Source: an uncultured Eubacteriales bacterium (GTDB taxonomy: Bacteria; Bacillota; Clostridia; Christensenellales; Aristaeellaceae). Taken from it: 64,000 bases of DNA. Positions 1-64,000 of this stretch are shown here, one piece after another (position 1 is the first letter of the stretch; every line of letters starts with the position of its first letter). The stretch covers positions 62,001 through 126,000 of the forward strand of contig CADBCY010000008.1 of assembly GCA_902793325.1 (NCBI GenBank). Reading direction: 5' to 3'. A model generated the notes under the pieces. It was not told the DNA's origin. It worked only from the letters and a program-made list of their open reading frames with translations, and did no database searches. Made by a program: the position numbers and the translations under genes.

Positions 1-385
1 CGTTGATCTCCAGTATGCCGATCTCCGGCCGCGCGTCCAGCAGCGCGGCGCACTCGGCGTACTCGTCCACCGAGAAGCCGCTGATGTTGGCGATGGCGGG
101 CTTGTGGAACACCCGCGCCAGCTTCGGCAGCTCCTCGTCGATCACCGCGCGCACGCCGGGGTTCTGCAGGCCCACGCTGTTGATGAGCCCGCCCTCGCAC
201 TCGGCGATGCGCGGCAGCGGGTTGCCGAAGCGCGGCTCGCGCGTGGTGCCCTTCAGGCTGATGCTGCCGAGCACGTCGAGGTCGTAGAGCTCCGCGAATT
301 CGTGGCCGAAGCCGAAGGTGCCGCTGGCGGGGATGACGGGGTTGTCGAGCCGCAGCCCGGCCAGCGCGACGGACGTATCTACCAT
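1..385 (-). CDS. pyrD: Dihydroorotate dehydrogenase, catalytic subunit (class 1B), 3' end outside window
   Basis: FMN-dependent oxidation of dihydroorotate to orotate in pyrimidine synthesis. Only the first 128 residues are in the window. They begin MVDTSVALAGL and contain the N-terminal ASGTFGFG segment, the SISLKGTT strand and the INSVGLQNPG loop typical of the PyrD TIM barrel. The ATG lies inside the end of pyrK (7-bp overlap), so the two are translationally coupled. The direct pyrK neighbour identifies the NAD-linked class 1B form, in which PyrK passes electrons from FMN to NAD+. Third gene of the pyrC-pyrK-pyrD string. Identity is secure; the rest of the gene cannot be judged. Confidence 0.93.
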   Translation of the reverse strand, partial: MVDTSVALAGLRLDNPVIPASGTFGFGHEFAELYDLDVLGSISLKGTTREPRFGNPLPRIAECEGGLINSVGLQNPGVRAVIDEELPKLARVFHKPAIANISGFSVDEYAECAALLDARPEIGILEIN

Positions 386-1101
386 AGGATCTCCTCCCTT
401 CGCAGCACCGGCCCTTCCTTGCAGATGCGCTTCGGCCCGGCGATGGTCCGGCAGGTGCAGCCCATGCAGGCCCCGAAGCCGCAGCCCATGCGGGCCTCGA
501 AGGAGAACTGCCCGCCGGCGGCCCGGGCGTGCACCGCCTTCAGCATCGCCTCCGGCCCGCAGCAGCACACGTAGCGGCCCTCGGGCAGGATGTCGGTGAC
601 GAAGCCCTTCGCCCCGGCGCTGCCGTCCGCGGTGGCGACCGCCACGGGCAGGCCCAGCGCGCGGAAGGCGTCGTCGTAGAAGATCTCTTCCTTTCGGTTG
701 AAGCCCAGCGCGACGGCGGGCCGCTTGCCCGCGGCGATCAGCGCCCTGGCCAGGCCGTACAGCGGGGGCACGCCCACGCCGCCGCCCGCCAGCACGGGAT
801 CCGCGGGGCAGGCGTCCACGTCGTAGCCGTTGCCCAGGCCCACGAGGGCGTCCAGCGCCGCGCCGGGGCGCAGCGCCGCCAGCCGCGCGGTGCCCTTGCC
901 CACGACCTTGACGACCAGCGTCAGGCCATCCGCGTCCCAGTCGCACACGGAGATGGGCCGCCGCAGGAACAGCCCCTCCAGCGCCAGGTTCACGAACTGC
1001 CCGGGGCGAACGATGGCCGAGGTGTCCGCGGCGAACCGCAGCTCCACGACGTCCGCCGTCAGCGGGCGGGAGGCGGTCAGCGTGATGATTTGCCTTTGCA
1101 T
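379..1101 (-). CDS. pyrK: Dihydroorotate dehydrogenase electron-transfer subunit PyrK
   Basis: FAD and [2Fe-2S] subunit that transfers electrons from PyrD to NAD+. The 240-residue product has the flavin-binding RRPISVCD motif (about residues 47-54), a nucleotide-binding GGGVGVPPL loop (about 105-113) and a C-terminal cluster motif MGCGFGACMGCTC followed by RICKEGPV, giving the C-x4-C-x2-C...C pattern of PyrK. An in-frame ATG 12 bp upstream (1113) exists, but the ATG at 1101 has GGAG six bases before it and gives the usual family N-terminus, so it was chosen. It starts 28 bp after pyrC and overlaps the start of pyrD. Confidence 0.95.
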   Translation of the reverse strand: MQRQIITLTASRPLTADVVELRFAADTSAIVRPGQFVNLALEGLFLRRPISVCDWDADGLTLVVKVVGKGTARLAALRPGAALDALVGLGNGYDVDACPADPVLAGGGVGVPPLYGLARALIAAGKRPAVALGFNRKEEIFYDDAFRALGLPVAVATADGSAGAKGFVTDILPEGRYVCCCGPEAMLKAVHARAAGGQFSFEARMGCGFGACMGCTCRTIAGPKRICKEGPVLRREEILW

Positions 1102-1129
1102 AATACGCTCCATAGTATGTGTTTGAATC

Positions 1130-2389
1130 TCAGTGTCCGCCTTCCCGCCGCCATACCGTTTCCCCGCCGCACAGGGTCTCGACGCACTCGGCGTCCACGG
1201 TCCAGCCCTCGAAGGGGGTGGCGCGGCCCAGGGAGAGGAAGGACGCCGGGTCGATGGCGTGGGGGGCGTTCAGGTCGAAGATCGTCAGGTCCGCGGGCGC
1301 GCCGGGGGCGATGCCGGAGGCGTTCAGGCCAAAGCGCCGCGCCGGGTCGACGGACATCAGCGCCACCAGCCGCTCCAGGGAGAGGACCCTTTGGCGCTTC
1401 ACCAGGTACGTGTACAGCAGCGAGAAGGCCGTCTCGATGCCCACGATGCCCATGGCGCTGCCCTTCAGGCCCCTGCCCTTCTCCTCGGCGCTGTGCGGCG
1501 CGTGGTCGGTGGCGATCATGTCGATGGTGCCGTCCGCCAACCCCTCCAGCAGCGCCTCCCGGTCGGCGGCGTCGCGCAGCGGCGGGTTCATCTTGAAGCG
1601 CCCGTCCTCGCGCAGGCAGCCGTCGTCCAGCAGCAGGTAGTGCGGCGCGGTCTCGCAGGTGACGTCCACGCCCTCGGCCTTGGCCCGGCGGAGGATGGCC
1701 ACGCTCGCCTTCGTGGAGACGTGGCACACGTGGTAGGCGCAGCCCGTCTCCCGGGCCAGCGCCACGTCGCGCGCGATGGGCCCCCACTCGCTCTCGGAGC
1801 AGATGCCCGGGTGGCCGTGGGCGCGGGCGTAGCGTCCGTCGTGGATGTAGCCGCCCCGCAGCAGCCGGTTGTCCTCGCAGTGGGCGGCGATCAGCTTGCC
1901 CAGGGCGCGGGCCCTCGCCATGGCGGCGCGCATCATGGCCGGGTCCTGCACGCCGCGGCCGTCGTCGGAGAAGGCGACCACGTGCGGCGCGAGGCCCTCC
2001 ATGTCCGCGAGCTGTTCCCCCTTTTCGCCCATCGTGATGGCGCCGTAGGGGTAGACGCGGATCCGCGCGTCCCGCCCGATGATTGCCTGCTCGGCGCGCA
2101 GGTGCTCCGGCGTGTCCGGCACGGGGTTCAGGTTGGGCATGGCGCACACCGCGGTGCAGCCGCCGCGGGCCGCCGCCGCCGTGCCCGTGGCGATGGTTTC
2201 CTTATAGGAAAAGCCCGGCTCGCGGAGGTGCACGTGCACATCCGTAAAGCCGGGCAGGGCGACGAGGGAGGGATGGAGGGAAGCGGCCGCGGGGACGACG
2301 GCGGCAATGCGCCCGTCCTCCAGGATGAGGTCGGCGGGAGCAACGGCGCCGTCCCGCCAGGTGTTGATGCCCTTGATGATCCGCCGCAT
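1130..2389 (-). CDS. pyrC: Dihydroorotase
   Basis: Zinc amidohydrolase that cyclises carbamoyl-aspartate to dihydroorotate. The 419-residue protein carries the metal-binding DVHVHLREPG motif (His52 and His54) and ATDHAPHS (residues 293-300, with the catalytic Asp), both diagnostic of class I dihydroorotase. The open frame extends 36 codons further upstream, but the ATG at 2389 is preceded by AGGAGG with six-base spacing and gives the usual family length; the extension lies over the leader hairpins and is not coding. First gene of the pyr string, with its own promoter at 2544-2573. Confidence 0.96.
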   Translation of the reverse strand: MRRIIKGINTWRDGAVAPADLILEDGRIAAVVPAAASLHPSLVALPGFTDVHVHLREPGFSYKETIATGTAAAARGGCTAVCAMPNLNPVPDTPEHLRAEQAIIGRDARIRVYPYGAITMGEKGEQLADMEGLAPHVVAFSDDGRGVQDPAMMRAAMARARALGKLIAAHCEDNRLLRGGYIHDGRYARAHGHPGICSESEWGPIARDVALARETGCAYHVCHVSTKASVAILRRAKAEGVDVTCETAPHYLLLDDGCLREDGRFKMNPPLRDAADREALLEGLADGTIDMIATDHAPHSAEEKGRGLKGSAMGIVGIETAFSLLYTYLVKRQRVLSLERLVALMSVDPARRFGLNASGIAPGAPADLTIFDLNAPHAIDPASFLSLGRATPFEGWTVDAECVETLCGGETVWRREGGH

Positions 2390-2420
2390 GCGCGCCCTCC
2401 TGACCGTCGGCGCGAGGGCG

Positions 2421-2482
2421 AAAGAAAAGACCCGCCCGCCGGCAGGTCCTCGCATAAAAGGCGCGCCGACGCGCGTCGGCCC
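2421..2482 (-). terminator. Tandem leader hairpins upstream of pyrC, possible attenuator
   Basis: Two consecutive hairpins lie in the roughly 150-nt leader between the pyr promoter and pyrC. The upstream one pairs GCCGAC with GTCGGC (2465-2480) and is followed by GCGCC and TTTTAT. The downstream one pairs GACC-GCC with GGC-GGTC (2429-2448) and is followed by TTTTCTTT, a proper intrinsic terminator. A terminator inside the leader of a pyr operon suggests attenuation. I could not find a convincing PyrR-binding loop, so the sensor is unknown. Confidence 0.55.
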
Positions 2483-2543
2483 CCTGTCTATGGTCATCTT
2501 GCCGGTCTCTCGTACCGAATTAAAGATTGCTTTTCCGAGGGCT

Positions 2544-2573
2544 ATTGTACCCCGCGCGGGGCGGGTTTGTCAA
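2544..2573 (-). promoter_or_regulatory. SigA-type promoter of the pyr operon
   Basis: Read on the minus strand: TTGACA (2573-2568), 18-bp spacer, TACAAT (2549-2544). It lies directly after the rluD stop and places the transcription start near 2537, giving a leader of about 150 nt before pyrC. Confidence 0.8.
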
Positions 2574-2609
2574 TGTCGCTTATGTAAATCACACAATCTT
2601 CATGGCGGG

Positions 2610-3521
2610 TCACGCCTCCCGCAGCTTTTCCAGCCAGTGCAGGAAGCGGGGCTCGGGGTCGGCCTCGAAGAGCATTTCCTCGCCGGTGACGGGGTGCTTG
2701 AAGCCGATGCGGTAGGCGTGGAGGAGCTGCCCGCCGGTCACGGGCCAGGGGGAGCGCTTCGGGCCGTACACCGGGTCGCCCAGCACGGGGTGGCCGATGG
2801 ACGCCATGTGCACGCGGATCTGGTGGGTGCGCCCGGTGGTGAGCCGGCACTCGACCAGCGTCGCGCCGCGGAGCCGCTCCCGCACCTGCCAGTGGGTGGT
2901 CGCCGTGCGCCCGGTGGGGACGATGGCCATTTTCTTGCGGTCCTGGGGGTGCCGGCCGATGGGGGCGTCCACCGTGCCCTCGTCCTCCCGGAAGCCGCCG
3001 ATGACGATGGCCAGGTACGCCCGGTGCACCGCGTGGGCCTTGATCTGCTCCGACAGGGACACGTGGGCGCGGTCGTTCTTCGCCACCAGCAAAAGGCCGC
3101 TGGTGTCCTTGTCGATGCGGTGCACGATGCCGGGGCGGATCTCCCCGCCGATGCCGGACAGGTTGTCCAGCCGCGCCAGCAGCGCGTTTACCAGCGTGCC
3201 GGTCTCGTTGCCCGCCGCGGGGTGCACCACCATGCCCGAGGGCTTGAACACCACGGCCACGTCGTCGTCCTCGTAGCGGATGTCGATGGGGATGTCCTCG
3301 GCCTGCGCCGCGGCGGGGGCGGCGTCGGGCAGCTCCGCCCATACCGCCGCGCCGGGCTTCAGCTTCACGCCCGCCTTGGCGGGCGCCGCGCCGTCCACGC
3401 GCACGCGGCCCTCCTCGATGAGCGTCGCCGCGCGGGAGCGGGTCACGCCCATGAGCTGCGCCACGAACACGTCCAGCCGCTCGCCGGCCTGCGCCGCGAC
3501 GGCCTCAAACACCTGCGCCAT
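2610..3521 (-). CDS. rluD: RluD-type 23S rRNA pseudouridine synthase
   Basis: Converts uridines of 23S rRNA to pseudouridine. The 303-residue protein has an S4-like N-terminal RNA-binding domain (about 12-60, GERLDVFVAQ...VRVDG) and the catalytic RluA-family domain with GIVHRIDKDTSGLLLVAK, in which Asp137 is the nucleophile, plus TGRTHQIRVH. The ATG has GGGAGG five bases upstream and overlaps the 3' end of lspA by 17 bp, so the genes are coupled; lspA-rluD order is common in Bacillota. Substrate positions (1911/1915/1917) are inferred from the family; RluC-like specificity cannot be excluded. Confidence 0.9.
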   Translation of the reverse strand: MAQVFEAVAAQAGERLDVFVAQLMGVTRSRAATLIEEGRVRVDGAAPAKAGVKLKPGAAVWAELPDAAPAAAQAEDIPIDIRYEDDDVAVVFKPSGMVVHPAAGNETGTLVNALLARLDNLSGIGGEIRPGIVHRIDKDTSGLLLVAKNDRAHVSLSEQIKAHAVHRAYLAIVIGGFREDEGTVDAPIGRHPQDRKKMAIVPTGRTATTHWQVRERLRGATLVECRLTTGRTHQIRVHMASIGHPVLGDPVYGPKRSPWPVTGGQLLHAYRIGFKHPVTGEEMLFEADPEPRFLHWLEKLREA

Positions 3522-3960
3522 GGGCGCCTCCCTTCCCGACTTCCGTGCGTATGGCCGACAGCATCGCGAGCGCCGCGCCGAGGCAGATGCACACGTCCGC
3601 CACGTTGAACACCGCGAAGCGCACGAAGGCGAACTCCAGGAAGTCGATCACCGCGCCCGAGGTCAGCCGGTCGTAGAGGTTGCCCAGGCCGCCGCCCACG
3701 ATGAGCCACAGCCCCGCGCGGAACAGCCGCGGCTGCTCCGGCTTCAAAAGCAGCCAGAGCGTCAGTCCCGCCACCAGCATGAGCGTCAGCGCGGCCGTCG
3801 CGCCCGCCTGGCCCGACAGCATTGAGAACGCCACGCCCCGGTTGCGCACGGGCCGCAGCTCCAGCACGCCCGGCACCAGCGTTCCGCCCGCCGGGGCCAG
3901 CCTGAGCGCCGCCAGCTTCGTCAGCCGGTCCAGCGCCGCGGCCAGCGCCGCCAGTCCCAT
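3505..3960 (-). CDS. lspA: Lipoprotein signal peptidase II
   Basis: Membrane aspartyl protease that removes prolipoprotein signal peptides. The 151-residue protein has four predicted membrane spans, the NRGVAFSM motif (residues 40-47), GGGLGNLYDR (89-98), AVIDFLEF with catalytic Asp106 and FNVADVCI with the second catalytic Asp122. A start at 3987 is possible, but the ATG at 3960 lies just past the stop of the upstream gene and has a purine-rich site in front, and it gives the normal length. It sits between a DUF5665 gene and rluD in a compact string. Confidence 0.94.
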   Translation of the reverse strand: MGLAALAAALDRLTKLAALRLAPAGGTLVPGVLELRPVRNRGVAFSMLSGQAGATAALTLMLVAGLTLWLLLKPEQPRLFRAGLWLIVGGGLGNLYDRLTSGAVIDFLEFAFVRFAVFNVADVCICLGAALAMLSAIRTEVGKGGAHGAGV

Positions 3961-3964
3961 GCCC

Positions 3965-4228
3965 CTACATCCTCGCCTCAATCGCACGAATGACCTCCGC
4001 CAGAAAACCGCCGATCAGCGGTATGTTGTCCGTCACCACGCCCCGCAGCAGCACCGCCAGCAGCGCGCTCAGCACCGAGAAGCCCAGCGTGAACCCCAGC
4101 CCGCGGCACACGCCCCACAGCAGGCTGTTGAGCGCCATGCGCCGCCGGTCGGTGACGTAGGCCACGTATTCCTCCAGCCGCATGCGCTCCAGCGCCCGCA
4201 ACAGCCGGTCCGCGCGTTCCCCGTCCAT
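3965..4228 (-). CDS. DUF5665 family small membrane protein
   Basis: An 87-residue protein with a charged N-terminal half (residues 1-30, including LEEYVAYVTDRRRM) followed by a hydrophobic stretch (about 31-65) that can form one or two membrane spans, and an amphipathic end. The NSLLWGVCRGLGFTLG core matches the DUF5665 pattern seen in Bacillota. Function is unknown. It lies 4 bp upstream of lspA in the same direction and is probably co-transcribed with lspA and rluD. Confidence 0.75.
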   Translation of the reverse strand: MDGERADRLLRALERMRLEEYVAYVTDRRRMALNSLLWGVCRGLGFTLGFSVLSALLAVLLRGVVTDNIPLIGGFLAEVIRAIEARM

Positions 4229-4282
4229 GGCCGTCCCTCCTTCCAGAAAAAGGGTGCCCGGACGGCGCGGCGGCTATGCGTA

Positions 4283-4310
4283 CAAAAGGCGCTTCAACCC
4301 GTGAAGCGCC
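4283..4310 (-). terminator. Intrinsic terminator after divIVA
   Basis: Nine-base-pair stem GGCGCTTCA/TGAAGCGCC (4288-4310) with a five-base loop, followed on the minus strand by TTTTGT. It closes the divIVA transcript before the DUF5665-lspA-rluD string. Confidence 0.75.
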
Positions 4311-4331
4311 TCCGAATGCCTTCCCTACGAC

Positions 4332-4913
4332 TCAGAACAGGTCCTTGCTCTCCGCCAGCACGCCGTTGACCTTCTCCAGCAGCTTGGTGTAGTCCGCCTT
4401 GTAGGCCGCGGCGGTGGTCTTCAGCGTCTCGAAGCGGGTCTGCAGCAGCTCCAGCTGGCCCCGGGCGTCGCCGGTGATCTTCTCGGCTTCGGCCTGGGCG
4501 CGGGAGAGGATGTTGTCCGCCTTGCGCTGGGCCGCGGCGGTGACGCTGTCGGCCTGGGCCTGGGCGTCGCTGACGGTCTTGGCGGCCTTCTGGTTGGCCT
4601 CGTCCAGCGTCTCGTCCGCGATGCGCTGCGCCCCGATCAGGGATTCGCGCATGGCGTTCTGCAGGTTCTGGAAGTAGCCCTTCTCGTTATAATCCGGGGT
4701 CTTGGCCTCGGCGTCGGCGGCGGCCTGCTTCGCGGCCTGCAGCTCCTCGTCCAGGCTCTGCACCCGGCGGGTCAGCTCCACGTTCTCGCGCACCAACGCG
4801 GCCATCTGCTGGCTGATCTCGTCCAGGAAATCGTCTACCTGGTCCATGTCGTAGCCGCTGCCCGTCTTGATCTCAAATTCCTTGTCCTGGATATCCTTCA
4901 CCGTAATCGCCAT
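4332..4913 (-). CDS. divIVA: DivIVA domain-containing protein
   Basis: Coiled-coil protein that binds curved membrane at poles or septa and organises division or wall growth. The 193-residue product has the N-terminal DivIVA membrane-binding module (about 5-45, ITVKDIQDKEFEIK...YDMDQVDDFLDEI), then long Ala/Glu/Gln-rich coiled coils (about 45-190). The ATG at 4913 has AAGGATGG five bases upstream; the ATG at 4922 lies too close to a ribosome site. Monocistronic, with a terminator. It could act in division or sporulation; no division cluster (sepF, ylmH) is next to it. Confidence 0.88.
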   Translation of the reverse strand: MAITVKDIQDKEFEIKTGSGYDMDQVDDFLDEISQQMAALVRENVELTRRVQSLDEELQAAKQAAADAEAKTPDYNEKGYFQNLQNAMRESLIGAQRIADETLDEANQKAAKTVSDAQAQADSVTAAAQRKADNILSRAQAEAEKITGDARGQLELLQTRFETLKTTAAAYKADYTKLLEKVNGVLAESKDLF

Positions 4914-5132
4914 GCAAACCATCCTTTCATGTGCCTGTGTATTTCAACCTGCCGTTGTAGTGTCGGTTTATAATCGGTATTTTATTCGACGGCGCGCCCC
5001 GAAATCCTGCCTGCCATGATTCTGTTTGAAGAAATTCCCAAATTATCCGCGTTTCCGTCACTTTTCCGTCACAATCCGGGCGGCATACGCTCCGCCCGCC
5101 CCGGCATAGTATGGCGACAGGAGGTGTTCCCC

Positions 5133-5399
5133 ATGCAGATCCCCTGGGAGCTGGTGCTATCCTTCGCCATCGGGCTGTCGCTGCTGTGCCTGATCGGCTA
5201 CCTGCTGCTGGTGCCCATGCGCCTGCTGTGGCGGCTGCTGGCCGGCGGCGTGCTGGGCGCGCTGGCGCTGATGGCCGTCAACCTGCTGGGCGGGCTGGTG
5301 GGCTTCTCGGTGGCGGTCAATCCCTTCACCGCCATGGCCGTGGGCTTTCTCGGGCTGCCCGGCGCGGCGCTGGTGACGGCGCTGCAGCTTTTGCTGTGA
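5133..5399 (+). CDS. bofA: BofA family protein (pro-sigma-K processing inhibitor family)
   Basis: An 88-residue membrane protein with two or three hydrophobic helices (about 5-30, 33-55, 60-85) and the family's C-terminal pattern NPFTAMAVGFLGLPGAAL. In Bacillus BofA stabilises the complex that holds the SpoIVFB protease inactive until late sporulation. The start ATG has AGGAGG seven bases upstream; the in-frame ORF extends further but without a ribosome site. It stands alone rather than beside recR. It supports a spore-forming lineage, though BofA homologues also occur in non-sporulating relatives. Confidence 0.82.
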   Translation: MQIPWELVLSFAIGLSLLCLIGYLLLVPMRLLWRLLAGGVLGALALMAVNLLGGLVGFSVAVNPFTAMAVGFLGLPGAALVTALQLLL

Positions 5400-5464
5400 C
5401 GACCGCGCCGCGCCTGCCGCGAACAGCCCGATTTTTCCGCACATTTCCGCCCTGAAAACGTCGT

Positions 5465-5493
5465 TTGTCATCCCGCGCGGCGCGTGCTATAAT
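5465..5493 (+). promoter_or_regulatory. SigA-type promoter
   Basis: TTGTCA (5465-5470), 17-bp spacer, TATAAT (5488-5493), 30 bp upstream of the ATG at 5524. Confidence 0.75.
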
Positions 5494-5523
5494 GGGGTGA
5501 ATCGATGCAAAGAGGGGTTCATT

Positions 5524-6006
5524 ATGACGACCATGAAAAAGCTGATCTGCGCCTTGCTGGCGCTGTGCGTTTGCGCGGGGTGCGCGCTGGCGGAGACCGG
5601 CGCGACCTTCCCGCTGTGGTTCGACGGCGAATTCAGCCTGAACCTGCCCGAGGGCTGGGTGAGCTTCCCCGTGTCCCCGGCGGACGCCCGGGCGGGCATA
5701 CAGTACGCGCTGGGAACGCCCGGCGGCGAGCGCTGCCTGTACATCCAGCGCCAGAAGGTGGCGAAGATCGAGGGCTTCGGCGCGCTGAAGGCCGCCCTGG
5801 AGGCCCGCGAGGATTGCAGCAAGGTGCAGGAGCTGGCGCTGAACGGCCAGGCCTTCGCCTCGTTCATCATGCCCGGCGAAAACGTGAGCGGCTGCGCCAC
5901 GGTGCTCGACGGCGCGGTGCTCACCTTCCTGTTCCAGCCCCAGGACGACTCGGATTACATCATGTCCGTGGCGGAGATCATGGCGAGCTTCCGGGCGGCC
6001 CAGTGA
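5524..6006 (+). CDS. Secreted or lipid-anchored protein of unknown function
   Basis: A 160-residue protein with a clear signal peptide (MTTMKK, then LICALLALCVCAGCALA). Two cleavages are possible: signal peptidase I after ALA, or a lipobox-like CAGC that lacks the usual leucine at -3. The mature part begins with a DGEFSLNLPEGWVSFPV strand typical of small extracellular beta domains that start with an amphipathic 'LP-GW' segment; no enzyme motif is seen. The ATG at 5524 has GAGG upstream and is the right distance from the promoter. Single gene, ending at a strong hairpin. Function unknown. Confidence 0.75.
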   Translation: MTTMKKLICALLALCVCAGCALAETGATFPLWFDGEFSLNLPEGWVSFPVSPADARAGIQYALGTPGGERCLYIQRQKVAKIEGFGALKAALEAREDCSKVQELALNGQAFASFIMPGENVSGCATVLDGAVLTFLFQPQDDSDYIMSVAEIMASFRAAQ

Positions 6007-6022
6007 TTCGCCCAAAACTGCC

Positions 6023-6052
6023 GGGGCCCCGTTCCGATCGGAACGGGGCCCC
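6023..6052. terminator. Strong hairpin between convergent genes
   Basis: Thirteen-base-pair perfect stem GGGGCCCCGTTCC/GGAACGGGGCCCC with loop GATC, then GTTTGC on the plus strand. It separates the secreted-protein gene from the convergent glyS and may serve both. Confidence 0.65.
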
Positions 6053-6068
6053 GTTTGCATGGGCGCGA

Positions 6069-7448
6069 TCAGAAGTCGATCTTCGCCTCCAGCCAGGCCA
6101 CGAGGTCCTTGACGGGCACGATCTCCTGCTGCATGGTGTCGCGGTCGCGGACGGTGACGTTGCCGGTCTCGGCGGTGTCGAAGTCCACGCAGATGCAGTA
6201 GGGGATGCCCGCCTCGTCGGCGCGGCGGTAGCGCTTGCCGATGGAGCCGGTCTCGTCGTAGTCCACCATGAACTTCTTGGAGAGCATGGCGTACAGCTCG
6301 CGGGCCTGGTCGCCCAGCTTGTTCTTCTGGAGCGGCATGACGCTCACTTTGTAGGGCGCCAGCGCCGGGTGCAGCCTCAGCACCACGCGGGTGTCGCCGC
6401 CCTCCAGCTCCTCCTCGTCGTAGGCGTTGCACAGGAAGGCCAGCACCGCGCGATCCACGCCCAGCGAGGGCTCCACGCAGTAGGGGATGAACTTCTCGTT
6501 GGTTGCGGGGTCGAGGTACTCCATGCTCTTGCCGGAGTGGTTCTGGTGCTGGGTCAGGTCGTAGTCGGTGCGATCCGCCACGCCCCACAGCTCGCCCCAG
6601 CCGAAGGGGAACAGGAACTCGAAGTCCGTGGTGGCCTTGGAGTAGAACGCCAGCTTCTCCGGCTCGTGGTCGCGCAGGCGGAGGTTCTCCTCCTTGATGC
6701 CCAGGCTCAGCAGCCAGTTCTTGCAGAACGTGCGCCAGTAGTTGAACCACTCCAGGTCCTCGCCGGGCTTGCAGAAGAACTCGAGCTCCATCTGCTCGAA
6801 CTCGCGCACGCGGAAGATGAAGTTGCCGGGGGTGATCTCGTTGCGGAAGCTCTTGCCGATCTGGCAGATGCCCGCGGGCAGCTTCTTGCGCGTGGTGCGC
6901 ATGGCGTTCTGGAAGTTGACGAAGATGCCCTGCGCGGTCTCGGGGCGCAGGTAGATCTCCGCGGCGGAATCCTCGTTGACGCCCTGGAAGGTCTTGAACA
7001 TCAGGTTGAACTGGCGGATGCCGGTGAATTCCTTCTTGCCGCACACGGGGCAGACGATGTCGTGCTCGGCGATGAAGCTCTCCAGCTCCTGGTTGGTCCA
7101 GCCGTCGCCGGTCTCCTCGCCCTTGGTGAAGTCCTCGATCAGCTTGTCGGCGCGGAAGCGGGCCTTGCAGGCGCGGCAGTCCATCAGCGGGTCGTTGAAG
7201 CCGCCGACGTGGCCGGAGGCCACCCACACCTCGCGGTTCATCAGGATCGCGCAGTCCAGGCCGGTGTTGTAGGGGCACTCCTGCACGAACTTGCGCCACC
7301 ATGCCTTCTTGACATTGTTCTTGAACTCCACGCCCAGGGGGCCGTAGTCCCAGGTATTGGCCAGGCCGCCGTAGATTTCGGAGCCGGCAAAGATGTAGCC
7401 GCGGTTCTTGCACAGCGCGACCAGCTTGTCCATGGTGAGTTTTGCCAT
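6069..7448 (-). CDS. glyS: Glycyl-tRNA synthetase (homodimeric type)
   Basis: Charges tRNA-Gly. The 459-residue class II synthetase starts [20 protein letters not shown] and holds the early [17 protein letters not shown] segment, Cys pairs DCRACK and CPVCGKK, motif 2 ([19 protein letters not shown], about residues 200-220), the [11 protein letters not shown] motif 3 region and a C-terminal anticodon-binding domain. This is the alpha2 (eukaryote/Bacillus-minority) form, not the alpha2beta2 GlyQ/GlyS form. The start ATG has AGAAGGGG upstream. Monocistronic. No T-box was found in the short leader. Confidence 0.96.
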
Positions 7449-7509
7449 CGATGTACCCCTTCTCTGTCCGTTATTTGCAGCGCGTCGCCGCGCCGCCTCA
7501 ATCCCCTAA

Positions 7510-7538
7510 AGGTTAGCAGATTTCGAGGGGTTTTTCAA
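7510..7538 (-). promoter_or_regulatory. Candidate glyS promoter
   Basis: Minus strand TTGAAA (7538-7533), 17-bp spacer, TAACCT (7515-7510). The -10 is a poor match, so this is tentative, but no better site is visible within 100 bp of the glyS start. Confidence 0.35.
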
Positions 7539-7592
7539 GGCGTATATGTTAAATCCGAGGGGAATCGGGCGCGGGGAGGCGGGGGAGGCGAA

Positions 7593-7622
7593 GCGGGCGG
7601 GGGAGCGCGCTCCCCCGCCCGC
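7593..7622 (-). terminator. Perfect GC hairpin after the repeat-protein gene
   Basis: A long self-complementary stretch, GCGGGCGGGGGAGC paired with GCTCCCCCGCCCGC (7593-7622), lies 24 bp after the stop of the minus-strand gene. No T-run follows, so it may be a Rho-independent terminator only in part, or an mRNA 3' end stabiliser. Confidence 0.4.
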
Positions 7623-7645
7623 GGCGGTCGGATGAAGGGCCTGGA

Positions 7646-8986
7646 CTATACCTGCGGGTCCGCCGTCGTCACCCACCAGCCGTGGGTATCGTCGCCCACC
7701 CAGCTCCAGGCTTCCAGGCCCTCGGGCGGGTCGGGGGTGTAGAGGGCGGGCACGGCGTAGCGCAGGCCGTCCACGACGCCGCCGGACACGTGCAGCCCCA
7801 CGCGCAGGGCGTCCTCCTCGCCGTCCAGCGGCGCGGCGACGTACACGTAGTCGTCCTCCAGGGTCGGCACCGCGGCGCGCTCCGCGAACAGAGCCCGCAG
7901 CGGCTCCAGCGCCCCGGTCCAGGGCAGGGAGGTGTCCAGCCCCAGCAGTTGCGCGGCGGGCTGGTCCGGGGAGGCCGTCGCCCCGGCGGGGATCTCCGCG
8001 CCGTCCGCTGCGAAGGCGGCTGCCATTGCGGTTTCCTGTTCCGCGCCCTCCAGCACGACGATGCCGGACCCGTCCTCCTGCGAATCGGCGGCTGCCGTCA
8101 TGGTTTCCTGCTCCGAGCCCTCCAGCACGACGATGCCGGACCCGTCCTCCTGCGAACCGGCGACCGCCGTCATGGTTTCCTGCTCCGCCCCTTCCAGCAC
8201 GACGATGCCCGGGGCCTCTTCCCGGGCGGGAGATGTCTCCATCATGATCGCACGCTCCTGTTCCGCATCGTCCGGCGCGACGGCGCCGGGGTTGCCGGCC
8301 TTCGCTTCGGGGGTCTCCGCCGCGGCGTCGCCCGCGGGGGCGGGCGCTCCGGCGTCCTGCGCCGGGCGGTCCTCCGCCGCCTGCGCGGCCGCGCGACGGG
8401 GGCGCACGGCGGTGTAGATGCGCACCTCCGCGTCCTCGGCGGGCTTCGCCGTCTGCGCCGGCTGTGCCTGCGGTACCGGCGCGGCGGGCGCTTCCTCCTT
8501 CGCCGCTTCCGCCCGGGTCGCCTCCCGCGTCGGCGGGGCCTCGTCCATCGCGGGCAGGTCGGCGGCGGGCTCGGGCGAGGCGGCCAGCGCCGCGCACACC
8601 GCCGCCTCGGCCTTGTCCATGTCCATGCTGCGCGCGCCCTCCACGTTGCCCGCCAGCACCAGCCGACAGCCGCCGTCGCCGGTATCGGCCACCGCGACCA
8701 GGGTGTAGGCGTCCAGCGGGCGGCCGTCGACGTTCCTCGGGTCGAAGCTCCACGCCAGGGTCGCCTGGCCGCGGCCGTCCCGGCGCAGCGCGCCCAGCGG
8801 CGCGGCGAAGTACTCCCCGCCCCGCTGGCCGACCAGCGCCGCGGTCAGCGCCCCGCCCTCCGGGGCGGTCACGATGAAGTACAGGCTGCCCATCATCACC
8901 CGGCGCTCCAGGCGGGCGTGTCCGGCGTAGCCGCTCTGCCGGGGCCGCAGCATAATCAGCGTCCGGCGATACTCGTTCTTGTTCAT
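7646..8986 (-). CDS. Low-complexity protein with three 24-residue repeats, function unknown
   Basis: A 446-residue protein. Residues 1-130 form a folded-looking domain (LRPRQSGYAGHARLERRV, then alternating strands such as GSLYFIVTAPEGG and YTLVAVADTGDGG). Residues about 135-350 are Ala/Glu/Pro-rich and presumably disordered, and contain three tandem 24-residue units (GIVVLEG-EQET...) encoded by exact 72-bp steps at 8061, 8133 and 8205. The end (about 355-446) looks folded again, finishing GDDTHGWWVTTADPQV. There is no signal peptide or membrane span. A TTG lies two codons upstream, but ATG 8986 with GGAGGGGG ahead is preferred. Divergent from the acidic membrane protein gene. I do not recognise the family. 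Confidence 0.65.
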   Translation of the reverse strand: MNKNEYRRTLIMLRPRQSGYAGHARLERRVMMGSLYFIVTAPEGGALTAALVGQRGGEYFAAPLGALRRDGRGQATLAWSFDPRNVDGRPLDAYTLVAVADTGDGGCRLVLAGNVEGARSMDMDKAEAAVCAALAASPEPAADLPAMDEAPPTREATRAEAAKEEAPAAPVPQAQPAQTAKPAEDAEVRIYTAVRPRRAAAQAAEDRPAQDAGAPAPAGDAAAETPEAKAGNPGAVAPDDAEQERAIMMETSPAREEAPGIVVLEGAEQETMTAVAGSQEDGSGIVVLEGSEQETMTAAADSQEDGSGIVVLEGAEQETAMAAAFAADGAEIPAGATASPDQPAAQLLGLDTSLPWTGALEPLRALFAERAAVPTLEDDYVYVAAPLDGEEDALRVGLHVSGGVVDGLRYAVPALYTPDPPEGLEAWSWVGDDTHGWWVTTADPQV

Positions 8987-9159
8987 GGTCAAACCCCCTC
9001 CCCAACATGCCTATGCGCCGGTCGGGCCGGGCTTTCCGGGGCGCTGACGTTTTCGCGCGCCGCCCGGGCCGTTTCGACAGATTTTTCCACGATTTGCCGT
9101 CGCCTTGCACATTCAGAAGACAGAATCGTAAATATTTCTGGTCTTATTTCCTCGAAGAC

Positions 9160-9188
9160 TTGCCATAGACGGTGAGAAAAGCTATAAT
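9160..9188 (+). promoter_or_regulatory. SigA-type promoter of the acidic membrane protein gene
   Basis: TTGCCA (9160-9165), 17-bp spacer, TATAAT (9183-9188), about 60 bp before the ATG at 9248. Confidence 0.75.
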
Positions 9189-9247
9189 AAGTGTGTATAG
9201 TTATGCCCAGATGCAATGCCCGGGCATGGATGAGAGGCGGTACCGCG

Positions 9248-11638
9248 ATGAGCAGGAAGCAAGACAACAGCCCTTCGCTGGATTATTACGAGCTGCGCCG
9301 AAAGCACGAGGCGTATAAGAACAGCCGTCGGCAGGCGGAGTCCTTCGCGCCGTCGGAGGAATCCGCGCGGCCCGCGCCGGAACAGCCTGCGCCCCAGCCC
9401 GAGGAAGCGACCTTCCCGCAGGAGGTCGTCCGGGCGGAGGACTTGGCGGAGCAGGCGCCCGTGGAGGCCGAGCCCGTGGAGGCCGAGCCCGTGGAGGCCG
9501 AGCCCGCGGAGGCGGCGCCCGAACCCGACTTGGCGGAGCTGCCGCCGGAGGAGGACGACGACTACACCGGCGAATTCGAGGAGGAGGACGAGCCCGAGGA
9601 GGACGTGAACAATCCCTTCGGCGGCATACTGTCCACCTTCCGCAGGATCGGCGGACGCTTCGGCCGGAAAAAGGACGACGCCGAGGAGGAATACGGGTAC
9701 GGATACGAGGACGACGGGCCCGAATCCGAACCCCCGGCGCAAAAGCCCCGGCCGGACGTCGAAGAGGATGAGGCGGAAGCCCCCGAGGCGGACGACGCGA
9801 ACGTGTTCGACGCCGGAGACGACTTCCTGGCCGTGTCCAGGCCGCCCCGCGAGGCGCCCGAGGGCGACGCCGGGGACGGGGAAGCCTGGGACGACGAGTA
9901 CGGCGAAGACGACGGGGACGGGGAGCCGGAGGAGGAAGAACACCTCAGCGGCTTCAAGCGGTTCCTCCGCCTGTTCGTGGTGCCGGTGGATCCCAGCGAG
10001 CGCCGGGACCGCGGCAGGAAGGACGAGGACGACGAGGACCTCGAAGACGAAGAGGACGGGGATTGGGACGACGGCGAAGCCGAAGAGGCGGCCCCCGCGG
10101 TATGGGGCGCGCCCGGCGACGGCGACGCCGACGAACAAGACGCGTTCGAGCTGATTCCCCGGAGGGAACGGCGCATGCAGAACCAGGCGGCCGACGCCAG
10201 CGAGGCGACCGACCCCGAAGGAGGACTTGACATGAGTGACCTGAACAGAGTGAACGCCGACCTGACGAACGAGCTTGCCCAGGAGCTGGAGACGCCCGTG
10301 CTCTCCCGCCGCGAGCGCCGCGAGCGCGCCGAGCGCAAGCGCGCCGCCGAAGCCGCCGCCGCCGCATCCGCGGTGGAAAACGCCGTGGTCGAGGCCGTGG
10401 AGGAGACGGTGGACGCCATCGCCGGGGCCGAACCGATCGCGGAGGCCGAGCCGACCCGTGCGGCGGAACCTCTGTTTGCCGACCAGCCCCTCGAGGCCGA
10501 CGTTGTGCAGGACGTGTCCGAGGGCATCGTCGACATCCAGCAGGATGCCGAGGCCGTGCAGGAGGCCCTGGACGACCGCCCCACCCGCACGTTTACGCCC
10601 GTGACCCATTCCGACCTCACCGCCGCGACGGACGACGAGGAAGAGGAAGAGGAAGAAGAAGAGGAAAAGCCCGCCCGCCGCGGCTTCTTCGGTCACTTCG
10701 GCCGCAAGAGCAGGAAGGACGAGGAGGAAGAAGAGGAGGACGAGGAAGAAGAGTCCTCCGCGGACGACGGCGACGAGGAAGAAGAAGAGGAAGAGGAAGA
10801 AGCGGAGAAGCCCCGCCGCGGTCTGTTCGGCCGCCTGCCCTCCAAGCGCGTGAAGGACGACGAGGAGGAAGAGGAGGAGGACGACGAGGAAGAGGAAGAC
10901 GACGAGGACGAGGACGAAGACGGGGAAGACGATCGCCGCTCCCGCCGCTCCCGCTACGACGAGGACTACGATGACGACGACGAGGATGACGACGACTACG
11001 ACGATTACGACGAGGATGACGACGACTACGACGACGAGGATGACGACGACGAGGACGGCGTGTCCGTCGGCCATGTGATCCTCGGCATCCTGAAGGGCTT
11101 CCTCACCGCCGTGCTGGTGGTGCTGGTCATCGTCATCGTGCTGAACGTGCTGAACATCTTCCGCGTGGTCAACCTGGACAACGTGGCCCGCAGGATGCCC
11201 CAGAGCGTGGTGAACACCCTGCTGCCCAGCCAGAAGATGAAGAACTCCATGGACGACGCCAAGCCCGCCGAGCCCGCCAAGCCCGCCGAGCCCGCCGCCG
11301 AGCCGGAAGTGACCGCCGCGCCCGAACCCGAGACCCTGGCCCAGGAGCTGGGCGAGGAGGAGACCGACGAAGGCGTCGACGCGGAGGAGGCCTTCGCCGA
11401 GGATGAAGCCGCGTTCGGCAACGCCGCGGACGACGAGGATCCCTTCGACGGCGCGGACATGGAGGACACCGACGACTTTGACGACGAGGACTTCACCGAC
11501 GAAGATTTCGGCGACGAGGACTTCGGTGACGAGGACTTCGGCGACGAGGGCGACGCGGAGTTCGACGTCGACGAGGAAGACCCCTTCGCCGACGACGCGG
11601 CCGAGGTCGTCGCGGGCTCCGAGAATTCCGTGGGTTGA
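9248..11638 (+). CDS. Highly acidic single-pass membrane protein with low-complexity regions
   Basis: A 796-residue protein dominated by Asp/Glu tracts. Residues 1-30 are mixed charged (SPSLDYYELRRKHEAYKNSR). Short basic/aromatic motifs interrupt the acid tracts: FRRIGGRFGRKK, GFKRFLRLF, RRGFFGHFGRKSRK and RRGLFGRLPSKR. One strong membrane span lies near residues 605-638 (GHVILGILKGFLTAVLVVLVIVI region); about 160 residues follow it, with an AKPAEP repeat and three GDEDF repeats near the end. The ATG has GAGAGGCGG upstream. A second in-frame start with a perfect ribosome site occurs at codon 329 (10232). No enzymatic motif is visible. Its topology, with about 600 acidic residues likely cytoplasmic, recalls scaffold or nucleoid-interacting proteins, but that is speculation. 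Confidence 0.8.
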   Translation: MSRKQDNSPSLDYYELRRKHEAYKNSRRQAESFAPSEESARPAPEQPAPQPEEATFPQEVVRAEDLAEQAPVEAEPVEAEPVEAEPAEAAPEPDLAELPPEEDDDYTGEFEEEDEPEEDVNNPFGGILSTFRRIGGRFGRKKDDAEEEYGYGYEDDGPESEPPAQKPRPDVEEDEAEAPEADDANVFDAGDDFLAVSRPPREAPEGDAGDGEAWDDEYGEDDGDGEPEEEEHLSGFKRFLRLFVVPVDPSERRDRGRKDEDDEDLEDEEDGDWDDGEAEEAAPAVWGAPGDGDADEQDAFELIPRRERRMQNQAADASEATDPEGGLDMSDLNRVNADLTNELAQELETPVLSRRERRERAERKRAAEAAAAASAVENAVVEAVEETVDAIAGAEPIAEAEPTRAAEPLFADQPLEADVVQDVSEGIVDIQQDAEAVQEALDDRPTRTFTPVTHSDLTAATDDEEEEEEEEEEKPARRGFFGHFGRKSRKDEEEEEEDEEEESSADDGDEEEEEEEEEAEKPRRGLFGRLPSKRVKDDEEEEEEDDEEEEDDEDEDEDGEDDRRSRRSRYDEDYDDDDEDDDDYDDYDEDDDDYDDEDDDDEDGVSVGHVILGILKGFLTAVLVVLVIVIVLNVLNIFRVVNLDNVARRMPQSVVNTLLPSQKMKNSMDDAKPAEPAKPAEPAAEPEVTAAPEPETLAQELGEEETDEGVDAEEAFAEDEAAFGNAADDEDPFDGADMEDTDDFDDEDFTDEDFGDEDFGDEDFGDEGDAEFDVDEEDPFADDAAEVVAGSENSVG
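10218..10234 (+). promoter_or_regulatory. Internal ribosome-binding site and in-frame start
   Basis: AAGGAGG (10218-10224), seven bases, then ATG (10232), in frame with the 796-residue protein. Initiation here would give a 468-residue form that begins MSDLNRVNADLTNELAQELE and keeps the membrane span. The match and spacing are better than those of the gene's own first start. Confidence 0.6.
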
Positions 11639-11645
11639 TGCCTGC

Positions 11646-11912
11646 GTCCCGCAGGGACTGCCTACGGCGCAAACAGGATTGAAGAACAGGGGCGCCCGCC
11701 GGGCGCCCCTCAGAGCGCCGATAAAGGCCGCAAACGCGGAGATTCCCTGAACGATTGCTAACGCGGAGGGAATCTCCGCTTGCTGCGTCAGGCCGCCCTG
11801 CGGATTTGGTCACTTACGTCTGGGTAAGCTCCCGCATCCGCAGGACGGCCTTCCTTGCCTTGCAGAGGTGGAAATCCCGAAGGGATTTCCAGTTTTCAGC
11901 GAAGCTGAAAAC
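11646..11912 (+). other. Chain of inverted repeats in the 360-bp gap before glpK
   Basis: The gap 11639-11998 holds no gene but six consecutive hairpins: GTCCC/GGGAC (11646-11658), a 10-bp AGGGGCGCCC stem (11688-11710), a 13-bp GCGGAGATTCCCT stem (11736-11779), a long GGCCGCCCTGCGGAT stem with one mismatch (11791-11850), and two with GAA triloops (TGGAAATCCC, 11869-11891; GTTTTCAGC, 11892-11912). None is followed by a T-run, so simple termination does not explain the set. It could be a structured RNA, a composite repeat or a glpK leader. Confidence 0.6.
11717..11789. repeat. Dispersed palindromic element, copy A
   Basis: About 73 bp that resembles 46326-46401 over its whole length (GCCGAYARAGGCCGCAA at one end, CTCCGCTYGYTGCGTC at the other). 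Both copies have the same central hairpin. Copy A pairs GCGGAGATTCCCT (11736-11748) with AGGGAATCTCCGC (11767-11779). Confidence 0.6.
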
Positions 11913-11998
11913 CGCAAAGGCGCCGGCCTTTCTCGCCCCTCTGTGGCGTATCGATTCGCACTATACACCCCCACATATCGCTGAAGGAAGGCGGATTC

Positions 11999-13489
<1,491 letters not shown>

Positions 13490-13513
13490 CGCATCGGACA
13501 AGGCCATTGTTCA

Positions 13514-13568
13514 AACGCATCGCCCGGACGGGCGGGCCGCGCGCCTGCCTGCCCGGGCGATGCGTTTC
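13514..13568 (+). terminator. glpK terminator
   Basis: Fifteen-base-pair stem AAACGCATCGCCCGG (13514-13528) / CCGGGCGATGCGTTT (13554-13568), followed by CTCTCC; the loop itself is GC-rich and can fold. Confidence 0.65.
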
Positions 13569-13589
13569 TCTCCGGGGCGCCGCGCGCAC

Positions 13590-13630
13590 AAAGACGCCCG
13601 TTCCCGCCGGAGGAAGGGGCGGGAACGGGC
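13590..13630 (-). terminator. MATE gene terminator
   Basis: On the minus strand GCCCGTTCCCGCC pairs with GGCGGGAACGGGC (13596-13630), followed by a short T-rich TCTTTG. It lies 26 bp after the MATE stop. Confidence 0.65.
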
Positions 13631-13656
13631 CGAAGGAGGGGGGAAGAAGCTCCGCG

Positions 13657-15057
13657 CTATGCGCCGGTCGGCGCGACGGTTCGGGTGACGTAACAGCGGG
13701 TGCGCTGCAGGAAGCGGGTGAACAGCGTCACCGCCGCGGCGCAGCACAGCATGTCGGCGATGGGTGTGGCCCACACGACGCCGTACACGGGCACGGCGCG
13801 CACCAGCAGGAACATCATGGGGATGTCCAGCAGGCCCTTGCGCAGCATGGCCAGCACGAAGGACTTGCCGCTCTCGCCCACCGCCTGGAAGAAGGAGATG
13901 AAGGCGTAGGCGCAGGCGGAGAAGGGCCCGCCCAGGCAGAGGATCCGCAGGAACGCCGCGCCGAGGTCCACGGAGCCGGTGTCGTGCCGGATGAACAGGG
14001 CGACCAGCGGGTGGCTGAACAGCAGGCTTGCGACCATCCAGGCCGAGGCCAGGCCCACGGAGATGCCCATTCCCAGCACCACCGCGCGCTTCATGCGGTG
14101 ATGGTTGCGGGCGGCGTAGTTGTAGGCGATCAGCGGCAGCACGCCCTGCGACATGCCGCGGGCCATGCAGTGGGCCAGCATGTTCACCTTCTTGGCCACG
14201 CCGATGCCCGCCTGGGCCGCCGTGCCGCTGAGGGCCATCAGGTTGTCCAGCACCGCGTAGGAGATGTTCTCGCACAGCGTCATCAGGCAGGCGGGCAGGC
14301 CCGTGGTCAGCACGTCGCCGGGGATGCCGTCCGCCAGGCAGGCCCGCGAGGGCTTCAGCGACAGCACCGACTTCCTGCCGAGCGCGCGCAGCAGCACCAG
14401 GAAGTACAGCGACGCGATGGCGTTGGAGAGGCAGGTGGCGATGGCCGCGCCGGCGACCTCGTTGCCGCGGGGCAGGATCACGAACATGAACAGCGGGTCC
14501 AGCGCGATGTTCAGCACGCCGCCCAGCGCGATGCCGAAGCCCGCCTGGGCCGAGCGGCCCTCCGAGCGCACCAGGTGGCCCAGCAGCGCGTTCAGCGAGG
14601 TGCACGCGCCGCCCAGCACCACCGTCCACATCAGGTACCGGCAGGACAGGCCGTGCACCTCCGGCGCGCTGCCGCCCAGGGCGTCCACGAAGGAATGTAT
14701 CAGCAGCCACGCGCCCAGGGAGTAGGCCAGCGTGACGCCCAGGCAGCCCCAGAACGCGAAGCCCGCTGTCCGCCGCGCGCGCTGCACGTCCCCGGCCCCG
14801 AGGGCGCGGGCGATGACGCTGGCGCCGCCGATGCCGAACAGGTTGGAGATGGCCGAGAGGAACATGAAGGCGGGCATGCACACCGTCACCGCCGTGATCA
14901 TGGCGTCGCTGCCCGTAATGCCGATGAAGAAGGTATCGGCCATGTTGTAGATCACCAGGATAATCTGGCTGACCACCGTGGGCACGGCCAGCGTCAGCAC
15001 CGCCCGGAGGACGGGCGCCGACTCAAACACCCAGGTTTCCCTTGCCCGGTCCCGCAT
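13657..15057 (-). CDS. MATE family efflux transporter
   Basis: A 466-residue integral membrane protein with about 12 spans in two homologous halves. The N-terminal LTLAVPTVVSQIILVIYNMADTFFIG and the VASGALGAGD-type ARALGAGDVQRA loop fit the NorM/DinF superfamily of Na+- or H+-coupled drug and metabolite exporters. The frame is open for 89 codons more upstream, but the ATG at 15057 has GGGAGG seven bases away and follows a good promoter. Substrate cannot be predicted. Monocistronic, with its own terminator. Confidence 0.92.
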   Translation of the reverse strand: MRDRARETWVFESAPVLRAVLTLAVPTVVSQIILVIYNMADTFFIGITGSDAMITAVTVCMPAFMFLSAISNLFGIGGASVIARALGAGDVQRARRTAGFAFWGCLGVTLAYSLGAWLLIHSFVDALGGSAPEVHGLSCRYLMWTVVLGGACTSLNALLGHLVRSEGRSAQAGFGIALGGVLNIALDPLFMFVILPRGNEVAGAAIATCLSNAIASLYFLVLLRALGRKSVLSLKPSRACLADGIPGDVLTTGLPACLMTLCENISYAVLDNLMALSGTAAQAGIGVAKKVNMLAHCMARGMSQGVLPLIAYNYAARNHHRMKRAVVLGMGISVGLASAWMVASLLFSHPLVALFIRHDTGSVDLGAAFLRILCLGGPFSACAYAFISFFQAVGESGKSFVLAMLRKGLLDIPMMFLLVRAVPVYGVVWATPIADMLCCAAAVTLFTRFLQRTRCYVTRTVAPTGA

Positions 15058-15138
15058 GCGCCCGCCTCCCTTCATGAAACGCGAAAGCGGCCGGCTGCGT
15101 CTGTGCGCCGTCGCCGCCACCCCCGTCTTGCTGATTCC

Positions 15139-15167
15139 ATTGTATGCGGCGCGTGAAATAATGTCAA
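15139..15167 (-). promoter_or_regulatory. SigA-type promoter of the MATE gene
   Basis: Minus strand TTGACA (15167-15162), 17-bp spacer, TACAAT (15144-15139). It gives a leader of about 75 nt before the ATG at 15057. Confidence 0.85.
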
Positions 15168-15441
15168 ATTCTGATCTGTTCGCAAACCATAAGGTATGCT
15201 TATTTTGAAGCCGGGCGGATGTTTTCCGATTCCTAACGCAATCTTCTTCAAAGGATTCGACGGGCGCGGCGCCGCTCCCCGATTTGCACCCGAAATCGCC
15301 CTGAAACGGCGCTAATTTGTCCAAAATGGACGGTTACGCCCGATTTTCCACGCTTTTGATCGGAAATAATCGAATTTTATCATGTTCCGTAAAGCCATAA
15401 GCGCGAGCAGCCGCGCCGGGCGGCGCGGCTTTCCGGGCATG
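15168..15441. other. Intergenic stretch without a recognisable gene
   Basis: Between the MATE promoter and the HAD terminator. It is more AT-rich than the surroundings in places (for example around 15358-15385) and has one GC hairpin (AGCCGCGCC/GGCGCGGCT, about 15411-15432). I see no ORF with a ribosome site, no tRNA and no clear operator. Confidence 0.5.
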
Positions 15442-15476
15442 AAAACGGGGCACGGGAGATTACGATTCCCATGCCC
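15442..15476 (-). terminator. HAD phosphatase terminator
   Basis: Minus strand GGGCATGGGA (15476-15467) pairs with TCCCGTGCCC (15457-15448) with one G-T pair, followed by CGTTTTC. Confidence 0.7.
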
Positions 15477-15490
15477 GTCATAATGAATCT

Positions 15491-16111
15491 CTATAGGAGC
15501 TCCGGGATCTCCCGCAGCCGATCGCACCGGTAACGGGCGCAACACGCGCCCACGAGGCCGTCGGGGTCCACCAGGATGCCGTCGATGCCCGCCGAGCGCG
15601 CGCAGCGCATGTCGATCTCCCGGTCGCCCACCATCACCGCCGCTTCCGCCGGGATGTCGTAATCCGCCATCAGCCGCAGCAGCGCGCCGGGGTCGGGCTT
15701 GGAGGTGAAGCCGGGGTCGTCGGGGGTCATGAAGCCGGTGAACGCCTCCGCCAGGCCGAATTCCTCCAGGAAGCGCACCGACATCCGCCGCCGGCTGTGC
15801 GTGTACAGGTAGTGCTTCGCGCCGCCCGCCGCCAGCGCCCGCAGCGCCTGTCCGGCGTCCGGGAAGGGCACGATGGGCGGCGGCAGGGTGAGGTCGCCGT
15901 GCAGCCCGCGGAAATAGCGCTTCTGCTCCTCCGTCAGCCCCAGCGCGTCGTAGGCCGTAGCGAAGCTGGTGCGCAGCCACCGGCTGACCTGCGCCGGGTC
16001 CACCGCCATCCCGAAGTGCGCCGCCGCGGCGCACATCGCCGCCGTGCTGTGCGGATAGCTGTCGAACAGCGTGCCGTCAAAATCCCAGATGTAGTGTCGA
16101 TAGGCCAGCAT
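15491..16111 (-). CDS. HAD-superfamily phosphatase (phosphoglycolate-phosphatase-like)
   Basis: A 206-residue HAD hydrolase, subfamily IA. Motif I is WDFDGTLFDS with nucleophile Asp10 and acid/base Asp12, an alpha-helical cap follows (about 15-80), the motif III lysine lies in FTSKPDPG and motif IV is VMVGDREID. The family dephosphorylates small phosphate esters; the substrate here is open. The ATG at 16111 has GGGGGAGG upstream, whereas the longer frame to 16201 runs into the promoter. Single gene. Confidence 0.88.
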   Translation of the reverse strand: MLAYRHYIWDFDGTLFDSYPHSTAAMCAAAAHFGMAVDPAQVSRWLRTSFATAYDALGLTEEQKRYFRGLHGDLTLPPPIVPFPDAGQALRALAAGGAKHYLYTHSRRRMSVRFLEEFGLAEAFTGFMTPDDPGFTSKPDPGALLRLMADYDIPAEAAVMVGDREIDMRCARSAGIDGILVDPDGLVGACCARYRCDRLREIPELL

Positions 16112-16191
16112 GGTTCCTCCCCCTCGCGCGGCGCGGTATGCCATGAGGCGCGATGTCGCGCGGTCGCCTGCCTGCGGGCAGTTGCCCATAC

Positions 16192-16221
16192 ATTGTAACA
16201 CAGCCGGCGGCGCGAATACAA
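16192..16221 (-). promoter_or_regulatory. SigA-type promoter of the HAD gene
   Basis: Minus strand TTGTAT (16221-16216), 18-bp spacer, TACAAT (16197-16192), about 75 bp upstream of the ATG. Confidence 0.7.
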
Positions 16222-16267
16222 TGCGGCAGGATATTTCGATGATATTTCGAAATTATGACGCTCCGCC

Positions 16268-16296
16268 TTGAAATCGACGGGCCTCTGTGTTAGAAT
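16268..16296 (+). promoter_or_regulatory. SigA-type promoter of the L,D-transpeptidase gene
   Basis: TTGAAA (16268-16273), 17-bp spacer, TAGAAT (16291-16296), about 30 bp before the GTG start at 16327. An ATG at 16300 would lie too close to the transcription start. Confidence 0.7.
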
Positions 16297-16326
16297 AAAA
16301 TGTCAATATATGCCCGGAGGTTTCCT

Positions 16327-17880
16327 GTGAAGCGAGTGTTCAAGCGTTTCTTCGCGGCGCTGCTGGCGCTGTGCCTGCTGTGCCCGGCGTTCCGCCTGCC
16401 GGCGCGCGCGGAGGCGCCCTACTATATCACGGTGGACATCACCAACCAGATCGTCACCGTCTACGACAGCGGCAACATCGCCCAGTCCGGCATCGTGCGG
16501 CAGATGATCTGCTCCACCGGCCGGCCCGGCAACGACACCCCCACGGGCACGTTCATACTGCCCGCCAAGGTCTACGACAAGGAGCGCTCGGAGTGGTACT
16601 ACTTCCCCGAGTACAGTTGCTACGCCAAGTGGGCCGTGCGCATCAAGGGCGGCATACTGTTCCACTCCGTGCTGTACAGCAGGAACAAGGTCGGCCCCAC
16701 CAAGGCTTCGGTGAACGCGCTGGGCTCCAGGGCGTCCCACGGCTGCGTGCGGCTGCGCGTGGCCGACGCCAAGTGGATCGCGCAGCACTGTTTCAGCGGC
16801 ACCGCCTGCCGCATCTACTACAGCGGCAAGGCTGACGCCGACCTGCGCAAGCGGCTCCTGAAGGGCAGCTTCTCCCGCGCCACCCAGACCTACGCGGAGT
16901 TCATGGGCCGCTCCGACGGCCTGCCGCTGAAGAAGGGCTCGAAGGGCGACCGGGTGCGCCAGCTCCAGGCGCGGCTGCAGGCGCTGGGCTACTACGCCGG
17001 GAAGATCGACGGCAGGTACGGCGCGACGACGGCCACCGCGGTGAAGCGCTTTGAGGCCGCCGCCGGGCGCAAGAAGACCGGCGTGACCAACCTGGCCGTG
17101 TGGAACGCCGCGTTTGCCGACACCGCGCCCGCGGGTATGTACGTGACGCTGTGTCAGGGCATGAAGGGCCCGGCGGTCACGGCGCTGGAGCGGACGCTGC
17201 AGGCGCTGAAGCTGTACGACGGTTCGCTCGACGGCAGCTTCGGCCCGAAGGTGCGCCAGGGTGTGATCGGCTGGCAGAACTACGCGGGCCAACTGGCCAC
17301 CGGCGTGGCCACGCCCGCCCAGCAGCGGGCCATGGCGAAGCTGGCCGCCGGGCTGAAGGCGAAGTACCCGGACGGGCAGTTCGCGCTCGTGGCGTTCGAG
17401 CAGGACGCGCCGATGGCGCGGGCGAACCGGGCGCTGAAGCTGTACCGGAAGGCCTCGGTCCGCGCCAAGTGCCTCGGCACGCTGGGCGTCGGCGACGCGG
17501 CCCGGGTGCTGGCGCAGGGAAAGACCTGGACGAAGCTGCGCTTTGCCGGTGCGGAGGGCTTCGTGAAGACCGCGGGCCTCGACTTCTTCACCGGCCGCGA
17601 GACGGCCTGGGCGTACCGCGGGCCGGGGGACGATCCCACGCCCACGCCCGACCCCACCGCCACGCCGGAGATCTGGCTGCCCGTCGATCCCACGTCCTCG
17701 CCGGAGGTCTGGCTGCCCGTGAGCGCGGACAACGACGCCGACGGCATCCCCGGCGACGAGCCGACGCCGGAGCCGACGCCGGAGCCGGACCCCTCGCTGT
17801 GGGAGGGTACCGGCGTGGCGGGCCTGACCCTGGCCGATGAGCCGGGCGCGGCCCCGGACGCCCCCGACGAAGGGGAATAG
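16327..17880 (+). CDS. Secreted L,D-transpeptidase with peptidoglycan-binding domains
   Basis: Cross-links peptidoglycan through 3-3 bonds. The 517-residue protein has a signal peptide (residues 1-28), a YkuD catalytic domain (about 32-155) with upstream His113 (LFHSVLY) and the SRASHGCVRL motif with catalytic Cys140, two PG_binding_1 repeats (about 190-250 and 265-325), an SH3-like segment (about 355-410) and a Pro/Thr-rich tail with repeats (PEIWLPV, PEVWLPV; TPEPTPEP). GTG 16327 has CGGAGG six bases upstream and places the signal peptide correctly. No other wall gene is adjacent; the downstream XRE gene starts 39 bp later and may share its transcript. Confidence 0.92.
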   Translation: MKRVFKRFFAALLALCLLCPAFRLPARAEAPYYITVDITNQIVTVYDSGNIAQSGIVRQMICSTGRPGNDTPTGTFILPAKVYDKERSEWYYFPEYSCYAKWAVRIKGGILFHSVLYSRNKVGPTKASVNALGSRASHGCVRLRVADAKWIAQHCFSGTACRIYYSGKADADLRKRLLKGSFSRATQTYAEFMGRSDGLPLKKGSKGDRVRQLQARLQALGYYAGKIDGRYGATTATAVKRFEAAAGRKKTGVTNLAVWNAAFADTAPAGMYVTLCQGMKGPAVTALERTLQALKLYDGSLDGSFGPKVRQGVIGWQNYAGQLATGVATPAQQRAMAKLAAGLKAKYPDGQFALVAFEQDAPMARANRALKLYRKASVRAKCLGTLGVGDAARVLAQGKTWTKLRFAGAEGFVKTAGLDFFTGRETAWAYRGPGDDPTPTPDPTATPEIWLPVDPTSSPEVWLPVSADNDADGIPGDEPTPEPTPEPDPSLWEGTGVAGLTLADEPGAAPDAPDEGE

Positions 17881-17919
17881 CGCCGCAGGATAATACGATC
17901 GCTGGAAGGAGGGATGGCC

Positions 17920-18618
17920 GTGAGCCGTCTTGGAGATACCATCCGCACCGCGCGGCTGGGCAAGAAGATGACAGAGAAGGCGCTGGGCAAGAAGTGCGGC
18001 CTGGCGGAGAGCTTCATCAAGGATGTGGAATCGGGCCGCAAGATCGTGTCCGACGACCAGGCCCAGCGCATCCTGAAGGTGCTGGGCGTGGAGAACCCCG
18101 TGTCCACCGAGCTGGACGTGGCCGCCGAGCCGGAGGTCAAGCTGCGCCCCCGCCCGCGCGCCTACATACTGCCCGCCGAGGAGACACCCGCCCAGCAGAA
18201 GGCCGCGGCGGAGGCCTCCGACGCCTGGCTGGACGCCCTGGGCGGCGTGGTGAAGCGCGTGCCGGTGATGGCCGAGGACGGCCTGGTGATCGACCACGTG
18301 CTGACGCCCATCGTGCAGGGGAAGATCGAGGGCGGCGCGCCGGACAAGGTGCTGTACTACCGCGTGCCGGACGACATGCTGCGGGGCTTCCGCGTATACG
18401 CGGGCGACCTGCTTTTGACCGTGCCCGCCGCGAAGGCCGAGGACGACCGGCTGATGCTGGTGGAATACAAGGGCCGGCGCATGGTGCGCAAGCTCCTGAA
18501 GCTGGACGGCGGCCGCATCCAGATGCAGGCCTTCGACCACGAGTTCACCGCCATCATCGGCACGATCATGGACGTCAAGGTCCTCGGCCGCTGCGTCCGC
18601 CTGCTGCGAACGCTGTGA
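17920..18618 (+). CDS. XRE-type HTH regulator
   Basis: A 232-residue protein. Residues 1-62 form an XRE helix-turn-helix (LGDTIRTARLGKKMTEKALGKKCGLAESFIKDVESGRK). The region 125-232 resembles the beta-rich C-terminal dimerisation/peptidase fold of S24-like repressors (RVPDDMLRGFRVYAGDLLLTV), but I see no secure Ser/Lys dyad, so self-cleavage is not claimed. GTG 17920 lies seven bases after AGGAGG; the ATG at 17914 is only one base after it, so GTG is preferred. Located 39 bp after the L,D-transpeptidase gene and before a strong hairpin. Confidence 0.8.
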   Translation: MSRLGDTIRTARLGKKMTEKALGKKCGLAESFIKDVESGRKIVSDDQAQRILKVLGVENPVSTELDVAAEPEVKLRPRPRAYILPAEETPAQQKAAAEASDAWLDALGGVVKRVPVMAEDGLVIDHVLTPIVQGKIEGGAPDKVLYYRVPDDMLRGFRVYAGDLLLTVPAAKAEDDRLMLVEYKGRRMVRKLLKLDGGRIQMQAFDHEFTAIIGTIMDVKVLGRCVRLLRTL

Positions 18619-18643
18619 GCGCGCGACGCTTTGTATCAATACT

Positions 18644-18674
18644 GAATGCCCGGCGAAATGATCGCCGGGCATTC
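18644..18674. terminator. Hairpin between convergent genes
   Basis: Thirteen-base-pair perfect stem GAATGCCCGGCGA/TCGCCGGGCATTC with a five-base loop, between the XRE gene and the convergent sua5. The flanks are only weakly T-rich on either strand. Confidence 0.6.
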
Positions 18675-18738
18675 AATATGATGGTTCAGTCCTGTCGCCG
18701 AATCCGGGAGCGGTATCGGCCCCCTTGCCCGCGCGGAG

Positions 18739-19785
18739 TCAGGCGTCGCCCTCCGCCTCCACGATGCGGAACGCGGCGGCGCGGCCGAGGCGGTTCATCA
18801 CGGCCAGGCCGACGCCGTCGGTGGGGACGGCCTCGCTGAACAGCACGTCGGCGTCCAGGGCGTCGGCGTCGCGCAGGCGGGCGAACATGGCGTGCGCCAT
18901 GCCCGCGGCGTCCGCGCCCAGGGACAGCGCGCGGCGGTCGCCGTAGGCGGGGAGGTGCCCCTCCAGGGCCAGGATCAGCGGGCGCCGGCCTGCGGCCAGC
19001 GCGGCGTCGTACCGCGCGCAGATCGCGCGAATCACGGCCGCTTCCGCGCCGGTGACGATGGTCAGCTCCCCCGCGGGCGCGTAGTGCCTGTACTTCATGC
19101 CGGGGCTGCGGGCGACCTCGCCCTCGCCCAGCGGCCGAAGCACGGCGGGGTCCACCGTCGCGCCGCCCGCGGCGGCGGCCAGCATCTCCCGCGTCACGCC
19201 ACCGGGCCGCAGGATGCGCGGCTCGGCGCCGGACAGGTCCACCACGGTGCTCTCCAGGCCCACGTCGCAGGGCCCGCCGTCCAGGATCAGCGGCACGCGG
19301 CCGTCCATGTCCTCGAGCACGTGGGCGGCGGTGGTGGGGCTGGGGCGGCCGGAGCGGTTGGCGCTGGGCGCGGCGATGGGCCGCCGGGCGGCGTCGATCA
19401 GCGCGCGGGCGGCGGGATGTGCCGGGAAGCGCACCGCCACGGTGTCCAGCCCCGCGGTGACCACCGGGGACACGCGGTCCGACTTCGGGAAGATCAGCGT
19501 CATGGGGCCGGGCCAGAACGCGGCCATCAGCCTGCGGGCGGTGTCGCCCGGTTCGGCGGCGATCAGCGGCGGAAGCTGGGCGAGGTCGCTGATGTGCACG
19601 ATCAGCGGGTTGTCGCCCGGCCGGCCCTTGGCCTCGAAGATGCGGCGCACCGCGCCCTCGTCCAGCGCGTTGGCGCCCAGGCCGTACACGGTCTCCGTGG
19701 GAAAGCCCACCAGTTGCCCCGCGCGGATCAGCTCGCCCGCGCGGGCGAGGCTCTCCGGGGACACCGGCAGCAGTTCGGTTCGCAA
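18739..19785 (-). CDS. ywlC: L-threonylcarbamoyladenylate synthase (Sua5/YwlC type)
   Basis: Makes threonylcarbamoyl-AMP from threonine, bicarbonate and ATP for the t6A37 modification of tRNA. The 348-residue protein has the YrdC domain (1-about 205) with FPTETVYGLGANA, the KGRPGDNPLIVHI nucleotide motif and APSANRSGRPSPT, followed by the C-terminal Sua5 domain joined by GMKYRHYAPAG. That two-domain length marks the Sua5 rather than TsaC form. The start is TTG at 19785, eight bases after AAGGAG. It is the last gene of the rpmE-DUF1385-prmC-prfA-sua5 order common in Bacillota. MtaB, encoded elsewhere in the window, acts on the t6A product. Confidence 0.94.
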   Translation of the reverse strand: MRTELLPVSPESLARAGELIRAGQLVGFPTETVYGLGANALDEGAVRRIFEAKGRPGDNPLIVHISDLAQLPPLIAAEPGDTARRLMAAFWPGPMTLIFPKSDRVSPVVTAGLDTVAVRFPAHPAARALIDAARRPIAAPSANRSGRPSPTTAAHVLEDMDGRVPLILDGGPCDVGLESTVVDLSGAEPRILRPGGVTREMLAAAAGGATVDPAVLRPLGEGEVARSPGMKYRHYAPAGELTIVTGAEAAVIRAICARYDAALAAGRRPLILALEGHLPAYGDRRALSLGADAAGMAHAMFARLRDADALDADVLFSEAVPTDGVGLAVMNRLGRAAAFRIVEAEGDA

Positions 19786-19819
19786 GAAAAGGACTCCTTT
19801 ACGGTCTTCGGCGGGCGGC

Positions 19820-20911
19820 TCAGTGCTCCGCCATCAGCGCGGTCTGCTCGGCCAGGGTCAGCGCGTCGATGATCTCGTCCAGGTCGCCCTCCATGACCTC
19901 GTCGATCTTGTAGAGGGTCAGGCCGATGCGGTGGTCGGTGACGCGGCCCTGCGGGAAGTTGTAGGTGCGGATGCGCTCGCTGCGGTCGCCGGTGCCCACC
20001 TGGGTGCGGCGGCGGTCGGCGTAGGCGCCCTCCTGCTGCTCGCGCTGCAGCTCGTACAGCCGGGACTTCAGCACGCGCATGGCCTTCTCGCGGTTCTGGA
20101 TCTGGCTGCGCTGGTCCTGGCTGGTCACGACCAGCCCGGTGGGGATGTGGGTGATGCGCACGGCGGAGTCGGTGCGGTTGACGTGCTGGCCGCCCGCGCC
20201 GGACGCGCGGTAGGTGTCGATGCGCAGGTCGGCGGGGTTGATGCTGACTTCCACGTCCTCCGCCTCCGGCAGCACCGCCACCGTGGCCGTGGACGTGTGG
20301 ATGCGCCCGGAGGATTCCGTCACCGGCACGCGCTGCACGCGGTGCACGCCGGACTCGAACTTCAGCTTCTGGAACACGTTCTTTCCCTGGATGAGGATGA
20401 CGCTCTCCTTCACGCCGCCCAGCTCCGTGCTGCCGTCCTCCACCAGCTCCACCTTCCAGCCCTGGTGCTCGGCGTAATGGGTGTACATGCGCAGCAGTTG
20501 CGCCGCGAACAGGCCGGCCTCGTCGCCGCCCGCGCCCGCGCGGACCTCCAGCACGGCGTTCTTGTAGTCGTCGGGGTCCTTGGGCAGCAGGGCGATGCGC
20601 GCCGCGTGGGTCTGCTCCGCCAGCCGCGCCTCCAGTTCCGGCAGCTCTTCCCTCGCCAGCTCCGCCATCTCGGGGTCCTCCAGCAGTTCGCGGGCGGCGT
20701 CGATGTCCTGCAGCAGCCTGCGGTAGGCCACGGCGATGTCGTTCAGCTCGCTCAGCTCGCTGTGCTCGCGCATGAGCCGGGTGAAGGTGGGCGTGTCGGC
20801 GATGACCTCCGGCAGGGTGATGCGGATGGACAGCTCCTCGAACCGGCCCTCCACCGCCTCCAACTGCCGCGCGATGCGCTCCTGCTCGTTGAATTGGGGG
20901 TTGTTCTGCAT
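19820..20911 (-). CDS. prfA: Peptide chain release factor 1
   Basis: Recognises UAA and UAG stop codons and triggers peptide release. The 363-residue protein has the N-terminal helical domain (1-about 100), the family's [17 protein letters not shown] segment (about 120-136), the codon-recognition region (about 185-210) and the catalytic GGQ at residues 240-242 in [12 protein letters not shown], whose glutamine is the methylation target of PrmC. The ATG has GAGGTG upstream. It lies 49 bp after prmC and 34 bp before sua5. Confidence 0.97.
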
Positions 20912-20960
20912 GTTGCACCTCGATGGGGTAGATTCTGGGGGGAAAGCGGGCGACGGGCGG

Positions 20961-21803
20961 CTACGGCGCGGTCTTCGCCCACGCGACGCGCTCGATCCCG
21001 TTCAGGTCCCGGATCGCGCCGGAATCGGCGGGATCCAGGTGCGTGCGGAGCAGATCCAGCACGTCCGGCGCCTGGCCCGCGCCGACCTCAAGGTATACGG
21101 CGCCGCCGGGGTTCAGGTGATCCCCGGCCTCCCGGGCGATGCGGCGGTAGAAGTCCAGGCCGTCCGCGCCGCCGTTCAGCGCCGCCATGGGCTCGTACTG
21201 GACCTCCCGCTGCAGCCCCGCCAGCGCCTCCCGCGGGATGTAGGGCGGGTTGGAGGCGATGAGGTCGAACTTCTCCCGCCCCACGGCCTGGAACAGGTCG
21301 CCGCAGCGCAGCCTGGCGTCCAGGGACAGGGCCTTCATGTTGATGTGGGCGACGTCCAGGGCGTCCCGGCTGACGTCGGCCAGCGTCACCTCGCAGTCGG
21401 GCGCCAGGCTCTTCAGGCTCAGCCCGATGCAGCCGCTGCCGGCGCACAGGTCCAGCACCTTCGGCGAACGAAGCCCGCCCAGGGCGATCAGCGCGCTCTC
21501 CACCAGCGTTTCGGTGTCCTGGCGGGGGATCAGCACCCGCTTGTCCACGTGGAAGCGCAGGCCCATGAAGTCGGCGCGCTCCAGGATGTACTGCACCGGC
21601 TCCCCGGCGGCGCGGCGGCGCAGCAGCGCGTCCAGCCGGTTCAACTGCTCGGGGGACACGGCCTGGTCGGATTCAAAGCGCAGGCCGGCCCAGCTCATGC
21701 CCAGGGTATCCTCGGCGATCCAGCGGGCGTCTATCTCTGAATCGGGACACCCGGACTCTGAAAGCAGCGTCCGGGCGTGATTCAGCCATTCGGCGATATT
21801 CAT
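20961..21803 (-). CDS. prmC: Release factor glutamine N5-methyltransferase
   Basis: Methylates the GGQ glutamine of release factors. The 280-residue protein has an N-terminal helical RF-binding domain (1-about 85), the SAM-binding [15 protein letters not shown] motif (about 116-130) and the glutamine-binding NPPY at 185-188. The ATG at 21803 has AGGAGTG some 13 bases upstream, a loose spacing. The ORF continues upstream, but without a ribosome site and into non-homologous sequence. It sits directly upstream of its substrate gene prfA. Confidence 0.95.
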
Positions 21804-21892
21804 AGGCAGGACAACACTCCTGTGGGAATCAAAATCGGAAACGAAAGACCGTGGACGGCGGCCGCGCGGGCGCGGACGCTCCCCCTGGGGGA

Positions 21893-22810
21893 TCAGATGT
21901 CGTTCTCGCGGGCGGCGTTGAAGGCGAACACGGCCACTTCGACCATCTCGGGATGGGGCTCGGCCGCGAACAGCCGCTCCAGCCACAGCATGGGCTCGAT
22001 GAGCGGCGCGGCGGGGTCCTCGGGGTTCATGTCCTCCAGCGCCTTCAGCGGCTCGTTCACCAGCGCGGCGACGACCATCAGCAGCAGCACCCGCACCAGC
22101 AGTTGCACCGGCAGCGTGTAGGTGCGCACCAGCGCGTAGGCCACGACGGACAGCGCCAGCACCAGCGTAATGAAGGCCATGTCGCTGCGGGGAGCGATGT
22201 AGAAGGCGTCCTTCGCGGCTTCGAAGGTGACGTGGCCGCTGTTCTCCTGGTAGGTGTTGATGACTTTGTTGATGGCGCCCTGGTACATGCGCAGCCGCCG
22301 CACCACCCGCAGCCGGGGGATGAGCGCCAGCGCGCCCACCAGGCCCAGCACGCGCGCGGCGCAGGCGATGGCGTTCGCGCCCGCGCGGGGCAGGTCGGCG
22401 CGCGACAGCAGCGCCTCGACGCCCAGCGGCATGGCGAACAGCAGCGCGCCCAGTATCAGCAGCATCAGTATGCCGCTGCCGAAGGCCACCATGCTCTCGG
22501 GGTGGAGCTGCAGCCAGCGCGCGGTCCTGCGCTCGGCGCGGGTGCCCTTGGCGATGTGCTGGGGCTCCAGGTCGGCCGATTCGGACAGGCCCCCGATCAG
22601 GTCGGCCACGCCGTAGGCAAACCGCGCGATGCCGCGCACGAAGGGGATGCGGGCCAGCGTGCGCCGCGCCCCCGAGCCGCCCCGGCGGATGCGCAGGGCC
22701 ACGTCCTTGCTCTCCTGGCGCACGGCGAAGGCCGTGGCCCCGCCCAGCGTGAAGCGCGCGCCCTCCGCCAGGGGGGCCGCGTTGATTTCGGAAATGCTGT
22801 ACTCTGCCAT
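21893..22810 (-). CDS. Divergent DUF1385 (YqhQ-like) membrane protein
   Basis: A 305-residue protein with a soluble N-terminal region (1-about 70) and about four to six membrane spans (about 110-300). Position between rpmE and prmC, and the IPFVRGI...MYQGA.NKVINTYQ framework, place it in DUF1385, whose function is not known. The residues I remember as conserved in that family, a His-Glu-His cluster after the first Tyr-(His)-Gly-Ala and an H-P-R-C-G-T motif, are here YQGAINK and APRSDM, so the putative metal site is gone. The ATG at 22810 has AAAGGTGG upstream. A terminator-like hairpin ends 25 bp before it. Confidence 0.7.
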   Translation of the reverse strand: MAEYSISEINAAPLAEGARFTLGGATAFAVRQESKDVALRIRRGGSGARRTLARIPFVRGIARFAYGVADLIGGLSESADLEPQHIAKGTRAERRTARWLQLHPESMVAFGSGILMLLILGALLFAMPLGVEALLSRADLPRAGANAIACAARVLGLVGALALIPRLRVVRRLRMYQGAINKVINTYQENSGHVTFEAAKDAFYIAPRSDMAFITLVLALSVVAYALVRTYTLPVQLLVRVLLLMVVAALVNEPLKALEDMNPEDPAAPLIEPMLWLERLFAAEPHPEMVEVAVFAFNAARENDI

Positions 22811-22834
22811 AGCGTCCACCTTTGTCAGCGTGTC

Positions 22835-22868
22835 AAAAAGAAAAGACCGGCGGCGCGTTCCGTCGGTC
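22835..22868 (-). terminator. Second terminator between rpmE and the DUF1385 gene, possible attenuator
   Basis: Minus strand GACCG-CGG pairs with CCG-CGGTC (22845-22868), followed by TTTTCTTTTT. It ends only 25 bp before the DUF1385 ATG, so it either backs up the rpmE terminator or attenuates the downstream genes. Confidence 0.65.
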
Positions 22869-22898
22869 TGGGGGACAAACTCTGCGCCGCAAAACTGC

Positions 22899-22931
22899 AA
22901 AAGCACCGGCAAGGCTTACGCCCTGCCGATG
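22899..22931 (-). terminator. rpmE terminator
   Basis: Minus strand CATCGGCAGGGC pairs with GCCTTGCCGGTG over 12 bp (two G-T pairs), loop GTAA, followed by CTTTTGC, just after the rpmE stop. Confidence 0.7.
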
Positions 22932-22942
22932 CCTGCCTGCGG

Positions 22943-23140
22943 CTACATGCCGTAGCGCTTCTTGAAGCGATCCACGCGTCCGCCGGTGTCTACCAGCTTC
23001 TGCTTGCCGGTGTAGAAGGGATGGCACTTGGAGCAGATATCCACGCGCATTTCCTTCTTCACGGAACCCGTCTCAAAGGTCTCGCCGCACACGCAGCGCA
23101 CGACCGCCTTGCCGTAATTCGGATGGATGTTCTCCTTCAT
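22943..23140 (-). CDS. rpmE: 50S ribosomal protein L31
   Basis: A 65-residue zinc-type L31. It starts [20 protein letters not shown] and has the two cysteine pairs CVC and CSKC ([13 protein letters not shown]), so it is the zinc-binding C+ form, which also acts as a zinc reserve in bacteria with C- paralogues. A GTG nine bases upstream is in frame, but ATG 23140, preceded by GAGGTG, gives the canonical N-terminus. It heads the rpmE-DUF1385-prmC-prfA-sua5 cluster, though two terminators follow it. Confidence 0.96.
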
Positions 23141-23211
23141 GGTTTTCACCTCGCTCTAATCGGACTGTCGGCTCTCCGGCGGAACCGGCATCGGATTAAT
23201 CAAACATATGG

Positions 23212-23240
23212 ATTATAGCACATCCCCCGGCGCGCATCAA
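23212..23240 (-). promoter_or_regulatory. SigA-type promoter of rpmE
   Basis: Minus strand TTGATG (23240-23235), 17-bp spacer, TATAAT (23217-23212), 72 bp before the rpmE ATG. Confidence 0.8.
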
Positions 23241-23284
23241 GGCTTTACGGCAATTTTTACAATGATGGAGGAATGCGGCCCAAA

Positions 23285-23665
23285 TCACACCTCGCCGCGG
23301 TGGAAGGGGAGGTCGTTCTCCCGGCACCAGCTCTCGGCCAGCTCCCGCATGCGCTTCTGCTCGAAGGTGCAGAAGTTGTCATGGCCGGTGGTCAGGTCGT
23401 CCTCGGCGTACCACAGCGCGCGGCCCTCCACGAGCCGCGGGGCCTCGCCCTCGCCCGGGCGGACGCGGGCGTCCAGTCGGGCGGCGTATTCCCGGCGGAT
23501 GGCCTCGTGGTCCAGCTCCGGCGCGGGGATGAGCCTGCCCGTCCGCAGCTCGGGGTTGTTGAACTCGCTGCGCTCCACAAAGCGCTGCGCCGCGGTGGAA
23601 TAATAGTAGCGCTTCTCGCCCGGATTGTTGAACTTCATGACGTCATAGGTCAGGAACGGGTACAT
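23285..23665 (-). CDS. Hypothetical protein, 126 residues
   Basis: A small soluble protein beginning MYPFLTYDVMKFNNPGEKRYYYS and rich in charged and aromatic residues, without signal peptide, membrane span or metal motif. The ATG has AGAGGTG six to seven bases upstream, and codon use is like its neighbours, so it is probably real. It stands alone between rpmE and the divergent hrcA operon. I do not recognise a family. Confidence 0.65.
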   Translation of the reverse strand: MYPFLTYDVMKFNNPGEKRYYYSTAAQRFVERSEFNNPELRTGRLIPAPELDHEAIRREYAARLDARVRPGEGEAPRLVEGRALWYAEDDLTTGHDNFCTFEQKRMRELAESWCRENDLPFHRGEV

Positions 23666-23755
23666 ATCAACACCTCTTTCCCCCTTATTCTATCAGATTC
23701 GCGCCGCGTTTCCGTGCATTCACCAAAAATTTACATTTTTAAAGCCGCAAAGCCA

Positions 23756-23784
23756 TTGACAAAATAGCAGCGGGGTGGTACATT
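23756..23784 (+). promoter_or_regulatory. Promoter of the hrcA operon
   Basis: TTGACA (23756-23761), 17-bp spacer, TACATT (23779-23784). The CIRCE operator begins 12 bp after the -10, so HrcA would block initiation. Confidence 0.85.
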
Positions 23785-23795
23785 ATGTTCAGCCG

Positions 23796-23822
23796 TTAGC
23801 ACTCATTAGTGTCGAGTGCTAA
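23796..23822 (+). promoter_or_regulatory. CIRCE operator (HrcA-binding site)
   Basis: TTAGCACTC, nine bases, GAGTGCTAA: an exact match to the CIRCE consensus. HrcA, the product of the first gene, binds it, and GroEL availability normally sets HrcA activity. Confidence 0.98.
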
Positions 23823-23870
23823 CAGGCCGGACAGCTGCAATGCAGCCGATGAGAAAGGGGGCGTAGCCGC

Positions 23871-24899
23871 ATGCAGCTTGACGAGCGAAAGTATCTGATC
23901 CTGCAGGCCATCATCGACGACTACATCAACACGGCCGTGCCGGTGGGCTCCCGCACCATTTCCCGCAAGGCCGGGGTGAGCTGCTCTCCCGCCACCATCC
24001 GCAACGAGATGAGCGACCTGGAGGAGCTGGGCTACCTGGACCAGCCCCATACCTCCGCGGGCAGGGTGCCGTCCAACAAGGCCTACCGGCTCTACGTGGA
24101 CCATCTGCTGAAGGCCACCAAGCTCTCCAGCGACGAGCGCGAGCGCATCCAGGACCACCTGCTCAGCCGCTCGAAGCAGGTGGAGAGCGTGATCCGCAGC
24201 GCGGCGGAGGTGCTGTCGGACGCCACCAAGTACACCTCGGTGATCGTGGCGCCCAAGCTGGGCACGCTGCGCATCCGCCACGTGCAACTGGTGCCGGTGG
24301 CGGACCGCACGGCGCTGATGGTGATTGTGACCAACGCCGGCATCGTGAAGGACGCGGTGATCCGCGTGCCCGACGGGCTGGACGCTGACGACCTGTATTC
24401 CATCTCGCGGGTGCTGACCCAGCGCCTGGCGGACAAGCCGCTGGAGGCCGTGCGCCAGACGTTCTCCGACCTGCTGCGCAACGCCGACCAGAGCCGCAAG
24501 CTCCTGGGCGAGACGCTGGCGGTGATCGAGCGGAAGCTGGAGGCCGGCGGCGACGCCTCGGACGTGATCGTGGGCGGCAGCTCCAGGTTCCTGGAGTACC
24601 CGGAGTACAGCGACGTGAACAAGGCGCGGAACTTCCTGAGCGTGCTGGAATCGCGCGACCGGCTGCGCAAGCTGGTCAGCGGGAACGGCGACATGGAGGT
24701 CACCATCCGCATCGGCCCGGAAAACCACGCGCCGGAGCTGAGCGACTGCTCCATCGTCACCGCGAGCTATCGCGTGGGCGACCGCAGCACGGGAACGCTG
24801 GGCATCATCGGGCCCACCCGCATGAACTACAACAGGGTCATCTCGGTGCTGGACTTCATGGGGCGGGCACTGAGCGACATCCTGTCGGAATATAAATAA
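23871..24899 (+). CDS. hrcA: Heat-inducible transcription repressor HrcA
   Basis: Represses class I heat-shock genes by binding CIRCE. The 342-residue protein has an N-terminal winged helix (about 1-75, with VGSRTISRKAGVSCSPATIRNEMSDLEELGYL split over the recognition helix), followed by the GAF-like and dimerisation domains, and ends with the typical MNYNRVISVLDFMGRALSDIL. It is the first gene of its own operon, 48 bp after the CIRCE site, which gives autoregulation. It leads hrcA-grpE-dnaK-dnaJ-prmA-rsmE-mtaB in the classical Bacillota order. Confidence 0.98.
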   Translation: MQLDERKYLILQAIIDDYINTAVPVGSRTISRKAGVSCSPATIRNEMSDLEELGYLDQPHTSAGRVPSNKAYRLYVDHLLKATKLSSDERERIQDHLLSRSKQVESVIRSAAEVLSDATKYTSVIVAPKLGTLRIRHVQLVPVADRTALMVIVTNAGIVKDAVIRVPDGLDADDLYSISRVLTQRLADKPLEAVRQTFSDLLRNADQSRKLLGETLAVIERKLEAGGDASDVIVGGSSRFLEYPEYSDVNKARNFLSVLESRDRLRKLVSGNGDMEVTIRIGPENHAPELSDCSIVTASYRVGDRSTGTLGIIGPTRMNYNRVISVLDFMGRALSDILSEYK

Positions 24900-24916
24900 G
24901 ACGAGGTTGAAACAGC

Positions 24917-25498
24917 ATGAAGAAGAAGGACAAGGACCGGACGACCGTCGCCGAGGAACAGGCCACGGCGCCGGAGACCCCCGAAACCCAGGCCGCCGAG
25001 CCGGAGGAGGGGATCGTGGAGACCCCCGAGGCCAGCGTCGCCGAATGGCAGGCCGCGCTGGAGCTGGCCGTGAAGCAGCGGGACGAATTGAAGGATTCGC
25101 TGCTGCGGGCGCAGGCGGACTTCCAGAATTTCAAGCGCCGCAACGCCACCGCCCGCTCGGACGGCTACGAGGACGGCGTCCGGGAAACCCTGACCGCCAT
25201 ACTGCCCGCCATCGACAACCTGGAGCGCGCCATCGACGCCGCCGGGAAGGCGGAGAATGGCGAGGCGCTGGCCCAGGGCGTGCAGATGACCCTGAATACC
25301 CTGATGGACGGCCTGAAGCGCTTCGGCTTCGAGGAGGTTCCCGCCCTGGGCGAGGAGTTCGATCCCGAAAAGCACAACGCCGTGATGCGCGAGCCCGGCG
25401 AGGAGCCCGGCAAGATCCTCGAGGTCTTTCAGAAGGGCTACCGCGTGAAGGACCGCATCATCCGCTACGCCATGGTCAAAGTGGCGTCGGAAGCGTAG
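24917..25498 (+). CDS. grpE: Nucleotide exchange factor GrpE
   Basis: Releases ADP from DnaK. The 193-residue protein has an acidic, flexible N-terminus (1-about 45), a long coiled-coil helix (about 48-105, with LLRAQADFQNFKRRNA) and a C-terminal beta domain with the family ending KGYRVKDRIIRYAMVKVA. Starts 17 bp after hrcA, with GAGG ten bases before the ATG. A hairpin pair follows before dnaK. Confidence 0.97.
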   Translation: MKKKDKDRTTVAEEQATAPETPETQAAEPEEGIVETPEASVAEWQAALELAVKQRDELKDSLLRAQADFQNFKRRNATARSDGYEDGVRETLTAILPAIDNLERAIDAAGKAENGEALAQGVQMTLNTLMDGLKRFGFEEVPALGEEFDPEKHNAVMREPGEEPGKILEVFQKGYRVKDRIIRYAMVKVASEA

Positions 25499-25532
25499 CC
25501 CGGCGGGGATTTGCGCCGGGATCGCTGATCCC
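25499..25532 (+). other. Hairpins between grpE and dnaK
   Basis: CCCGGCG/CGCCGGG (25499-25520) and, overlapping it by three bases, GGGATC/GATCCC (25518-25532). No T-run follows, so read-through into dnaK is expected; the structures may mark an mRNA processing or stability site that lets dnaK be expressed more than hrcA-grpE, as described for Bacillus. Confidence 0.4.
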
Positions 25533-25626
25533 GCCTTCCCGATTCCTCACGATAGAATCTACCCTAAAGCGACAACGAGCATTTTCGACAAAAACGAGCA
25601 TTTCGACAAAATAGGAGGAAACGACA

Positions 25627-27459
<1,833 letters not shown>

Positions 27460-27488
27460 TTTTCAGCGACCAGGGGATGGAACCTGCG

Positions 27489-27555
27489 GCGCCCCGCGGG
27501 GCGCTCCGCACTCCGATTCCCATCCCGTCCGGGGGCAAGGGCTGCGCCCTTGCCC
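27489..27555 (+). other. Two hairpins between dnaK and dnaJ
   Basis: GCGCCCC/GGGGCGC (27489-27504) and GGGCAAGGGC/GCCCTTGCCC with loop TGC (27533-27555). The second is a stable 10-bp stem followed by TTCCGG, not a true T-run. They may reduce dnaJ expression relative to dnaK or define an mRNA end. Confidence 0.45.
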
Positions 27556-27630
27556 TTCCGGCATGAATCAAGAACCTCCGGCAAAACCCGCGCTTCGGCG
27601 GGCGGCGGTTCACGGAACGTGGTGACATAA

Positions 27631-28782
27631 ATGGCAGACAAGAGAGACTACTACGAGGTTCTGGGCGTGGCCAGGGACGCCGACGACGCGACCATCAAGA
27701 AGGCCTATCGCACGCTGGCCAAGAAGAACCATCCGGACGCCAACCCCGACGATCCCGCGGCCGAGGAGCGCTTCAAGGAGATCAACGAGGCCTATCAGGT
27801 CCTCTCCAACCCCCAGAAGCGCGCCCAGTACGACCAGTTCGGCCATGACGGCCCGCAGGCGGGCTTCGGCGGCGGCGGGTTCGGGGACTTCAGCGGCTTC
27901 AGCGGCTTCGGCGGCGGCGGGTTCGGCGGCTTCGACGACATCTTCTCCACCATCTTCGGCGGCGGCATGGGCGGCGGCACGCGCAACAACGGCCCCGTTC
28001 CCGGCGACGACCTGCGCTACGACCTGACCATCTCCTTCGAGGAGGCGGCCATGGGCTGCGAGAAGGAGATCAACCTGGTGCGGGACGAGGAGTGCCCCAC
28101 CTGCGGCGGCACCGGCGCGAAGCCGGGCAGCAAGGTGGACACCTGCCCCGTGTGCCACGGCTCCGGCCAGGAGCGCGTGGTGCGCAGCACGCCCCTGGGC
28201 CGCATGCAGACGGTGACCACCTGTTCCCGCTGCCGCGGCGCGGGCAAGATCATCACCGAGCCCTGCCAGAAGTGCCACGGCCGGGGCAAGGTGCGCGTCA
28301 GCAAGCGCCGCACCGTGCGCGTGCCCGCGGGCATCGACAACGGGCAGGTGCTGACCATCCGCGGCCAGGGCGGCCTGGGCGAGCACGGCGGCCCGCCGGG
28401 CGATCTGCAGATCGTCATCACGGTGAAGCCCCACAAGCTGTTCCGGCGGCGGGAGGACGATCTGTACATCGACATGCCCATCACCTTCACGCAGGCGGCG
28501 CTGGGCGCGGAGCTGGACGTGCCGACGCTGGGCAAGCCCATCAAGTACAAATTCCCCGAGGGCACCCAGCCGGGACAGATCTTCCGCATCCGCGACCAGG
28601 GCGTGAACCACCTGCGCGGCAGCGGCAAGGGCGATTTGTACGTCACCGCCGTGGTGGAGATCCCCAAGAAGCTGACCAGCCAGCAGAAGGAGCTGCTGCG
28701 CCAGTTCGACGATACCGCCAGCGGCAACCAGTATGAAAAGAAAAAGTCGTTCTTCGACAAGCTGAAGGATGCGTTCAGCTGA
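27631..28782 (+). CDS. dnaJ: Chaperone DnaJ (Hsp40)
   Basis: Delivers substrates to DnaK and stimulates its ATPase. The 383-residue type I protein has the J-domain with HPD at 34-36, a Gly/Phe-rich linker (about 70-125), four zinc-finger repeats ([32 protein letters not shown]) and two C-terminal beta domains. The ribosome site before the ATG is weak (GTGGTGAC). Ends 10 bp before a terminator hairpin. Confidence 0.98.
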
Positions 28783-28791
28783 TAATCAGCA

Positions 28792-28840
28792 AACAGGGGA
28801 CGGGGACGCCGGATCGCGCGTTTCCCGCCCCCTGTTTGTT
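28792..28840 (+). terminator. Terminator after dnaJ
   Basis: AACAGGGG-CGGG (from 28792) pairs with CCCG-CCCCTGTT, followed by TGTTGCC. Imperfect stem with a large loop; transcription into prmA may be partial. Confidence 0.55.
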
Positions 28841-29017
28841 GCCTTTCCCCGTCTCTGTTCATAGAATCTTCCTTGACCCCGGTGGGATTTCTTGCTACAA
28901 TAGGTGGAAACCCGGGGACACACTCTGAGAAAGGAATTGCGGGGTCGCCGGCGCGGTGGGCGGGAAATCGGCGCGTTGCCCTTCCCGTTCCCCGCGCCCT
29001 GCGCCCCGTTCTCTGCC

Positions 29018-29965
29018 ATGGACTGGATGCAATACACAATTCTCACCACCACCGAGGGCTCGGACCTGGTGTCGCAGATCCTGCTGGACGCGGGCAGCGC
29101 CGGCACGATGATCGAGGACAAGAACGACGTCGCCGCGAACCAGCGCCCCGAGGGCCAGTGGGACATCATCGACGAGGAGATCGCCCGGCGCATCGGCGAC
29201 GACGTGAAGGTGACGGGCTACTTCGAGGTGAACGGCAGCCTGCGCGACCGCATCGCCCAGGTGGAGGCCGAGCTGCGCCGCGTGCGCGCGCTGGACCTGG
29301 GCTTCGACCTGGGCAAGCTGGAGACAAGCGCGGGCACCTTCGCCGAGGAGGACTGGGCGGAGAGCTGGAAGAAGGCGTTCAAGCCCTTCCGGCTGGGCGA
29401 GCACATCGTCGTAAAGCCCGGCTGGACGGCGTGCGAGACCCGGCCCGGCGACCACGTCATCGAGATCGACCCCGGCATGGCGTTCGGCACCGGCACCCAC
29501 GAGACGACCGGCATGTGCGTGGCGCTGGTGGAGAAGTACGTGAAGCCCGGCGACCGGGTCATCGACATCGGCACCGGCACCGGCATACTGGCCATCGCCG
29601 CGGCGCACATGGGCGCGAAGCCCGTGCTGGCCACCGACCTCGACCCCGTGGCGGTGCGCGTGGCGGCGGAGAACGCCCGGATCAACGGCTTCGCGGACGT
29701 GATCGAAACCCGCTGCGGCGACCTGCTGGACGTGGTGTGGGAGACCGGCGACGTGGTGATCGCCAACATCATCGCCGACGTGATCTGCATGCTGGCGGCG
29801 CCGGTGCGCGCGCGCATTGCGGACGGCGGGCTGTTCGTCTGCTCCGGCATCGCCGCCGAGCGCCTGGACGAGGTGCTGAAGGCGCTGGACGACGCGCGCT
29901 ACGAGGTGCTGGAGGTGCGCGAGCAGGGCGAATGGCGGGCCGTGGCCTCGAGGAAGCTTGCCTGA
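29018..29965 (+). CDS. prmA: Ribosomal protein L11 methyltransferase
   Basis: Trimethylates lysines and the N-terminus of L11. The 315-residue protein has the N-terminal L11-recognition domain (about 1-70, MDWMQYTILTTTEGSDLVSQ), then the SAM domain with MAFGTGTHETT, VIDIGTGTGILAIAA and IANIIADV. The open frame extends 38 codons further to a GTG at 28904, but that part is compositionally unlike the family, and homologous PrmA proteins begin near M39. No clear Shine-Dalgarno precedes either ATG (29018 or 29027), which is odd in this window. Classic dnaJ-prmA-rsmE order. Confidence 0.94.
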   Translation: MDWMQYTILTTTEGSDLVSQILLDAGSAGTMIEDKNDVAANQRPEGQWDIIDEEIARRIGDDVKVTGYFEVNGSLRDRIAQVEAELRRVRALDLGFDLGKLETSAGTFAEEDWAESWKKAFKPFRLGEHIVVKPGWTACETRPGDHVIEIDPGMAFGTGTHETTGMCVALVEKYVKPGDRVIDIGTGTGILAIAAAHMGAKPVLATDLDPVAVRVAAENARINGFADVIETRCGDLLDVVWETGDVVIANIIADVICMLAAPVRARIADGGLFVCSGIAAERLDEVLKALDDARYEVLEVREQGEWRAVASRKLA

Positions 29966-30077
29966 CGCGGGGCGGGCGGCGTGAACGCCACGCCGCGCTT
30001 GCGCGTACCGAGGCAGGATCAGCGGCAGGAAAGGGAACGGGCCGGAGAGAATATGACGAAGCGTCCGGGAGAAGCCT

Positions 30078-30806
30078 ATGCACAGTTTTTATATTGAACC
30101 GCCCGTGGACGGGCAGGCGGCGCTGCTCCCCGAGGAGAGCCGCCACGCGCTGAAGGTGCTGCGGCTGCGGCCCGGGGACGAGCTGTGCGCCATGGACGGC
30201 GACGGTCGGCGCTGGCGCGCGGAGCTGCTGTACGGCGGCGAGGACGGCGCGGTGGCGAGGCTGCTCGAGGAGCTGGACGGCCACGAGCCGCCGGTACGCG
30301 TGACCGTGTACCAGGGCGTGCCCAAGGCGGACAAGCTGGACCTGATCGTCCAGAAGCTGACGGAGCTCGGCGCGGCGCGGCTCACCCCGGTGAAGCTGGA
30401 GCGCTGCGTGGTGAAGCTGAACGCCCGGGACGGCCAGAAGCGCCGGGAGCGGCTGGAGCGCATCGCGCGCGAGGCGGCCAAGCAGTGCAACCGCGGCCGC
30501 GCCCCGGCGGTGGACGCGCCGATCGGCTGGGCGGAGCTGCTGGAGCGGCTCCCGAAGCACGAGCTCGTATTGGCGCCCTGGGAGGAGGCCGCCGGCCGGC
30601 GCATGAAGGACGCCTTCGCCGAGGCGTCCGGCGCGCGGGACATCGCCGTGGTGATCGGCCCCGAGGGCGGCATGACGCCGGCGGAGGTCGCCGCCATGGA
30701 GGCCGTCGGCGCGAGGACCGTCACCCTCGGGCCCCGCATCCTGCGCACCGAGACCGCCGCCGTGACCGCCGCCGCGCTGGCGATGGCGCTGTGGGGCGAC
30801 CTGTAG
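30078..30806 (+). CDS. rsmE: 16S rRNA (uracil1498-N3)-methyltransferase
   Basis: Methylates U1498 in 16S rRNA. The 242-residue SPOUT enzyme has a PUA-like N-terminal domain (about 1-70, HALKVLRLRPGDELCAMDGDG) and a trefoil-knot domain with IGPEGGMTPAE and LGPRILRTETAAV, the SAM-binding signature of RsmE. The ATG has GGGAGAAG upstream. Lies between prmA and mtaB. Confidence 0.95.
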   Translation: MHSFYIEPPVDGQAALLPEESRHALKVLRLRPGDELCAMDGDGRRWRAELLYGGEDGAVARLLEELDGHEPPVRVTVYQGVPKADKLDLIVQKLTELGAARLTPVKLERCVVKLNARDGQKRRERLERIAREAAKQCNRGRAPAVDAPIGWAELLERLPKHELVLAPWEEAAGRRMKDAFAEASGARDIAVVIGPEGGMTPAEVAAMEAVGARTVTLGPRILRTETAAVTAAALAMALWGDL

Positions 30807-30963
30807 CCGCCCGCGGACAGCGCCTGAAACAGAATCCGAAGGGAGCCGCCCCTGACCGTCGGCGAGTGCCGGGCTCTCGCGCTGCGCGCGACGAACCCGG
30901 CGCTGTCGAAGCGGGGCGTGCGCATCGACGCCGGGCATTCCCGGGAACGGACGGAGTAACCGC

Positions 30964-32274
30964 ATGAAGACGATCGCCGCATATACGCTGGGCTGCAAGG
31001 TGAACCAGTACGACACCGAGGCCATGCTGGAGCTGCTCGAGCGGGCGGGCTGGACGCCCGTGCCCTTTCCCGGCCCGGCCGACGCCTGCCTCATCAACAC
31101 CTGCACCGTCACCGGCACCGGGGACCAGAAGTCGATGAAGGCCATCCGCCGCGCCGCCCGCCAGAACCCGAACTGCGCCATCGTGGTGTGCGGGTGCCTG
31201 GCCCAGCGGGAGGCGGAGACGCTGCTGAGCATGGACAACGTGCGCCTGGTGCTCGGCGTGCAGCGCCGGGGCGAGGTGGCGTCGCTGCTGGAGGCCGCCA
31301 TGGCCCAGGACGCGCCCATCAGCGCCGTCGCGCCGCTGAAGGGGGCGGGGTTTGAAAACCTGTCCGTGTCCCGCCACGAGGGCAAGACCCGCGCGACCAT
31401 GAAGATCCAGGAGGGCTGCGACCGGTATTGCAGCTACTGCATCATCCCCAGCGTGCGCGGGCCGGTGCGCAGCATGGCGCTGGCGGACGTGCGGGCCGAG
31501 GCCGCGCGGCTGGCGGCGGCGGGGTACCGGGAGATCGTGGTCACCGGCATCCACCTGGGCAGCTACGGCCGCGGCACGGGGGAGGCGCTCATCGACGCCA
31601 TACAGGCCGTGCACGACACCCCCGGCGTGGATCGGGTGCGCCTGGGCTCGCTGGAGCCCGTGACCGTCACGGAGGCGTTCGCCCGCCGGGCCGCGGCCAT
31701 GCCGGGGCTGATGCCCCAGTTCCACCTGTCGCTGCAGTCCGGCAGCGCCGCGGTGCTGCGGCGCATGCGCCGCCGCTACACGCCGGAGGAATACCTCGGG
31801 GCCGTGGAGACGCTGCGTCGCTTCCTGCCCGGCTGCGCCGTGACCACCGACGTGATCGTGGGCTTTCCCGGCGAGACGGAGGCGGAATTCCGGGAGTCGA
31901 TGGTCTTCGTGGAGCGCGCGCGGCTCGCCCGCATCCACGTGTTTCCCTATTCCCGGCGCGCGGGCACGCCCGCCGACCGCATGGAGGGCCAACTGGACGA
32001 GGCGGTGAAGCACGCCCGGGCGCGGGAAATGATCGAACTCGGGAACCGACTGGAGGCCGAATACGTCTCAGGTCTGGTGGGTACGGTGCAGCCCGTGCTG
32101 TTCGAACAGCCGGCGGGGGAGGGCCTCGCCGAGGGGTACACCGGCCAGTACGTCCGGGTCCGCGCCGACGCGCGGCCGGGCGACCTGCGGCCCGTGCGGA
32201 TCCTGCGCGCGGAGGGCGCGCTGGCGTCGGGCGAGGTCGTCGACGATGAATCCAAACATGAAAGAGGTGAATAA
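30964..32274 (+). CDS. mtaB: tRNA t6A37 methylthiotransferase MtaB
   Basis: Converts t6A37 to ms2t6A in ANN-decoding tRNAs. The 436-residue protein has the N-terminal cluster domain with Cys11 (YTLGCKVNQYDTE), Cys47 (NTCTVTG) and Cys78 (CGCLAQ), the radical-SAM motif CDRYCSYC (Cys152, Cys156, Cys159) and a C-terminal TRAM domain (about 365-430). The TLGCKVNQYD start distinguishes MtaB from MiaB and RimO. GGAG lies before the ATG. The HIT gene starts 2 bp after its stop. Confidence 0.96.
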   Translation: MKTIAAYTLGCKVNQYDTEAMLELLERAGWTPVPFPGPADACLINTCTVTGTGDQKSMKAIRRAARQNPNCAIVVCGCLAQREAETLLSMDNVRLVLGVQRRGEVASLLEAAMAQDAPISAVAPLKGAGFENLSVSRHEGKTRATMKIQEGCDRYCSYCIIPSVRGPVRSMALADVRAEAARLAAAGYREIVVTGIHLGSYGRGTGEALIDAIQAVHDTPGVDRVRLGSLEPVTVTEAFARRAAAMPGLMPQFHLSLQSGSAAVLRRMRRRYTPEEYLGAVETLRRFLPGCAVTTDVIVGFPGETEAEFRESMVFVERARLARIHVFPYSRRAGTPADRMEGQLDEAVKHARAREMIELGNRLEAEYVSGLVGTVQPVLFEQPAGEGLAEGYTGQYVRVRADARPGDLRPVRILRAEGALASGEVVDDESKHERGE

Positions 32275-32276
32275 GT

Positions 32277-32612
32277 ATGCAAGATTGCCTGTTTTGCAGG
32301 ATCATCGCCGGGGAGATCCCCAGCGATAAGGTCTACGAGGACGACCGCGTGTACGCCTTCCGGGACATCAATCCCCAGGCGCCGGTGCACGTGCTGATCG
32401 TGCCGAAGAAGCACATGGCCAACGTGCTGGAGTGCGACGGCGAGACCGCCGCGGCGCTCGCGGAGGCCATCGGCAAAATCGCGGCGCAGGAGGGCGTGGC
32501 GGAGCCCGGCTTCCGCGTGGTCAGCAACTGCGGCCGCGACGGCGCGCAGTCCGTGAACCACCTGCACGTCCACCTGCTGGGCGGCAAGGCGCTGAGCGAG
32601 CGCATGGCGTGA
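32277..32612 (+). CDS. HIT family nucleotide hydrolase
   Basis: A 111-residue histidine-triad protein, HinT-like. It contains CLFCRIIAGEIPSDKVYEDD at the start and the triad NHLHVHLLGG (residues 94-103; His95, His97, His99) that hydrolyses purine nucleotide phosphoramidates. The ribosome site GAGGTG lies within the last codons of mtaB and the ATG is 2 bp after its stop, so the two are coupled. Physiological substrate unknown, as in most HinT proteins. Confidence 0.94.
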   Translation: MQDCLFCRIIAGEIPSDKVYEDDRVYAFRDINPQAPVHVLIVPKKHMANVLECDGETAAALAEAIGKIAAQEGVAEPGFRVVSNCGRDGAQSVNHLHVHLLGGKALSERMA

Positions 32613-32652
32613 CGCCCTGCGCGCACCCCACACCCCGTGGACGCGGATACGC

Positions 32653-32678
32653 CGATTCACCAAAAGATTGGCGAATCG
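32653..32678 (+). terminator. Candidate terminator of the mtaB-HIT transcript
   Basis: CGATTC-CC (from 32653) pairs with GG-GAATCG (to 32678) around an AT loop, followed by GCGCGTTTTC; a second AT-rich hairpin (AAGATTT/AAATCTT) lies just behind. Confidence 0.45.
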
Positions 32679-32730
32679 TGGGCGCGTTTTCAAAGATTTG
32701 TGAAAATCTTGAATACTTTGCCGCCAAGGG

Positions 32731-32760
32731 TTGACGAGTACACAGGGTTTGGGGTATAAT
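32731..32760 (+). promoter_or_regulatory. rpsU promoter
   Basis: TTGACG (32731-32736), 18-bp spacer, TATAAT (32755-32760), about 65 bp before the ATG. Confidence 0.85.
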
Positions 32761-32826
32761 AAACGATGTGGCGAACCCCATGCTACATTGGCGTATGCCA
32801 TTCAACTGCGAGGGGAGGGAAAGCAC

Positions 32827-33000
32827 ATGTCCGAGGTACGCATTCGGGAAAATGAATCATTGGAAAGCGCGCTGCGCCGTTTTAAGCGCAAGACGGCTCG
32901 TGATGGCATCCTGGCTGAGGCCAGAAAAAGAGAGCATTACGAGAAGCCCAGCGTAAAGCGTAAGAAGAAGGCTGAAGCCGCTCGCAAGCGCAAGTATTAA
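32827..33000 (+). CDS. rpsU: 30S ribosomal protein S21
   Basis: A 57-residue basic protein, [20 protein letters not shown] at the start and a Lys/Arg-rich end. S21 helps mRNA binding in the 30S platform. GGGAGGG lies seven bases before the ATG. It has its own promoter and a perfect terminator, so it is an independent unit even though it follows the heat-shock/translation cluster. Codon use is less GC-biased than its neighbours, as usual for small highly expressed ribosomal genes. Confidence 0.97.
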
Positions 33001-33010
33001 TGCCAATGAA

Positions 33011-33041
33011 AGCCCCTCTGGTATGCCAGAGGGGCTGTTTT
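33011..33041 (+). terminator. rpsU terminator
   Basis: Perfect 11-bp stem AGCCCCTCTGG/CCAGAGGGGCT with loop TATG, followed by GTTTTC. Confidence 0.9.
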
Positions 33042-33187
33042 CGAACCCCGTTCATTTCACGGTTCCGAACCCGTCGGATCCCGCAAAACCCCATCACAAA
33101 TCAACGGTTTCTTCCGCATAGACGCACACGTCGATGCGTATGTTTAGTGGTACGGTGATATCACGCGCCCGCCATGGAGAACTGCAT

Positions 33188-34225
33188 ATGCGTTATTTGA
33201 TGCTGCTCTGGCCCCACGCCAACGCCCGCTATCAGGCCGAAACCGGCAGGCTGGCGGCGTCCGAGCTGCGGCTGATGCTGGACCGGGTCGCCCCGGCGGC
33301 GGAGATCCTTCCGGCGGCGGAGCTGGGCCTGGGCATGCCCTGCCTGGGCATCGAGACCCCGGAGGCGCTCCCGGAGGCCGCCGTCGCCGCGCTGCGCGGC
33401 CATTCGCTGCTCTACGGCCTGTTTCGCCAGGCGGAGGGCGGCGCGCTGCTGCCGGTGTGCGGCCGCGCCGAGCCCTGCCTGGGGGCCGACCTGCCCGCGG
33501 TGCTCAAGTACAAGGGCAAGACCAACGAGATGTTCCTGATGCTGCTGGTGAACGCCGCGCTGTACAGCAGCGATTTCTGGGATGCGCCGCCGCCGCTGAC
33601 GCTGCTGGACCCCATGTGCGGCCGCGCGACGAGCCTGTTCGTGGCCGCCAACCTGGGCTGGAACGCCGTCGGCGCGGACGTGGACCGGGCCGACCTGAAG
33701 GAAGCGGAGAAGTACTTCAAGCGCTACCTGGAGTACCATCGCCTGAAGCACGCGACCGGGCGGGAGTCCCGCACGCTGAAGAAGGGGAAGGCCGCGGAGG
33801 TGTGCCGCTTTGACTTCGCCGGCGCGCCGGAGCGCTTCCGGGCCGGGCAGACCCTGCGCCTGAGCCTGGCGAACCTGGACGCGAGCCGGGTCGACGAGGC
33901 GTTCGGGAAGCGCGCCTTTCACCTCGTGGCCTGCGACCTGCCCTACGGCGTGCGCCACGACGCTCAGTTGCCCCAGGGCGCGAAGGGCCGGAACTGGCTG
34001 GAAGCGCTGCTCGCCCAGGCGTTGCCCGCCTGGCGGGAGGTTCTGAAGCCCGGCGGCGCGGTGGCCGTGTCGTTCAACGCCCAGACCTTCAAGCCCGACC
34101 GCCTGCGCGCCATGATGGCCGACGCCGGCCTGACGCCCCTGCAGGGCGGTCCCTACGACGGCTTCTCCCACTGGGTGGAGCAGGCCATCACGCGGGACGT
34201 CGCGGTCGGCCGGAAGCCCGTGTGA
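33188..34225 (+). CDS. SAM-dependent methyltransferase, TRM11-like
   Basis: A 345-residue protein. The N-terminal part (1-about 135) is unassigned and may be a substrate-binding domain. The C-terminal Rossmann domain has TLLDPMCGRATSLFVAAN (motif I, near 140-155), an acidic VGADVD strand, and DLPYGVRHD as motif IV, the D-P-P-Y-type site of enzymes that methylate amino groups of bases. Combined with the upstream extension this resembles Trm11/RlmL-like RNA methyltransferases; DNA as substrate is not excluded. The ATG at 33188 has GGAG eight bases upstream. rho follows 48 bp later. Confidence 0.8.
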   Translation: MRYLMLLWPHANARYQAETGRLAASELRLMLDRVAPAAEILPAAELGLGMPCLGIETPEALPEAAVAALRGHSLLYGLFRQAEGGALLPVCGRAEPCLGADLPAVLKYKGKTNEMFLMLLVNAALYSSDFWDAPPPLTLLDPMCGRATSLFVAANLGWNAVGADVDRADLKEAEKYFKRYLEYHRLKHATGRESRTLKKGKAAEVCRFDFAGAPERFRAGQTLRLSLANLDASRVDEAFGKRAFHLVACDLPYGVRHDAQLPQGAKGRNWLEALLAQALPAWREVLKPGGAVAVSFNAQTFKPDRLRAMMADAGLTPLQGGPYDGFSHWVEQAITRDVAVGRKPV

Positions 34226-34273
34226 CCCTTTGCCCGATAACGTTCACCCCCTCGCCCTCATCGGAGGTGTTTT

Positions 34274-36448
34274 ATGGATTATCAATCCCTGCATGCCCAG
34301 ACCGTGGTGGATCTGCGGAAGCTGGCCAAGGAGCGCGGCGTTCGCGTGCCCGCGGGAACCAACAAGCAGCGCCTGGTGGAGCTGCTGGTCGAGGCGGACG
34401 GCCGCGCGCAGGCCGAGGCAAAACCCGCGCCCGCCGAGGTAAAGCCCGCGCCCGCCGAGGTAAAGCCCGCGCCCGCCGAGGTAAAGCCCGCGCCCGTCGA
34501 AACAAAGCCCGCGCCCGCCGAAGCAAAGCCCGAACCCGCAAAGCGCGGGGCGGGACGGTCGCGGAAGGCGGCCCCGGCGGCGCAGGCCGGGAAGGCTCCG
34601 GAAGAAAAGGCATCGGAGCGCATCGACCGGCGCGCAAAGACCGGCGGGGCCGCTCGCTCCGGGAAGAAGGCCGAAAAGGCCGCTCCCGAGGCGTCGAACG
34701 CGGCCGCCAGGCCCGACCCCGCCGAGGCGAAGCCCGCGCGCACCGCGGCAAAGCAAACGCCCGACCCCGCCGAGGCGAAGCCCGTCCGCGCGGCGGCGAA
34801 GCAGGCGCCCGACCCCGCCGAGGCAAAGCCCGCGCGTACCGCGGCAAAGCAGGCGCCCGATCCCGCCGAGGCGAAGCCCGTCCGCGCGGCGGCAAAGCAG
34901 GCGCCCGCGCCGTCGAAGCCGGAGACGTCCGCCCAGGCGCGCGTCCGGGGCTTTGCGGGGCGCCGGGAGAACGGCGCGAACCGCGGCGACGTCGCATCAA
35001 AGGCAGCGCAGGCGGGGGATCGCGCTCGCCGGGACGGCTTTGTCCAGCGCGCGGCCAACGCCGCCGGGCAGGATCGCGCGCCGGTGCTGCGCCGCGCGCC
35101 CGAGGGCAGCGGACGCCTGCGCCGCGACCTCGCCGGGCAGAAGCCCCGCGTCCCCGAAGCGCCGCAGCCGCCGCAGGCCGCGCCGGTGCCGACGTCAGCG
35201 CAGGTCCCGGAAGCGTCCGCCGAGACGGAGAACCGGGTTCGCCGGGAGGGCGTTTCCGCCGTCGAGCCGAAGCCCGTCGCGCCGGAAGCGCCGCCGACGG
35301 AGGGCGGCGAAGGTGCGGGCGTGCTGGAGCTGCAGCCCGACGGCTACGGCTTCCTGCGCGCGGAGAACTGCCTGCCCGGGCCGAACGACGTGTACCTCTC
35401 CATCGCCCAGATCCGCCGCTTCAACCTGCGCATGGGCGACTACGTGGAGGGCAGGACCCGGCCCCAGCGCGAAGGCGACCGCTACAGCGCCATCATGTAC
35501 ATCACGCGGGTGAACGGCGCGCCGCCGGAGGAAGTCGCGGCGCGGCGGCGGTTCGAGGACCTGGTGCCCGTGTACCCCGACCAGCGGCTGCGGCTGGAGC
35601 GGCCGGGCGGCAGCCTGTCGCTGCGGCTGGTGGACATGCTCGCGCCGATCGGCAAGGGCCAGCGCGGCATGATCGTCTCCCCGCCCAAGGCGGGCAAGAC
35701 CACGCTGCTGAAGCAGATCGCCAACTCCATCACCGCGGGTTACCCGGACGTGCACCTGATCGTGCTGCTGATCGACGAGCGGCCCGAGGAAGTCACGGAC
35801 ATGAAGCGCTCCATACAGGGCGAGGTGGTGTACTCCACCTTCGACGAGATGCCGGAGAACCACACCCGCGTGGCGGAGATGGTGCTGGCCCGCGCCCAGC
35901 GGCTGGTGGAGATGGGCAAGGACGTGGTGGTGCTGATGGATTCCATCACCCGCCTGGCCCGCGCCTATAACCTGGTCATCGCGCCGACCGGGCGCAGCCT
36001 GTCCGGCGGCCTGGACCCGGGGGCGCTGTTCAAGCCCAAGCGCTTCTTCGGCGCGGCGCGCAACATCGAAAACGGCGGCAGCCTGACCATCGTCGCCACG
36101 GCGCTGGTGGACACCGGCAGCCGCATGGACGACATCATCTACGAGGAATTCAAGGGCACCGGCAACATGGAGCTGCACCTGGACCGCAAGCTGTCCGACC
36201 GCCGCGTGTTCCCGGCCATCGACATGGTGCGCTCCGGCACGCGCCGCGAGGAGCTGCTGCTCACCGAGGAGGAGCAGGCCGGGGAGATGCAGGTGCGGCG
36301 CATGCTCGGGAACGGCAAGGACCCCGAGATGCCCGAGCAGATCATCAACCTGATGACCCACACCCACAGCAACGAGGACTTCTTCCAGCGCCTGAAGGGC
36401 TGGGTCGCCGTGGCGGAAAAGGAAGGCTTCGGAACCAGGCTGAGATAG
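34274..36448 (+). CDS. rho: Transcription termination factor Rho with long disordered insert
   Basis: Hexameric RNA helicase that ends transcription. The 724-residue protein has the Rho N-terminal helical domain (1-about 43), then about 300 residues of Ala/Pro/Lys/Arg-rich disordered sequence, the cold-shock-like RNA-binding domain (about 347-420, [20 protein letters not shown]), and the RecA-like ATPase with Walker [12 protein letters not shown] (near 470), [13 protein letters not shown] and the R-loop region. Normal Rho is near 420 residues. The insert contains seven-residue KPAPAEV-type units and four 16-residue units. GGAGG lies six bases before the ATG. It follows the methyltransferase gene and ends at a hairpin. 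Confidence 0.96.
34436..34906 (+). repeat. Tandem repeats inside rho
   Basis: Three 21-bp units (GAGGTAAAGCCCGCGCCCGC type) lie at 34436-34498. Four 48-bp units start at 34715, 34763, 34811 and 34859 and encode DPAEAKP(A/V)R(T/A)AAKQ(T/A)P; alternate copies match best, so a 96-bp unit was itself duplicated. Confidence 0.85.
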
Positions 36449-36464
36449 GAACGCGAAAGACAAG

Positions 36465-36517
36465 ACCTGCCCCGGTGCGGCAATCTGCATGTCGCGGATC
36501 GTCGCATCGGGGCAGGT
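36465..36517. terminator. Hairpin between rho and the convergent membrane-protein gene
   Basis: ACCTGCCCCGGTGCG (36465-36479) pairs with CGCATCGGGGCAGGT (36503-36517) with one G-T pair; on the plus strand TCGTCATTTTGG follows. Serves rho and possibly the opposite gene. Confidence 0.65.
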
Positions 36518-36561
36518 TCGTCATTTTGGGTTCCGCGCGTTTCCGCCCGGGCGTTCGGTCG

Positions 36562-37137
36562 CTACTTGTCGAACATCTGGAAGCCGTTGCGCATGCCGGC
36601 GATGATGAAGAACGCCACCAGCGCCACGGCCATGGAGATGACCATGGCCATGCGGGCGCGGGGCAGCTTGCGGCCGCCCCAGCGCTCCAGGTAGCGGGGG
36701 GCGACCAGCGCCAGCACCGCGGCCAGCACCAGCGACCAGGTGCCCAGGTCCTCGCTGCCGAAGGTCAGCAGGGCGACGGCGATCAGGCCCACCGCCGCGC
36801 CGCCCAGGATCTGGTACAGGTTCCACTTGTCCTCGGGGATGGCGGCGATGCGCTTCTCCAGGTCGCTGGGCTCGGCGGGGGCGTCGTCGTCCTCGTCGTC
36901 CGCGTTGGCCCTGGGCCTGACCGGGGCGGGGGCGGGCGCCGCCGCCTCCGCGTCGTCCACGTAGGGCACGTCGCTCCAGTCCGGCTTCGGGGGCGCGTCC
37001 GCGGGCTCGGTCCGGCCCGGCAGGGCTTCGCCGCGCTGCAGCGCGCGCACGGCCTCCGCCTCCGCCCGCGCGATCTCCTCCGGGGTGGGGATGTGCCGGG
37101 GCTCGGCTTCGGGGTTGGGATGGTTGTTCTGTTCCAT
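36562..37137 (-). CDS. Membrane protein with acidic N-terminal tail, function unknown
   Basis: A 191-residue protein. Residues 1-105 are Pro/Ala/Asp/Glu-rich and likely disordered (PTPEEIARAEAEAVRALQRG inside), followed by DKWNLYQILGG and three membrane spans (about 112-132, 135-152, 162-185). The ATG at 37137 has GGAGG upstream and sits 35 bp after a good promoter. No family recognised. The build (disordered acidic part plus C-terminal membrane helices) echoes the acidic protein at 9248-11638 on a smaller scale. Confidence 0.75.
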   Translation of the reverse strand: MEQNNHPNPEAEPRHIPTPEEIARAEAEAVRALQRGEALPGRTEPADAPPKPDWSDVPYVDDAEAAAPAPAPVRPRANADDEDDDAPAEPSDLEKRIAAIPEDKWNLYQILGGAAVGLIAVALLTFGSEDLGTWSLVLAAVLALVAPRYLERWGGRKLPRARMAMVISMAVALVAFFIIAGMRNGFQMFDK

Positions 37138-37171
37138 GGCGATTCCTCCGCTCGCGTAATCTCTGCCCTCT

Positions 37172-37200
37172 ATTGTAGCACGGATTTGCCCGCCTGCCAA
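37172..37200 (-). promoter_or_regulatory. SigA-type promoter of the small membrane-protein gene
   Basis: Minus strand TTGGCA (37200-37195), 17-bp spacer, TACAAT (37177-37172). Confidence 0.75.
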
Positions 37201-37241
37201 GGACCTGCGCGGGATTCCGCGCCAAAGAATCGCAGCGACGG

Positions 37242-37273
37242 AAAAAGTGCCCGGAACCGCGGGGGTTCCGGGC
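37242..37273 (-). terminator. MFS gene terminator
   Basis: Minus strand perfect 10-bp stem GCCCGGAACC/GGTTCCGGGC (37249-37273), then A-CTTTTTCC: a textbook intrinsic terminator 15 bp after the MFS stop. Confidence 0.88.
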
Positions 37274-37287
37274 GCGAACGGCCTTCG

Positions 37288-38460
37288 CTATGCCTGCCCG
37301 GCCTTCAGCCGGTTCACGCGCTCGGTCATGACGAGCAGCAGCAGCGCGAACAGCGCGAGGTAGAAGGGGTAGAGGCGCAGCGAGAAGCGGTTCGCCAGCA
37401 CGCCGAACAGCGGCGGCATGAAGGTGCTGCCCGTGTAGGCCGAGGCCATCTGGATGCCGATGATGGCCTGCGAGTTCTCCTCGCCGAAGTTGAAGGGCGT
37501 GGCGTGAATGATGGACGGGTACACCGGCGCGCAGCCGAGCCCGATCACGATGAGGCCCGCCAGCGCGGGCAGCGTGCCGGAGACCGGCAGCATCACCAGC
37601 AGCGTGCCGGCGAGCATCACGCCCACGCCGATGCGGATCATGCGCTTGTCGCCCATGCGGTCCGCCACGAAGCCGTTCAGGAACCGGCCGAAGGTGATGC
37701 CCAGGTAGAACAGCGACGCGAACCGCGCCGCGGTGCCGGGGTCCACGCCCCGCGCCTCCGCCAGGTAGCTGCTGGCCCACAGGCCCGTGGTGGTCTCCGC
37801 CGCGCAGTAGCCCAGGAAGGCCAGCAGTATGGCCGGCACGCCGGGGATGCGCAACGCGCCGCGGAGCCCCAGCAGGGGCCGGTCCGCGCCCGCGCCGCCG
37901 CCCTGCGCGCCCCGGCGCTCCTTCCACAGCGGCAGCGTGGCGAACAGCACCGCCGTGAGCGCGACCTGCAGGATGGACACCGTGCGGTAGCCGCCCTGCC
38001 AGTTGTCGCCGCGGCTCAGCCACGCACCCATGATGTACGGGCTGATGGACGCGCCCACGCCCCAGAAGCAGTGCAGCCAGCTCATGTGGCGGGAGCTGTA
38101 GTGGAGCGCGACGTAGTTGTTCAGCGCGGCGTCCACCGCGCCCGCGCCCAGGCCGTAGGGGATGCCCCACAGGCACAGCGCCGTCACGGAGCCGGAGACG
38201 GAAAAGCCGAACAGCGCCGCGGCGGTCATGGCCACGCTGACGGCGGTGACCAGCCCGGTGCCCAGCTTTCGGGTCAGCCGCTCCGACAGCAGGCTGGAGG
38301 CGATGGTGCCCCCGGCGATGATCATCGAGATCAGCCCCGCCATGGACAGCGGCGCGCCGAACTGAATGCGCATCACCGGCCACGCGGACCCCAGCAGGGA
38401 GTCCGGCAGGCCGAGGCTGATGAAGGCGATGTAGATGATGGCGAGCAGCAGCGTAAACAT
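37288..38460 (-). CDS. MFS transporter
   Basis: A 390-residue protein with 12 predicted spans. It begins MFTLLLAIIYIAFISLGLPD; the GLPDSLLGSAWP segment, the SWLHCFWGVGASISPYIMG loop and the GRFLNG...ADRMGDKRM cytoplasmic loop resemble the FHS/YfkF-type sugar and drug transporters. Substrate unknown. The ATG has GGAGG upstream. Divergent from an AraC-type regulator with a direct-repeat operator between them, so regulated import or export of the regulator's ligand is likely (inference). Confidence 0.9.
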   Translation of the reverse strand: MFTLLLAIIYIAFISLGLPDSLLGSAWPVMRIQFGAPLSMAGLISMIIAGGTIASSLLSERLTRKLGTGLVTAVSVAMTAAALFGFSVSGSVTALCLWGIPYGLGAGAVDAALNNYVALHYSSRHMSWLHCFWGVGASISPYIMGAWLSRGDNWQGGYRTVSILQVALTAVLFATLPLWKERRGAQGGGAGADRPLLGLRGALRIPGVPAILLAFLGYCAAETTTGLWASSYLAEARGVDPGTAARFASLFYLGITFGRFLNGFVADRMGDKRMIRIGVGVMLAGTLLVMLPVSGTLPALAGLIVIGLGCAPVYPSIIHATPFNFGEENSQAIIGIQMASAYTGSTFMPPLFGVLANRFSLRLYPFYLALFALLLLVMTERVNRLKAGQA

Positions 38461-38485
38461 AATCCGTTCCTCCGCCGCCGGCCGC

Positions 38486-38514
38486 TTGACGGGCCGGCGC
38501 TTTTATACTATCAT
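38486..38514 (+). promoter_or_regulatory. Candidate promoter of the AraC-type gene
   Basis: TTGACG (38486-38491), 17-bp spacer, TATCAT (38509-38514). The -10 falls inside the first operator repeat, which would allow autoregulation. Confidence 0.45.
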
Positions 38515-38554
38515 TATACAGACAGTATCGCGCCTCTGCTATCAGTATACAGCC
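38508..38554. promoter_or_regulatory. AraC-type direct-repeat operator and MFS promoter region
   Basis: CTATCATTATACAGAC (38508-38523) recurs as CTATCAGTATACAGCC (38539-38554), 14 of 16 identical and exactly 31 bp apart, about three helical turns. On the minus strand the first repeat holds TATAAT (38518-38513), the probable MFS -10, while the second covers its -35 position, which is otherwise a poor match. That layout suits an activator that replaces -35 recognition. Confidence 0.65.
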
Positions 38555-38579
38555 GGATAATGGGAGGATATGGACCAAT

Positions 38580-39476
38580 ATGATCGAGATTCGCACCACC
38601 ATCGACCGCGATACGCTGGAGGAGACCGCGGAATCCGTCACCGGCGATTTTCCCTACCGCGGCAACCGCGACATCCTCGAGGCGCGGGGCGTGGGGCTGT
38701 GCCCGTGGCACTGGCACAACGAGGTGGAGCTGTTCTACATCGAAAAGGGCAGCCTGCGCTACACCCTGCCCGGCGTCGTGCGGGACTTCGCGCCGGGGGA
38801 CGTGGGGTTCGTGAACGCCAACGTGCTGCACATGACCCAGTGCCTGGGGCCGGTGCGCTGCGAGCAGCAGGAGCACATCTTCCTGCCCCGGCTGGTGGCG
38901 GGGACGCCGGGCGGCGCCATCGAGCGGCGCTACGTGCTGCCGCTGCTGCAAAACAAAGAGGCCGAGCTGCTGCACATCCCGGCGGACCATCCGCGCGCGG
39001 AGGCGCTGCGCCGCGCCATGGACCGGGCCTTTGAGGCCTTCCAGCGCCAGGAGGCGGGGTTCGAGCTGCGGATTCGCGCGGAGCTGGGCGCGCTGTGGCT
39101 GGCGCTGCTGGAGATGGCGCCGCAGGCCGCGGGGCGGCGGGGCGGGGCCGACGACGAGCGGGTGAAGGCCATGCTGCGCTGCATCGAGGCGAACTACGGC
39201 GAGCGCCTGACCCTGGCGGACATCGCCGCCGCGGCCAGCGTGAGCCCGCGGGAGGCCACCCGCTGCTTTCGCCGTCGGCTGGGTACCACGCCGGTGGAGT
39301 ACCTGCTGGACTACCGCGTGGACCGCGCCGCCGAGCTGCTGCGGGGCGGCGAGCGCAGCGTCACCGAGATCGCGCTCGGCTGCGGCTTCGCCACGTCCAG
39401 CTACTTCGGCAAGGTCTTTCGCCAGCGCATGGGCGCCTCCCCCCTGGCGTACAGGAAGGGGCGGGCGCAGGCGTGA
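38580..39476 (+). CDS. AraC family transcriptional regulator
   Basis: A 298-residue protein with an N-terminal cupin-like ligand domain (about 25-130; CPWHWHNEVELFYIEKGSL, then FAPGDVGFVNANVLH) and a C-terminal pair of helix-turn-helix motifs (about 195-295; LTLADIAAAASVSPREATRCF and SVTEIALGCGFATSSYFGKVF). It probably controls the divergent MFS gene and itself through the repeats at 38508-38554. GGGAGG lies 12 bases before the ATG, a slightly long gap. Ligand unknown; the WHWHNEVEL cupin segment is typical of sugar-responsive members. Confidence 0.92.
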   Translation: MIEIRTTIDRDTLEETAESVTGDFPYRGNRDILEARGVGLCPWHWHNEVELFYIEKGSLRYTLPGVVRDFAPGDVGFVNANVLHMTQCLGPVRCEQQEHIFLPRLVAGTPGGAIERRYVLPLLQNKEAELLHIPADHPRAEALRRAMDRAFEAFQRQEAGFELRIRAELGALWLALLEMAPQAAGRRGGADDERVKAMLRCIEANYGERLTLADIAAAASVSPREATRCFRRRLGTTPVEYLLDYRVDRAAELLRGGERSVTEIALGCGFATSSYFGKVFRQRMGASPLAYRKGRAQA

Positions 39477-39506
39477 CGCGGGCGCCGACGGGGCCCGCGA
39501 CCGCGG

Positions 39507-39538
39507 AGGCTTCCCGAAAGGGCCGCTGATGGAAGCCT
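39507..39538. terminator. Weak hairpin between AraC-type and SNF2 genes
   Basis: AGGCTTCC (39507-39514) pairs with GGAAGCCT (39531-39538). It lies between the convergent genes; no T-run on either strand, so its role as terminator is uncertain. Confidence 0.35.
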
Positions 39539-39593
39539 TCGCCCGCGGCGTCGGGCCGCCCGGCGGAGCGCGGTTTGCGGCAGGACGGGCCCC

Positions 39594-41387
39594 TTATTCC
39601 CCGCTCTCCTCCGCCAGCCGTTCCACCAGTTGGCGGATGCGGTCGCGGGCCTGGGACTGCTGGAGGAACTGATCCTCCGGGGTCTGGGGCCTGTCGCCCA
39701 TGATGGCCACGAACTGGCTGACCTTCAGGCCCAGGGCGTCCTGCATGTCCCGGTCGCTGCCGCGGGGGCTGACCAGGTAGTAGCACAGCAGGGAATCCCG
39801 CTGGCCGATGCGGTGCGCGCGGTCCTCGGCCTGGCTGTGTACGGCGGGGGACCAGTCCAATTCGCCGAACACCACGCAGGTGGCCCGCTGCAGATTCAGC
39901 CCGCTGGCCGAGCGCAGGGACACGCACAGCAGGTCCGTCTTGCCCTCCATGAACGCCTGCGCGGCCTCGTCCTTCTGGCGGTCCGTCTCCCGGCCCGTGA
40001 TGAACTTCGGCCGGAAGGCCCGCAGCTCCTTTTTATAAATGTCCATCACCGCGTGGTGGTGGGCCATCAGCAGCACCTGCTCGCCGCCCTCCAGCAGCGC
40101 GCGCACGAACGCGCACACGAAGGGCGCCTTGGCGATGCCCGTGGCCTGGCGCTGCTGCTGGCAGATGGCGTCCTCGATGAGCGCGCGGCGGGAGGGATCG
40201 TCGGTGCTGCGCAGCAGCCGGAGCTGCCCGGCCACCGGCTTCATCAGCTCCCGGTACAGCGCGTCGTCCCAGTCGATCTCCTGCACCAGGCGGCGCTTGG
40301 GGGCCAGCTCCGCGAGCACGTCGCGCTTCAGCCGGCGCAGCATGAGCCCCTCGCTGCGCAGGTAGTCGCCCAATAGCTCGGGCTTGGCGACGATGGCGCT
40401 GTTGTAGCCGTAGCACCACTCGCGGCTGAAGCTCTCCCAGTCGCCCAGGAAGTGGAAGTCGATGATGTTTACCACGTTCCAGATCTCGCCGCCGTGGTTG
40501 TAGATGGGCGTGCCGGACAGCCCGATGCAGTTCTCGCAGGCCTCGGACAGCAGGCTCGCGGCGCTGTACTTGCCGGTGCCGTTGCGGCGCAGCTCCTGCA
40601 TCTCGTCGAAGATCACCGTGCGAAAGCCCAGCCCCGGCAGCACGTCCTTCCAGCCGCGCAGCAGCAGGTAGTGGACGATGTACACGTCCGCCTCCGGCAG
40701 GGCGTAGGGGGTGAGCCCGCGGATCACGTGCACCCGCAGCCGGCCGTCCGGGGACAGGAAGCGCTCCACCTCCCGCTGCCAGTTGCGGATCAGGTGGGGC
40801 GGCACCACCAGCACGGCGGGGTAGGCCGCGGTGGTGGCCAGGAACGCCAGCGCCTGCACCGTCTTGCCCAGGCCCATCTCGTCCGCCAGCAGGCAGCGCC
40901 GCGTGGAGAGCAGGAAGCCCAGCCCCTGCTTCTGGAAGGGCAGCAGCTCCCCGGCGAAGGTCTCCGCGGGCGGCGTGGCCGTCTCCGGCATGGACAGCGC
41001 CCGCTCCCGCCGCACGGCGTACTCCCGCGCGTCCGCGAGCGCGCTCTCCCAGCGGGCGCGGTCGGTCGCCTTGATCTCCAGCGGATAGCGCAGCATCAGC
41101 CAGTTCAGGTCGCCGATGATCCTGCGGTGCGCGGTGAAGCGCGCCACGCCCCGGCCCCGGCCGTCGCAGCCGGGAAACAGCCGCTTGGCCAGCTCCGTCA
41201 CGCAGGGGTCGCCCTTGATGGTCCAGCACCGCGAGCGCCGGTTGTAGGACAGCGTGCCGTAGGTGCGCACGCCTCCCGGCGCGTCCTGCAGGTAGGCGGG
41301 GAATTCCGGCGCGGAGGGATAGTCGTCGTAGTCGTAGTCGTCCATGGTGATGGCGCCCTCGCCGGTGTACTCGTATTCGTCCGTCAC
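39594..41387 (-). CDS. SNF2-family DEAD-like helicase/translocase
   Basis: A 597-residue ATP-driven DNA translocase. It has an N-terminal acidic segment, a small HARP-like or accessory region (about 35-130), then LLADEMGLGKT (Walker A, near 172-176), VIFDEMQEL (motif II), LSGTPIYNHGGEIW (III), and the C-terminal lobe with LLMAHHHAVMDIYKKEL, SLRSASGLNLQRA (V) and QAEDRAHRIGQ (VI). The architecture resembles SMARCAL1/HepA-type remodelling helicases. The start GTG at 41387 overlaps the upstream stop in a GTGA quartet, so it is coupled to the nuclease-like gene. Other starts (ATG at 41345) lie inside the acidic segment. Role in repair, replication restart or defence is open. Confidence 0.88.
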   Translation of the reverse strand: MTDEYEYTGEGAITMDDYDYDDYPSAPEFPAYLQDAPGGVRTYGTLSYNRRSRCWTIKGDPCVTELAKRLFPGCDGRGRGVARFTAHRRIIGDLNWLMLRYPLEIKATDRARWESALADAREYAVRRERALSMPETATPPAETFAGELLPFQKQGLGFLLSTRRCLLADEMGLGKTVQALAFLATTAAYPAVLVVPPHLIRNWQREVERFLSPDGRLRVHVIRGLTPYALPEADVYIVHYLLLRGWKDVLPGLGFRTVIFDEMQELRRNGTGKYSAASLLSEACENCIGLSGTPIYNHGGEIWNVVNIIDFHFLGDWESFSREWCYGYNSAIVAKPELLGDYLRSEGLMLRRLKRDVLAELAPKRRLVQEIDWDDALYRELMKPVAGQLRLLRSTDDPSRRALIEDAICQQQRQATGIAKAPFVCAFVRALLEGGEQVLLMAHHHAVMDIYKKELRAFRPKFITGRETDRQKDEAAQAFMEGKTDLLCVSLRSASGLNLQRATCVVFGELDWSPAVHSQAEDRAHRIGQRDSLLCYYLVSPRGSDRDMQDALGLKVSQFVAIMGDRPQTPEDQFLQQSQARDRIRQLVERLAEESGE

Positions 41388-41791
41388 GGCAGCGCCACCC
41401 CCCACAGTCGGTTCAGGGAGACCAGCCGCACCGGCTTGCCGTCGAGCGCCGCGGGCAGGGGCAGCGACTTCTGCGCCACCACCACGATGCCCTCCAGCGC
41501 GTCGAAGGCCAGGTAGCGGGCCAACTGGTCGCGGAGCGCGCGGGCGACGGGGCGGCCCTTCTTTACCTCGATGCCGATGCGCCCCACGCGAAAGTCCACC
41601 CGGCAGCGCGGGCCGAGGCGGTACTCGTGGTCATAGCAAAGCCCCGCGGCGGCCAGCGCCGCGGCGATCTCGCCGTGGATGTCGTATTCGCCCGGTTCGG
41701 CCGGCACCCGCAGCGCCGCCAGCGCGTCGGCCACGCGGGCGATTTCCCGCTCGACGGCCGCGTCGGCCCTACATGATGATGCTCGAATCAA
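41384..41791 (-). CDS. Small PD-(D/E)XK nuclease-like protein
   Basis: A 135-residue protein. The core RCRVDFRVGRIGIEVKKG gives the D...E-x-K pattern of PD-(D/E)XK nucleases, with a preceding YDIHGEIAAALAAAGL helix and a following QLARYLAF segment that matches the Q-x3-Y helix often seen after the active site. That supports a nuclease fold, not proven activity. The likely start is TTG at 41791 (GGAG eight bases upstream), overlapping the RluA gene by 23 bp; its stop overlaps the SNF2 start by 4 bp. The two form a coupled pair. Confidence 0.65.
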   Translation of the reverse strand: MIRASSCRADAAVEREIARVADALAALRVPAEPGEYDIHGEIAAALAAAGLCYDHEYRLGPRCRVDFRVGRIGIEVKKGRPVARALRDQLARYLAFDALEGIVVVAQKSLPLPAALDGKPVRLVSLNRLWGVALP

Positions 41792-42752
41792 AGTCCTGCT
41801 CCTGAAAGTGAACCTGTTTTATGATCTGCGCCGCGGTGAGTGACCCGCCCTCCGCGCTCCCCGGCGCGTCCGCGTTCCCGAGCAGCGCCGCCAGCGCCGC
41901 CGGCAGGGGAGAGGCGCGCTCGACGACCTCCCCGGTGACGGGGTGGGTCAGCCGGATCGACGCCGAGTGCAGCGCAAAGCGGCCCGGCAGGCGGGCGTCC
42001 TCGGTCCCGTAGAGGAAGTCCCCGGACACGGGATGGCCCAGCGAGGCCAGGTGCACGCGGATCTGGTGGGTGCGGCCGGTCATGAGCCGCAGCCGCACGA
42101 GCGAGTGCGCCGCGCCGGACAGCAACGTCCGGTAGCGGGTCACGGCGAGCTTTCCCCGGACGGGGTCGATCACCCGGCGCACGCTGGCGGCGTCGATCTT
42201 GGCGATGGGGGCGTCGATCACGCCCTCGCCGGTCATCCTGCCGTCCACCACCGCCAGGTATTCCCGCCGGAAGGCCTCGGTGTGCAGCTGCCGCTGCAAC
42301 AGCTGGCAGGCGTGGGCGTGCTTCGCCGCGGCCATCAGCCCGCTGGTGCCCCGGTCCAGCCGGTTCAGCGGCCGGAACACGAAGCCGGGCACGTTGCGGT
42401 AGCGCCAGGCCAGCCGGTTCTCCAGCGTGGGCTCCGTCTGCTTCGGGGAGCACTGGCAGGCCAGCGGCGCGGGCTTGTCGAGGATGAGCAGGTCGTCGTC
42501 CTCCCACACCACGTCCACCGGCGTCGGGTCGGGCGCGACGGGGTCCCGCTCCGGCTCCGCCAGCGTCACGCTGACCTCGTCCCCCGGCCGGAGCGCGTAG
42601 TTCGCGTGCACCGGCGCGCCGTTCACCCGCAGCCCGCCCCGGACCTTGAGCGCGGCGAACTGATGGCAGGACACGCCCATGTCCCCCCGCACGAAGAACT
42701 TCACGGGGCGGCCCGCGTCCTTCCCGGCGGCAATGGCGGTGAGCGTGCGCAT
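41769..42752 (-). CDS. RluA-family pseudouridine synthase
   Basis: A 327-residue protein with an S4-like RNA-binding start (about 1-65, GLRVNGAPVHANYALRPGDEV) and the catalytic domain with LNRLDRGTSGLMAAAK, whose Asp is the nucleophile, and TGRTHQIRVHLASLG. This is the second RluA-type enzyme in the window; the 'NRLDRGTSG' variant is common in RluC/YlyB-like paralogues of unknown target. ATG 42752 has GGAGG six bases upstream. It is the first gene of the RluA-nuclease-SNF2 string and has an extra C-terminal tail of about 45 residues. Confidence 0.88.
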   Translation of the reverse strand: MRTLTAIAAGKDAGRPVKFFVRGDMGVSCHQFAALKVRGGLRVNGAPVHANYALRPGDEVSVTLAEPERDPVAPDPTPVDVVWEDDDLLILDKPAPLACQCSPKQTEPTLENRLAWRYRNVPGFVFRPLNRLDRGTSGLMAAAKHAHACQLLQRQLHTEAFRREYLAVVDGRMTGEGVIDAPIAKIDAASVRRVIDPVRGKLAVTRYRTLLSGAAHSLVRLRLMTGRTHQIRVHLASLGHPVSGDFLYGTEDARLPGRFALHSASIRLTHPVTGEVVERASPLPAALAALLGNADAPGSAEGGSLTAAQIIKQVHFQEQDFDSSIIM

Positions 42753-42860
42753 AGGCAACCTCCGGCGGAATGATAGCTACCATAGGATGGCCTAATCATT
42801 ATAATATCATTCGTCCGATCGCGTCAACGTAAAGTTTCCCGCATTTTTCGGGGGAAACCA

Positions 42861-42888
42861 TTTACAAATCCGGGAAAGCGGTTATAAT
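42861..42888 (+). promoter_or_regulatory. ileS promoter
   Basis: TTTACA (42861-42866), 16-bp spacer, TATAAT (42883-42888), directly upstream of the T-box leader. Confidence 0.75.
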
Positions 42889-42892
42889 AAAA

Positions 42893-43148
42893 GCAGGAAT
42901 ACATCCGCGATGACGAGGAGCGCCCATGATGGCGCGGCGCACAGCGAGCCGGAGCACGGTGCGAGTCCGGCGGCCGCCGTCCTGGGGAATCACCTCCGAG
43001 CCGCGGGTCGAGGGCGGGGCATCGCCCCTGCCGCCAGGCCCGCCGGGCGCGCCCGATACAGCGCAGGCAAGCGGACGCGCGGAGGCGCGTCAATTTGGGT
43101 GGTACCGCGAACGACTTCGTCCCAAGGTGGATGAGGCCGATTTTTATT
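42893..43148 (+). promoter_or_regulatory. T-box leader, isoleucine specific
   Basis: Untranslated RNA that senses uncharged tRNA-Ile. The conserved T-box sequence GGTGGTACCGCG is at 43098-43109 and pairs with the tRNA acceptor end. Upstream, a long GC-rich stem I contains GGGGAATCACC; ATC (42989-42991), in the position expected after a purine stretch, is the probable Ile specifier codon. A T-rich segment (GATTTTTATTT) follows before the ileS ribosome site. The open frame through this region belongs to the RNA, not to the protein. Confidence 0.9.
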
Positions 43149-43162
43149 TGGAGGGAACGCGA

Positions 43163-46100
43163 ATGATCGAGAAGGTATCCACGGCCCTGGACTTCCTGAC
43201 GCGCGAGAAGGAAGTCATCAAGTTCTGGAACGAGAACCATATCTTCGAAAAGTCCATCGAGCAGCGGGAGGGGAACGAGGTGTTCACCTTCTTCGACGGC
43301 CCGCCCACGGCCAACGGCAAGCCGCACATCGGCCACATCGAGACCCGCGCCATCAAGGATCTCATCCCCCGCTACCAGACCATGAAGGGCAAGAAGGTGC
43401 TGCGCAAGGCGGGCTGGGATACCCACGGCCTGCCCGTGGAGCTGGAGGTCGAGAAGCAGCTCGGCCTGGACGGCAAGGAGCAGATCGAGCAGTACGGCAT
43501 CGAGCCCTTCATCAAGGAGTGCAAGAAGTCCGTCTGGAAGTACAAGGGCGAGTGGGAGAAGATGTCCGAGCGCGTCGGCTACTGGGCCGACATGGAAAAC
43601 CCCTACATCACCTATGACGACAACTACATCGAGTCCGTGTGGTGGAGCCTGAAGCAGATCGCCGACATGGGCCTGCTGTACAAGGGCCACAAGGTGGTGC
43701 CCTACTGCCCGCGCTGCGGCACCGCGCTGTCCAGCCACGAGGTCTCCCAGGGCTACAAGGAGGTCAAGGAGCGCTCCGCCGTGGTGCGCTTCAAGGTCGT
43801 CGGCGAGGACAACACCTACATCTACGCCTGGACCACCACCCCCTGGACGCTGCCCAGCAACGTGGCGCTGTGCGTGAACCCGGACGAGACGTACGCCCGG
43901 TTCGACTACGACGGCCGCACCGTCATCATGGCCGACCCGCTGATCGCCAAGGTGCTGGGCGAGGACGCCGTGGTGGAGAACAAGACCACCTTCCCCGGCC
44001 GCGAGCTGGTGGGCCTGCGCTACGAGCCGCTGTTCGACTTCCAGCGCGAGGCCATCAAGGGCGTGGAGAACGAGGAGAACGCCTGGACGGTGGTGGCCGA
44101 CGGCTACGTCACCATGACCGACGGCACCGGCGTGGTGCACCAGGCGCCCGCCTTCGGCGAGGACGACGCCCGCGTGGGCCGCGAGAACCACATCCCCTTC
44201 CTGCAGATGGTGAACACCCGCGGCGAGATGACCGAGGGCACCCACTGGCCCGGCGTGTTCGTGAAGAAGGCCGACCCGATGATCCTGGAGGAGCTGGAAA
44301 GGGAAGGCAAGCTGGTCTCCGCGCCGTACTTCACCCACGACTACCCGTTCTGCTGGCGCTGCGACACCCCGCTGATCTACTACGCCCGCAGCACCTGGTT
44401 CATCCGCATGACCGAGGTCCGCGACCAGCTGGTGGCCAACAACAACACCGTGAACTGGTACCCGGACAACATCCGCGAGGGCCGCTTCGGCAACTTCCTG
44501 GAGAACGTCATCGACTGGGGCCTGTCCCGCGAGCGCTACTGGGGCACGCCGCTGCCGGTGTGGGTGTGCGCGGACTGCGGCAGGATCCACGTGATCGGCT
44601 CCCGCGCGGAGCTTCGGGAGATGGGCCGGGACGTGCCGGCGGACATCGAGCTGCACCGCCCCTACATCGACGCCGTGACGCTGACCTGCCCGGCCTGCGG
44701 CGGCGCCATGAAGCGCACCCCGGAGGTCATCGACTGCTGGTACGATTCCGGCTCCATGCCCTTCGCCCAGTGGCACTATCCCTTTGAGAACAGGGAGGTC
44801 TTCGAGGAGAACTTCCCCGCGAACTTCATCTCCGAGGCCATCGACCAGACCCGCGGCTGGTTCTACACGCTCATGGCCATCTCCACGCTCATCTTCCACC
44901 GCGCGCCTTACGAGAACGTGGTGGTGATGGGCCACGTGCAGGACAAGGACGGCCGCAAGATGTCCAAGCACCTCGGCAACGTCGTCGATCCCTGGGACGT
45001 GTTGAATCGCCAGGGCGCCGACGCCGTGCGCTGGTACTTCTACGCCACCAGCGCGCCGTGGCTGCCCACCCGCTTCAGCCACGAGCTGGTCAGCGAGATG
45101 CAGTCGAAGTTCATGGGCACGCTGTGGAACACCTACGCCTTCTTCTGCATGTACGCCGCCATCGACGGCTACGACCCGGCCGAACACGCCGCCGACCCGA
45201 AGGATCTCACCCTGATGGACCGCTGGGCCCTCTCGAAGCTCAACAGCCTGGTGAAGTTCGTGGACGAGGGCATGGCCGAGTACAGGATCTTCGAAACCGC
45301 CCGCGCCATCCAGGGCTTCGTGGACGAGCTGTCCAACTGGTACGTGCGCCTGTCCAAGTCGCGCTTCTGGGGCAAGGACTGGACCGGCGACAAGCGCGCC
45401 GCCTATCACACGCTGTACACCGTGCTGGTGACGCTGTGCAAGGTCGCCGCGCCGTACATCCCCTTCATGACCGAGAGCATGTACCGCAACCTGGTGGCCG
45501 GCGTCGTCGAGGGCGCGCCGGAGTCCGTGCACCTGTGCGATTTCCCCGTCGCCGACGAGGCGCAGATCGACCGCGCGCTCGAGGCGGAGATGGACGAGGT
45601 CGCCCAGGCCGTGCAGCTGGGCCGCGCCGCCCGCAGCGCCGCCAACATCAAGGTGCGCCAGGCGCTGGGCACGCTGTACGTGAAGGGCGCCGCGCTGGGC
45701 GAGGAGTACGCCGCGCTGATCCGCGACGAGCTGAACGTGGAGGAGATCCGGTTCGTGGACGACGCCCGCGCCTTCACCACCTACCAGATCAAGCCCCAGC
45801 TGCGCACCCTGGGCCGGCGGTACGGCAAGCTGGTGCCCGCCATCGGCGAGTACCTGAAGGCCGTGGACGGCAGCGCCTTCGTGGACGCGCTGAACCGCGA
45901 CGGCGCCGTGCGGTTCGAAATCGACGGCAATCCCGTGGAGCTGTCGGCGGACGACTGCCTGATCGAGCCCGCCCAGAAGCCGGGCTTCATGGCTCAGACC
46001 GAGGGCGACATGACCGTGGTCATCGACACCAACCTGACCCCGGCGCTGATCGAGAAGGGCTTCGTGCGCGAGGTCATCTCCAAGCTGCAGACCATGCGCA

Positions 46101-46309
46101 AGGAGGCGGGCTTCGACGTGGTGGACCGCATCAGCGTCACCTACAGCGCTTCCGAGGCGCTGGCCCCGGTGATCGAGCGCAACGCGGAGACCATCATGTC
46201 CGCCGTGCTCGCCACCGCGCTGACCGCCGGCCCCGCGCCGGAGGGCGCCTACGCCAAGGACTGGAAGATCAACGGCGAGGCCGCCAGCCTGAGCGTGAAG
46301 CAGAACTGA
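43163..46309 (+). CDS. ileS: Isoleucyl-tRNA synthetase (eukaryote-like, type 2)
   Basis: Charges tRNA-Ile, with an editing domain. The 1048-residue protein has the HIGH motif at residues 55-58 in GKPHIGHIETRAIKDL, the CP1 editing domain (about 190-400, with TTPWTLPSNVALCV), KMSKH near 600 (DGRKMSKHLGN) and a long C-terminal region without an obvious C-terminal zinc finger. Length and HIGH context match the type 2 IleS clade, which is usually insensitive to mupirocin, rather than the shorter type 1. GGAGGG lies before the ATG. Controlled by the T-box. Confidence 0.97.
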   Translation: MIEKVSTALDFLTREKEVIKFWNENHIFEKSIEQREGNEVFTFFDGPPTANGKPHIGHIETRAIKDLIPRYQTMKGKKVLRKAGWDTHGLPVELEVEKQLGLDGKEQIEQYGIEPFIKECKKSVWKYKGEWEKMSERVGYWADMENPYITYDDNYIESVWWSLKQIADMGLLYKGHKVVPYCPRCGTALSSHEVSQGYKEVKERSAVVRFKVVGEDNTYIYAWTTTPWTLPSNVALCVNPDETYARFDYDGRTVIMADPLIAKVLGEDAVVENKTTFPGRELVGLRYEPLFDFQREAIKGVENEENAWTVVADGYVTMTDGTGVVHQAPAFGEDDARVGRENHIPFLQMVNTRGEMTEGTHWPGVFVKKADPMILEELEREGKLVSAPYFTHDYPFCWRCDTPLIYYARSTWFIRMTEVRDQLVANNNTVNWYPDNIREGRFGNFLENVIDWGLSRERYWGTPLPVWVCADCGRIHVIGSRAELREMGRDVPADIELHRPYIDAVTLTCPACGGAMKRTPEVIDCWYDSGSMPFAQWHYPFENREVFEENFPANFISEAIDQTRGWFYTLMAISTLIFHRAPYENVVVMGHVQDKDGRKMSKHLGNVVDPWDVLNRQGADAVRWYFYATSAPWLPTRFSHELVSEMQSKFMGTLWNTYAFFCMYAAIDGYDPAEHAADPKDLTLMDRWALSKLNSLVKFVDEGMAEYRIFETARAIQGFVDELSNWYVRLSKSRFWGKDWTGDKRAAYHTLYTVLVTLCKVAAPYIPFMTESMYRNLVAGVVEGAPESVHLCDFPVADEAQIDRALEAEMDEVAQAVQLGRAARSAANIKVRQALGTLYVKGAALGEEYAALIRDELNVEEIRFVDDARAFTTYQIKPQLRTLGRRYGKLVPAIGEYLKAVDGSAFVDALNRDGAVRFEIDGNPVELSADDCLIEPAQKPGFMAQTEGDMTVVIDTNLTPALIEKGFVREVISKLQTMRKEAGFDVVDRISVTYSASEALAPVIERNAETIMSAVLATALTAGPAPEGAYAKDWKINGEAASLSVKQN

Positions 46310-46325
46310 TTGTATCATCCGCAAC

Positions 46326-46401
46326 GCCGACAGAGGCCGCAACCGCGGAGATTCCCCCGAAAGACCGCCGACACGGAGGGGGGATCTCCGCTCGTTGCGT
46401 C
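46326..46401. repeat. Dispersed palindromic element, copy B
   Basis: About 76 bp, alignable with 11717-11789 over its full length. It pairs GCGGAGATTCCCCC (46345-46358) with GGGGGGATCTCCGC (46378-46391). Relative to copy A one T-A pair has become C-G and another T-G, so the stem is kept. It lies 16 bp after the ileS stop. Confidence 0.6.
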
Positions 46402-46458
46402 CGGCGGCGTCGCCCGGTTCCGTCCGATTTTTGCCGGAAACGTTTCCCGGAAATGTCT

Positions 46459-46487
46459 TTGCATTTGCACGCGCCCGCGTTTATGCT
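46459..46487 (+). promoter_or_regulatory. Candidate promoter of the secreted C39-like gene
   Basis: TTGCAT (46459-46464), 17-bp spacer, TATGCT (46482-46487), 40 bp before the ATG. A GGTATATCA direct repeat follows. Confidence 0.5.
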
Positions 46488-46526
46488 GTAGGTATATCAG
46501 GTATATCAGGATTAGGAGAGTTATCC

Positions 46527-47093
46527 ATGCGGCGCACCCTGTACCGACTGCTCGCGCTCGCCTCGCTGGCGGCGCTGTTTGCGCTGCCCGCGGGGGCGGA
46601 AGGCGCGTACTACGGCTCGCACCCCGCCGACGACGTGTACCAGGTGCAGACCTCCAGGCACACCTGCACGCTCATCGCCTGCACCATGATGCTGCGCAAT
46701 TTCTCCAGCCTGCGGGGCAGCCCGTACATCCAGGTGACGGAGACCGGCGTGGGCCGCTACGGCTGGATCCAGGGCGTGGGCCTGAGCCACAGCTTCACCA
46801 TCGGCGGCGTGACGGTGGGCATGAGCGCGGACATCCGCAGCGCGCGGGACCGCAAGGAGTACCTCATCCGCGCGCTGGAGGCGCACCCCGAGGGCGTGGT
46901 GATCTACGACACCGGCGCGCCGCACGCCGTGTGGCTGTTCGGCTACGATGCGGACAGCGACACCTTCTACTGCGCCGACACCTACGAGGGCAAGGGCGGG
47001 AAGGGCATCCCGCTGGCGGAGTCCAGCATCCGCGGCGCGACGCAGCAGGACAAGGTGAACACGATCGACCGCATCTGGTACATCGAGGAATAG
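46527..47093 (+). CDS. Secreted C39-like (papain-fold) protein
   Basis: A 188-residue protein with a signal peptide (1-24, ending AGA). The mature part has SRHTCTLIACTMMLRNFSS (Cys47 and Cys52) and, near the end, APHAVWLFGYDADSDTFYCAD (His133, Asp141). This Cys...His...Asp order and the 'GYD.D...Y..D' segment resemble peptidase C39-like domains (PF13529 type). Whether Cys47 or Cys52 would be the nucleophile is unclear, and the usual CGP context is absent, so activity is doubtful. TAGGAGAG lies before the ATG. Single gene with a strong terminator. Confidence 0.7.
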   Translation: MRRTLYRLLALASLAALFALPAGAEGAYYGSHPADDVYQVQTSRHTCTLIACTMMLRNFSSLRGSPYIQVTETGVGRYGWIQGVGLSHSFTIGGVTVGMSADIRSARDRKEYLIRALEAHPEGVVIYDTGAPHAVWLFGYDADSDTFYCADTYEGKGGKGIPLAESSIRGATQQDKVNTIDRIWYIEE

Positions 47094-47110
47094 AGGGCAT
47101 CCGCCGAGGA

Positions 47111-47145
47111 AAGCGCCCTGACGCCCGCCGGGCGTCAGGGCGCTT
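47111..47145. terminator. Bidirectional terminator
   Basis: Perfect 16-bp stem AAGCGCCCTGACGCCC/GGGCGTCAGGGCGCTT with loop GCC, followed by TTGCG on the plus strand and TTTCC on the minus strand. Serves the C39-like gene and the convergent DUF3786 gene. Confidence 0.88.
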
Positions 47146-47166
47146 TTGCGCCATCCGCGGGTCGCG

Positions 47167-47811
47167 TCAGAAGCTGCCGCTCCGCAGCGTCACGCCCGCC
47201 AGCTTCGCCAGCCGCAATACGCCCTCGGAGGCGATGGTCACGACGCTCTCCACGTGGATGAAGTCGGTGGCGCTGCGGTCGAACAGCAGGTTGGCCTGGG
47301 CGGGGAACTCGTCGTCGCCGTCCCAGAAGTGAAAGCGCACAGGAATGCACTCGAAGCCCTTCACCTCGAAGCCCACGTCGGAGACGGGCAGCCGGACCCC
47401 GCCCATGCGGCGAAAGGCCTCCTCCAGCGCCTCCGTCCGGCCGGAGAAGGTGGCGGCGAACACCTCGGTCACCGTCTTCTGGAAGGCGGGGCCGAAGGGA
47501 GACGCGCCCTTCAACTGCGCAAAGGGCAGCCATTCGCCCGTGCGCCGCGCGCCGTCCCGGCAATAGTGGAACAGCGTGTACACGTTGAGCCGCGTGTTCA
47601 CCGACACCGGTTCGGCGTCGTCCGGCGCCACGACGGAGCCCTCCCGGCGGTGCACGCCCAGCCGCCGCCCGAAGTGCCGCAGGGTCAGGTAGTCCCCCTC
47701 GACCTTCAGCTCCGGCAGCCGGCGCAGCAGCGCGCCCTGGTCCATGGCCAGGAACCGCTGCCGCCATTGATCGCACTGCAATTCGTAGTTGGAAACGACG
47801 GGCTTCTTCAT
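47167..47811 (-). CDS. DUF3786 domain-containing protein
   Basis: A 214-residue soluble protein. It begins MKKPVVSNYELQCDQWRQRF and contains LRHFGRRLGVHRREG, LFHYCRDGARRTGEW and FEVKGFECIPVRFHFWDGDD followed by AQANLLFDRSATDFIH, the conserved landmarks of DUF3786. The family occurs in anaerobes and is sometimes linked to metal or corrinoid enzymes; its role is unproven. GGAGG lies five bases before the ATG. Single gene with its own promoter. Confidence 0.82.
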   Translation of the reverse strand: MKKPVVSNYELQCDQWRQRFLAMDQGALLRRLPELKVEGDYLTLRHFGRRLGVHRREGSVVAPDDAEPVSVNTRLNVYTLFHYCRDGARRTGEWLPFAQLKGASPFGPAFQKTVTEVFAATFSGRTEALEEAFRRMGGVRLPVSDVGFEVKGFECIPVRFHFWDGDDEFPAQANLLFDRSATDFIHVESVVTIASEGVLRLAKLAGVTLRSGSF

Positions 47812-47837
47812 GCCGCACCTCCGGGGACGTTTTTCTT

Positions 47838-47866
47838 ATCATAGCATGGATGGCGGGCGGGATCAA
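47838..47866 (-). promoter_or_regulatory. Promoter of the DUF3786 gene
   Basis: Minus strand TTGATC (47866-47861), 17-bp spacer, TATGAT (47843-47838). Confidence 0.7.
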
Positions 47867-47922
47867 TGGGGAATCGGAAGCGAAGGACGGGGGAAGAATA
47901 CCCGGGCGGCGCGGTTGCGTTA

Positions 47923-47947
47923 AATTCCAATAAAACAAGTCGGAATT
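47923..47947 (+). promoter_or_regulatory. Candidate Rrf2 (IscR/CymR-like) operator
   Basis: Inverted repeat AATTCC-N13-GGAATT ending just upstream of the -35 box of the iscR promoter. The arms resemble the GGAAT half-sites of CymR/IscR-type Rrf2 regulators; autoregulation by the first gene is likely. Confidence 0.5.
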
Positions 47948-47949
47948 GA

Positions 47950-47978
47950 TTGACACGGCGGGGGAGAGGTGATACAAT
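47950..47978 (+). promoter_or_regulatory. SigA-type promoter of the iscR-nifS operon
   Basis: TTGACA (47950-47955), 17-bp spacer, TACAAT (47973-47978), 60 bp before the iscR ATG. Confidence 0.85.
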
Positions 47979-48037
47979 ACTCCTGCCAACACCGAGTGAA
48001 ACGCTCGGAATTCCGCGGCGCAGGGGAGGCGGTTCCG

Positions 48038-48475
48038 ATGAAGCTATCCACGCGGGGTCGCTATGGCATCCACGCCATGTACGACCTGGCGGTCAACGCC
48101 GACCGCGGGCCGCAGTCCATCAAGGCCATCGCCGAGCGGGAGGACATCCCCGAGGCGTACCTGGAGCAGCTCATCGCGGTGCTGAAAAAGCAGAAGCTGG
48201 TGAACAGCACCCGCGGCGCGCAGGGCGGCTACGCGCTGGCCCGCCGGCCCGAGGAGATCACCGTGGGCGACGTGCTGCGGGCCCTGGAGGGCGGGCTGAA
48301 CCTGGTGGAATGCCTCCAGGAGACGGAAACCTGCGGCCGCACCTGCGATTGCCCGTCCCGCATCGTGTGGATGAAGATCCAGGCGGGGCTGGACAGCATC
48401 GTGGACGGCATCACCCTGAAGGACATGGTCGAAGATCACGAGCGCATCGGCGCGGCGCCGCAGACCCCGGTCTGA
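48038..48475 (+). CDS. iscR: Rrf2 family regulator, IscR-like
   Basis: A 145-residue winged-helix regulator. MKLSTRGRYGIHAMYDLAVN is the family N-terminus, the recognition helix lies near 28-50, and a cysteine cluster, Cys92, Cys99, Cys103 and Cys105 in VECLQETETCGRTCDCPSR, could hold a [2Fe-2S] cluster, although spacing differs from E. coli IscR. The position directly before nifS implies control of cluster assembly or cysteine metabolism. ATG 48038 has GGGGAGG upstream; the frame is open further but that part covers the promoter. CymR function is an alternative. Confidence 0.88.
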   Translation: MKLSTRGRYGIHAMYDLAVNADRGPQSIKAIAEREDIPEAYLEQLIAVLKKQKLVNSTRGAQGGYALARRPEEITVGDVLRALEGGLNLVECLQETETCGRTCDCPSRIVWMKIQAGLDSIVDGITLKDMVEDHERIGAAPQTPV

Positions 48476-48504
48476 GTCGCCCGCAGCGCAGGAGGATAGA
48501 TATT

Positions 48505-49713
48505 ATGCGAGTATACATGGACAACGGCGCCACCACCCGCGTCACCGAACCGGTGATGGAGGCCATGCAGCCCTACTTCTGCCAGGTATTCGGCAACCCC
48601 TCTTCCGTGCACGCCTACGGCCGCGAGGCCCGCAAGGCGGTAGAGGCGGCCCGCGCGCAGGTGGCGAAGGCCATCGGCGCCGACCCGCGGGAGATCTTCT
48701 TCACCGGCTGCGGCACCGAGGCCGACAACTGGGCCATCCGCGGCACGGCCTACGGCTACGCGAAGAAGGGCCGGCACATCATCACCACCAACTTCGAGCA
48801 CCACGCCGTGCTGCACACCTGCCGGCAGCTCGAAAAGGAAGGCTTCGAGGTCACCTACCTGCCCGTGGACGCGGACGGCCTGGTCAGCCCCGGGCAGCTC
48901 GAGGCGGCCATCCGCCCGGATACCACGCTGGTCACCATCATGTACGCCAACAACGAGATCGGCACCATCGAGCCCATCCCCGAGCTGGCGGCGGTGGCGA
49001 AGAAGCACGGCGTGGTGTTCCACACCGATGCGGTGCAGGCCATCGGCCACGTGAAGATCGACGTGAAGGCGCAGGACATCGACATGCTCAGCATGTCCGG
49101 CCACAAGTTCCACGCGCCCAAGGGCATCGGCGTGCTGTACAAGCGGCAGGGGCTGCACGTCCAGCAGCTGATGCAGGGCGGCGCGCAGGAGCGCAACCAG
49201 CGCCCGGGCACCGAGAACCTGGCGGGCATCGTGGGCATCGGCAAGGCCATCGAGCTGGCCACCGCCGACATCGACGCCCGCGCGGCGAAGATGCGCGCCA
49301 TCCGCGACCACATGATCGCGCGCATCCTGAAGGAGATCCCCTACGTGAAGCTGAACGGCCATCCCACGCAGCGCATGTGCGGCAACGTGAACGTGTCCTT
49401 CCAGTTCATCGAGGGCGAATCCATGCTGCTGCACCTGGACCTGAGGGGCATCGCGGCGAGCTCCGGCTCCGCCTGCACCTCCGGCTCGCTGGATCCCTCG
49501 CACGTGCTGCTGGCCATCGGCCTGCCCCACGAGATCGCGCACGGCTCCCTGCGGCTGAGCCTGTGCGAGGAGAACACGATGGAAGAGGCCGACTACGTGG
49601 TGGACAGCCTGGTGGAGATCGTGGGCATGCTGCGCGCGATGTCGCCGCTGTACGACGACTTCCTCAAGGGCGAGACGACCGCTTCCCGCTGTCCCGCCTG
49701 CCCCGCCCGCTGA
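48505..49713 (+). CDS. nifS: Cysteine desulfurase (NifS/IscS)
   Basis: Takes sulfur from cysteine for Fe-S clusters and tRNA thiolation. The 402-residue PLP enzyme has YMDNGATTRV at the start, the PLP lysine Lys201 in SMSGHKFHAPKGIG and the active-site Cys324 in SSGSACTSGSLDPSHVL, the long-loop (group I) form. GGAGG lies eight bases before the ATG. Follows iscR by 29 bp and precedes a broken iscU. The extended tail after DDFLKGE ends in a Cys-x-x-Cys (CPAC), unusual for the family. Confidence 0.97.
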   Translation: MRVYMDNGATTRVTEPVMEAMQPYFCQVFGNPSSVHAYGREARKAVEAARAQVAKAIGADPREIFFTGCGTEADNWAIRGTAYGYAKKGRHIITTNFEHHAVLHTCRQLEKEGFEVTYLPVDADGLVSPGQLEAAIRPDTTLVTIMYANNEIGTIEPIPELAAVAKKHGVVFHTDAVQAIGHVKIDVKAQDIDMLSMSGHKFHAPKGIGVLYKRQGLHVQQLMQGGAQERNQRPGTENLAGIVGIGKAIELATADIDARAAKMRAIRDHMIARILKEIPYVKLNGHPTQRMCGNVNVSFQFIEGESMLLHLDLRGIAASSGSACTSGSLDPSHVLLAIGLPHEIAHGSLRLSLCEENTMEEADYVVDSLVEIVGMLRAMSPLYDDFLKGETTASRCPACPAR

Positions 49714-49767
49714 CGGTCAACGAAAGCAAAGCGCTATCAGTTATAGCCAATGAAGGGAGCTACGCAT

Positions 49768-50108
49768 ATGGATTACACCGAGCAGGTCATGGACCACTTC
49801 ATGCATCCCCGTAACATGGGCGAGATGGAAGACGCCAGCGGCGTGGGCACCGTCGGCAACGCCAAGTGCGGCGATATCATGCGCATCTACATCAAGGTGG
49901 AGAACGACGTCATCACCGACGTGAAGTTCAAGACCTTCGGCTGCGGCGCGGCCATCGCCACCTCCAGCAAGGCCCGCCGGTGAAGGTGCACTGTTCCGTG
50001 CTGGCCGAGGAGGCGCTGCACGCCGCCATCCAGGACTACCGCGAGCGCCTCGCCAAGGGCGAAAAGCCCCGCACCGAGGAGGACGACGAGGACATAAAGT
50101 ACGTCTGA
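49768..50108 (+). pseudogene. iscU: iscU/nifU-like Fe-S scaffold, frameshifted by an internal deletion
   Basis: The reading frame from 49768 (GGGAG upstream) gives MDYTEQVMDHFMHPRNMGEM and runs through AKCGD (Cys34) and FGCGAAIATSS (Cys59) exactly like NifU-type scaffolds, then reads KARR and stops at 49983. The missing C-terminal part continues in another frame from about 49971: PPVKVHCSVLAEEALHAAIQ, with the third cluster cysteine, to a stop at 50108. Normally about 29 residues (the helix ending in an LPPVK-type sequence) separate ATSS from PPVK; here only five bases remain, so roughly 80 bp is lost and the frame broken. Either a real pseudogene or a sequence error. Confidence 0.85.
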
Positions 50109-50174
50109 TCCGCCGTTTCCGAGACCGCCATCCTTCCCGCGGAGGATGGCGGTTTGACCCATGGAGGGATGCCC

Positions 50175-50552
50175 GTGACCCCGGACGAGCTGCAATTCTT
50201 CGACGGAAAGCCCGGCGCGCTGGAGCTGTACGAGCGCTTCCGGGCACGGCTGTTTGAAATCGCCCCGGACGCGGCCGTGCAGGTCCACCGCACGCAGATC
50301 ACGTTCAGGACCCGCTACGGCTTCGCGTTCGTCTCCTTTGCGCCGGTGCGCCGCGCGGCGGCGCGGGGGAAGGACTGGCTGACGGTGAGCTTCGGCCTGC
50401 CCGCCAGGGTGGAATCACCCCGCGTGGACGCCGCCGTGGAGGCCCGGCCCAACCGCTGGACGCATCACGTGCTCGTCGACGACCCCGCGCGGCTGGACGA
50501 CGCGCTGTTCGGGTGGATCGCCGAGGCCGCGGCATTTTCCCGCCGAAAGTAG
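50175..50552 (+). CDS. DUF5655 family protein
   Basis: A 125-residue soluble protein that begins VTPDELQFFDGKPGALELYE and has VQVHRTQITFRTRYGFAFVSF and WTHHVLVDDPARLDD, typical of DUF5655 proteins found alone or fused to other domains; function unknown. GTG 50175 lies six bases after GGAGGG; an ATG at 50169 is immediately after that site and a TTG at 50154 precedes it, so GTG fits best. It lies between the broken iscU and the Cys-rich gene. Confidence 0.78.
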   Translation: MTPDELQFFDGKPGALELYERFRARLFEIAPDAAVQVHRTQITFRTRYGFAFVSFAPVRRAAARGKDWLTVSFGLPARVESPRVDAAVEARPNRWTHHVLVDDPARLDDALFGWIAEAAAFSRRK

Positions 50553-50568
50553 ACCGAAAGGACGCGAC

Positions 50569-50793
50569 ATGGAGCAGAAGACCTGCGACTACAGCTACCT
50601 GCCCTGCCAGTTCTGCGTGGGCAAGAACCATTGCAGGCAGTGCGGCGAGGACATCCGCCGCGCGCTGCTGGGCCTCTCCGGCGTGGCGGCGGTGGAGATG
50701 GACGTCCCCGCCCGCAGGCTCACCCTGACGCTGGACGGCGCGGACTTCGACGACGTGGCCGACGCCGCCGACGCCCTCGGCGTGTTCCTCTGA
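50569..50793 (+). CDS. Small Cys-rich HMA-like protein
   Basis: A 74-residue protein. Residues 1-25 have five or six cysteines (CDYSYLPCQFCVGKNHCRQC). The rest, EDIRRALLGLSGVAAVEMDV and RRLTLTLDGADFDDVADAAD, has the helix-strand-strand-helix pattern of heavy-metal-associated domains, with CRQC near the CxxC position. A metal chaperone or cluster-binding role is plausible, not shown. The ATG has AAAGGA upstream. Starts 17 bp after DUF5655. Confidence 0.65.
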   Translation: MEQKTCDYSYLPCQFCVGKNHCRQCGEDIRRALLGLSGVAAVEMDVPARRLTLTLDGADFDDVADAADALGVFL

Positions 50794-50848
50794 CGGCCCC
50801 GCGGCCGCCCCGTTTCCCGATCCCCACACCCTGTCCCGGAGGATAACG

Positions 50849-52633
50849 ATGATTCACGGCAACCTGACCGGCATACGCGAGAGCGTATTGAACGAGCTGG
50901 AGAAGCTCTACGACGCGGAGTTCGAGCGGGACGTGTTCCTGCCCGACCGGCTGCTGAACCTGCTGGTGCGCTACACGGAGCAACTGAACCGCGAGCTGCT
51001 GGTGTACCTGGGGCGGGACGGCACGGTGCTGGAGATCGCCGTGGGCTCCATCGGCAGCATCGCCCTGCCGGAGCTGCACCTCAGGCGCAACCTGGACCGG
51101 CTGTCCGGCTTCCGCTGCATCCACACCCATCCCGGCGGGGGCGCGCGGCTGTCCGACGTGGATCTGCAGGCCCTGCGGCTGCTGCGCTTCGACAGCATGT
51201 GCGCCGTGGGCGTGGCGGAGGGCCGCTGCACCGGCATCAGCGCCGCGTTCCTGGGCGAGGTGGAGTACGATAACCTCACCATCGTCGTCAGGGGCCCGGT
51301 GAAGCCCGGCCGCATCCCCCAGCAGCTTTGGATGAAGGAGATCGAGCTCGCGGAGGAGCGCGTGCGCAGGGCCATCGAGAAGGGCGGCCTCGTGGAGGAG
51401 GCGGAGAAGGCCATGCTCATCTCCACCGACAGCGAGGAGAGCCTGGACGAACTGGCCAGCCTGGCGGAGACCGCCGGCGCCATGGTCATCACCCGCGTGC
51501 TGCAGAGCCGCCAGCGGCCCGACCCCGCCACCTTCATCGGCAGCGGCAAGGCCGAGGAGCTGGCGCTCGTCTGCCAGGCGATGGAGATCGACCTCGCGAT
51601 TCTGGACGACGAGCTCACCGGCGCGCAGCAGCGCAACCTGGAGAACGCGCTGGGGGTGCGGGTGATCGACCGCACGGCGCTGATCCTGGACATCTTCGCC
51701 CAGCGCGCCCAGTCCGCCGAGGGCAAGCTGCAGGTGGAGCTGGCGCAGATGAAGTACCGCCTGCCCAGGCTCGCGGGCATGGGCGCGGCGCTGTCCCGCC
51801 TGGGCGGCGGCATCGGCACCCGCGGCCCCGGCGAAACGCAGCTGGAGGTGGATCGCCGCCGCGTGCGCCGCCGCATCGACGACCTCGAGGCGCAACTGAA
51901 GGAGCTGAAGAAGCAGCGCGACCTGCGCCGCGCGCGCCGGGAGAAGACCGGCCAGACTACCGTGGCGTTGGTGGGCTATACCAACGCCGGCAAGTCCACG
52001 CTGCTGAACGCGCTGTCGGGCTCGGACGTGCTGGTGGAGGACAAGCTGTTCGCCACGCTGGACCCCGTCATGCGCCAGGTGGAGCTGCCGGAGAACCGCA
52101 GTTGCCTGGTGGTGGACACGGTGGGCTTCATCCGAAAGCTCCCCCACCCGCTGGTGCAGGCGTTCCGCTCCACGCTGGAGGAGGCGCTGTACGCGGATCT
52201 GCTGGTGATCGTGTCCGACCTCTCCAGTCCCCACTACGCCCAGCAGCGTGCCACGGTGTACGACGTGCTGAACGAGCTGGGCGCCGCGGACAAGCCGATC
52301 CTGGAGGCGCTGAACAAGGCTGACCGGGCGAAGCTTCCGGACATCATCGAGCCCGCCGACGCCATCCTCATCTCCGCCAGGGAGGGCGAGGGCCTCGACC
52401 GGCTCCGGCTGGCGATCTCCCGCCGCATCGCGACCCTGCGGCACAGGACGGAGCTGGTGATCCCCTACGACAAGGGGAACGTGCTCTCCCTGCTCCACGA
52501 CAAGGGGCAGGTGCTGGAGGAGGAATACCTCGCCGAGGGCACGAGAGTGAGCTGTATGCTGGACGCGGCGCTGTACCGGCGGGTGCTGGGGATGCTGGGC
52601 ATCCGGCCCGCGCGGGACGAGGACGGAGAATAG
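50849..52633 (+). CDS. hflX: GTPase HflX with N-terminal JAMM-like extension
   Basis: Ribosome-binding GTPase that rescues stalled or heat-damaged ribosomes. The 594-residue protein has an additional N-terminal region (1-about 165) with HTHPGGGARLSDVD (92-105), an exact HxHP-x6-SxxD JAMM metalloprotease motif, then the HflX nucleotide-binding region (about 185-355), a coiled linker (RRIDDLEAQLKELKKQRDL) and the G domain with GYTNAGKST (G1) and DTVGFIRKLP. It ends with a C-terminal domain. Typical bacterial HflX without the extension is about 430 residues. The start ATG has GGAGG upstream. The C_GCAxxG_C_C gene follows. Confidence 0.92.
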   Translation: MIHGNLTGIRESVLNELEKLYDAEFERDVFLPDRLLNLLVRYTEQLNRELLVYLGRDGTVLEIAVGSIGSIALPELHLRRNLDRLSGFRCIHTHPGGGARLSDVDLQALRLLRFDSMCAVGVAEGRCTGISAAFLGEVEYDNLTIVVRGPVKPGRIPQQLWMKEIELAEERVRRAIEKGGLVEEAEKAMLISTDSEESLDELASLAETAGAMVITRVLQSRQRPDPATFIGSGKAEELALVCQAMEIDLAILDDELTGAQQRNLENALGVRVIDRTALILDIFAQRAQSAEGKLQVELAQMKYRLPRLAGMGAALSRLGGGIGTRGPGETQLEVDRRRVRRRIDDLEAQLKELKKQRDLRRARREKTGQTTVALVGYTNAGKSTLLNALSGSDVLVEDKLFATLDPVMRQVELPENRSCLVVDTVGFIRKLPHPLVQAFRSTLEEALYADLLVIVSDLSSPHYAQQRATVYDVLNELGAADKPILEALNKADRAKLPDIIEPADAILISAREGEGLDRLRLAISRRIATLRHRTELVIPYDKGNVLSLLHDKGQVLEEEYLAEGTRVSCMLDAALYRRVLGMLGIRPARDEDGE

Positions 52634-52648
52634 GCGGGAGGCGGGAAT

Positions 52649-53104
52649 ATGACGCGCAGGGAACGGGCAGAGGCGAACTTCCGGGCGGGGTACAACTGCG
52701 CCCAGTCGGTGGCGCTGGCCTTCGACGATCTGGTGCCCATGGACCGCGCGCTGCTCGCGCGCATGGCGTCGCCGCTGGGCGGCGGCATGGGGCGGCTTAG
52801 GGAGGTCTGCGGCGCGGTGAGCGGCATGCTGCTCGTGCTGGGCGCGCTGTACGGCTACGACGCGCCGGGCGAGGACGCGAAAAAGGCGGCGCTCTACGCG
52901 CAGGTGCAGGCGCTGGCGCTGGCGTTCGAGCAGCGGCACGGCTCCATCGTGTGCCGGGAGCTGCTGGGAATCGAGGACAGGCGCCAGCCGCCGACGCCCA
53001 CCCCGCGTACGGCGGACTTCTACGAAAAGCGCCCCTGCGGCCGCTTCATCGGCGACGCCGCGGCGCTGCTGGAGGCGTACATCGCGGAGCACCCGCCCGC
53101 GTGA
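52649..53104 (+). CDS. C_GCAxxG_C_C family protein
   Basis: A 151-residue cysteine-containing helical protein. It has AGYNCAQSVALAF, GGGMGRLREVCGAVSGMLL (the GCAxxG-like core, here CGAVSG), a later Cys in SIVCREL and RPCGRF at the end, which fit this anaerobe family; many are thought to bind metals or clusters or act in redox, but function is unproven. GGGAGGCGGG lies before the ATG. Starts 15 bp after hflX and is probably co-transcribed. Confidence 0.85.
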   Translation: MTRRERAEANFRAGYNCAQSVALAFDDLVPMDRALLARMASPLGGGMGRLREVCGAVSGMLLVLGALYGYDAPGEDAKKAALYAQVQALALAFEQRHGSIVCRELLGIEDRRQPPTPTPRTADFYEKRPCGRFIGDAAALLEAYIAEHPPA

Positions 53105-53242
53105 TCGCCGACAGTGCCCGGAACCGTGCGCGACCGCGCCACACCGCCGCGAGCGGCGGGACAGAAAGGCGGAAGCGAAAGGCCGTCGGCCCCGCCGACC
53201 GACCGGTAATTAGATGTTAACGCAAACCGCGGGCAACCGGGA
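53105..53242. other. Gap before the prfC promoter
   Basis: First part of the 314-bp gap between the C_GCAxxG_C_C gene and prfC; the rest holds the promoter, hairpin and mini-ORF listed separately. A GC hairpin (CCGCCGC/GCGGCGG, about 53145-53160) could end the upstream transcript; nothing else is recognisable. Confidence 0.4.
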
Positions 53243-53272
53243 TTGACAGTATCAATGGGTGAACGCTACAAT
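53243..53272 (+). promoter_or_regulatory. prfC promoter
   Basis: TTGACA (53243-53248), 18-bp spacer, TACAAT (53267-53272). It gives a leader of about 140 nt, unusually long for this window. Confidence 0.85.
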
Positions 53273-53342
53273 ATTACCTGTGTAATTATGTGGCGTTTTT
53301 TCATGCCCGGAACCCCGGGCGCGTCGATAAAGGAGCATTGCC

Positions 53343-53360
53343 ATGACCGGGCCGATTTGA
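53343..53360 (+). CDS. Leader mini-ORF upstream of prfC
   Basis: ATG ACC GGG CCG ATT TGA encodes MTGPI, with AAGGAG seven bases before the ATG, which is as good a ribosome site as that of prfC itself. A small hairpin (GCCCGG/CCGGGC, 53305-53320) precedes it. It could be a regulatory leader peptide sensing slow termination, since the downstream gene encodes a release factor. A chance arrangement cannot be excluded. Confidence 0.35.
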   Translation: MTGPI

Positions 53361-53418
53361 TTCTCGCGTCGGAAAACAGGGAAGAATCATCATCGTACGA
53401 AATCAGGAGGAAGCCATC

Positions 53419-55035
53419 ATGCAGCATCCCGAATTAAAGGCCGAGGTGGCGCGCAGGCGCACCTTCGCCATCATTTCCCACCCCGACGCCGGCAAGACCA
53501 CGCTCACCGAAAAGCTGCTGCTCTACGGCGGCGCCATCCGCCAGGCGGGCAGCGTCAAGGCCCGAAAGGCCGCCCGGCACGCCACCTCCGACTGGATGGA
53601 GATCGAGAAGCAGCGCGGCATCTCGGTCACGTCGTCGGCCATGCAGTTCGACTATAACGGCTTTCGTATCAACATCCTCGACACCCCCGGCCACCAGGAC
53701 TTCTCCGAGGATACCTACCGCACCCTCGTGGCGGCGGACAGCGCCGTGATGCTCATTGACAACGCCAAGGGCGTGGAGGAGCAGACCGTGAAGCTGTTCA
53801 AGGTGTGCCGCCTGCGCTCCATCCCCATCTTCACGTTCATCAACAAGATGGACCGCACCGGCCGGGACCCCTTCGAGCTGATGGAGGACATCGAATCGGT
53901 GTTGGGCATCCGCTCCTGCCCGGTGAACTGGCCCATCGGCATCCACGGCGACTTCAAGGGCCTGTACCACCGCGACACCCGGTTCATCGAGCTGTATTCC
54001 GGCGGCGATCACGGCCAGGACCAGGTCAACGTGGAGACGGTGTCCATCGACGACCCCGCCTGCCCGGAGCGGATCGGCCGCACCTACTACGACAAGCTGA
54101 TCGAGGACATCGAGCTGCTGGACGTGGCGGGCGACGAGTTCGACATGGACAAGATTCTCGCCGGCCAGCTGACCCCCATGTTCTTCGGCTCCGCCACCAA
54201 CAACTTCGGCGTGGAGCCCTTCCTGAACCGGTTCCTGAGCTACACCAAGTCTCCCACGCCCCGCGTCGCGGAGGAGGTGGGGCCCATCGACCCCGCGGAC
54301 GAGAAGTTCACCGGCTTCATCTTCAAGATCCAGGCCAACATGAACCCGGCCCACCGGGACCGGCTGGCCTTCATGCGCGTGTGCTCCGGCGTGTTCGAGA
54401 AGGGCATGACCGTGTGGCATTCCTCCAGCAATTCGAGGATCAAGCTGGCCCAGCCCCAGACCTTCATGGCCCAGGAGCACGAGAGCGTGGAGACCGCCTA
54501 CCCCGGCGACATCATCGGCCTGTTCGACCCCGGCATCTTCCGCCTGGGCGACACCATCTGCACCGGCAATCCCGTGCGCTACTCGGGCATCCCGCTGTTC
54601 GCGCCGGAGTTCTTCTGCCGCGTCAGCCCCGAGGACTCCATGAAGCGCAAGCAGTTCTTGAAGGGCGTCAACCAGCTCTCGCAGGAGGGCGCGATCCAGA
54701 CCTTCAAGCGGCCCAACATCGGCCGGGAAGAGATGATCGCCGGCGTGGTCGGCGTATTGCAGATGGACGTGCTGGAGTACCGCCTGAAGAGCGAGTACGG
54801 CGTCAGCATCCTCCGCGAAAACCTGCCCTTCCGCTTCGTGCGCTGGGTGGTGGAGACGCCGAAGCCGCTGGAAAAGCTGCGGCTGACCAGCACCACCGCC
54901 ATCGCCGAGGACCGCGTCGGGCGCCCGGTGCTGATGTTTGAAAACGAGTGGTCGATCCGCCTGGCCGGCGAGAACAACGAGGGCCTCGTCCTCGCCGAGA
55001 CCGCCGACCGCATGAACGCGGACGACATGGAATAA
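53419..55035 (+). CDS. prfC: Peptide chain release factor 3
   Basis: GTPase that removes RF1/RF2 from ribosomes after peptide release. The 538-residue protein has the G domain with SHPDAGKTTLTEKLLLYGGAI, LDTPGHQDFSEDTYRTL and the NKMD motif, followed by domains II and III with family-typical EVVGVLQ-like AGVVGVLQMDVL. Length and the QRGISVTSSAMQFDY switch region match RF3, not EF-G. AGGAGG lies seven bases before the ATG. typA follows 49 bp later. Confidence 0.97.
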   Translation: MQHPELKAEVARRRTFAIISHPDAGKTTLTEKLLLYGGAIRQAGSVKARKAARHATSDWMEIEKQRGISVTSSAMQFDYNGFRINILDTPGHQDFSEDTYRTLVAADSAVMLIDNAKGVEEQTVKLFKVCRLRSIPIFTFINKMDRTGRDPFELMEDIESVLGIRSCPVNWPIGIHGDFKGLYHRDTRFIELYSGGDHGQDQVNVETVSIDDPACPERIGRTYYDKLIEDIELLDVAGDEFDMDKILAGQLTPMFFGSATNNFGVEPFLNRFLSYTKSPTPRVAEEVGPIDPADEKFTGFIFKIQANMNPAHRDRLAFMRVCSGVFEKGMTVWHSSSNSRIKLAQPQTFMAQEHESVETAYPGDIIGLFDPGIFRLGDTICTGNPVRYSGIPLFAPEFFCRVSPEDSMKRKQFLKGVNQLSQEGAIQTFKRPNIGREEMIAGVVGVLQMDVLEYRLKSEYGVSILRENLPFRFVRWVVETPKPLEKLRLTSTTAIAEDRVGRPVLMFENEWSIRLAGENNEGLVLAETADRMNADDME

Positions 55036-55084
55036 TGGATTAAGCTGACGGCGCAAGGCTGACAGTTCAAAAGGAGTCTTACCC

Positions 55085-56920
<1,836 letters not shown>

Positions 56921-56990
56921 TCGCGGCGATCGGCCGAACGCGCGGCGACGCGACCCCGCCCGCCGGGGAAAGAGGGGAGGGACTGCGCTC

Positions 56991-57491
56991 ATGGAACTGG
57001 ACTGGAGCTTTCCGAAGCACGTGACGGAGGAAAGCGAGGGCGTGTACCGCTGGACGTACAAGCTGAAGGAAAACGGCAACAACGCCCCGCTCCGGACCAT
57101 GGTCAGGATCTGCCTGGCCGTGTCGCTGCCCATCACGCTCATCATGCTGGTGCTGACCTGGCAGTACGACCCGCCCATCGCGCTCCTGAGTACCGCCTGC
57201 CTGTTCGCGGGCATGGTGCTGCTGCCGGCGCTGCTCTGGAAGCTGATGCCGCCGGACCCCAGCTTTCGCATGGACGCGGAGCAGATCGAGTCCTGGCCCA
57301 AGGGCAAGGGCAACAACATCCATTCCTTCAAGGGCGTGCGCAGGGTCGTGCTGCGCCCCGACATCGACCGCATCCGCCTGCGCTGGACCGTCACCGGCCT
57401 GGACGTCTACGTCCCGAAGGACGACTATGAATTCGTGACGGACTTCATCCTCGCGCACATCCCCGAGCGGGCCGAAGTCCTCCGGGGCTGA
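56991..57491 (+). CDS. Hypothetical membrane protein, 166 residues
   Basis: Two membrane spans (about 37-58 and 63-85, LAVSLPITLIMLVLTW and ACLFAGMVLLPALLW) between a charged N-terminal segment (MELDWSFPKHVTEESEGVYR) and a C-terminal soluble part with alternating strands (GVRRVVLRPDIDRIRLRWTV). This resembles small membrane proteins with a PH-like cytoplasmic domain, but I do not assign a family. GGGGAGGG lies before the ATG. It sits 70 bp after typA and 36 bp before recF. Confidence 0.7.
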   Translation: MELDWSFPKHVTEESEGVYRWTYKLKENGNNAPLRTMVRICLAVSLPITLIMLVLTWQYDPPIALLSTACLFAGMVLLPALLWKLMPPDPSFRMDAEQIESWPKGKGNNIHSFKGVRRVVLRPDIDRIRLRWTVTGLDVYVPKDDYEFVTDFILAHIPERAEVLRG

Positions 57492-57526
57492 TCCCGCTTC
57501 CCTCCCGACCCCACGGAGCGCCCGCC

Positions 57527-58615
57527 ATGCACATTACCCAGGTCCGCTTGAAGGACTTCCGAAGCTACGAAGCCTGCGTCCTCGCCCCCTGCGAGGGCGT
57601 CAACGTGCTTTTGGGCGACAACGGCCAGGGCAAGACCAACGTGCTGGAGGCGCTGTACCTGTGCTGCACGGGCCGCTCCCACCGCACCCGGCAGGACCGG
57701 GAGCTGATCCGCTGGGGCGCGGACTTCGCCTCGGTGCGGGCGGAGGCCGAGCGCCGCGACGGCAGCCACCAGGTGGAGCTGATCCTGCCCGCCCTGGGCC
57801 GGCGCAGGCTGAAGATCGCCGGGCAGGAGGCGTCGAAGTCCGGAGAGCTGATGGGCCACGTGACCGGCGTGCTGTTTTCCCCGGAGGACCTGCGCACCGT
57901 GAAGGACGGCCCCGCCGAGCGCAGGCGCTTCGTGGACATGGCGCTCTCGCAGATCCAGCCCGCCTACTACTACGCGCTGCAGCGCTACGCGCGGGCGCTG
58001 AAGCAGCGGGGCGAAGTGTTGAAGGCCGCGGCGCTGTCGCCCGCCCTGCTGGGCACCCTGGATTCCTGGGACGAGCAGTTGGCCGCCGCGGGCGCGGAGC
58101 TGATGCAGCGCAGGCGCGACTACGTGGCGCGGCTCTCCGGCGAAGCCGCCCGCACGCACCGGGACATCGCCACGGGCCGGGAGACGCTGGAGATCCGCTA
58201 CCTGCCCAGCGTGACGATGGGCGACGCGCCGCAGGACATCCTGGACGCGCTGCTGGCCGCGCGGGAGGGGGACGTGCGGCGGATGGTGACCTCCGTCGGC
58301 CCGCACCGCGACGACGTGCAGATCCTGGTGGACGGGCGGGACGTGCGCGCCTTCGGCTCCCAGGGCCAGCAGCGCACCGCCGCGCTGAGCATGCGCCTGT
58401 CGGAGCTGGACGTGATGCGCCGCCAGCTCGGCGAGTGGCCCATGCTGATGCTGGACGACGTGATGAGCGAGCTGGACCCCGGCCGGCGCCGCCAGCTCGT
58501 GAGCCGCCTTACGGGCATACAGACCTTCATCACCTGCACCGACGAGGACGACCTCGCCGGCGCCGAGGCCGGCAGGCTGTGGCGGGTCGAGGACAGGGCG
58601 CTGAAACAGGTATAG
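57527..58615 (+). CDS. recF: DNA replication and repair protein RecF
   Basis: SMC-like ATPase that loads RecA at gaps. The 362-residue protein has LGDNGQGKTNVLEALYL (Walker A), a signature FGSQGQQRTAALSMRLSEL and Walker B PMLMLDDVMSELDPGRR. The LKDFRSYE start is the family hallmark. It usually lies beside dnaA-dnaN near the origin; here typA and a membrane protein precede it. CGGAG lies before the ATG. The 3' end, with the stop codon, is part of a 42-bp tandem duplication. Confidence 0.96.
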   Translation: MHITQVRLKDFRSYEACVLAPCEGVNVLLGDNGQGKTNVLEALYLCCTGRSHRTRQDRELIRWGADFASVRAEAERRDGSHQVELILPALGRRRLKIAGQEASKSGELMGHVTGVLFSPEDLRTVKDGPAERRRFVDMALSQIQPAYYYALQRYARALKQRGEVLKAAALSPALLGTLDSWDEQLAAAGAELMQRRRDYVARLSGEAARTHRDIATGRETLEIRYLPSVTMGDAPQDILDALLAAREGDVRRMVTSVGPHRDDVQILVDGRDVRAFGSQGQQRTAALSMRLSELDVMRRQLGEWPMLMLDDVMSELDPGRRRQLVSRLTGIQTFITCTDEDDLAGAEAGRLWRVEDRALKQV

Positions 58616-58678
58616 CAAATCCCCGGAAACGCCGTCAGGGCGCTGAAGCAAGTATAACAAATCCCCGGAAACGTTGTT
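58595..58678 (+). repeat. 42-bp tandem duplication at the recF 3' end
   Basis: 58595-58636 and 58637-58678 are near-identical (few mismatches) and each contains the last recF codons, the stop-like TATA(G/A)CAAAT segment and the 5' arm AATCCCCGGAAAC of the terminator. Only the second copy is followed by the matching 3' arm. Confidence 0.8.
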
Positions 58679-58688
58679 TCCGGGGATT
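58660..58688. terminator. Terminator between recF and DUF4867
   Basis: Perfect 13-bp stem AATCCCCGGAAAC/GTTTCCGGGGATT with loop GTT, followed by CATTTGCC. It can serve both convergent genes. Confidence 0.75.
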
Positions 58689-58712
58689 CATTTGCCCTGG
58701 CTGCGCGGGGGA

Positions 58713-59348
58713 TTACAGGTCCGCGGCGATGTCCAGGTTCTCGCCCTTCAGACCGATGTGCGCGCCGCCCTTGGCCTCGCTGGACTCCGGGTGGGCCAGC
58801 AGCCACTTGTTGCGGGCGGTCATCCACTTGTCCTCCTCGCAGGCGGGGGTGAACTCGGGCTTTTCGGTGTTGGTGCCCTTCGGCAGCACGATGGCCACGC
58901 GGAAGCCGTCCTTCGCGTCGGTGTGGCAGGGCGCGTAGTGCAGCGTGGAGCCGAACACCTCCACCGGCACGCCGGCGGGCACGCGGAACGCCTTGGTCAG
59001 CGCCGTGTCGAACACGCCGTCCTTGATCTGCGCCTCCAGGCCCAGCAGCAGTATGAAGTCCTGGACGCCGATGTTCACCTCGCTGTCGCGATGGTACTCC
59101 AGGCAGTTGAGCCGGGTGTTGTGGCCCCAGCACATGCCGAGCTGGATGGGCATGCCGCCGTAGGCGCGGTCGCGCAGCGGCGCGAAGATGGCGCAGGCCT
59201 CCAGGCTGTCGATGCCCGGCTCGTAGGCCACGCCCGTCTCGGGCAGGTCGATCTTCTGCATGGCCTCGCGCAGCTCGGCGGTGTCGAAACCCTCCAGCAC
59301 TTTGCCGTAGGCCTTGAACTCGAGATCGTAGACGGAATAGATCTTCAT
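58713..59348 (-). CDS. DUF4867 family protein
   Basis: A 211-residue protein that begins MKIYSVYDLEFKAYGKVLEG and has GMCWGHNTRLNCLEYHRDSEV, then VPVEVFGSTLHYAPCHTDAK, with His residues in strands that suggest a cupin-like metal fold. These are landmarks of DUF4867, a Bacillota family often found near sugar catabolism genes; function unproven. The ATG at 59348 has AGGAGG seven bases upstream; the open frame to 59411 lies over the promoter. Single gene. Confidence 0.82.
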   Translation of the reverse strand: MKIYSVYDLEFKAYGKVLEGFDTAELREAMQKIDLPETGVAYEPGIDSLEACAIFAPLRDRAYGGMPIQLGMCWGHNTRLNCLEYHRDSEVNIGVQDFILLLGLEAQIKDGVFDTALTKAFRVPAGVPVEVFGSTLHYAPCHTDAKDGFRVAIVLPKGTNTEKPEFTPACEEDKWMTARNKWLLAHPESSEAKGGAHIGLKGENLDIAADL

Positions 59349-59382
59349 GAGCTTACCTCCTGTATGCAATATCGTCAGGAAT

Positions 59383-59411
59383 ACTATACGATCATTCGCG
59401 GCGTCTGTCAA
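59383..59411 (-). promoter_or_regulatory. SigA-type promoter of the DUF4867 gene
   Basis: Minus strand TTGACA (59411-59406), 17-bp spacer, TATAGT (59388-59383). Confidence 0.85.
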
Positions 59412-59464
59412 GCAGAGTTTACATTGAATTCCTCAACCCGCAACCGGAAGCGACGGGCGGGCGG

Positions 59465-59493
59465 TGGACAAAGCGCGGCGCATCGGTTATAAT
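59465..59493 (+). promoter_or_regulatory. Promoter of the MBOAT gene
   Basis: TGGACA (59465-59470), 17-bp spacer, TATAAT (59488-59493), about 40 bp before the ATG at 59533. Confidence 0.75.
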
Positions 59494-59532
59494 ATAAAAG
59501 GTTTACTATGCGCATCGGGGAGTGTCCGTTCG

Positions 59533-60939
59533 ATGGTCTTTTCCAGCATTGAGTTCCTGTTCTTCTTCCTGCCGGTGGTGCTCGTGGGCTACTATCTGCT
59601 GAAGCGCTGGCGGAAGGCGGCCAACGTCTTCCTGTCGGCCATGAGCCTGGGGTTCTACGCCTTCGGCGCGCCGAAGTTCTTCCCCATCATGATGGCCTCC
59701 ATCGTGATGAACTGGCTGTTCGGCCTGTGGGTGGACAGGGTGAAGGGGGACCGCAAGCGGGCGAAGCTGGCGCTGACGCTGATGGTGATCTTCAACCTGG
59801 GGCTGCTGGGCGTGTTCAAGTACCTGATGTTCATTATGAACAGCCTGAACCTGTGGTTCAGCCTCCGGCTCCCCGTGCCGCAGATCACGCTGCCCATCGG
59901 CATATCGTTTTTCACCTTCCAGGCCATGAGCTACGTGATCGACGTGTATCGCGGCAAGGGCAAGGTGCAGAAGAACCTGATGAACGTGTGCCTGTACATC
60001 TCCTTCTTCCCGCAGTTGATCGCCGGCCCCATCGTGCGCTACCAGACCGTGGCGGAGGAGATCGAGCACCGGCGGGAGAACCTGGACGACTTCATCGAGG
60101 GCACGCAGCGCTTCATGAAGGGCCTGTGCAAGAAGATGCTGCTGGCCAACAACCTGGGCCTGCTGGTGGACACCGCCTTCAAGCTGGAGACCAGCCAGTT
60201 GTCGGTGGTGAGCGCGTGGCTGGCGGCCTGCGCGTACCTGATGCAGGTGTACTACGATTTCTCCGGCTACTCCGACATGGCCATCGGCCTGGGCCGGATG
60301 TTCGGCTTCCACTTCCTGGAGAACTTCACCTATCCCTTCATCTGCAAGACGGTGGCGGAGTTCTGGAGCCGCTGGCACATCTCGCTGGGCAGCTGGTTCC
60401 GGGATTACCTGTACATCCCCCTGGGCGGCAGCCGCGTGAGCAAGCCCCGGCTGGTGTTCAACATGATGGTGGTGTGGACGCTCACCGGCCTGTGGCACGG
60501 CGCGGCCTGGACCTACTTCCTGTGGGGCGCGGGCTTCGGCGTGTTCCTGGTGCTCGAGCGCATGACCGGCATGGGCAAGTGGATGAGCAACCACCGCATC
60601 GGCCACTTCTACGCCATGTTCGTGGTGGTGACCATCACGGTGATGATCCGCTCGGATAATCTGCACGTGGCGCGCATATTCTATGGATCGATGTTCGGCC
60701 TGGGCGGCGCGCCGGTGTGGAACGGACTGACGAACGCCTTCCTGCGCGAGTACGGCCCGTTCCTGCTGGCGGGCGTGCTGTTCAGCCTGCCCATCCCCGA
60801 GCTGTTGCGCGACCGGCTGCGCGTGCCCGCGGACGCGATGAAGATCGCCGGCGGCGTCGCGCTGCTGTGCCTGACGTTCATCTCCGTTACCTACGTGGCC
60901 GTGGGGAGCTACAACCCGTTCATCTACTTCAACTTCTAA
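59533..60939 (+). CDS. MBOAT family O-acyltransferase (AlgI/DltB-like)
   Basis: Membrane enzyme that passes acyl groups across the membrane to cell-wall or exopolysaccharide acceptors. The 468-residue protein has 10-12 spans, TLPIGISFFTFQAMSYVIDV, YYDFSGYSDMAIGLGRMFGF and TGLWHGAAWTYFLWG, whose His is the conserved catalytic residue of the family. Start at 59533 (GGGGAG upstream) follows the promoter; the longer frame overlaps it. AlgI-type enzymes normally have an SGNH/AlgX-like partner gene next to them, but murB follows here, 34 bp downstream. Confidence 0.92.
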   Translation: MVFSSIEFLFFFLPVVLVGYYLLKRWRKAANVFLSAMSLGFYAFGAPKFFPIMMASIVMNWLFGLWVDRVKGDRKRAKLALTLMVIFNLGLLGVFKYLMFIMNSLNLWFSLRLPVPQITLPIGISFFTFQAMSYVIDVYRGKGKVQKNLMNVCLYISFFPQLIAGPIVRYQTVAEEIEHRRENLDDFIEGTQRFMKGLCKKMLLANNLGLLVDTAFKLETSQLSVVSAWLAACAYLMQVYYDFSGYSDMAIGLGRMFGFHFLENFTYPFICKTVAEFWSRWHISLGSWFRDYLYIPLGGSRVSKPRLVFNMMVVWTLTGLWHGAAWTYFLWGAGFGVFLVLERMTGMGKWMSNHRIGHFYAMFVVVTITVMIRSDNLHVARIFYGSMFGLGGAPVWNGLTNAFLREYGPFLLAGVLFSLPIPELLRDRLRVPADAMKIAGGVALLCLTFISVTYVAVGSYNPFIYFNF

Positions 60940-60973
60940 GAAGATATCGAAACTGTCCTTTCGGAGGTCATCC

Positions 60974-61885
60974 ATGAACATCGACGCCCTTCTTTCCGAG
61001 CTGCGCGGCTTTGCGCGGGCGGAGCAGATCCTGTTGAACGAGCCCATGTCGCGCCACACCACCTTCCGCGTGGGCGGGCCGGCGGACGTGCTGCTGCTGG
61101 CGGATTCCGGCGAGCAGGTGCGCCGGGCCCTGGCCGCGGCGGTGGACGCGGGCGCGCCGGCGCTGGTGGTTGGCAACGGCTCCAACCTGCTGGTGCGGGA
61201 CGGCGGCCTGCGCGGCCTGGTGATCCTGCTGGGCGAGGCGTTCTCGGAGATCGAGCGGGCGGGGAACGTCGTCATCGCGCAGGCGGGCGCGTCACTGGCC
61301 AGGGTGGCCGCCTTCGCGCAGGCCAACGCACTCTCCGGGCTCGAGTTCGCCTCGGGCATCCCCGGCACGCTGGGCGGCGGCTGCGCCATGAACGCCGGGG
61401 CCTACGGCGGGCAGCTCTCCGACGTGCTGCTCGACGCGCAGGTGCTGCTGGGCGGCGAGGTCCGCACGCTGACGCGGGAGGACATGCAGATGGGCTACCG
61501 CACCACCCTGCCGCTGCGGGAGGGGGGCGTGGTGCTCTCCGCGCGCTTCGGCCTGACGCCCGACGACCCCGAGACGATCCTGGCCAGGATGAAGGACTTG
61601 AACGCCCGCCGCCGGGACAAGCAGCCGCTGAACTTCCCCAGCGCGGGCAGCACGTTCAAGCGCCCGGAGGGCCATTTCGCCGGCGCGCTCATCGAGCAGT
61701 CCGGGCTGAAGGGCCGCGCCGTGGGCGGCGCGCAGGTCAGCGAGAAGCACGCGGGCTTCATCATCAACGCCGGCGGGGCCACGGCGGCGGACGTCGTGGG
61801 GCTGATCCGCGTGGTGCAGGACGAGGTGGAAGCCCGCTTCGGCGTGCGCCTGGAGCCGGAGGTGCGCATCCTGGGGGAGGATTGA
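60974..61885 (+). CDS. murB: UDP-N-acetylenolpyruvoylglucosamine reductase
   Basis: Makes UDP-MurNAc in peptidoglycan synthesis with NADPH and FAD. The 303-residue protein has RHTTFRVGGPADVLLLA (FAD), VGNGSNLLVRDGGLRG, GIPGTLGGGCAMNAGAYGG and NFPSAGSTFKRPEG, with the proton-donor Ser. GGAGG lies six bases before the ATG. whiA begins 1 bp after the stop, so the genes are coupled. In Bacillus murB is elsewhere, but murB-rapZ-yvcK-whiA is common in clostridia; here rapZ and yvcK are absent. Confidence 0.96.
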   Translation: MNIDALLSELRGFARAEQILLNEPMSRHTTFRVGGPADVLLLADSGEQVRRALAAAVDAGAPALVVGNGSNLLVRDGGLRGLVILLGEAFSEIERAGNVVIAQAGASLARVAAFAQANALSGLEFASGIPGTLGGGCAMNAGAYGGQLSDVLLDAQVLLGGEVRTLTREDMQMGYRTTLPLREGGVVLSARFGLTPDDPETILARMKDLNARRRDKQPLNFPSAGSTFKRPEGHFAGALIEQSGLKGRAVGGAQVSEKHAGFIINAGGATAADVVGLIRVVQDEVEARFGVRLEPEVRILGED

Positions 61886-61886
61886 C

Positions 61887-62894
61887 ATGTCCTTTGCATC
61901 CGACGTAAAGGGCGAGCTGGCCCGGCTGCCGCGGGGGGAGATCTGCTGCGCGCGCAGCGAGCTCGCCGCGGCGCTGCTGTTCTCCGGGGGCATCGCCTGG
62001 CGGGGAAGGGGCCGCTACGCCGCGACCATCACCACGGCCGACGCATCCATCGTGCGTCGGTTCTTTGCCATGCTCAAGGAGCGCTGGGGCATCACCGGGG
62101 AGATCCGCGCGCTGTCCGGCGACGGCCTCAACGGCGGCACCCGCTACCAGCTCGCGCTGTCGCAGCCGGACAGCCTGGCGCTGCTGAAGGCGCTGGACCT
62201 GCTGGACGAGGCCATGCCGTTTGGCCTGCGCGCGACGCCGACGGAGGCGCTGACCCACTATTCCTGCTGCCGGAAGGCCTTCGCCCGCGCGGCGTTCATG
62301 ATGTGCGGGGAGATCATCCAGCCGGAGAAGGGCTACCACATCGAAATCACCGCCCCGACCGAGGAATTGGGACGATATCTGGGCGAACAATTAAATTATT
62401 TTGGAATAAATGTTAAAAACACATGCAGAAAAGGAAAACTTGTGGTATACTGTAAAAAGGCGGAGGAGGTTTCCGACATGCTGACGCTGCTGGGCGCGTC
62501 CCGGGCGATGCTGAGCATGGAAAACGTCCGCGTGGCGCGCGAGGTGCGCAACCGGGTCAACCGGCAGATGAATTGCGACGCCTCGAACATCAATCGCGCC
62601 GTGAGCGCGGCGGAGGCCCAAATCCGCGATATTCGCACCATTGACGAGGAGCTGGGGCTGGACAAGCTGCCCCGTACCCTGCGGGAGATGGCCGAGGCCC
62701 GGGCGCAGAACCCGGAGATTTCCCTGTCCGAGCTGGGCGAGCTGTTGGAGCCGCCCATCGGCAAGAGCGGCGTGAACGCCCGCCTGCGGCGCATCGCCGA
62801 GATCGCCGACAGGCTGCGCTCGGGCGAGGAGATCGAGCTGGGACGCCCCGCGAAGGGCGGGCGGCCCCGAAAGGCAGGGCCCGACGGACAATGA
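61887..62894 (+). CDS. whiA: Sporulation/division regulator WhiA
   Basis: DNA-binding protein with a LAGLIDADG-like N-terminal fold and a C-terminal helix-turn-helix, involved in division and nucleoid organisation in Bacillota. The 335-residue protein begins MSFASDVKGELARLPRGEIC and has GGTRYQLALSQPDSLALL, the ENVRVAREVRNRVNRQMNCDASNI region and an HTH near 255-315 (LREMAEARAQNPEISLSELG). GGGGGAGG lies before the ATG. A short stretch (62380-62460) has markedly AT-rich codons. Confidence 0.95.
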   Translation: MSFASDVKGELARLPRGEICCARSELAAALLFSGGIAWRGRGRYAATITTADASIVRRFFAMLKERWGITGEIRALSGDGLNGGTRYQLALSQPDSLALLKALDLLDEAMPFGLRATPTEALTHYSCCRKAFARAAFMMCGEIIQPEKGYHIEITAPTEELGRYLGEQLNYFGINVKNTCRKGKLVVYCKKAEEVSDMLTLLGASRAMLSMENVRVAREVRNRVNRQMNCDASNINRAVSAAEAQIRDIRTIDEELGLDKLPRTLREMAEARAQNPEISLSELGELLEPPIGKSGVNARLRRIAEIADRLRSGEEIELGRPAKGGRPRKAGPDGQ

Positions 62895-62973
62895 TGCAGC
62901 CACCGCGAAAGCCCGACCGCGCGTCGGCCGGGTGGGTTCGCGTTTGATATTTTCTGGAAAGGGGGACGGAGCC

Positions 62974-63225
62974 GTGGTAAAGCTGAACGCCGTGCTGTCC
63001 TGTGCGGACAGCATGACGCCGGAAGTCGCGGCGCGGTTGACCCGGCTGGAGGAGCGCTATGATTCCGACCTGCAGCTGGAGTTCAACGGCGTGCGGGTGC
63101 GTATGGATTCGCTCATCGGCATCCTGTCGGTACCCTGCCGCAGGGGCAGCGGGCTGACGGTCATCGCCGACGGCAAGGACGAACAGGACGCCGTGCTGGC
63201 CATCCGGGCCGCGCTGCAGGCGTGA
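62974..63225 (+). CDS. crh: HPr-like protein without the catalytic histidine (Crh-like)
   Basis: An 83-residue HPr-fold protein. In HPr the histidine lies in a TGLHARPA motif; here the same place reads ADSMTPEVAARL, without His. The regulatory serine region is kept: LEFNGVRVRMDSLIGILSV aligns with the HPr segment around Ser46, followed by GSGLTVIADGKDEQDAVLAI. This pattern, with the position right after whiA, is that of Bacillus Crh, a partner of CcpA in catabolite repression. GTG 62974 has AAGGGGG eight bases upstream. Not a sugar phosphocarrier. Confidence 0.85.
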   Translation: MVKLNAVLSCADSMTPEVAARLTRLEERYDSDLQLEFNGVRVRMDSLIGILSVPCRRGSGLTVIADGKDEQDAVLAIRAALQA

Positions 63226-63258
63226 CATACCGACGGCCGCGCAACCGGCGGCACAAAG

Positions 63259-63294
63259 ACAGGCGGGAAGCATCGCGCGATGCTTCCCGCCTGT
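63259..63294 (+). terminator. Terminator after crh
   Basis: Perfect self-complementary stem ACAGGCGGGAAGCATCGC/GCGATGCTTCCCGCCTGT, 18 bp, followed by ACGTCGGTGGTCTTTTATTTGG (T-rich after 15 bases). Ends the murB-whiA-crh transcript. Confidence 0.65.
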
Positions 63295-63497
63295 ACGTCG
63301 GTGGTCTTTTATTTGGTTCTTCGCGTTTTTGTGGGATTTTTAATGACGCTCTTCTCCACGCGGCACGGCTGCCCGTGGGAAGACCGGTGACGAGGGGGAG
63401 GAGCGCAATTTGCGCAATCGGCGTGTTCCCAGAGCAAATCGAAATCCCGACGACTTCCGTGAAGAGCCCTTGTTGTTTACGTGCAAATCATGTCAAT
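63295..63497. other. Gap between crh and noc
   Basis: About 200 bp, AT-richer near 63300-63345 (TTTTATTTGG, TTTTTGTGGG), with a small CCACG/CGTGG hairpin near 63357-63379. No ORF with a ribosome site, no DnaA-box cluster and no parS-like palindrome was recognised by eye. Confidence 0.4.
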
Positions 63498-63528
63498 CCC
63501 CCGGGCGCTGAAAAGCGCTGCCCGGGGG
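63498..63528 (-). terminator. Terminator after noc
   Basis: Minus strand CCCCCGGGCAGCGC pairs with GCGCCCGGGGG around TTTTCA (63498-63528), followed by ATTGACATG. It lies 16 bp after the noc stop. Confidence 0.65.
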
Positions 63529-63543
63529 CGGGACGGGGCGGCG

Positions 63544-64000
63544 TCAGCGCTGCGGGGCGGCGGGCTCCGCCTGCGCCGGCCGGACCGCCGGAATGGTGAC
63601 GATGACGTCGATGTGGTCGGGCCGCTCCTCCACGCGGCTGCGCACCGGCACGCCGATGCGGGTGAGCCGCCGCACGGTGTCCAGCACGGCGTTGACGACC
63701 AGCCGGTTGTCCCGCGCCAGGCGGGCGACGGCCGTGGGGTGGCGGCGCTCGTGCTGGGTCCGATGGGCGATGCGGTCCTCCAGTTGCTTGACGCTCCACT
63801 GCTGCTCCGCCGCGAGGGACAGGTACTCCAACTGCGCGCGCTCCGAATCCAGCCGCAGCAGCGCGCGGGCGTGGCGCTCGCTCAGCCCCGCGCGGCGCAG
63901 CGCGGCCTGTACGGCGTCCGGGAGCCGCAGCAGCCGCAGCCGGTTGTTGAGGGCCGAGGGGCTCATGCCCAGCCCGGCGGCCAGGCGATCCTGGGTGATG
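63544..64000 (-). CDS. noc: ParB-family protein, Noc-like, 5' end outside window
   Basis: CTP-dependent DNA clamp family that binds parS- or NBS-type sites and links to chromosome segregation or nucleoid occlusion. The 152 visible residues include the helix-turn-helix ITQDRLAAGLGMSPSALNNR, LRLLRLPDAV and LSERHARALLRL, then the C-terminal dimerisation part ARDNRLVVNAVLDTVRRLTR and a DHIDVIVTIPA end, which is closer to Noc than to Spo0J. The N-terminal CTP-binding motif lies beyond the window. A ParB assignment remains possible. Confidence 0.85.
   Translation of the reverse strand, partial: ITQDRLAAGLGMSPSALNNRLRLLRLPDAVQAALRRAGLSERHARALLRLDSERAQLEYLSLAAEQQWSVKQLEDRIAHRTQHERRHPTAVARLARDNRLVVNAVLDTVRRLTRIGVPVRSRVEERPDHIDVIVTIPAVRPAQAEPAAPQR

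Follow-up and report, generated by a model that had tools for sequence, protein, structure and literature searches.

The Fe-S scaffold gene (iscU/nifU) of this uncultured bacterium is broken in its assembly by a gap of 82 bases, and we consider the gap probably an error in the assembled sequence, introduced during assembly or by a chimeric read. Short non-triplet lesions in related assemblies break other genes as well, the essential ileS among them, which makes an assembly error the likelier origin. The living organism would then carry an intact scaffold gene, the gap having come from a faulty join or from a chimeric read that persisted in a thin consensus, and NifU/IscU would build the cluster with sulfur received from NifS, with nothing unusual required. 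Such sulfur transfer from NifS to NifU/IscU, with the cluster built on the scaffold, is established for the family. As a biological feature, the iscU lesion is probably of no importance. The window analyzed here is the whole stretch of 64,000 nucleotides (C8:62001-126000) from genome G000, a 3.23-Mb assembly of 67 contigs that is 95% complete.

The locus is an ordinary clostridial operon of an Rrf2 regulator, NifS and NifU/IscU, all encoded on the forward strand like the neighbouring genes described below. The gene of the iscR-like Rrf2-family regulator (48038..48475) is intact, matching the Pfam Rrf2 profile with 140.8 bits and TIGR00738 above its cut-off, and it reached 120.2 bits against the IscR model TIGR02010, short of the cut-off of 207.55. 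The cysteine desulfurase gene nifS (48505..49713) is intact as well, with 582 bits for TIGR03402 (FeS_nifS, cut-off 530.75) and 79-88% identity to its counterparts in those congener loci that were compared. The initial annotation, which placed intact iscR and nifS genes beside the lesion, was thus right on the integrity of both genes, and its regulator is better named Rrf2, given the score under the IscR cut-off. Downstream of the scaffold gene follow profile matches to a DUF5655 protein (50154..50552) and a small heavy-metal-associated (HMA) domain protein (50569..50793), then the GTPase gene hflX (50849..52633; TIGR03156, 459.6 bits, cut-off 216.75) and the release factor 3 gene prfC (53419..55035; TIGR00503, 686.6 bits, cut-off 466.95), both intact in the window. 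The isoleucyl-tRNA synthetase gene ileS, also intact, occupies the stop-to-stop frame 42914..46306 (TIGR00392, 961.1 bits, cut-off 621.4). A dispersed repeat, about 84 bases long, has one copy at positions 46325-46408 and recurs in at least 30 further places of G000 at 75-90% identity and in none of six relatives among the matches listed; it may be a mobile or REP-like element specific to the species.

The scaffold gene itself (49768-50108) is split, with its first 68-69 residues and its final 44 in different frames. The 5' piece (49768..49983; 71 codons and a stop, with homology to about 49973) matches positions 2-70 of NifU_N (PF01592), carries the first two cluster cysteines (C34 and C59) and shows 89-98% DNA identity to 24 congeners. 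The 3' piece (49974..50108) covers NifU_N positions 92-124 in another frame and carries the third cluster cysteine, and all of its 44 residues recur unchanged in congener G018. The conserved cysteines of the scaffold are the cluster ligands, and in the window they do not come together within one protein. Over the full length of TIGR03419, the clostridial NifU model, the pieces score 119.7 and 33.5 bits against a cut-off of 187.9, and the intact scaffold gene of G021 exceeds this cut-off with 202.8 bits, while it does not reach the separate cut-off of the IscU model. The name iscU given initially therefore stands as to the conserved scaffold family, and not as to the IscU model itself. As expected of a TIGR03419 scaffold, a NifS-type cysteine desulfurase is encoded in the same operon (48505-49713). 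In this assembly the window's scaffold gene encodes no complete protein, and the out-of-frame break described in the initial annotation was confirmed.

The best-fitting loss is exactly 82 bases, or 27 and one third codons, against each of the congener copies tested (23/23), a set that excludes two genomes from outside the genus and G004, where the gene runs into a contig end. The loss is not a multiple of three, as had been claimed, and the measured length replaces the earlier figure of about 29 residues. At the junction (49973..49974) the two sides abut; one base is shared in 21 of the 23 comparisons and none in the other two. The 5' side reads ATSSKA as in the congeners, the homology covering AAG and most of the following codon, so there is no filler between the two sides; the five bases that had been placed between the homology of the first frame and the second thus disappear. 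With the gene calls of 19 other genomes as queries, the break was located at the same junction, which is far from chance. One shared base at most is too little for the collapse of a repeat of k-mer length, so an error would need a read chimera or a gap-closing step, which counts against this reading. Secondary structure was rejected as the cause of the gap: a 160-nt stretch of the G021 gene folds better than its shuffles (z -2.69), and the junction, inspected by eye, does not lie at the base of a stem. Programmed recoding, in which a -1 shift ahead of the stop at 49981-49983 would fuse the frames into a shortened scaffold, has next to no probability. Such a shift would bring the second frame into register, but about 27 conserved codons would still be absent from the fold, no slippery heptamer was seen at the junction by eye, and the arrangement is absent from all 24 congeners in which iscU was matched.

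The full gene is widespread in sister genomes, where the initial annotation had suggested looking for it. Across the genus set of 28 genomes, the window's own included, with full length meaning the whole 140-residue query, iscU is uninterrupted over its full length in 22 of the 27 congeners. In the remaining congeners, the gene is cut by a contig end (G004), has lost 26 bases that remove the variable tail only (G009), or gave no match (G001, G012 and G026). Relatives serve here as a proxy for the parental sequence, a weakness in the case for an assembly error. In the nifS tree G000 groups weakly (85/77) with G003 and G005, and the hflX tree leaves its position unresolved, so there is no close parental sequence for G000.

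The median pN/pS of the two window pieces is 0.098, within the range of the per-relative medians of 22 intact relatives (0.055-0.163), and relaxed selection on the pieces was accordingly rejected. Codons private to the window number three in the 5' piece, one of which changes the residue, and none in the 3' core. Judged from these substitutions, both pieces still resemble a functional gene and appear to evolve as an intact one does. The unchanged pN/pS and the few private codons indicate that the lesion is either very young or absent from the organism. The conserved ends had initially been taken to mean a recent lesion; the functional look of the pieces holds, and recency becomes one of these two readings.

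Lesions of this kind are not confined to the window. The first lesion survey covered the gene calls of the window and of the isc neighbourhoods of 20 relatives (18 from the genus and two from the family), and an indel was counted when at least three other genomes supported the uninterrupted reading. In this survey 199 gene copies were intact and three indels broke the reading frame, namely the 82-base loss in the window's iscU, a 26-base gain in prfC of G002, which is a tandem duplication, and a 100-base loss in hflX of G004. Two stops were also recorded, one in iscU of G009, which results from its 26-base loss, and one in nifS of G019, where a lysine codon has become TAG. With 15 stretches added, the wider survey gave eight lesions against 309 copies with a single-frame match covering at least 80%, a count that was made at identity thresholds slightly looser than in the first survey and may include some copies bearing one of the stops. 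Dropped from it were an ileS indel row of G002, whose support consisted of two broken copies only, and 10 stop positions backed by just two genomes. The three new lesions all lie in ileS (a 17-base loss in G001, a 31-base loss in G026 and a TAG in G003). The six deletion junctions that were read by eye share 0 or 1 base. The window's gene calls, ileS included, are intact in 28 of 29 comparisons in the wider survey; its assembly is thus not demonstrably poor in general, and this otherwise clean window counts against an assembly error.

The gene ileS, which is essential to the cell, was used as a control. A whole-genome search with the window's ileS in 12 genomes of the genus, G000 included, found one close copy per genome (12/12) and no second ileS in any of them; the other matches are 25-34% identical and are present also where ileS is intact, except for a 42-residue match within G001's own ileS locus. 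Six genomes carry an uninterrupted close copy (G000, G002, G005, G013, G018 and G019), and in two more (G009 and G012) a contig end cuts it. It is broken by indels in three, with losses of 17 bases in G001 (L262), 31 in G026 (L265) and 16 in G004 (L279), and by a nonsense codon (TAG) in one, G003 (L263). TAG marks in the ileS of G001 and G009 were dropped, as they lie near the query start, ahead of the likely start of the gene. Since the gene is essential and has no second copy, breaks in it are very unlikely in living cells. Like the iscU lesion, each of the three ileS deletions is short and out of frame, and no repeat marks its junction. Hence, the same kind of lesion occurs in an unlosable gene of comparable assemblies (4/12 copies, the stop included), and scattered short non-triplet breaks across related drafts cannot all be biology. 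We infer that the window's gap arose like the ileS lesions and the other lesions of the sister assemblies. An assembly error, which the initial annotation had offered as the alternative, is now favoured in view of these lesions. More broadly, single-gene losses inferred from draft genomes need an unlosable control gene. A broken ileS is also a useful mark of assembly quality.

Searches of the G000 assembly for other Fe-S scaffolds gave 0 matches to the SUFBD core (PF01458, SufB/SmsB type; control 14/14) and 0 matches to the NifU C-terminal domain (PF01106; control 5/14). For IscU/SufU (PF01592) the matches were the two pieces and a partial one on contig C23, with no further full-length protein. 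These absences come from a 95%-complete assembly of which about 5% may be missing, and they support an error in the assembled sequence. The initial annotation had expected SufU/SufB elsewhere to take over and had proposed to look for suf genes in the genome, an expectation that these searches do not bear out. A backup scaffold may sit in the unassembled part of G000, a possibility raised by G003 and G005, the two genomes weakly grouped with G000 in the nifS tree, both of which have SUFBD.

Such a backup is central to a rather unlikely alternative, namely a real deletion of very recent date, present in the sampled strain or the bulk of its population, by which iscU would be a fresh pseudogene and its load would be carried by another system (an SMS pair in the unassembled 5%) or by nothing yet. 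It takes the sequence as given and fits the unchanged pN/pS, which is expected if the deletion is recent. A SUFBD match is present in 23 of the 27 congeners, and in G018, the only congener examined in this respect, a 311-aa SUFBD protein adjoins a SufC-like ATPase as an SMS-like pair, although the protein scores under the SmsB, SufB and SufD cut-offs. Furthermore, G001 has SUFBD, no iscU match and hflX in a different neighbourhood, so a genome with SMS may be able to do without iscU. Deletion of iscSU2 was tolerated in Methanosarcina acetivorans, a species with three iscSU and two sufCB clusters according to part of that report (PMC7585200). Against a recent deletion stand the SUFBD protein not found in the G000 assembly, the short non-triplet lesions in the essential ileS of related assemblies and a junction without a repeat for slippage.

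In G001, the upstream neighbours of hflX (G001:C40, L230) are quite different, with no iscRSU alongside, which possibly reflects true loss or relocation of the isc operon. Comparison of four SMS loci revealed a common neighbourhood in one pair only (G002 and G018). The empty-site test for SMS was abandoned, as one shared-neighbourhood pair among four loci leaves gap and loss indistinguishable. The patchy occurrence of the SMS-like pair (L105 492-2163; L186-L189) and its differing neighbourhoods hint at mobility. Of the 59 relatives searched, 58 carry SUFBD and/or a NifU_N match that is not of the C23 kind; the sole exception, G026, lacks SUFBD and any NifU_N match starting in the first 13 profile positions, and its own ileS is broken. 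Mutual replacement of IscU and SUFBD over the 59 relatives was not significant as an association (Fisher p = 0.25, from presence lists compiled manually) and is of descriptive use only. Among the full-length copies counted, that of G042 contains an internal TAG.

The partial match on C23 belongs to a NifU-like protein of 233 aa, followed directly downstream by GGGtGRT (PF14057, 296.6 bits), which the contig end cuts (L003 1333-2579). Its residues 57-113 match NifU_N at profile positions 39-95 (about 39-96), scoring 21.5 bits where the cut-off is 22; the genome search gave 22 bits. We regard it as very unlikely that the loss is real and tolerated because this protein, with GGGtGRT, acts as the remaining scaffold. 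The match, the GGGtGRT gene next to it and similar weak NifU_N matches in 44 of the 59 relatives (counted manually, the GGGtGRT neighbour being known for C23 only) are in its favour. However, only the middle of the profile is matched, ending ahead of the third-cysteine region; the scaffold role is putative, and such proteins are present with or without iscU and do not track its loss. It is extremely unlikely that the lesion is real and fixed and that G000, lacking both IscU/SufU and SufB/SmsB, makes its clusters by an unrecognised route, for example with the NifU-like protein and GGGtGRT. Were the lesion real, these two would be all that is left, and the absence of any recognised Fe-S scaffold from a bacterium would suggest an assembly route not yet known. 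On contig C14 (L077 1498-4011), another NifS-like desulfurase, with 46% identity to that of the window, lies near a 386-aa ATPase-like frame; at a guess, this region may belong to a defence or DNA-modification island.

Literature searches found no paper on iscU loss in this bacterial group, which is no proof of absence. Compared with known systems, the window's gene is like the clostridial NifU/IscU scaffold (TIGR03419; PF01592) in that both pieces match and all three conserved cysteines are present in the DNA, and unlike it in that the stretch from the second to the third cysteine is 82 bases short. The minimal ISC system (MIS), described in the accessible part of its report as a cysteine desulfurase and a scaffold with no carrier (PMC12192291), resembles the window's operon in pairing a desulfurase with an IscU-type scaffold, whereas here the scaffold is broken and an Rrf2 regulator is linked. 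The minimal SUF system SMS (SmsC-SmsB) has a likeness in congener G018, where a SufC-like ATPase and the 311-aa SUFBD protein stand together; it differs in that the G018 protein falls below the SmsB, SufB and SufD cut-offs and that no such pair was found in G000. Finally, the accessible part of a survey by Cooley and Wright (2024, PMC11017572) attributes many bacterial pseudogenes to assembly errors, and the lesions described here are like those assembly-made pseudogenes, breaking the frame of conserved genes and being probably absent from the organism.
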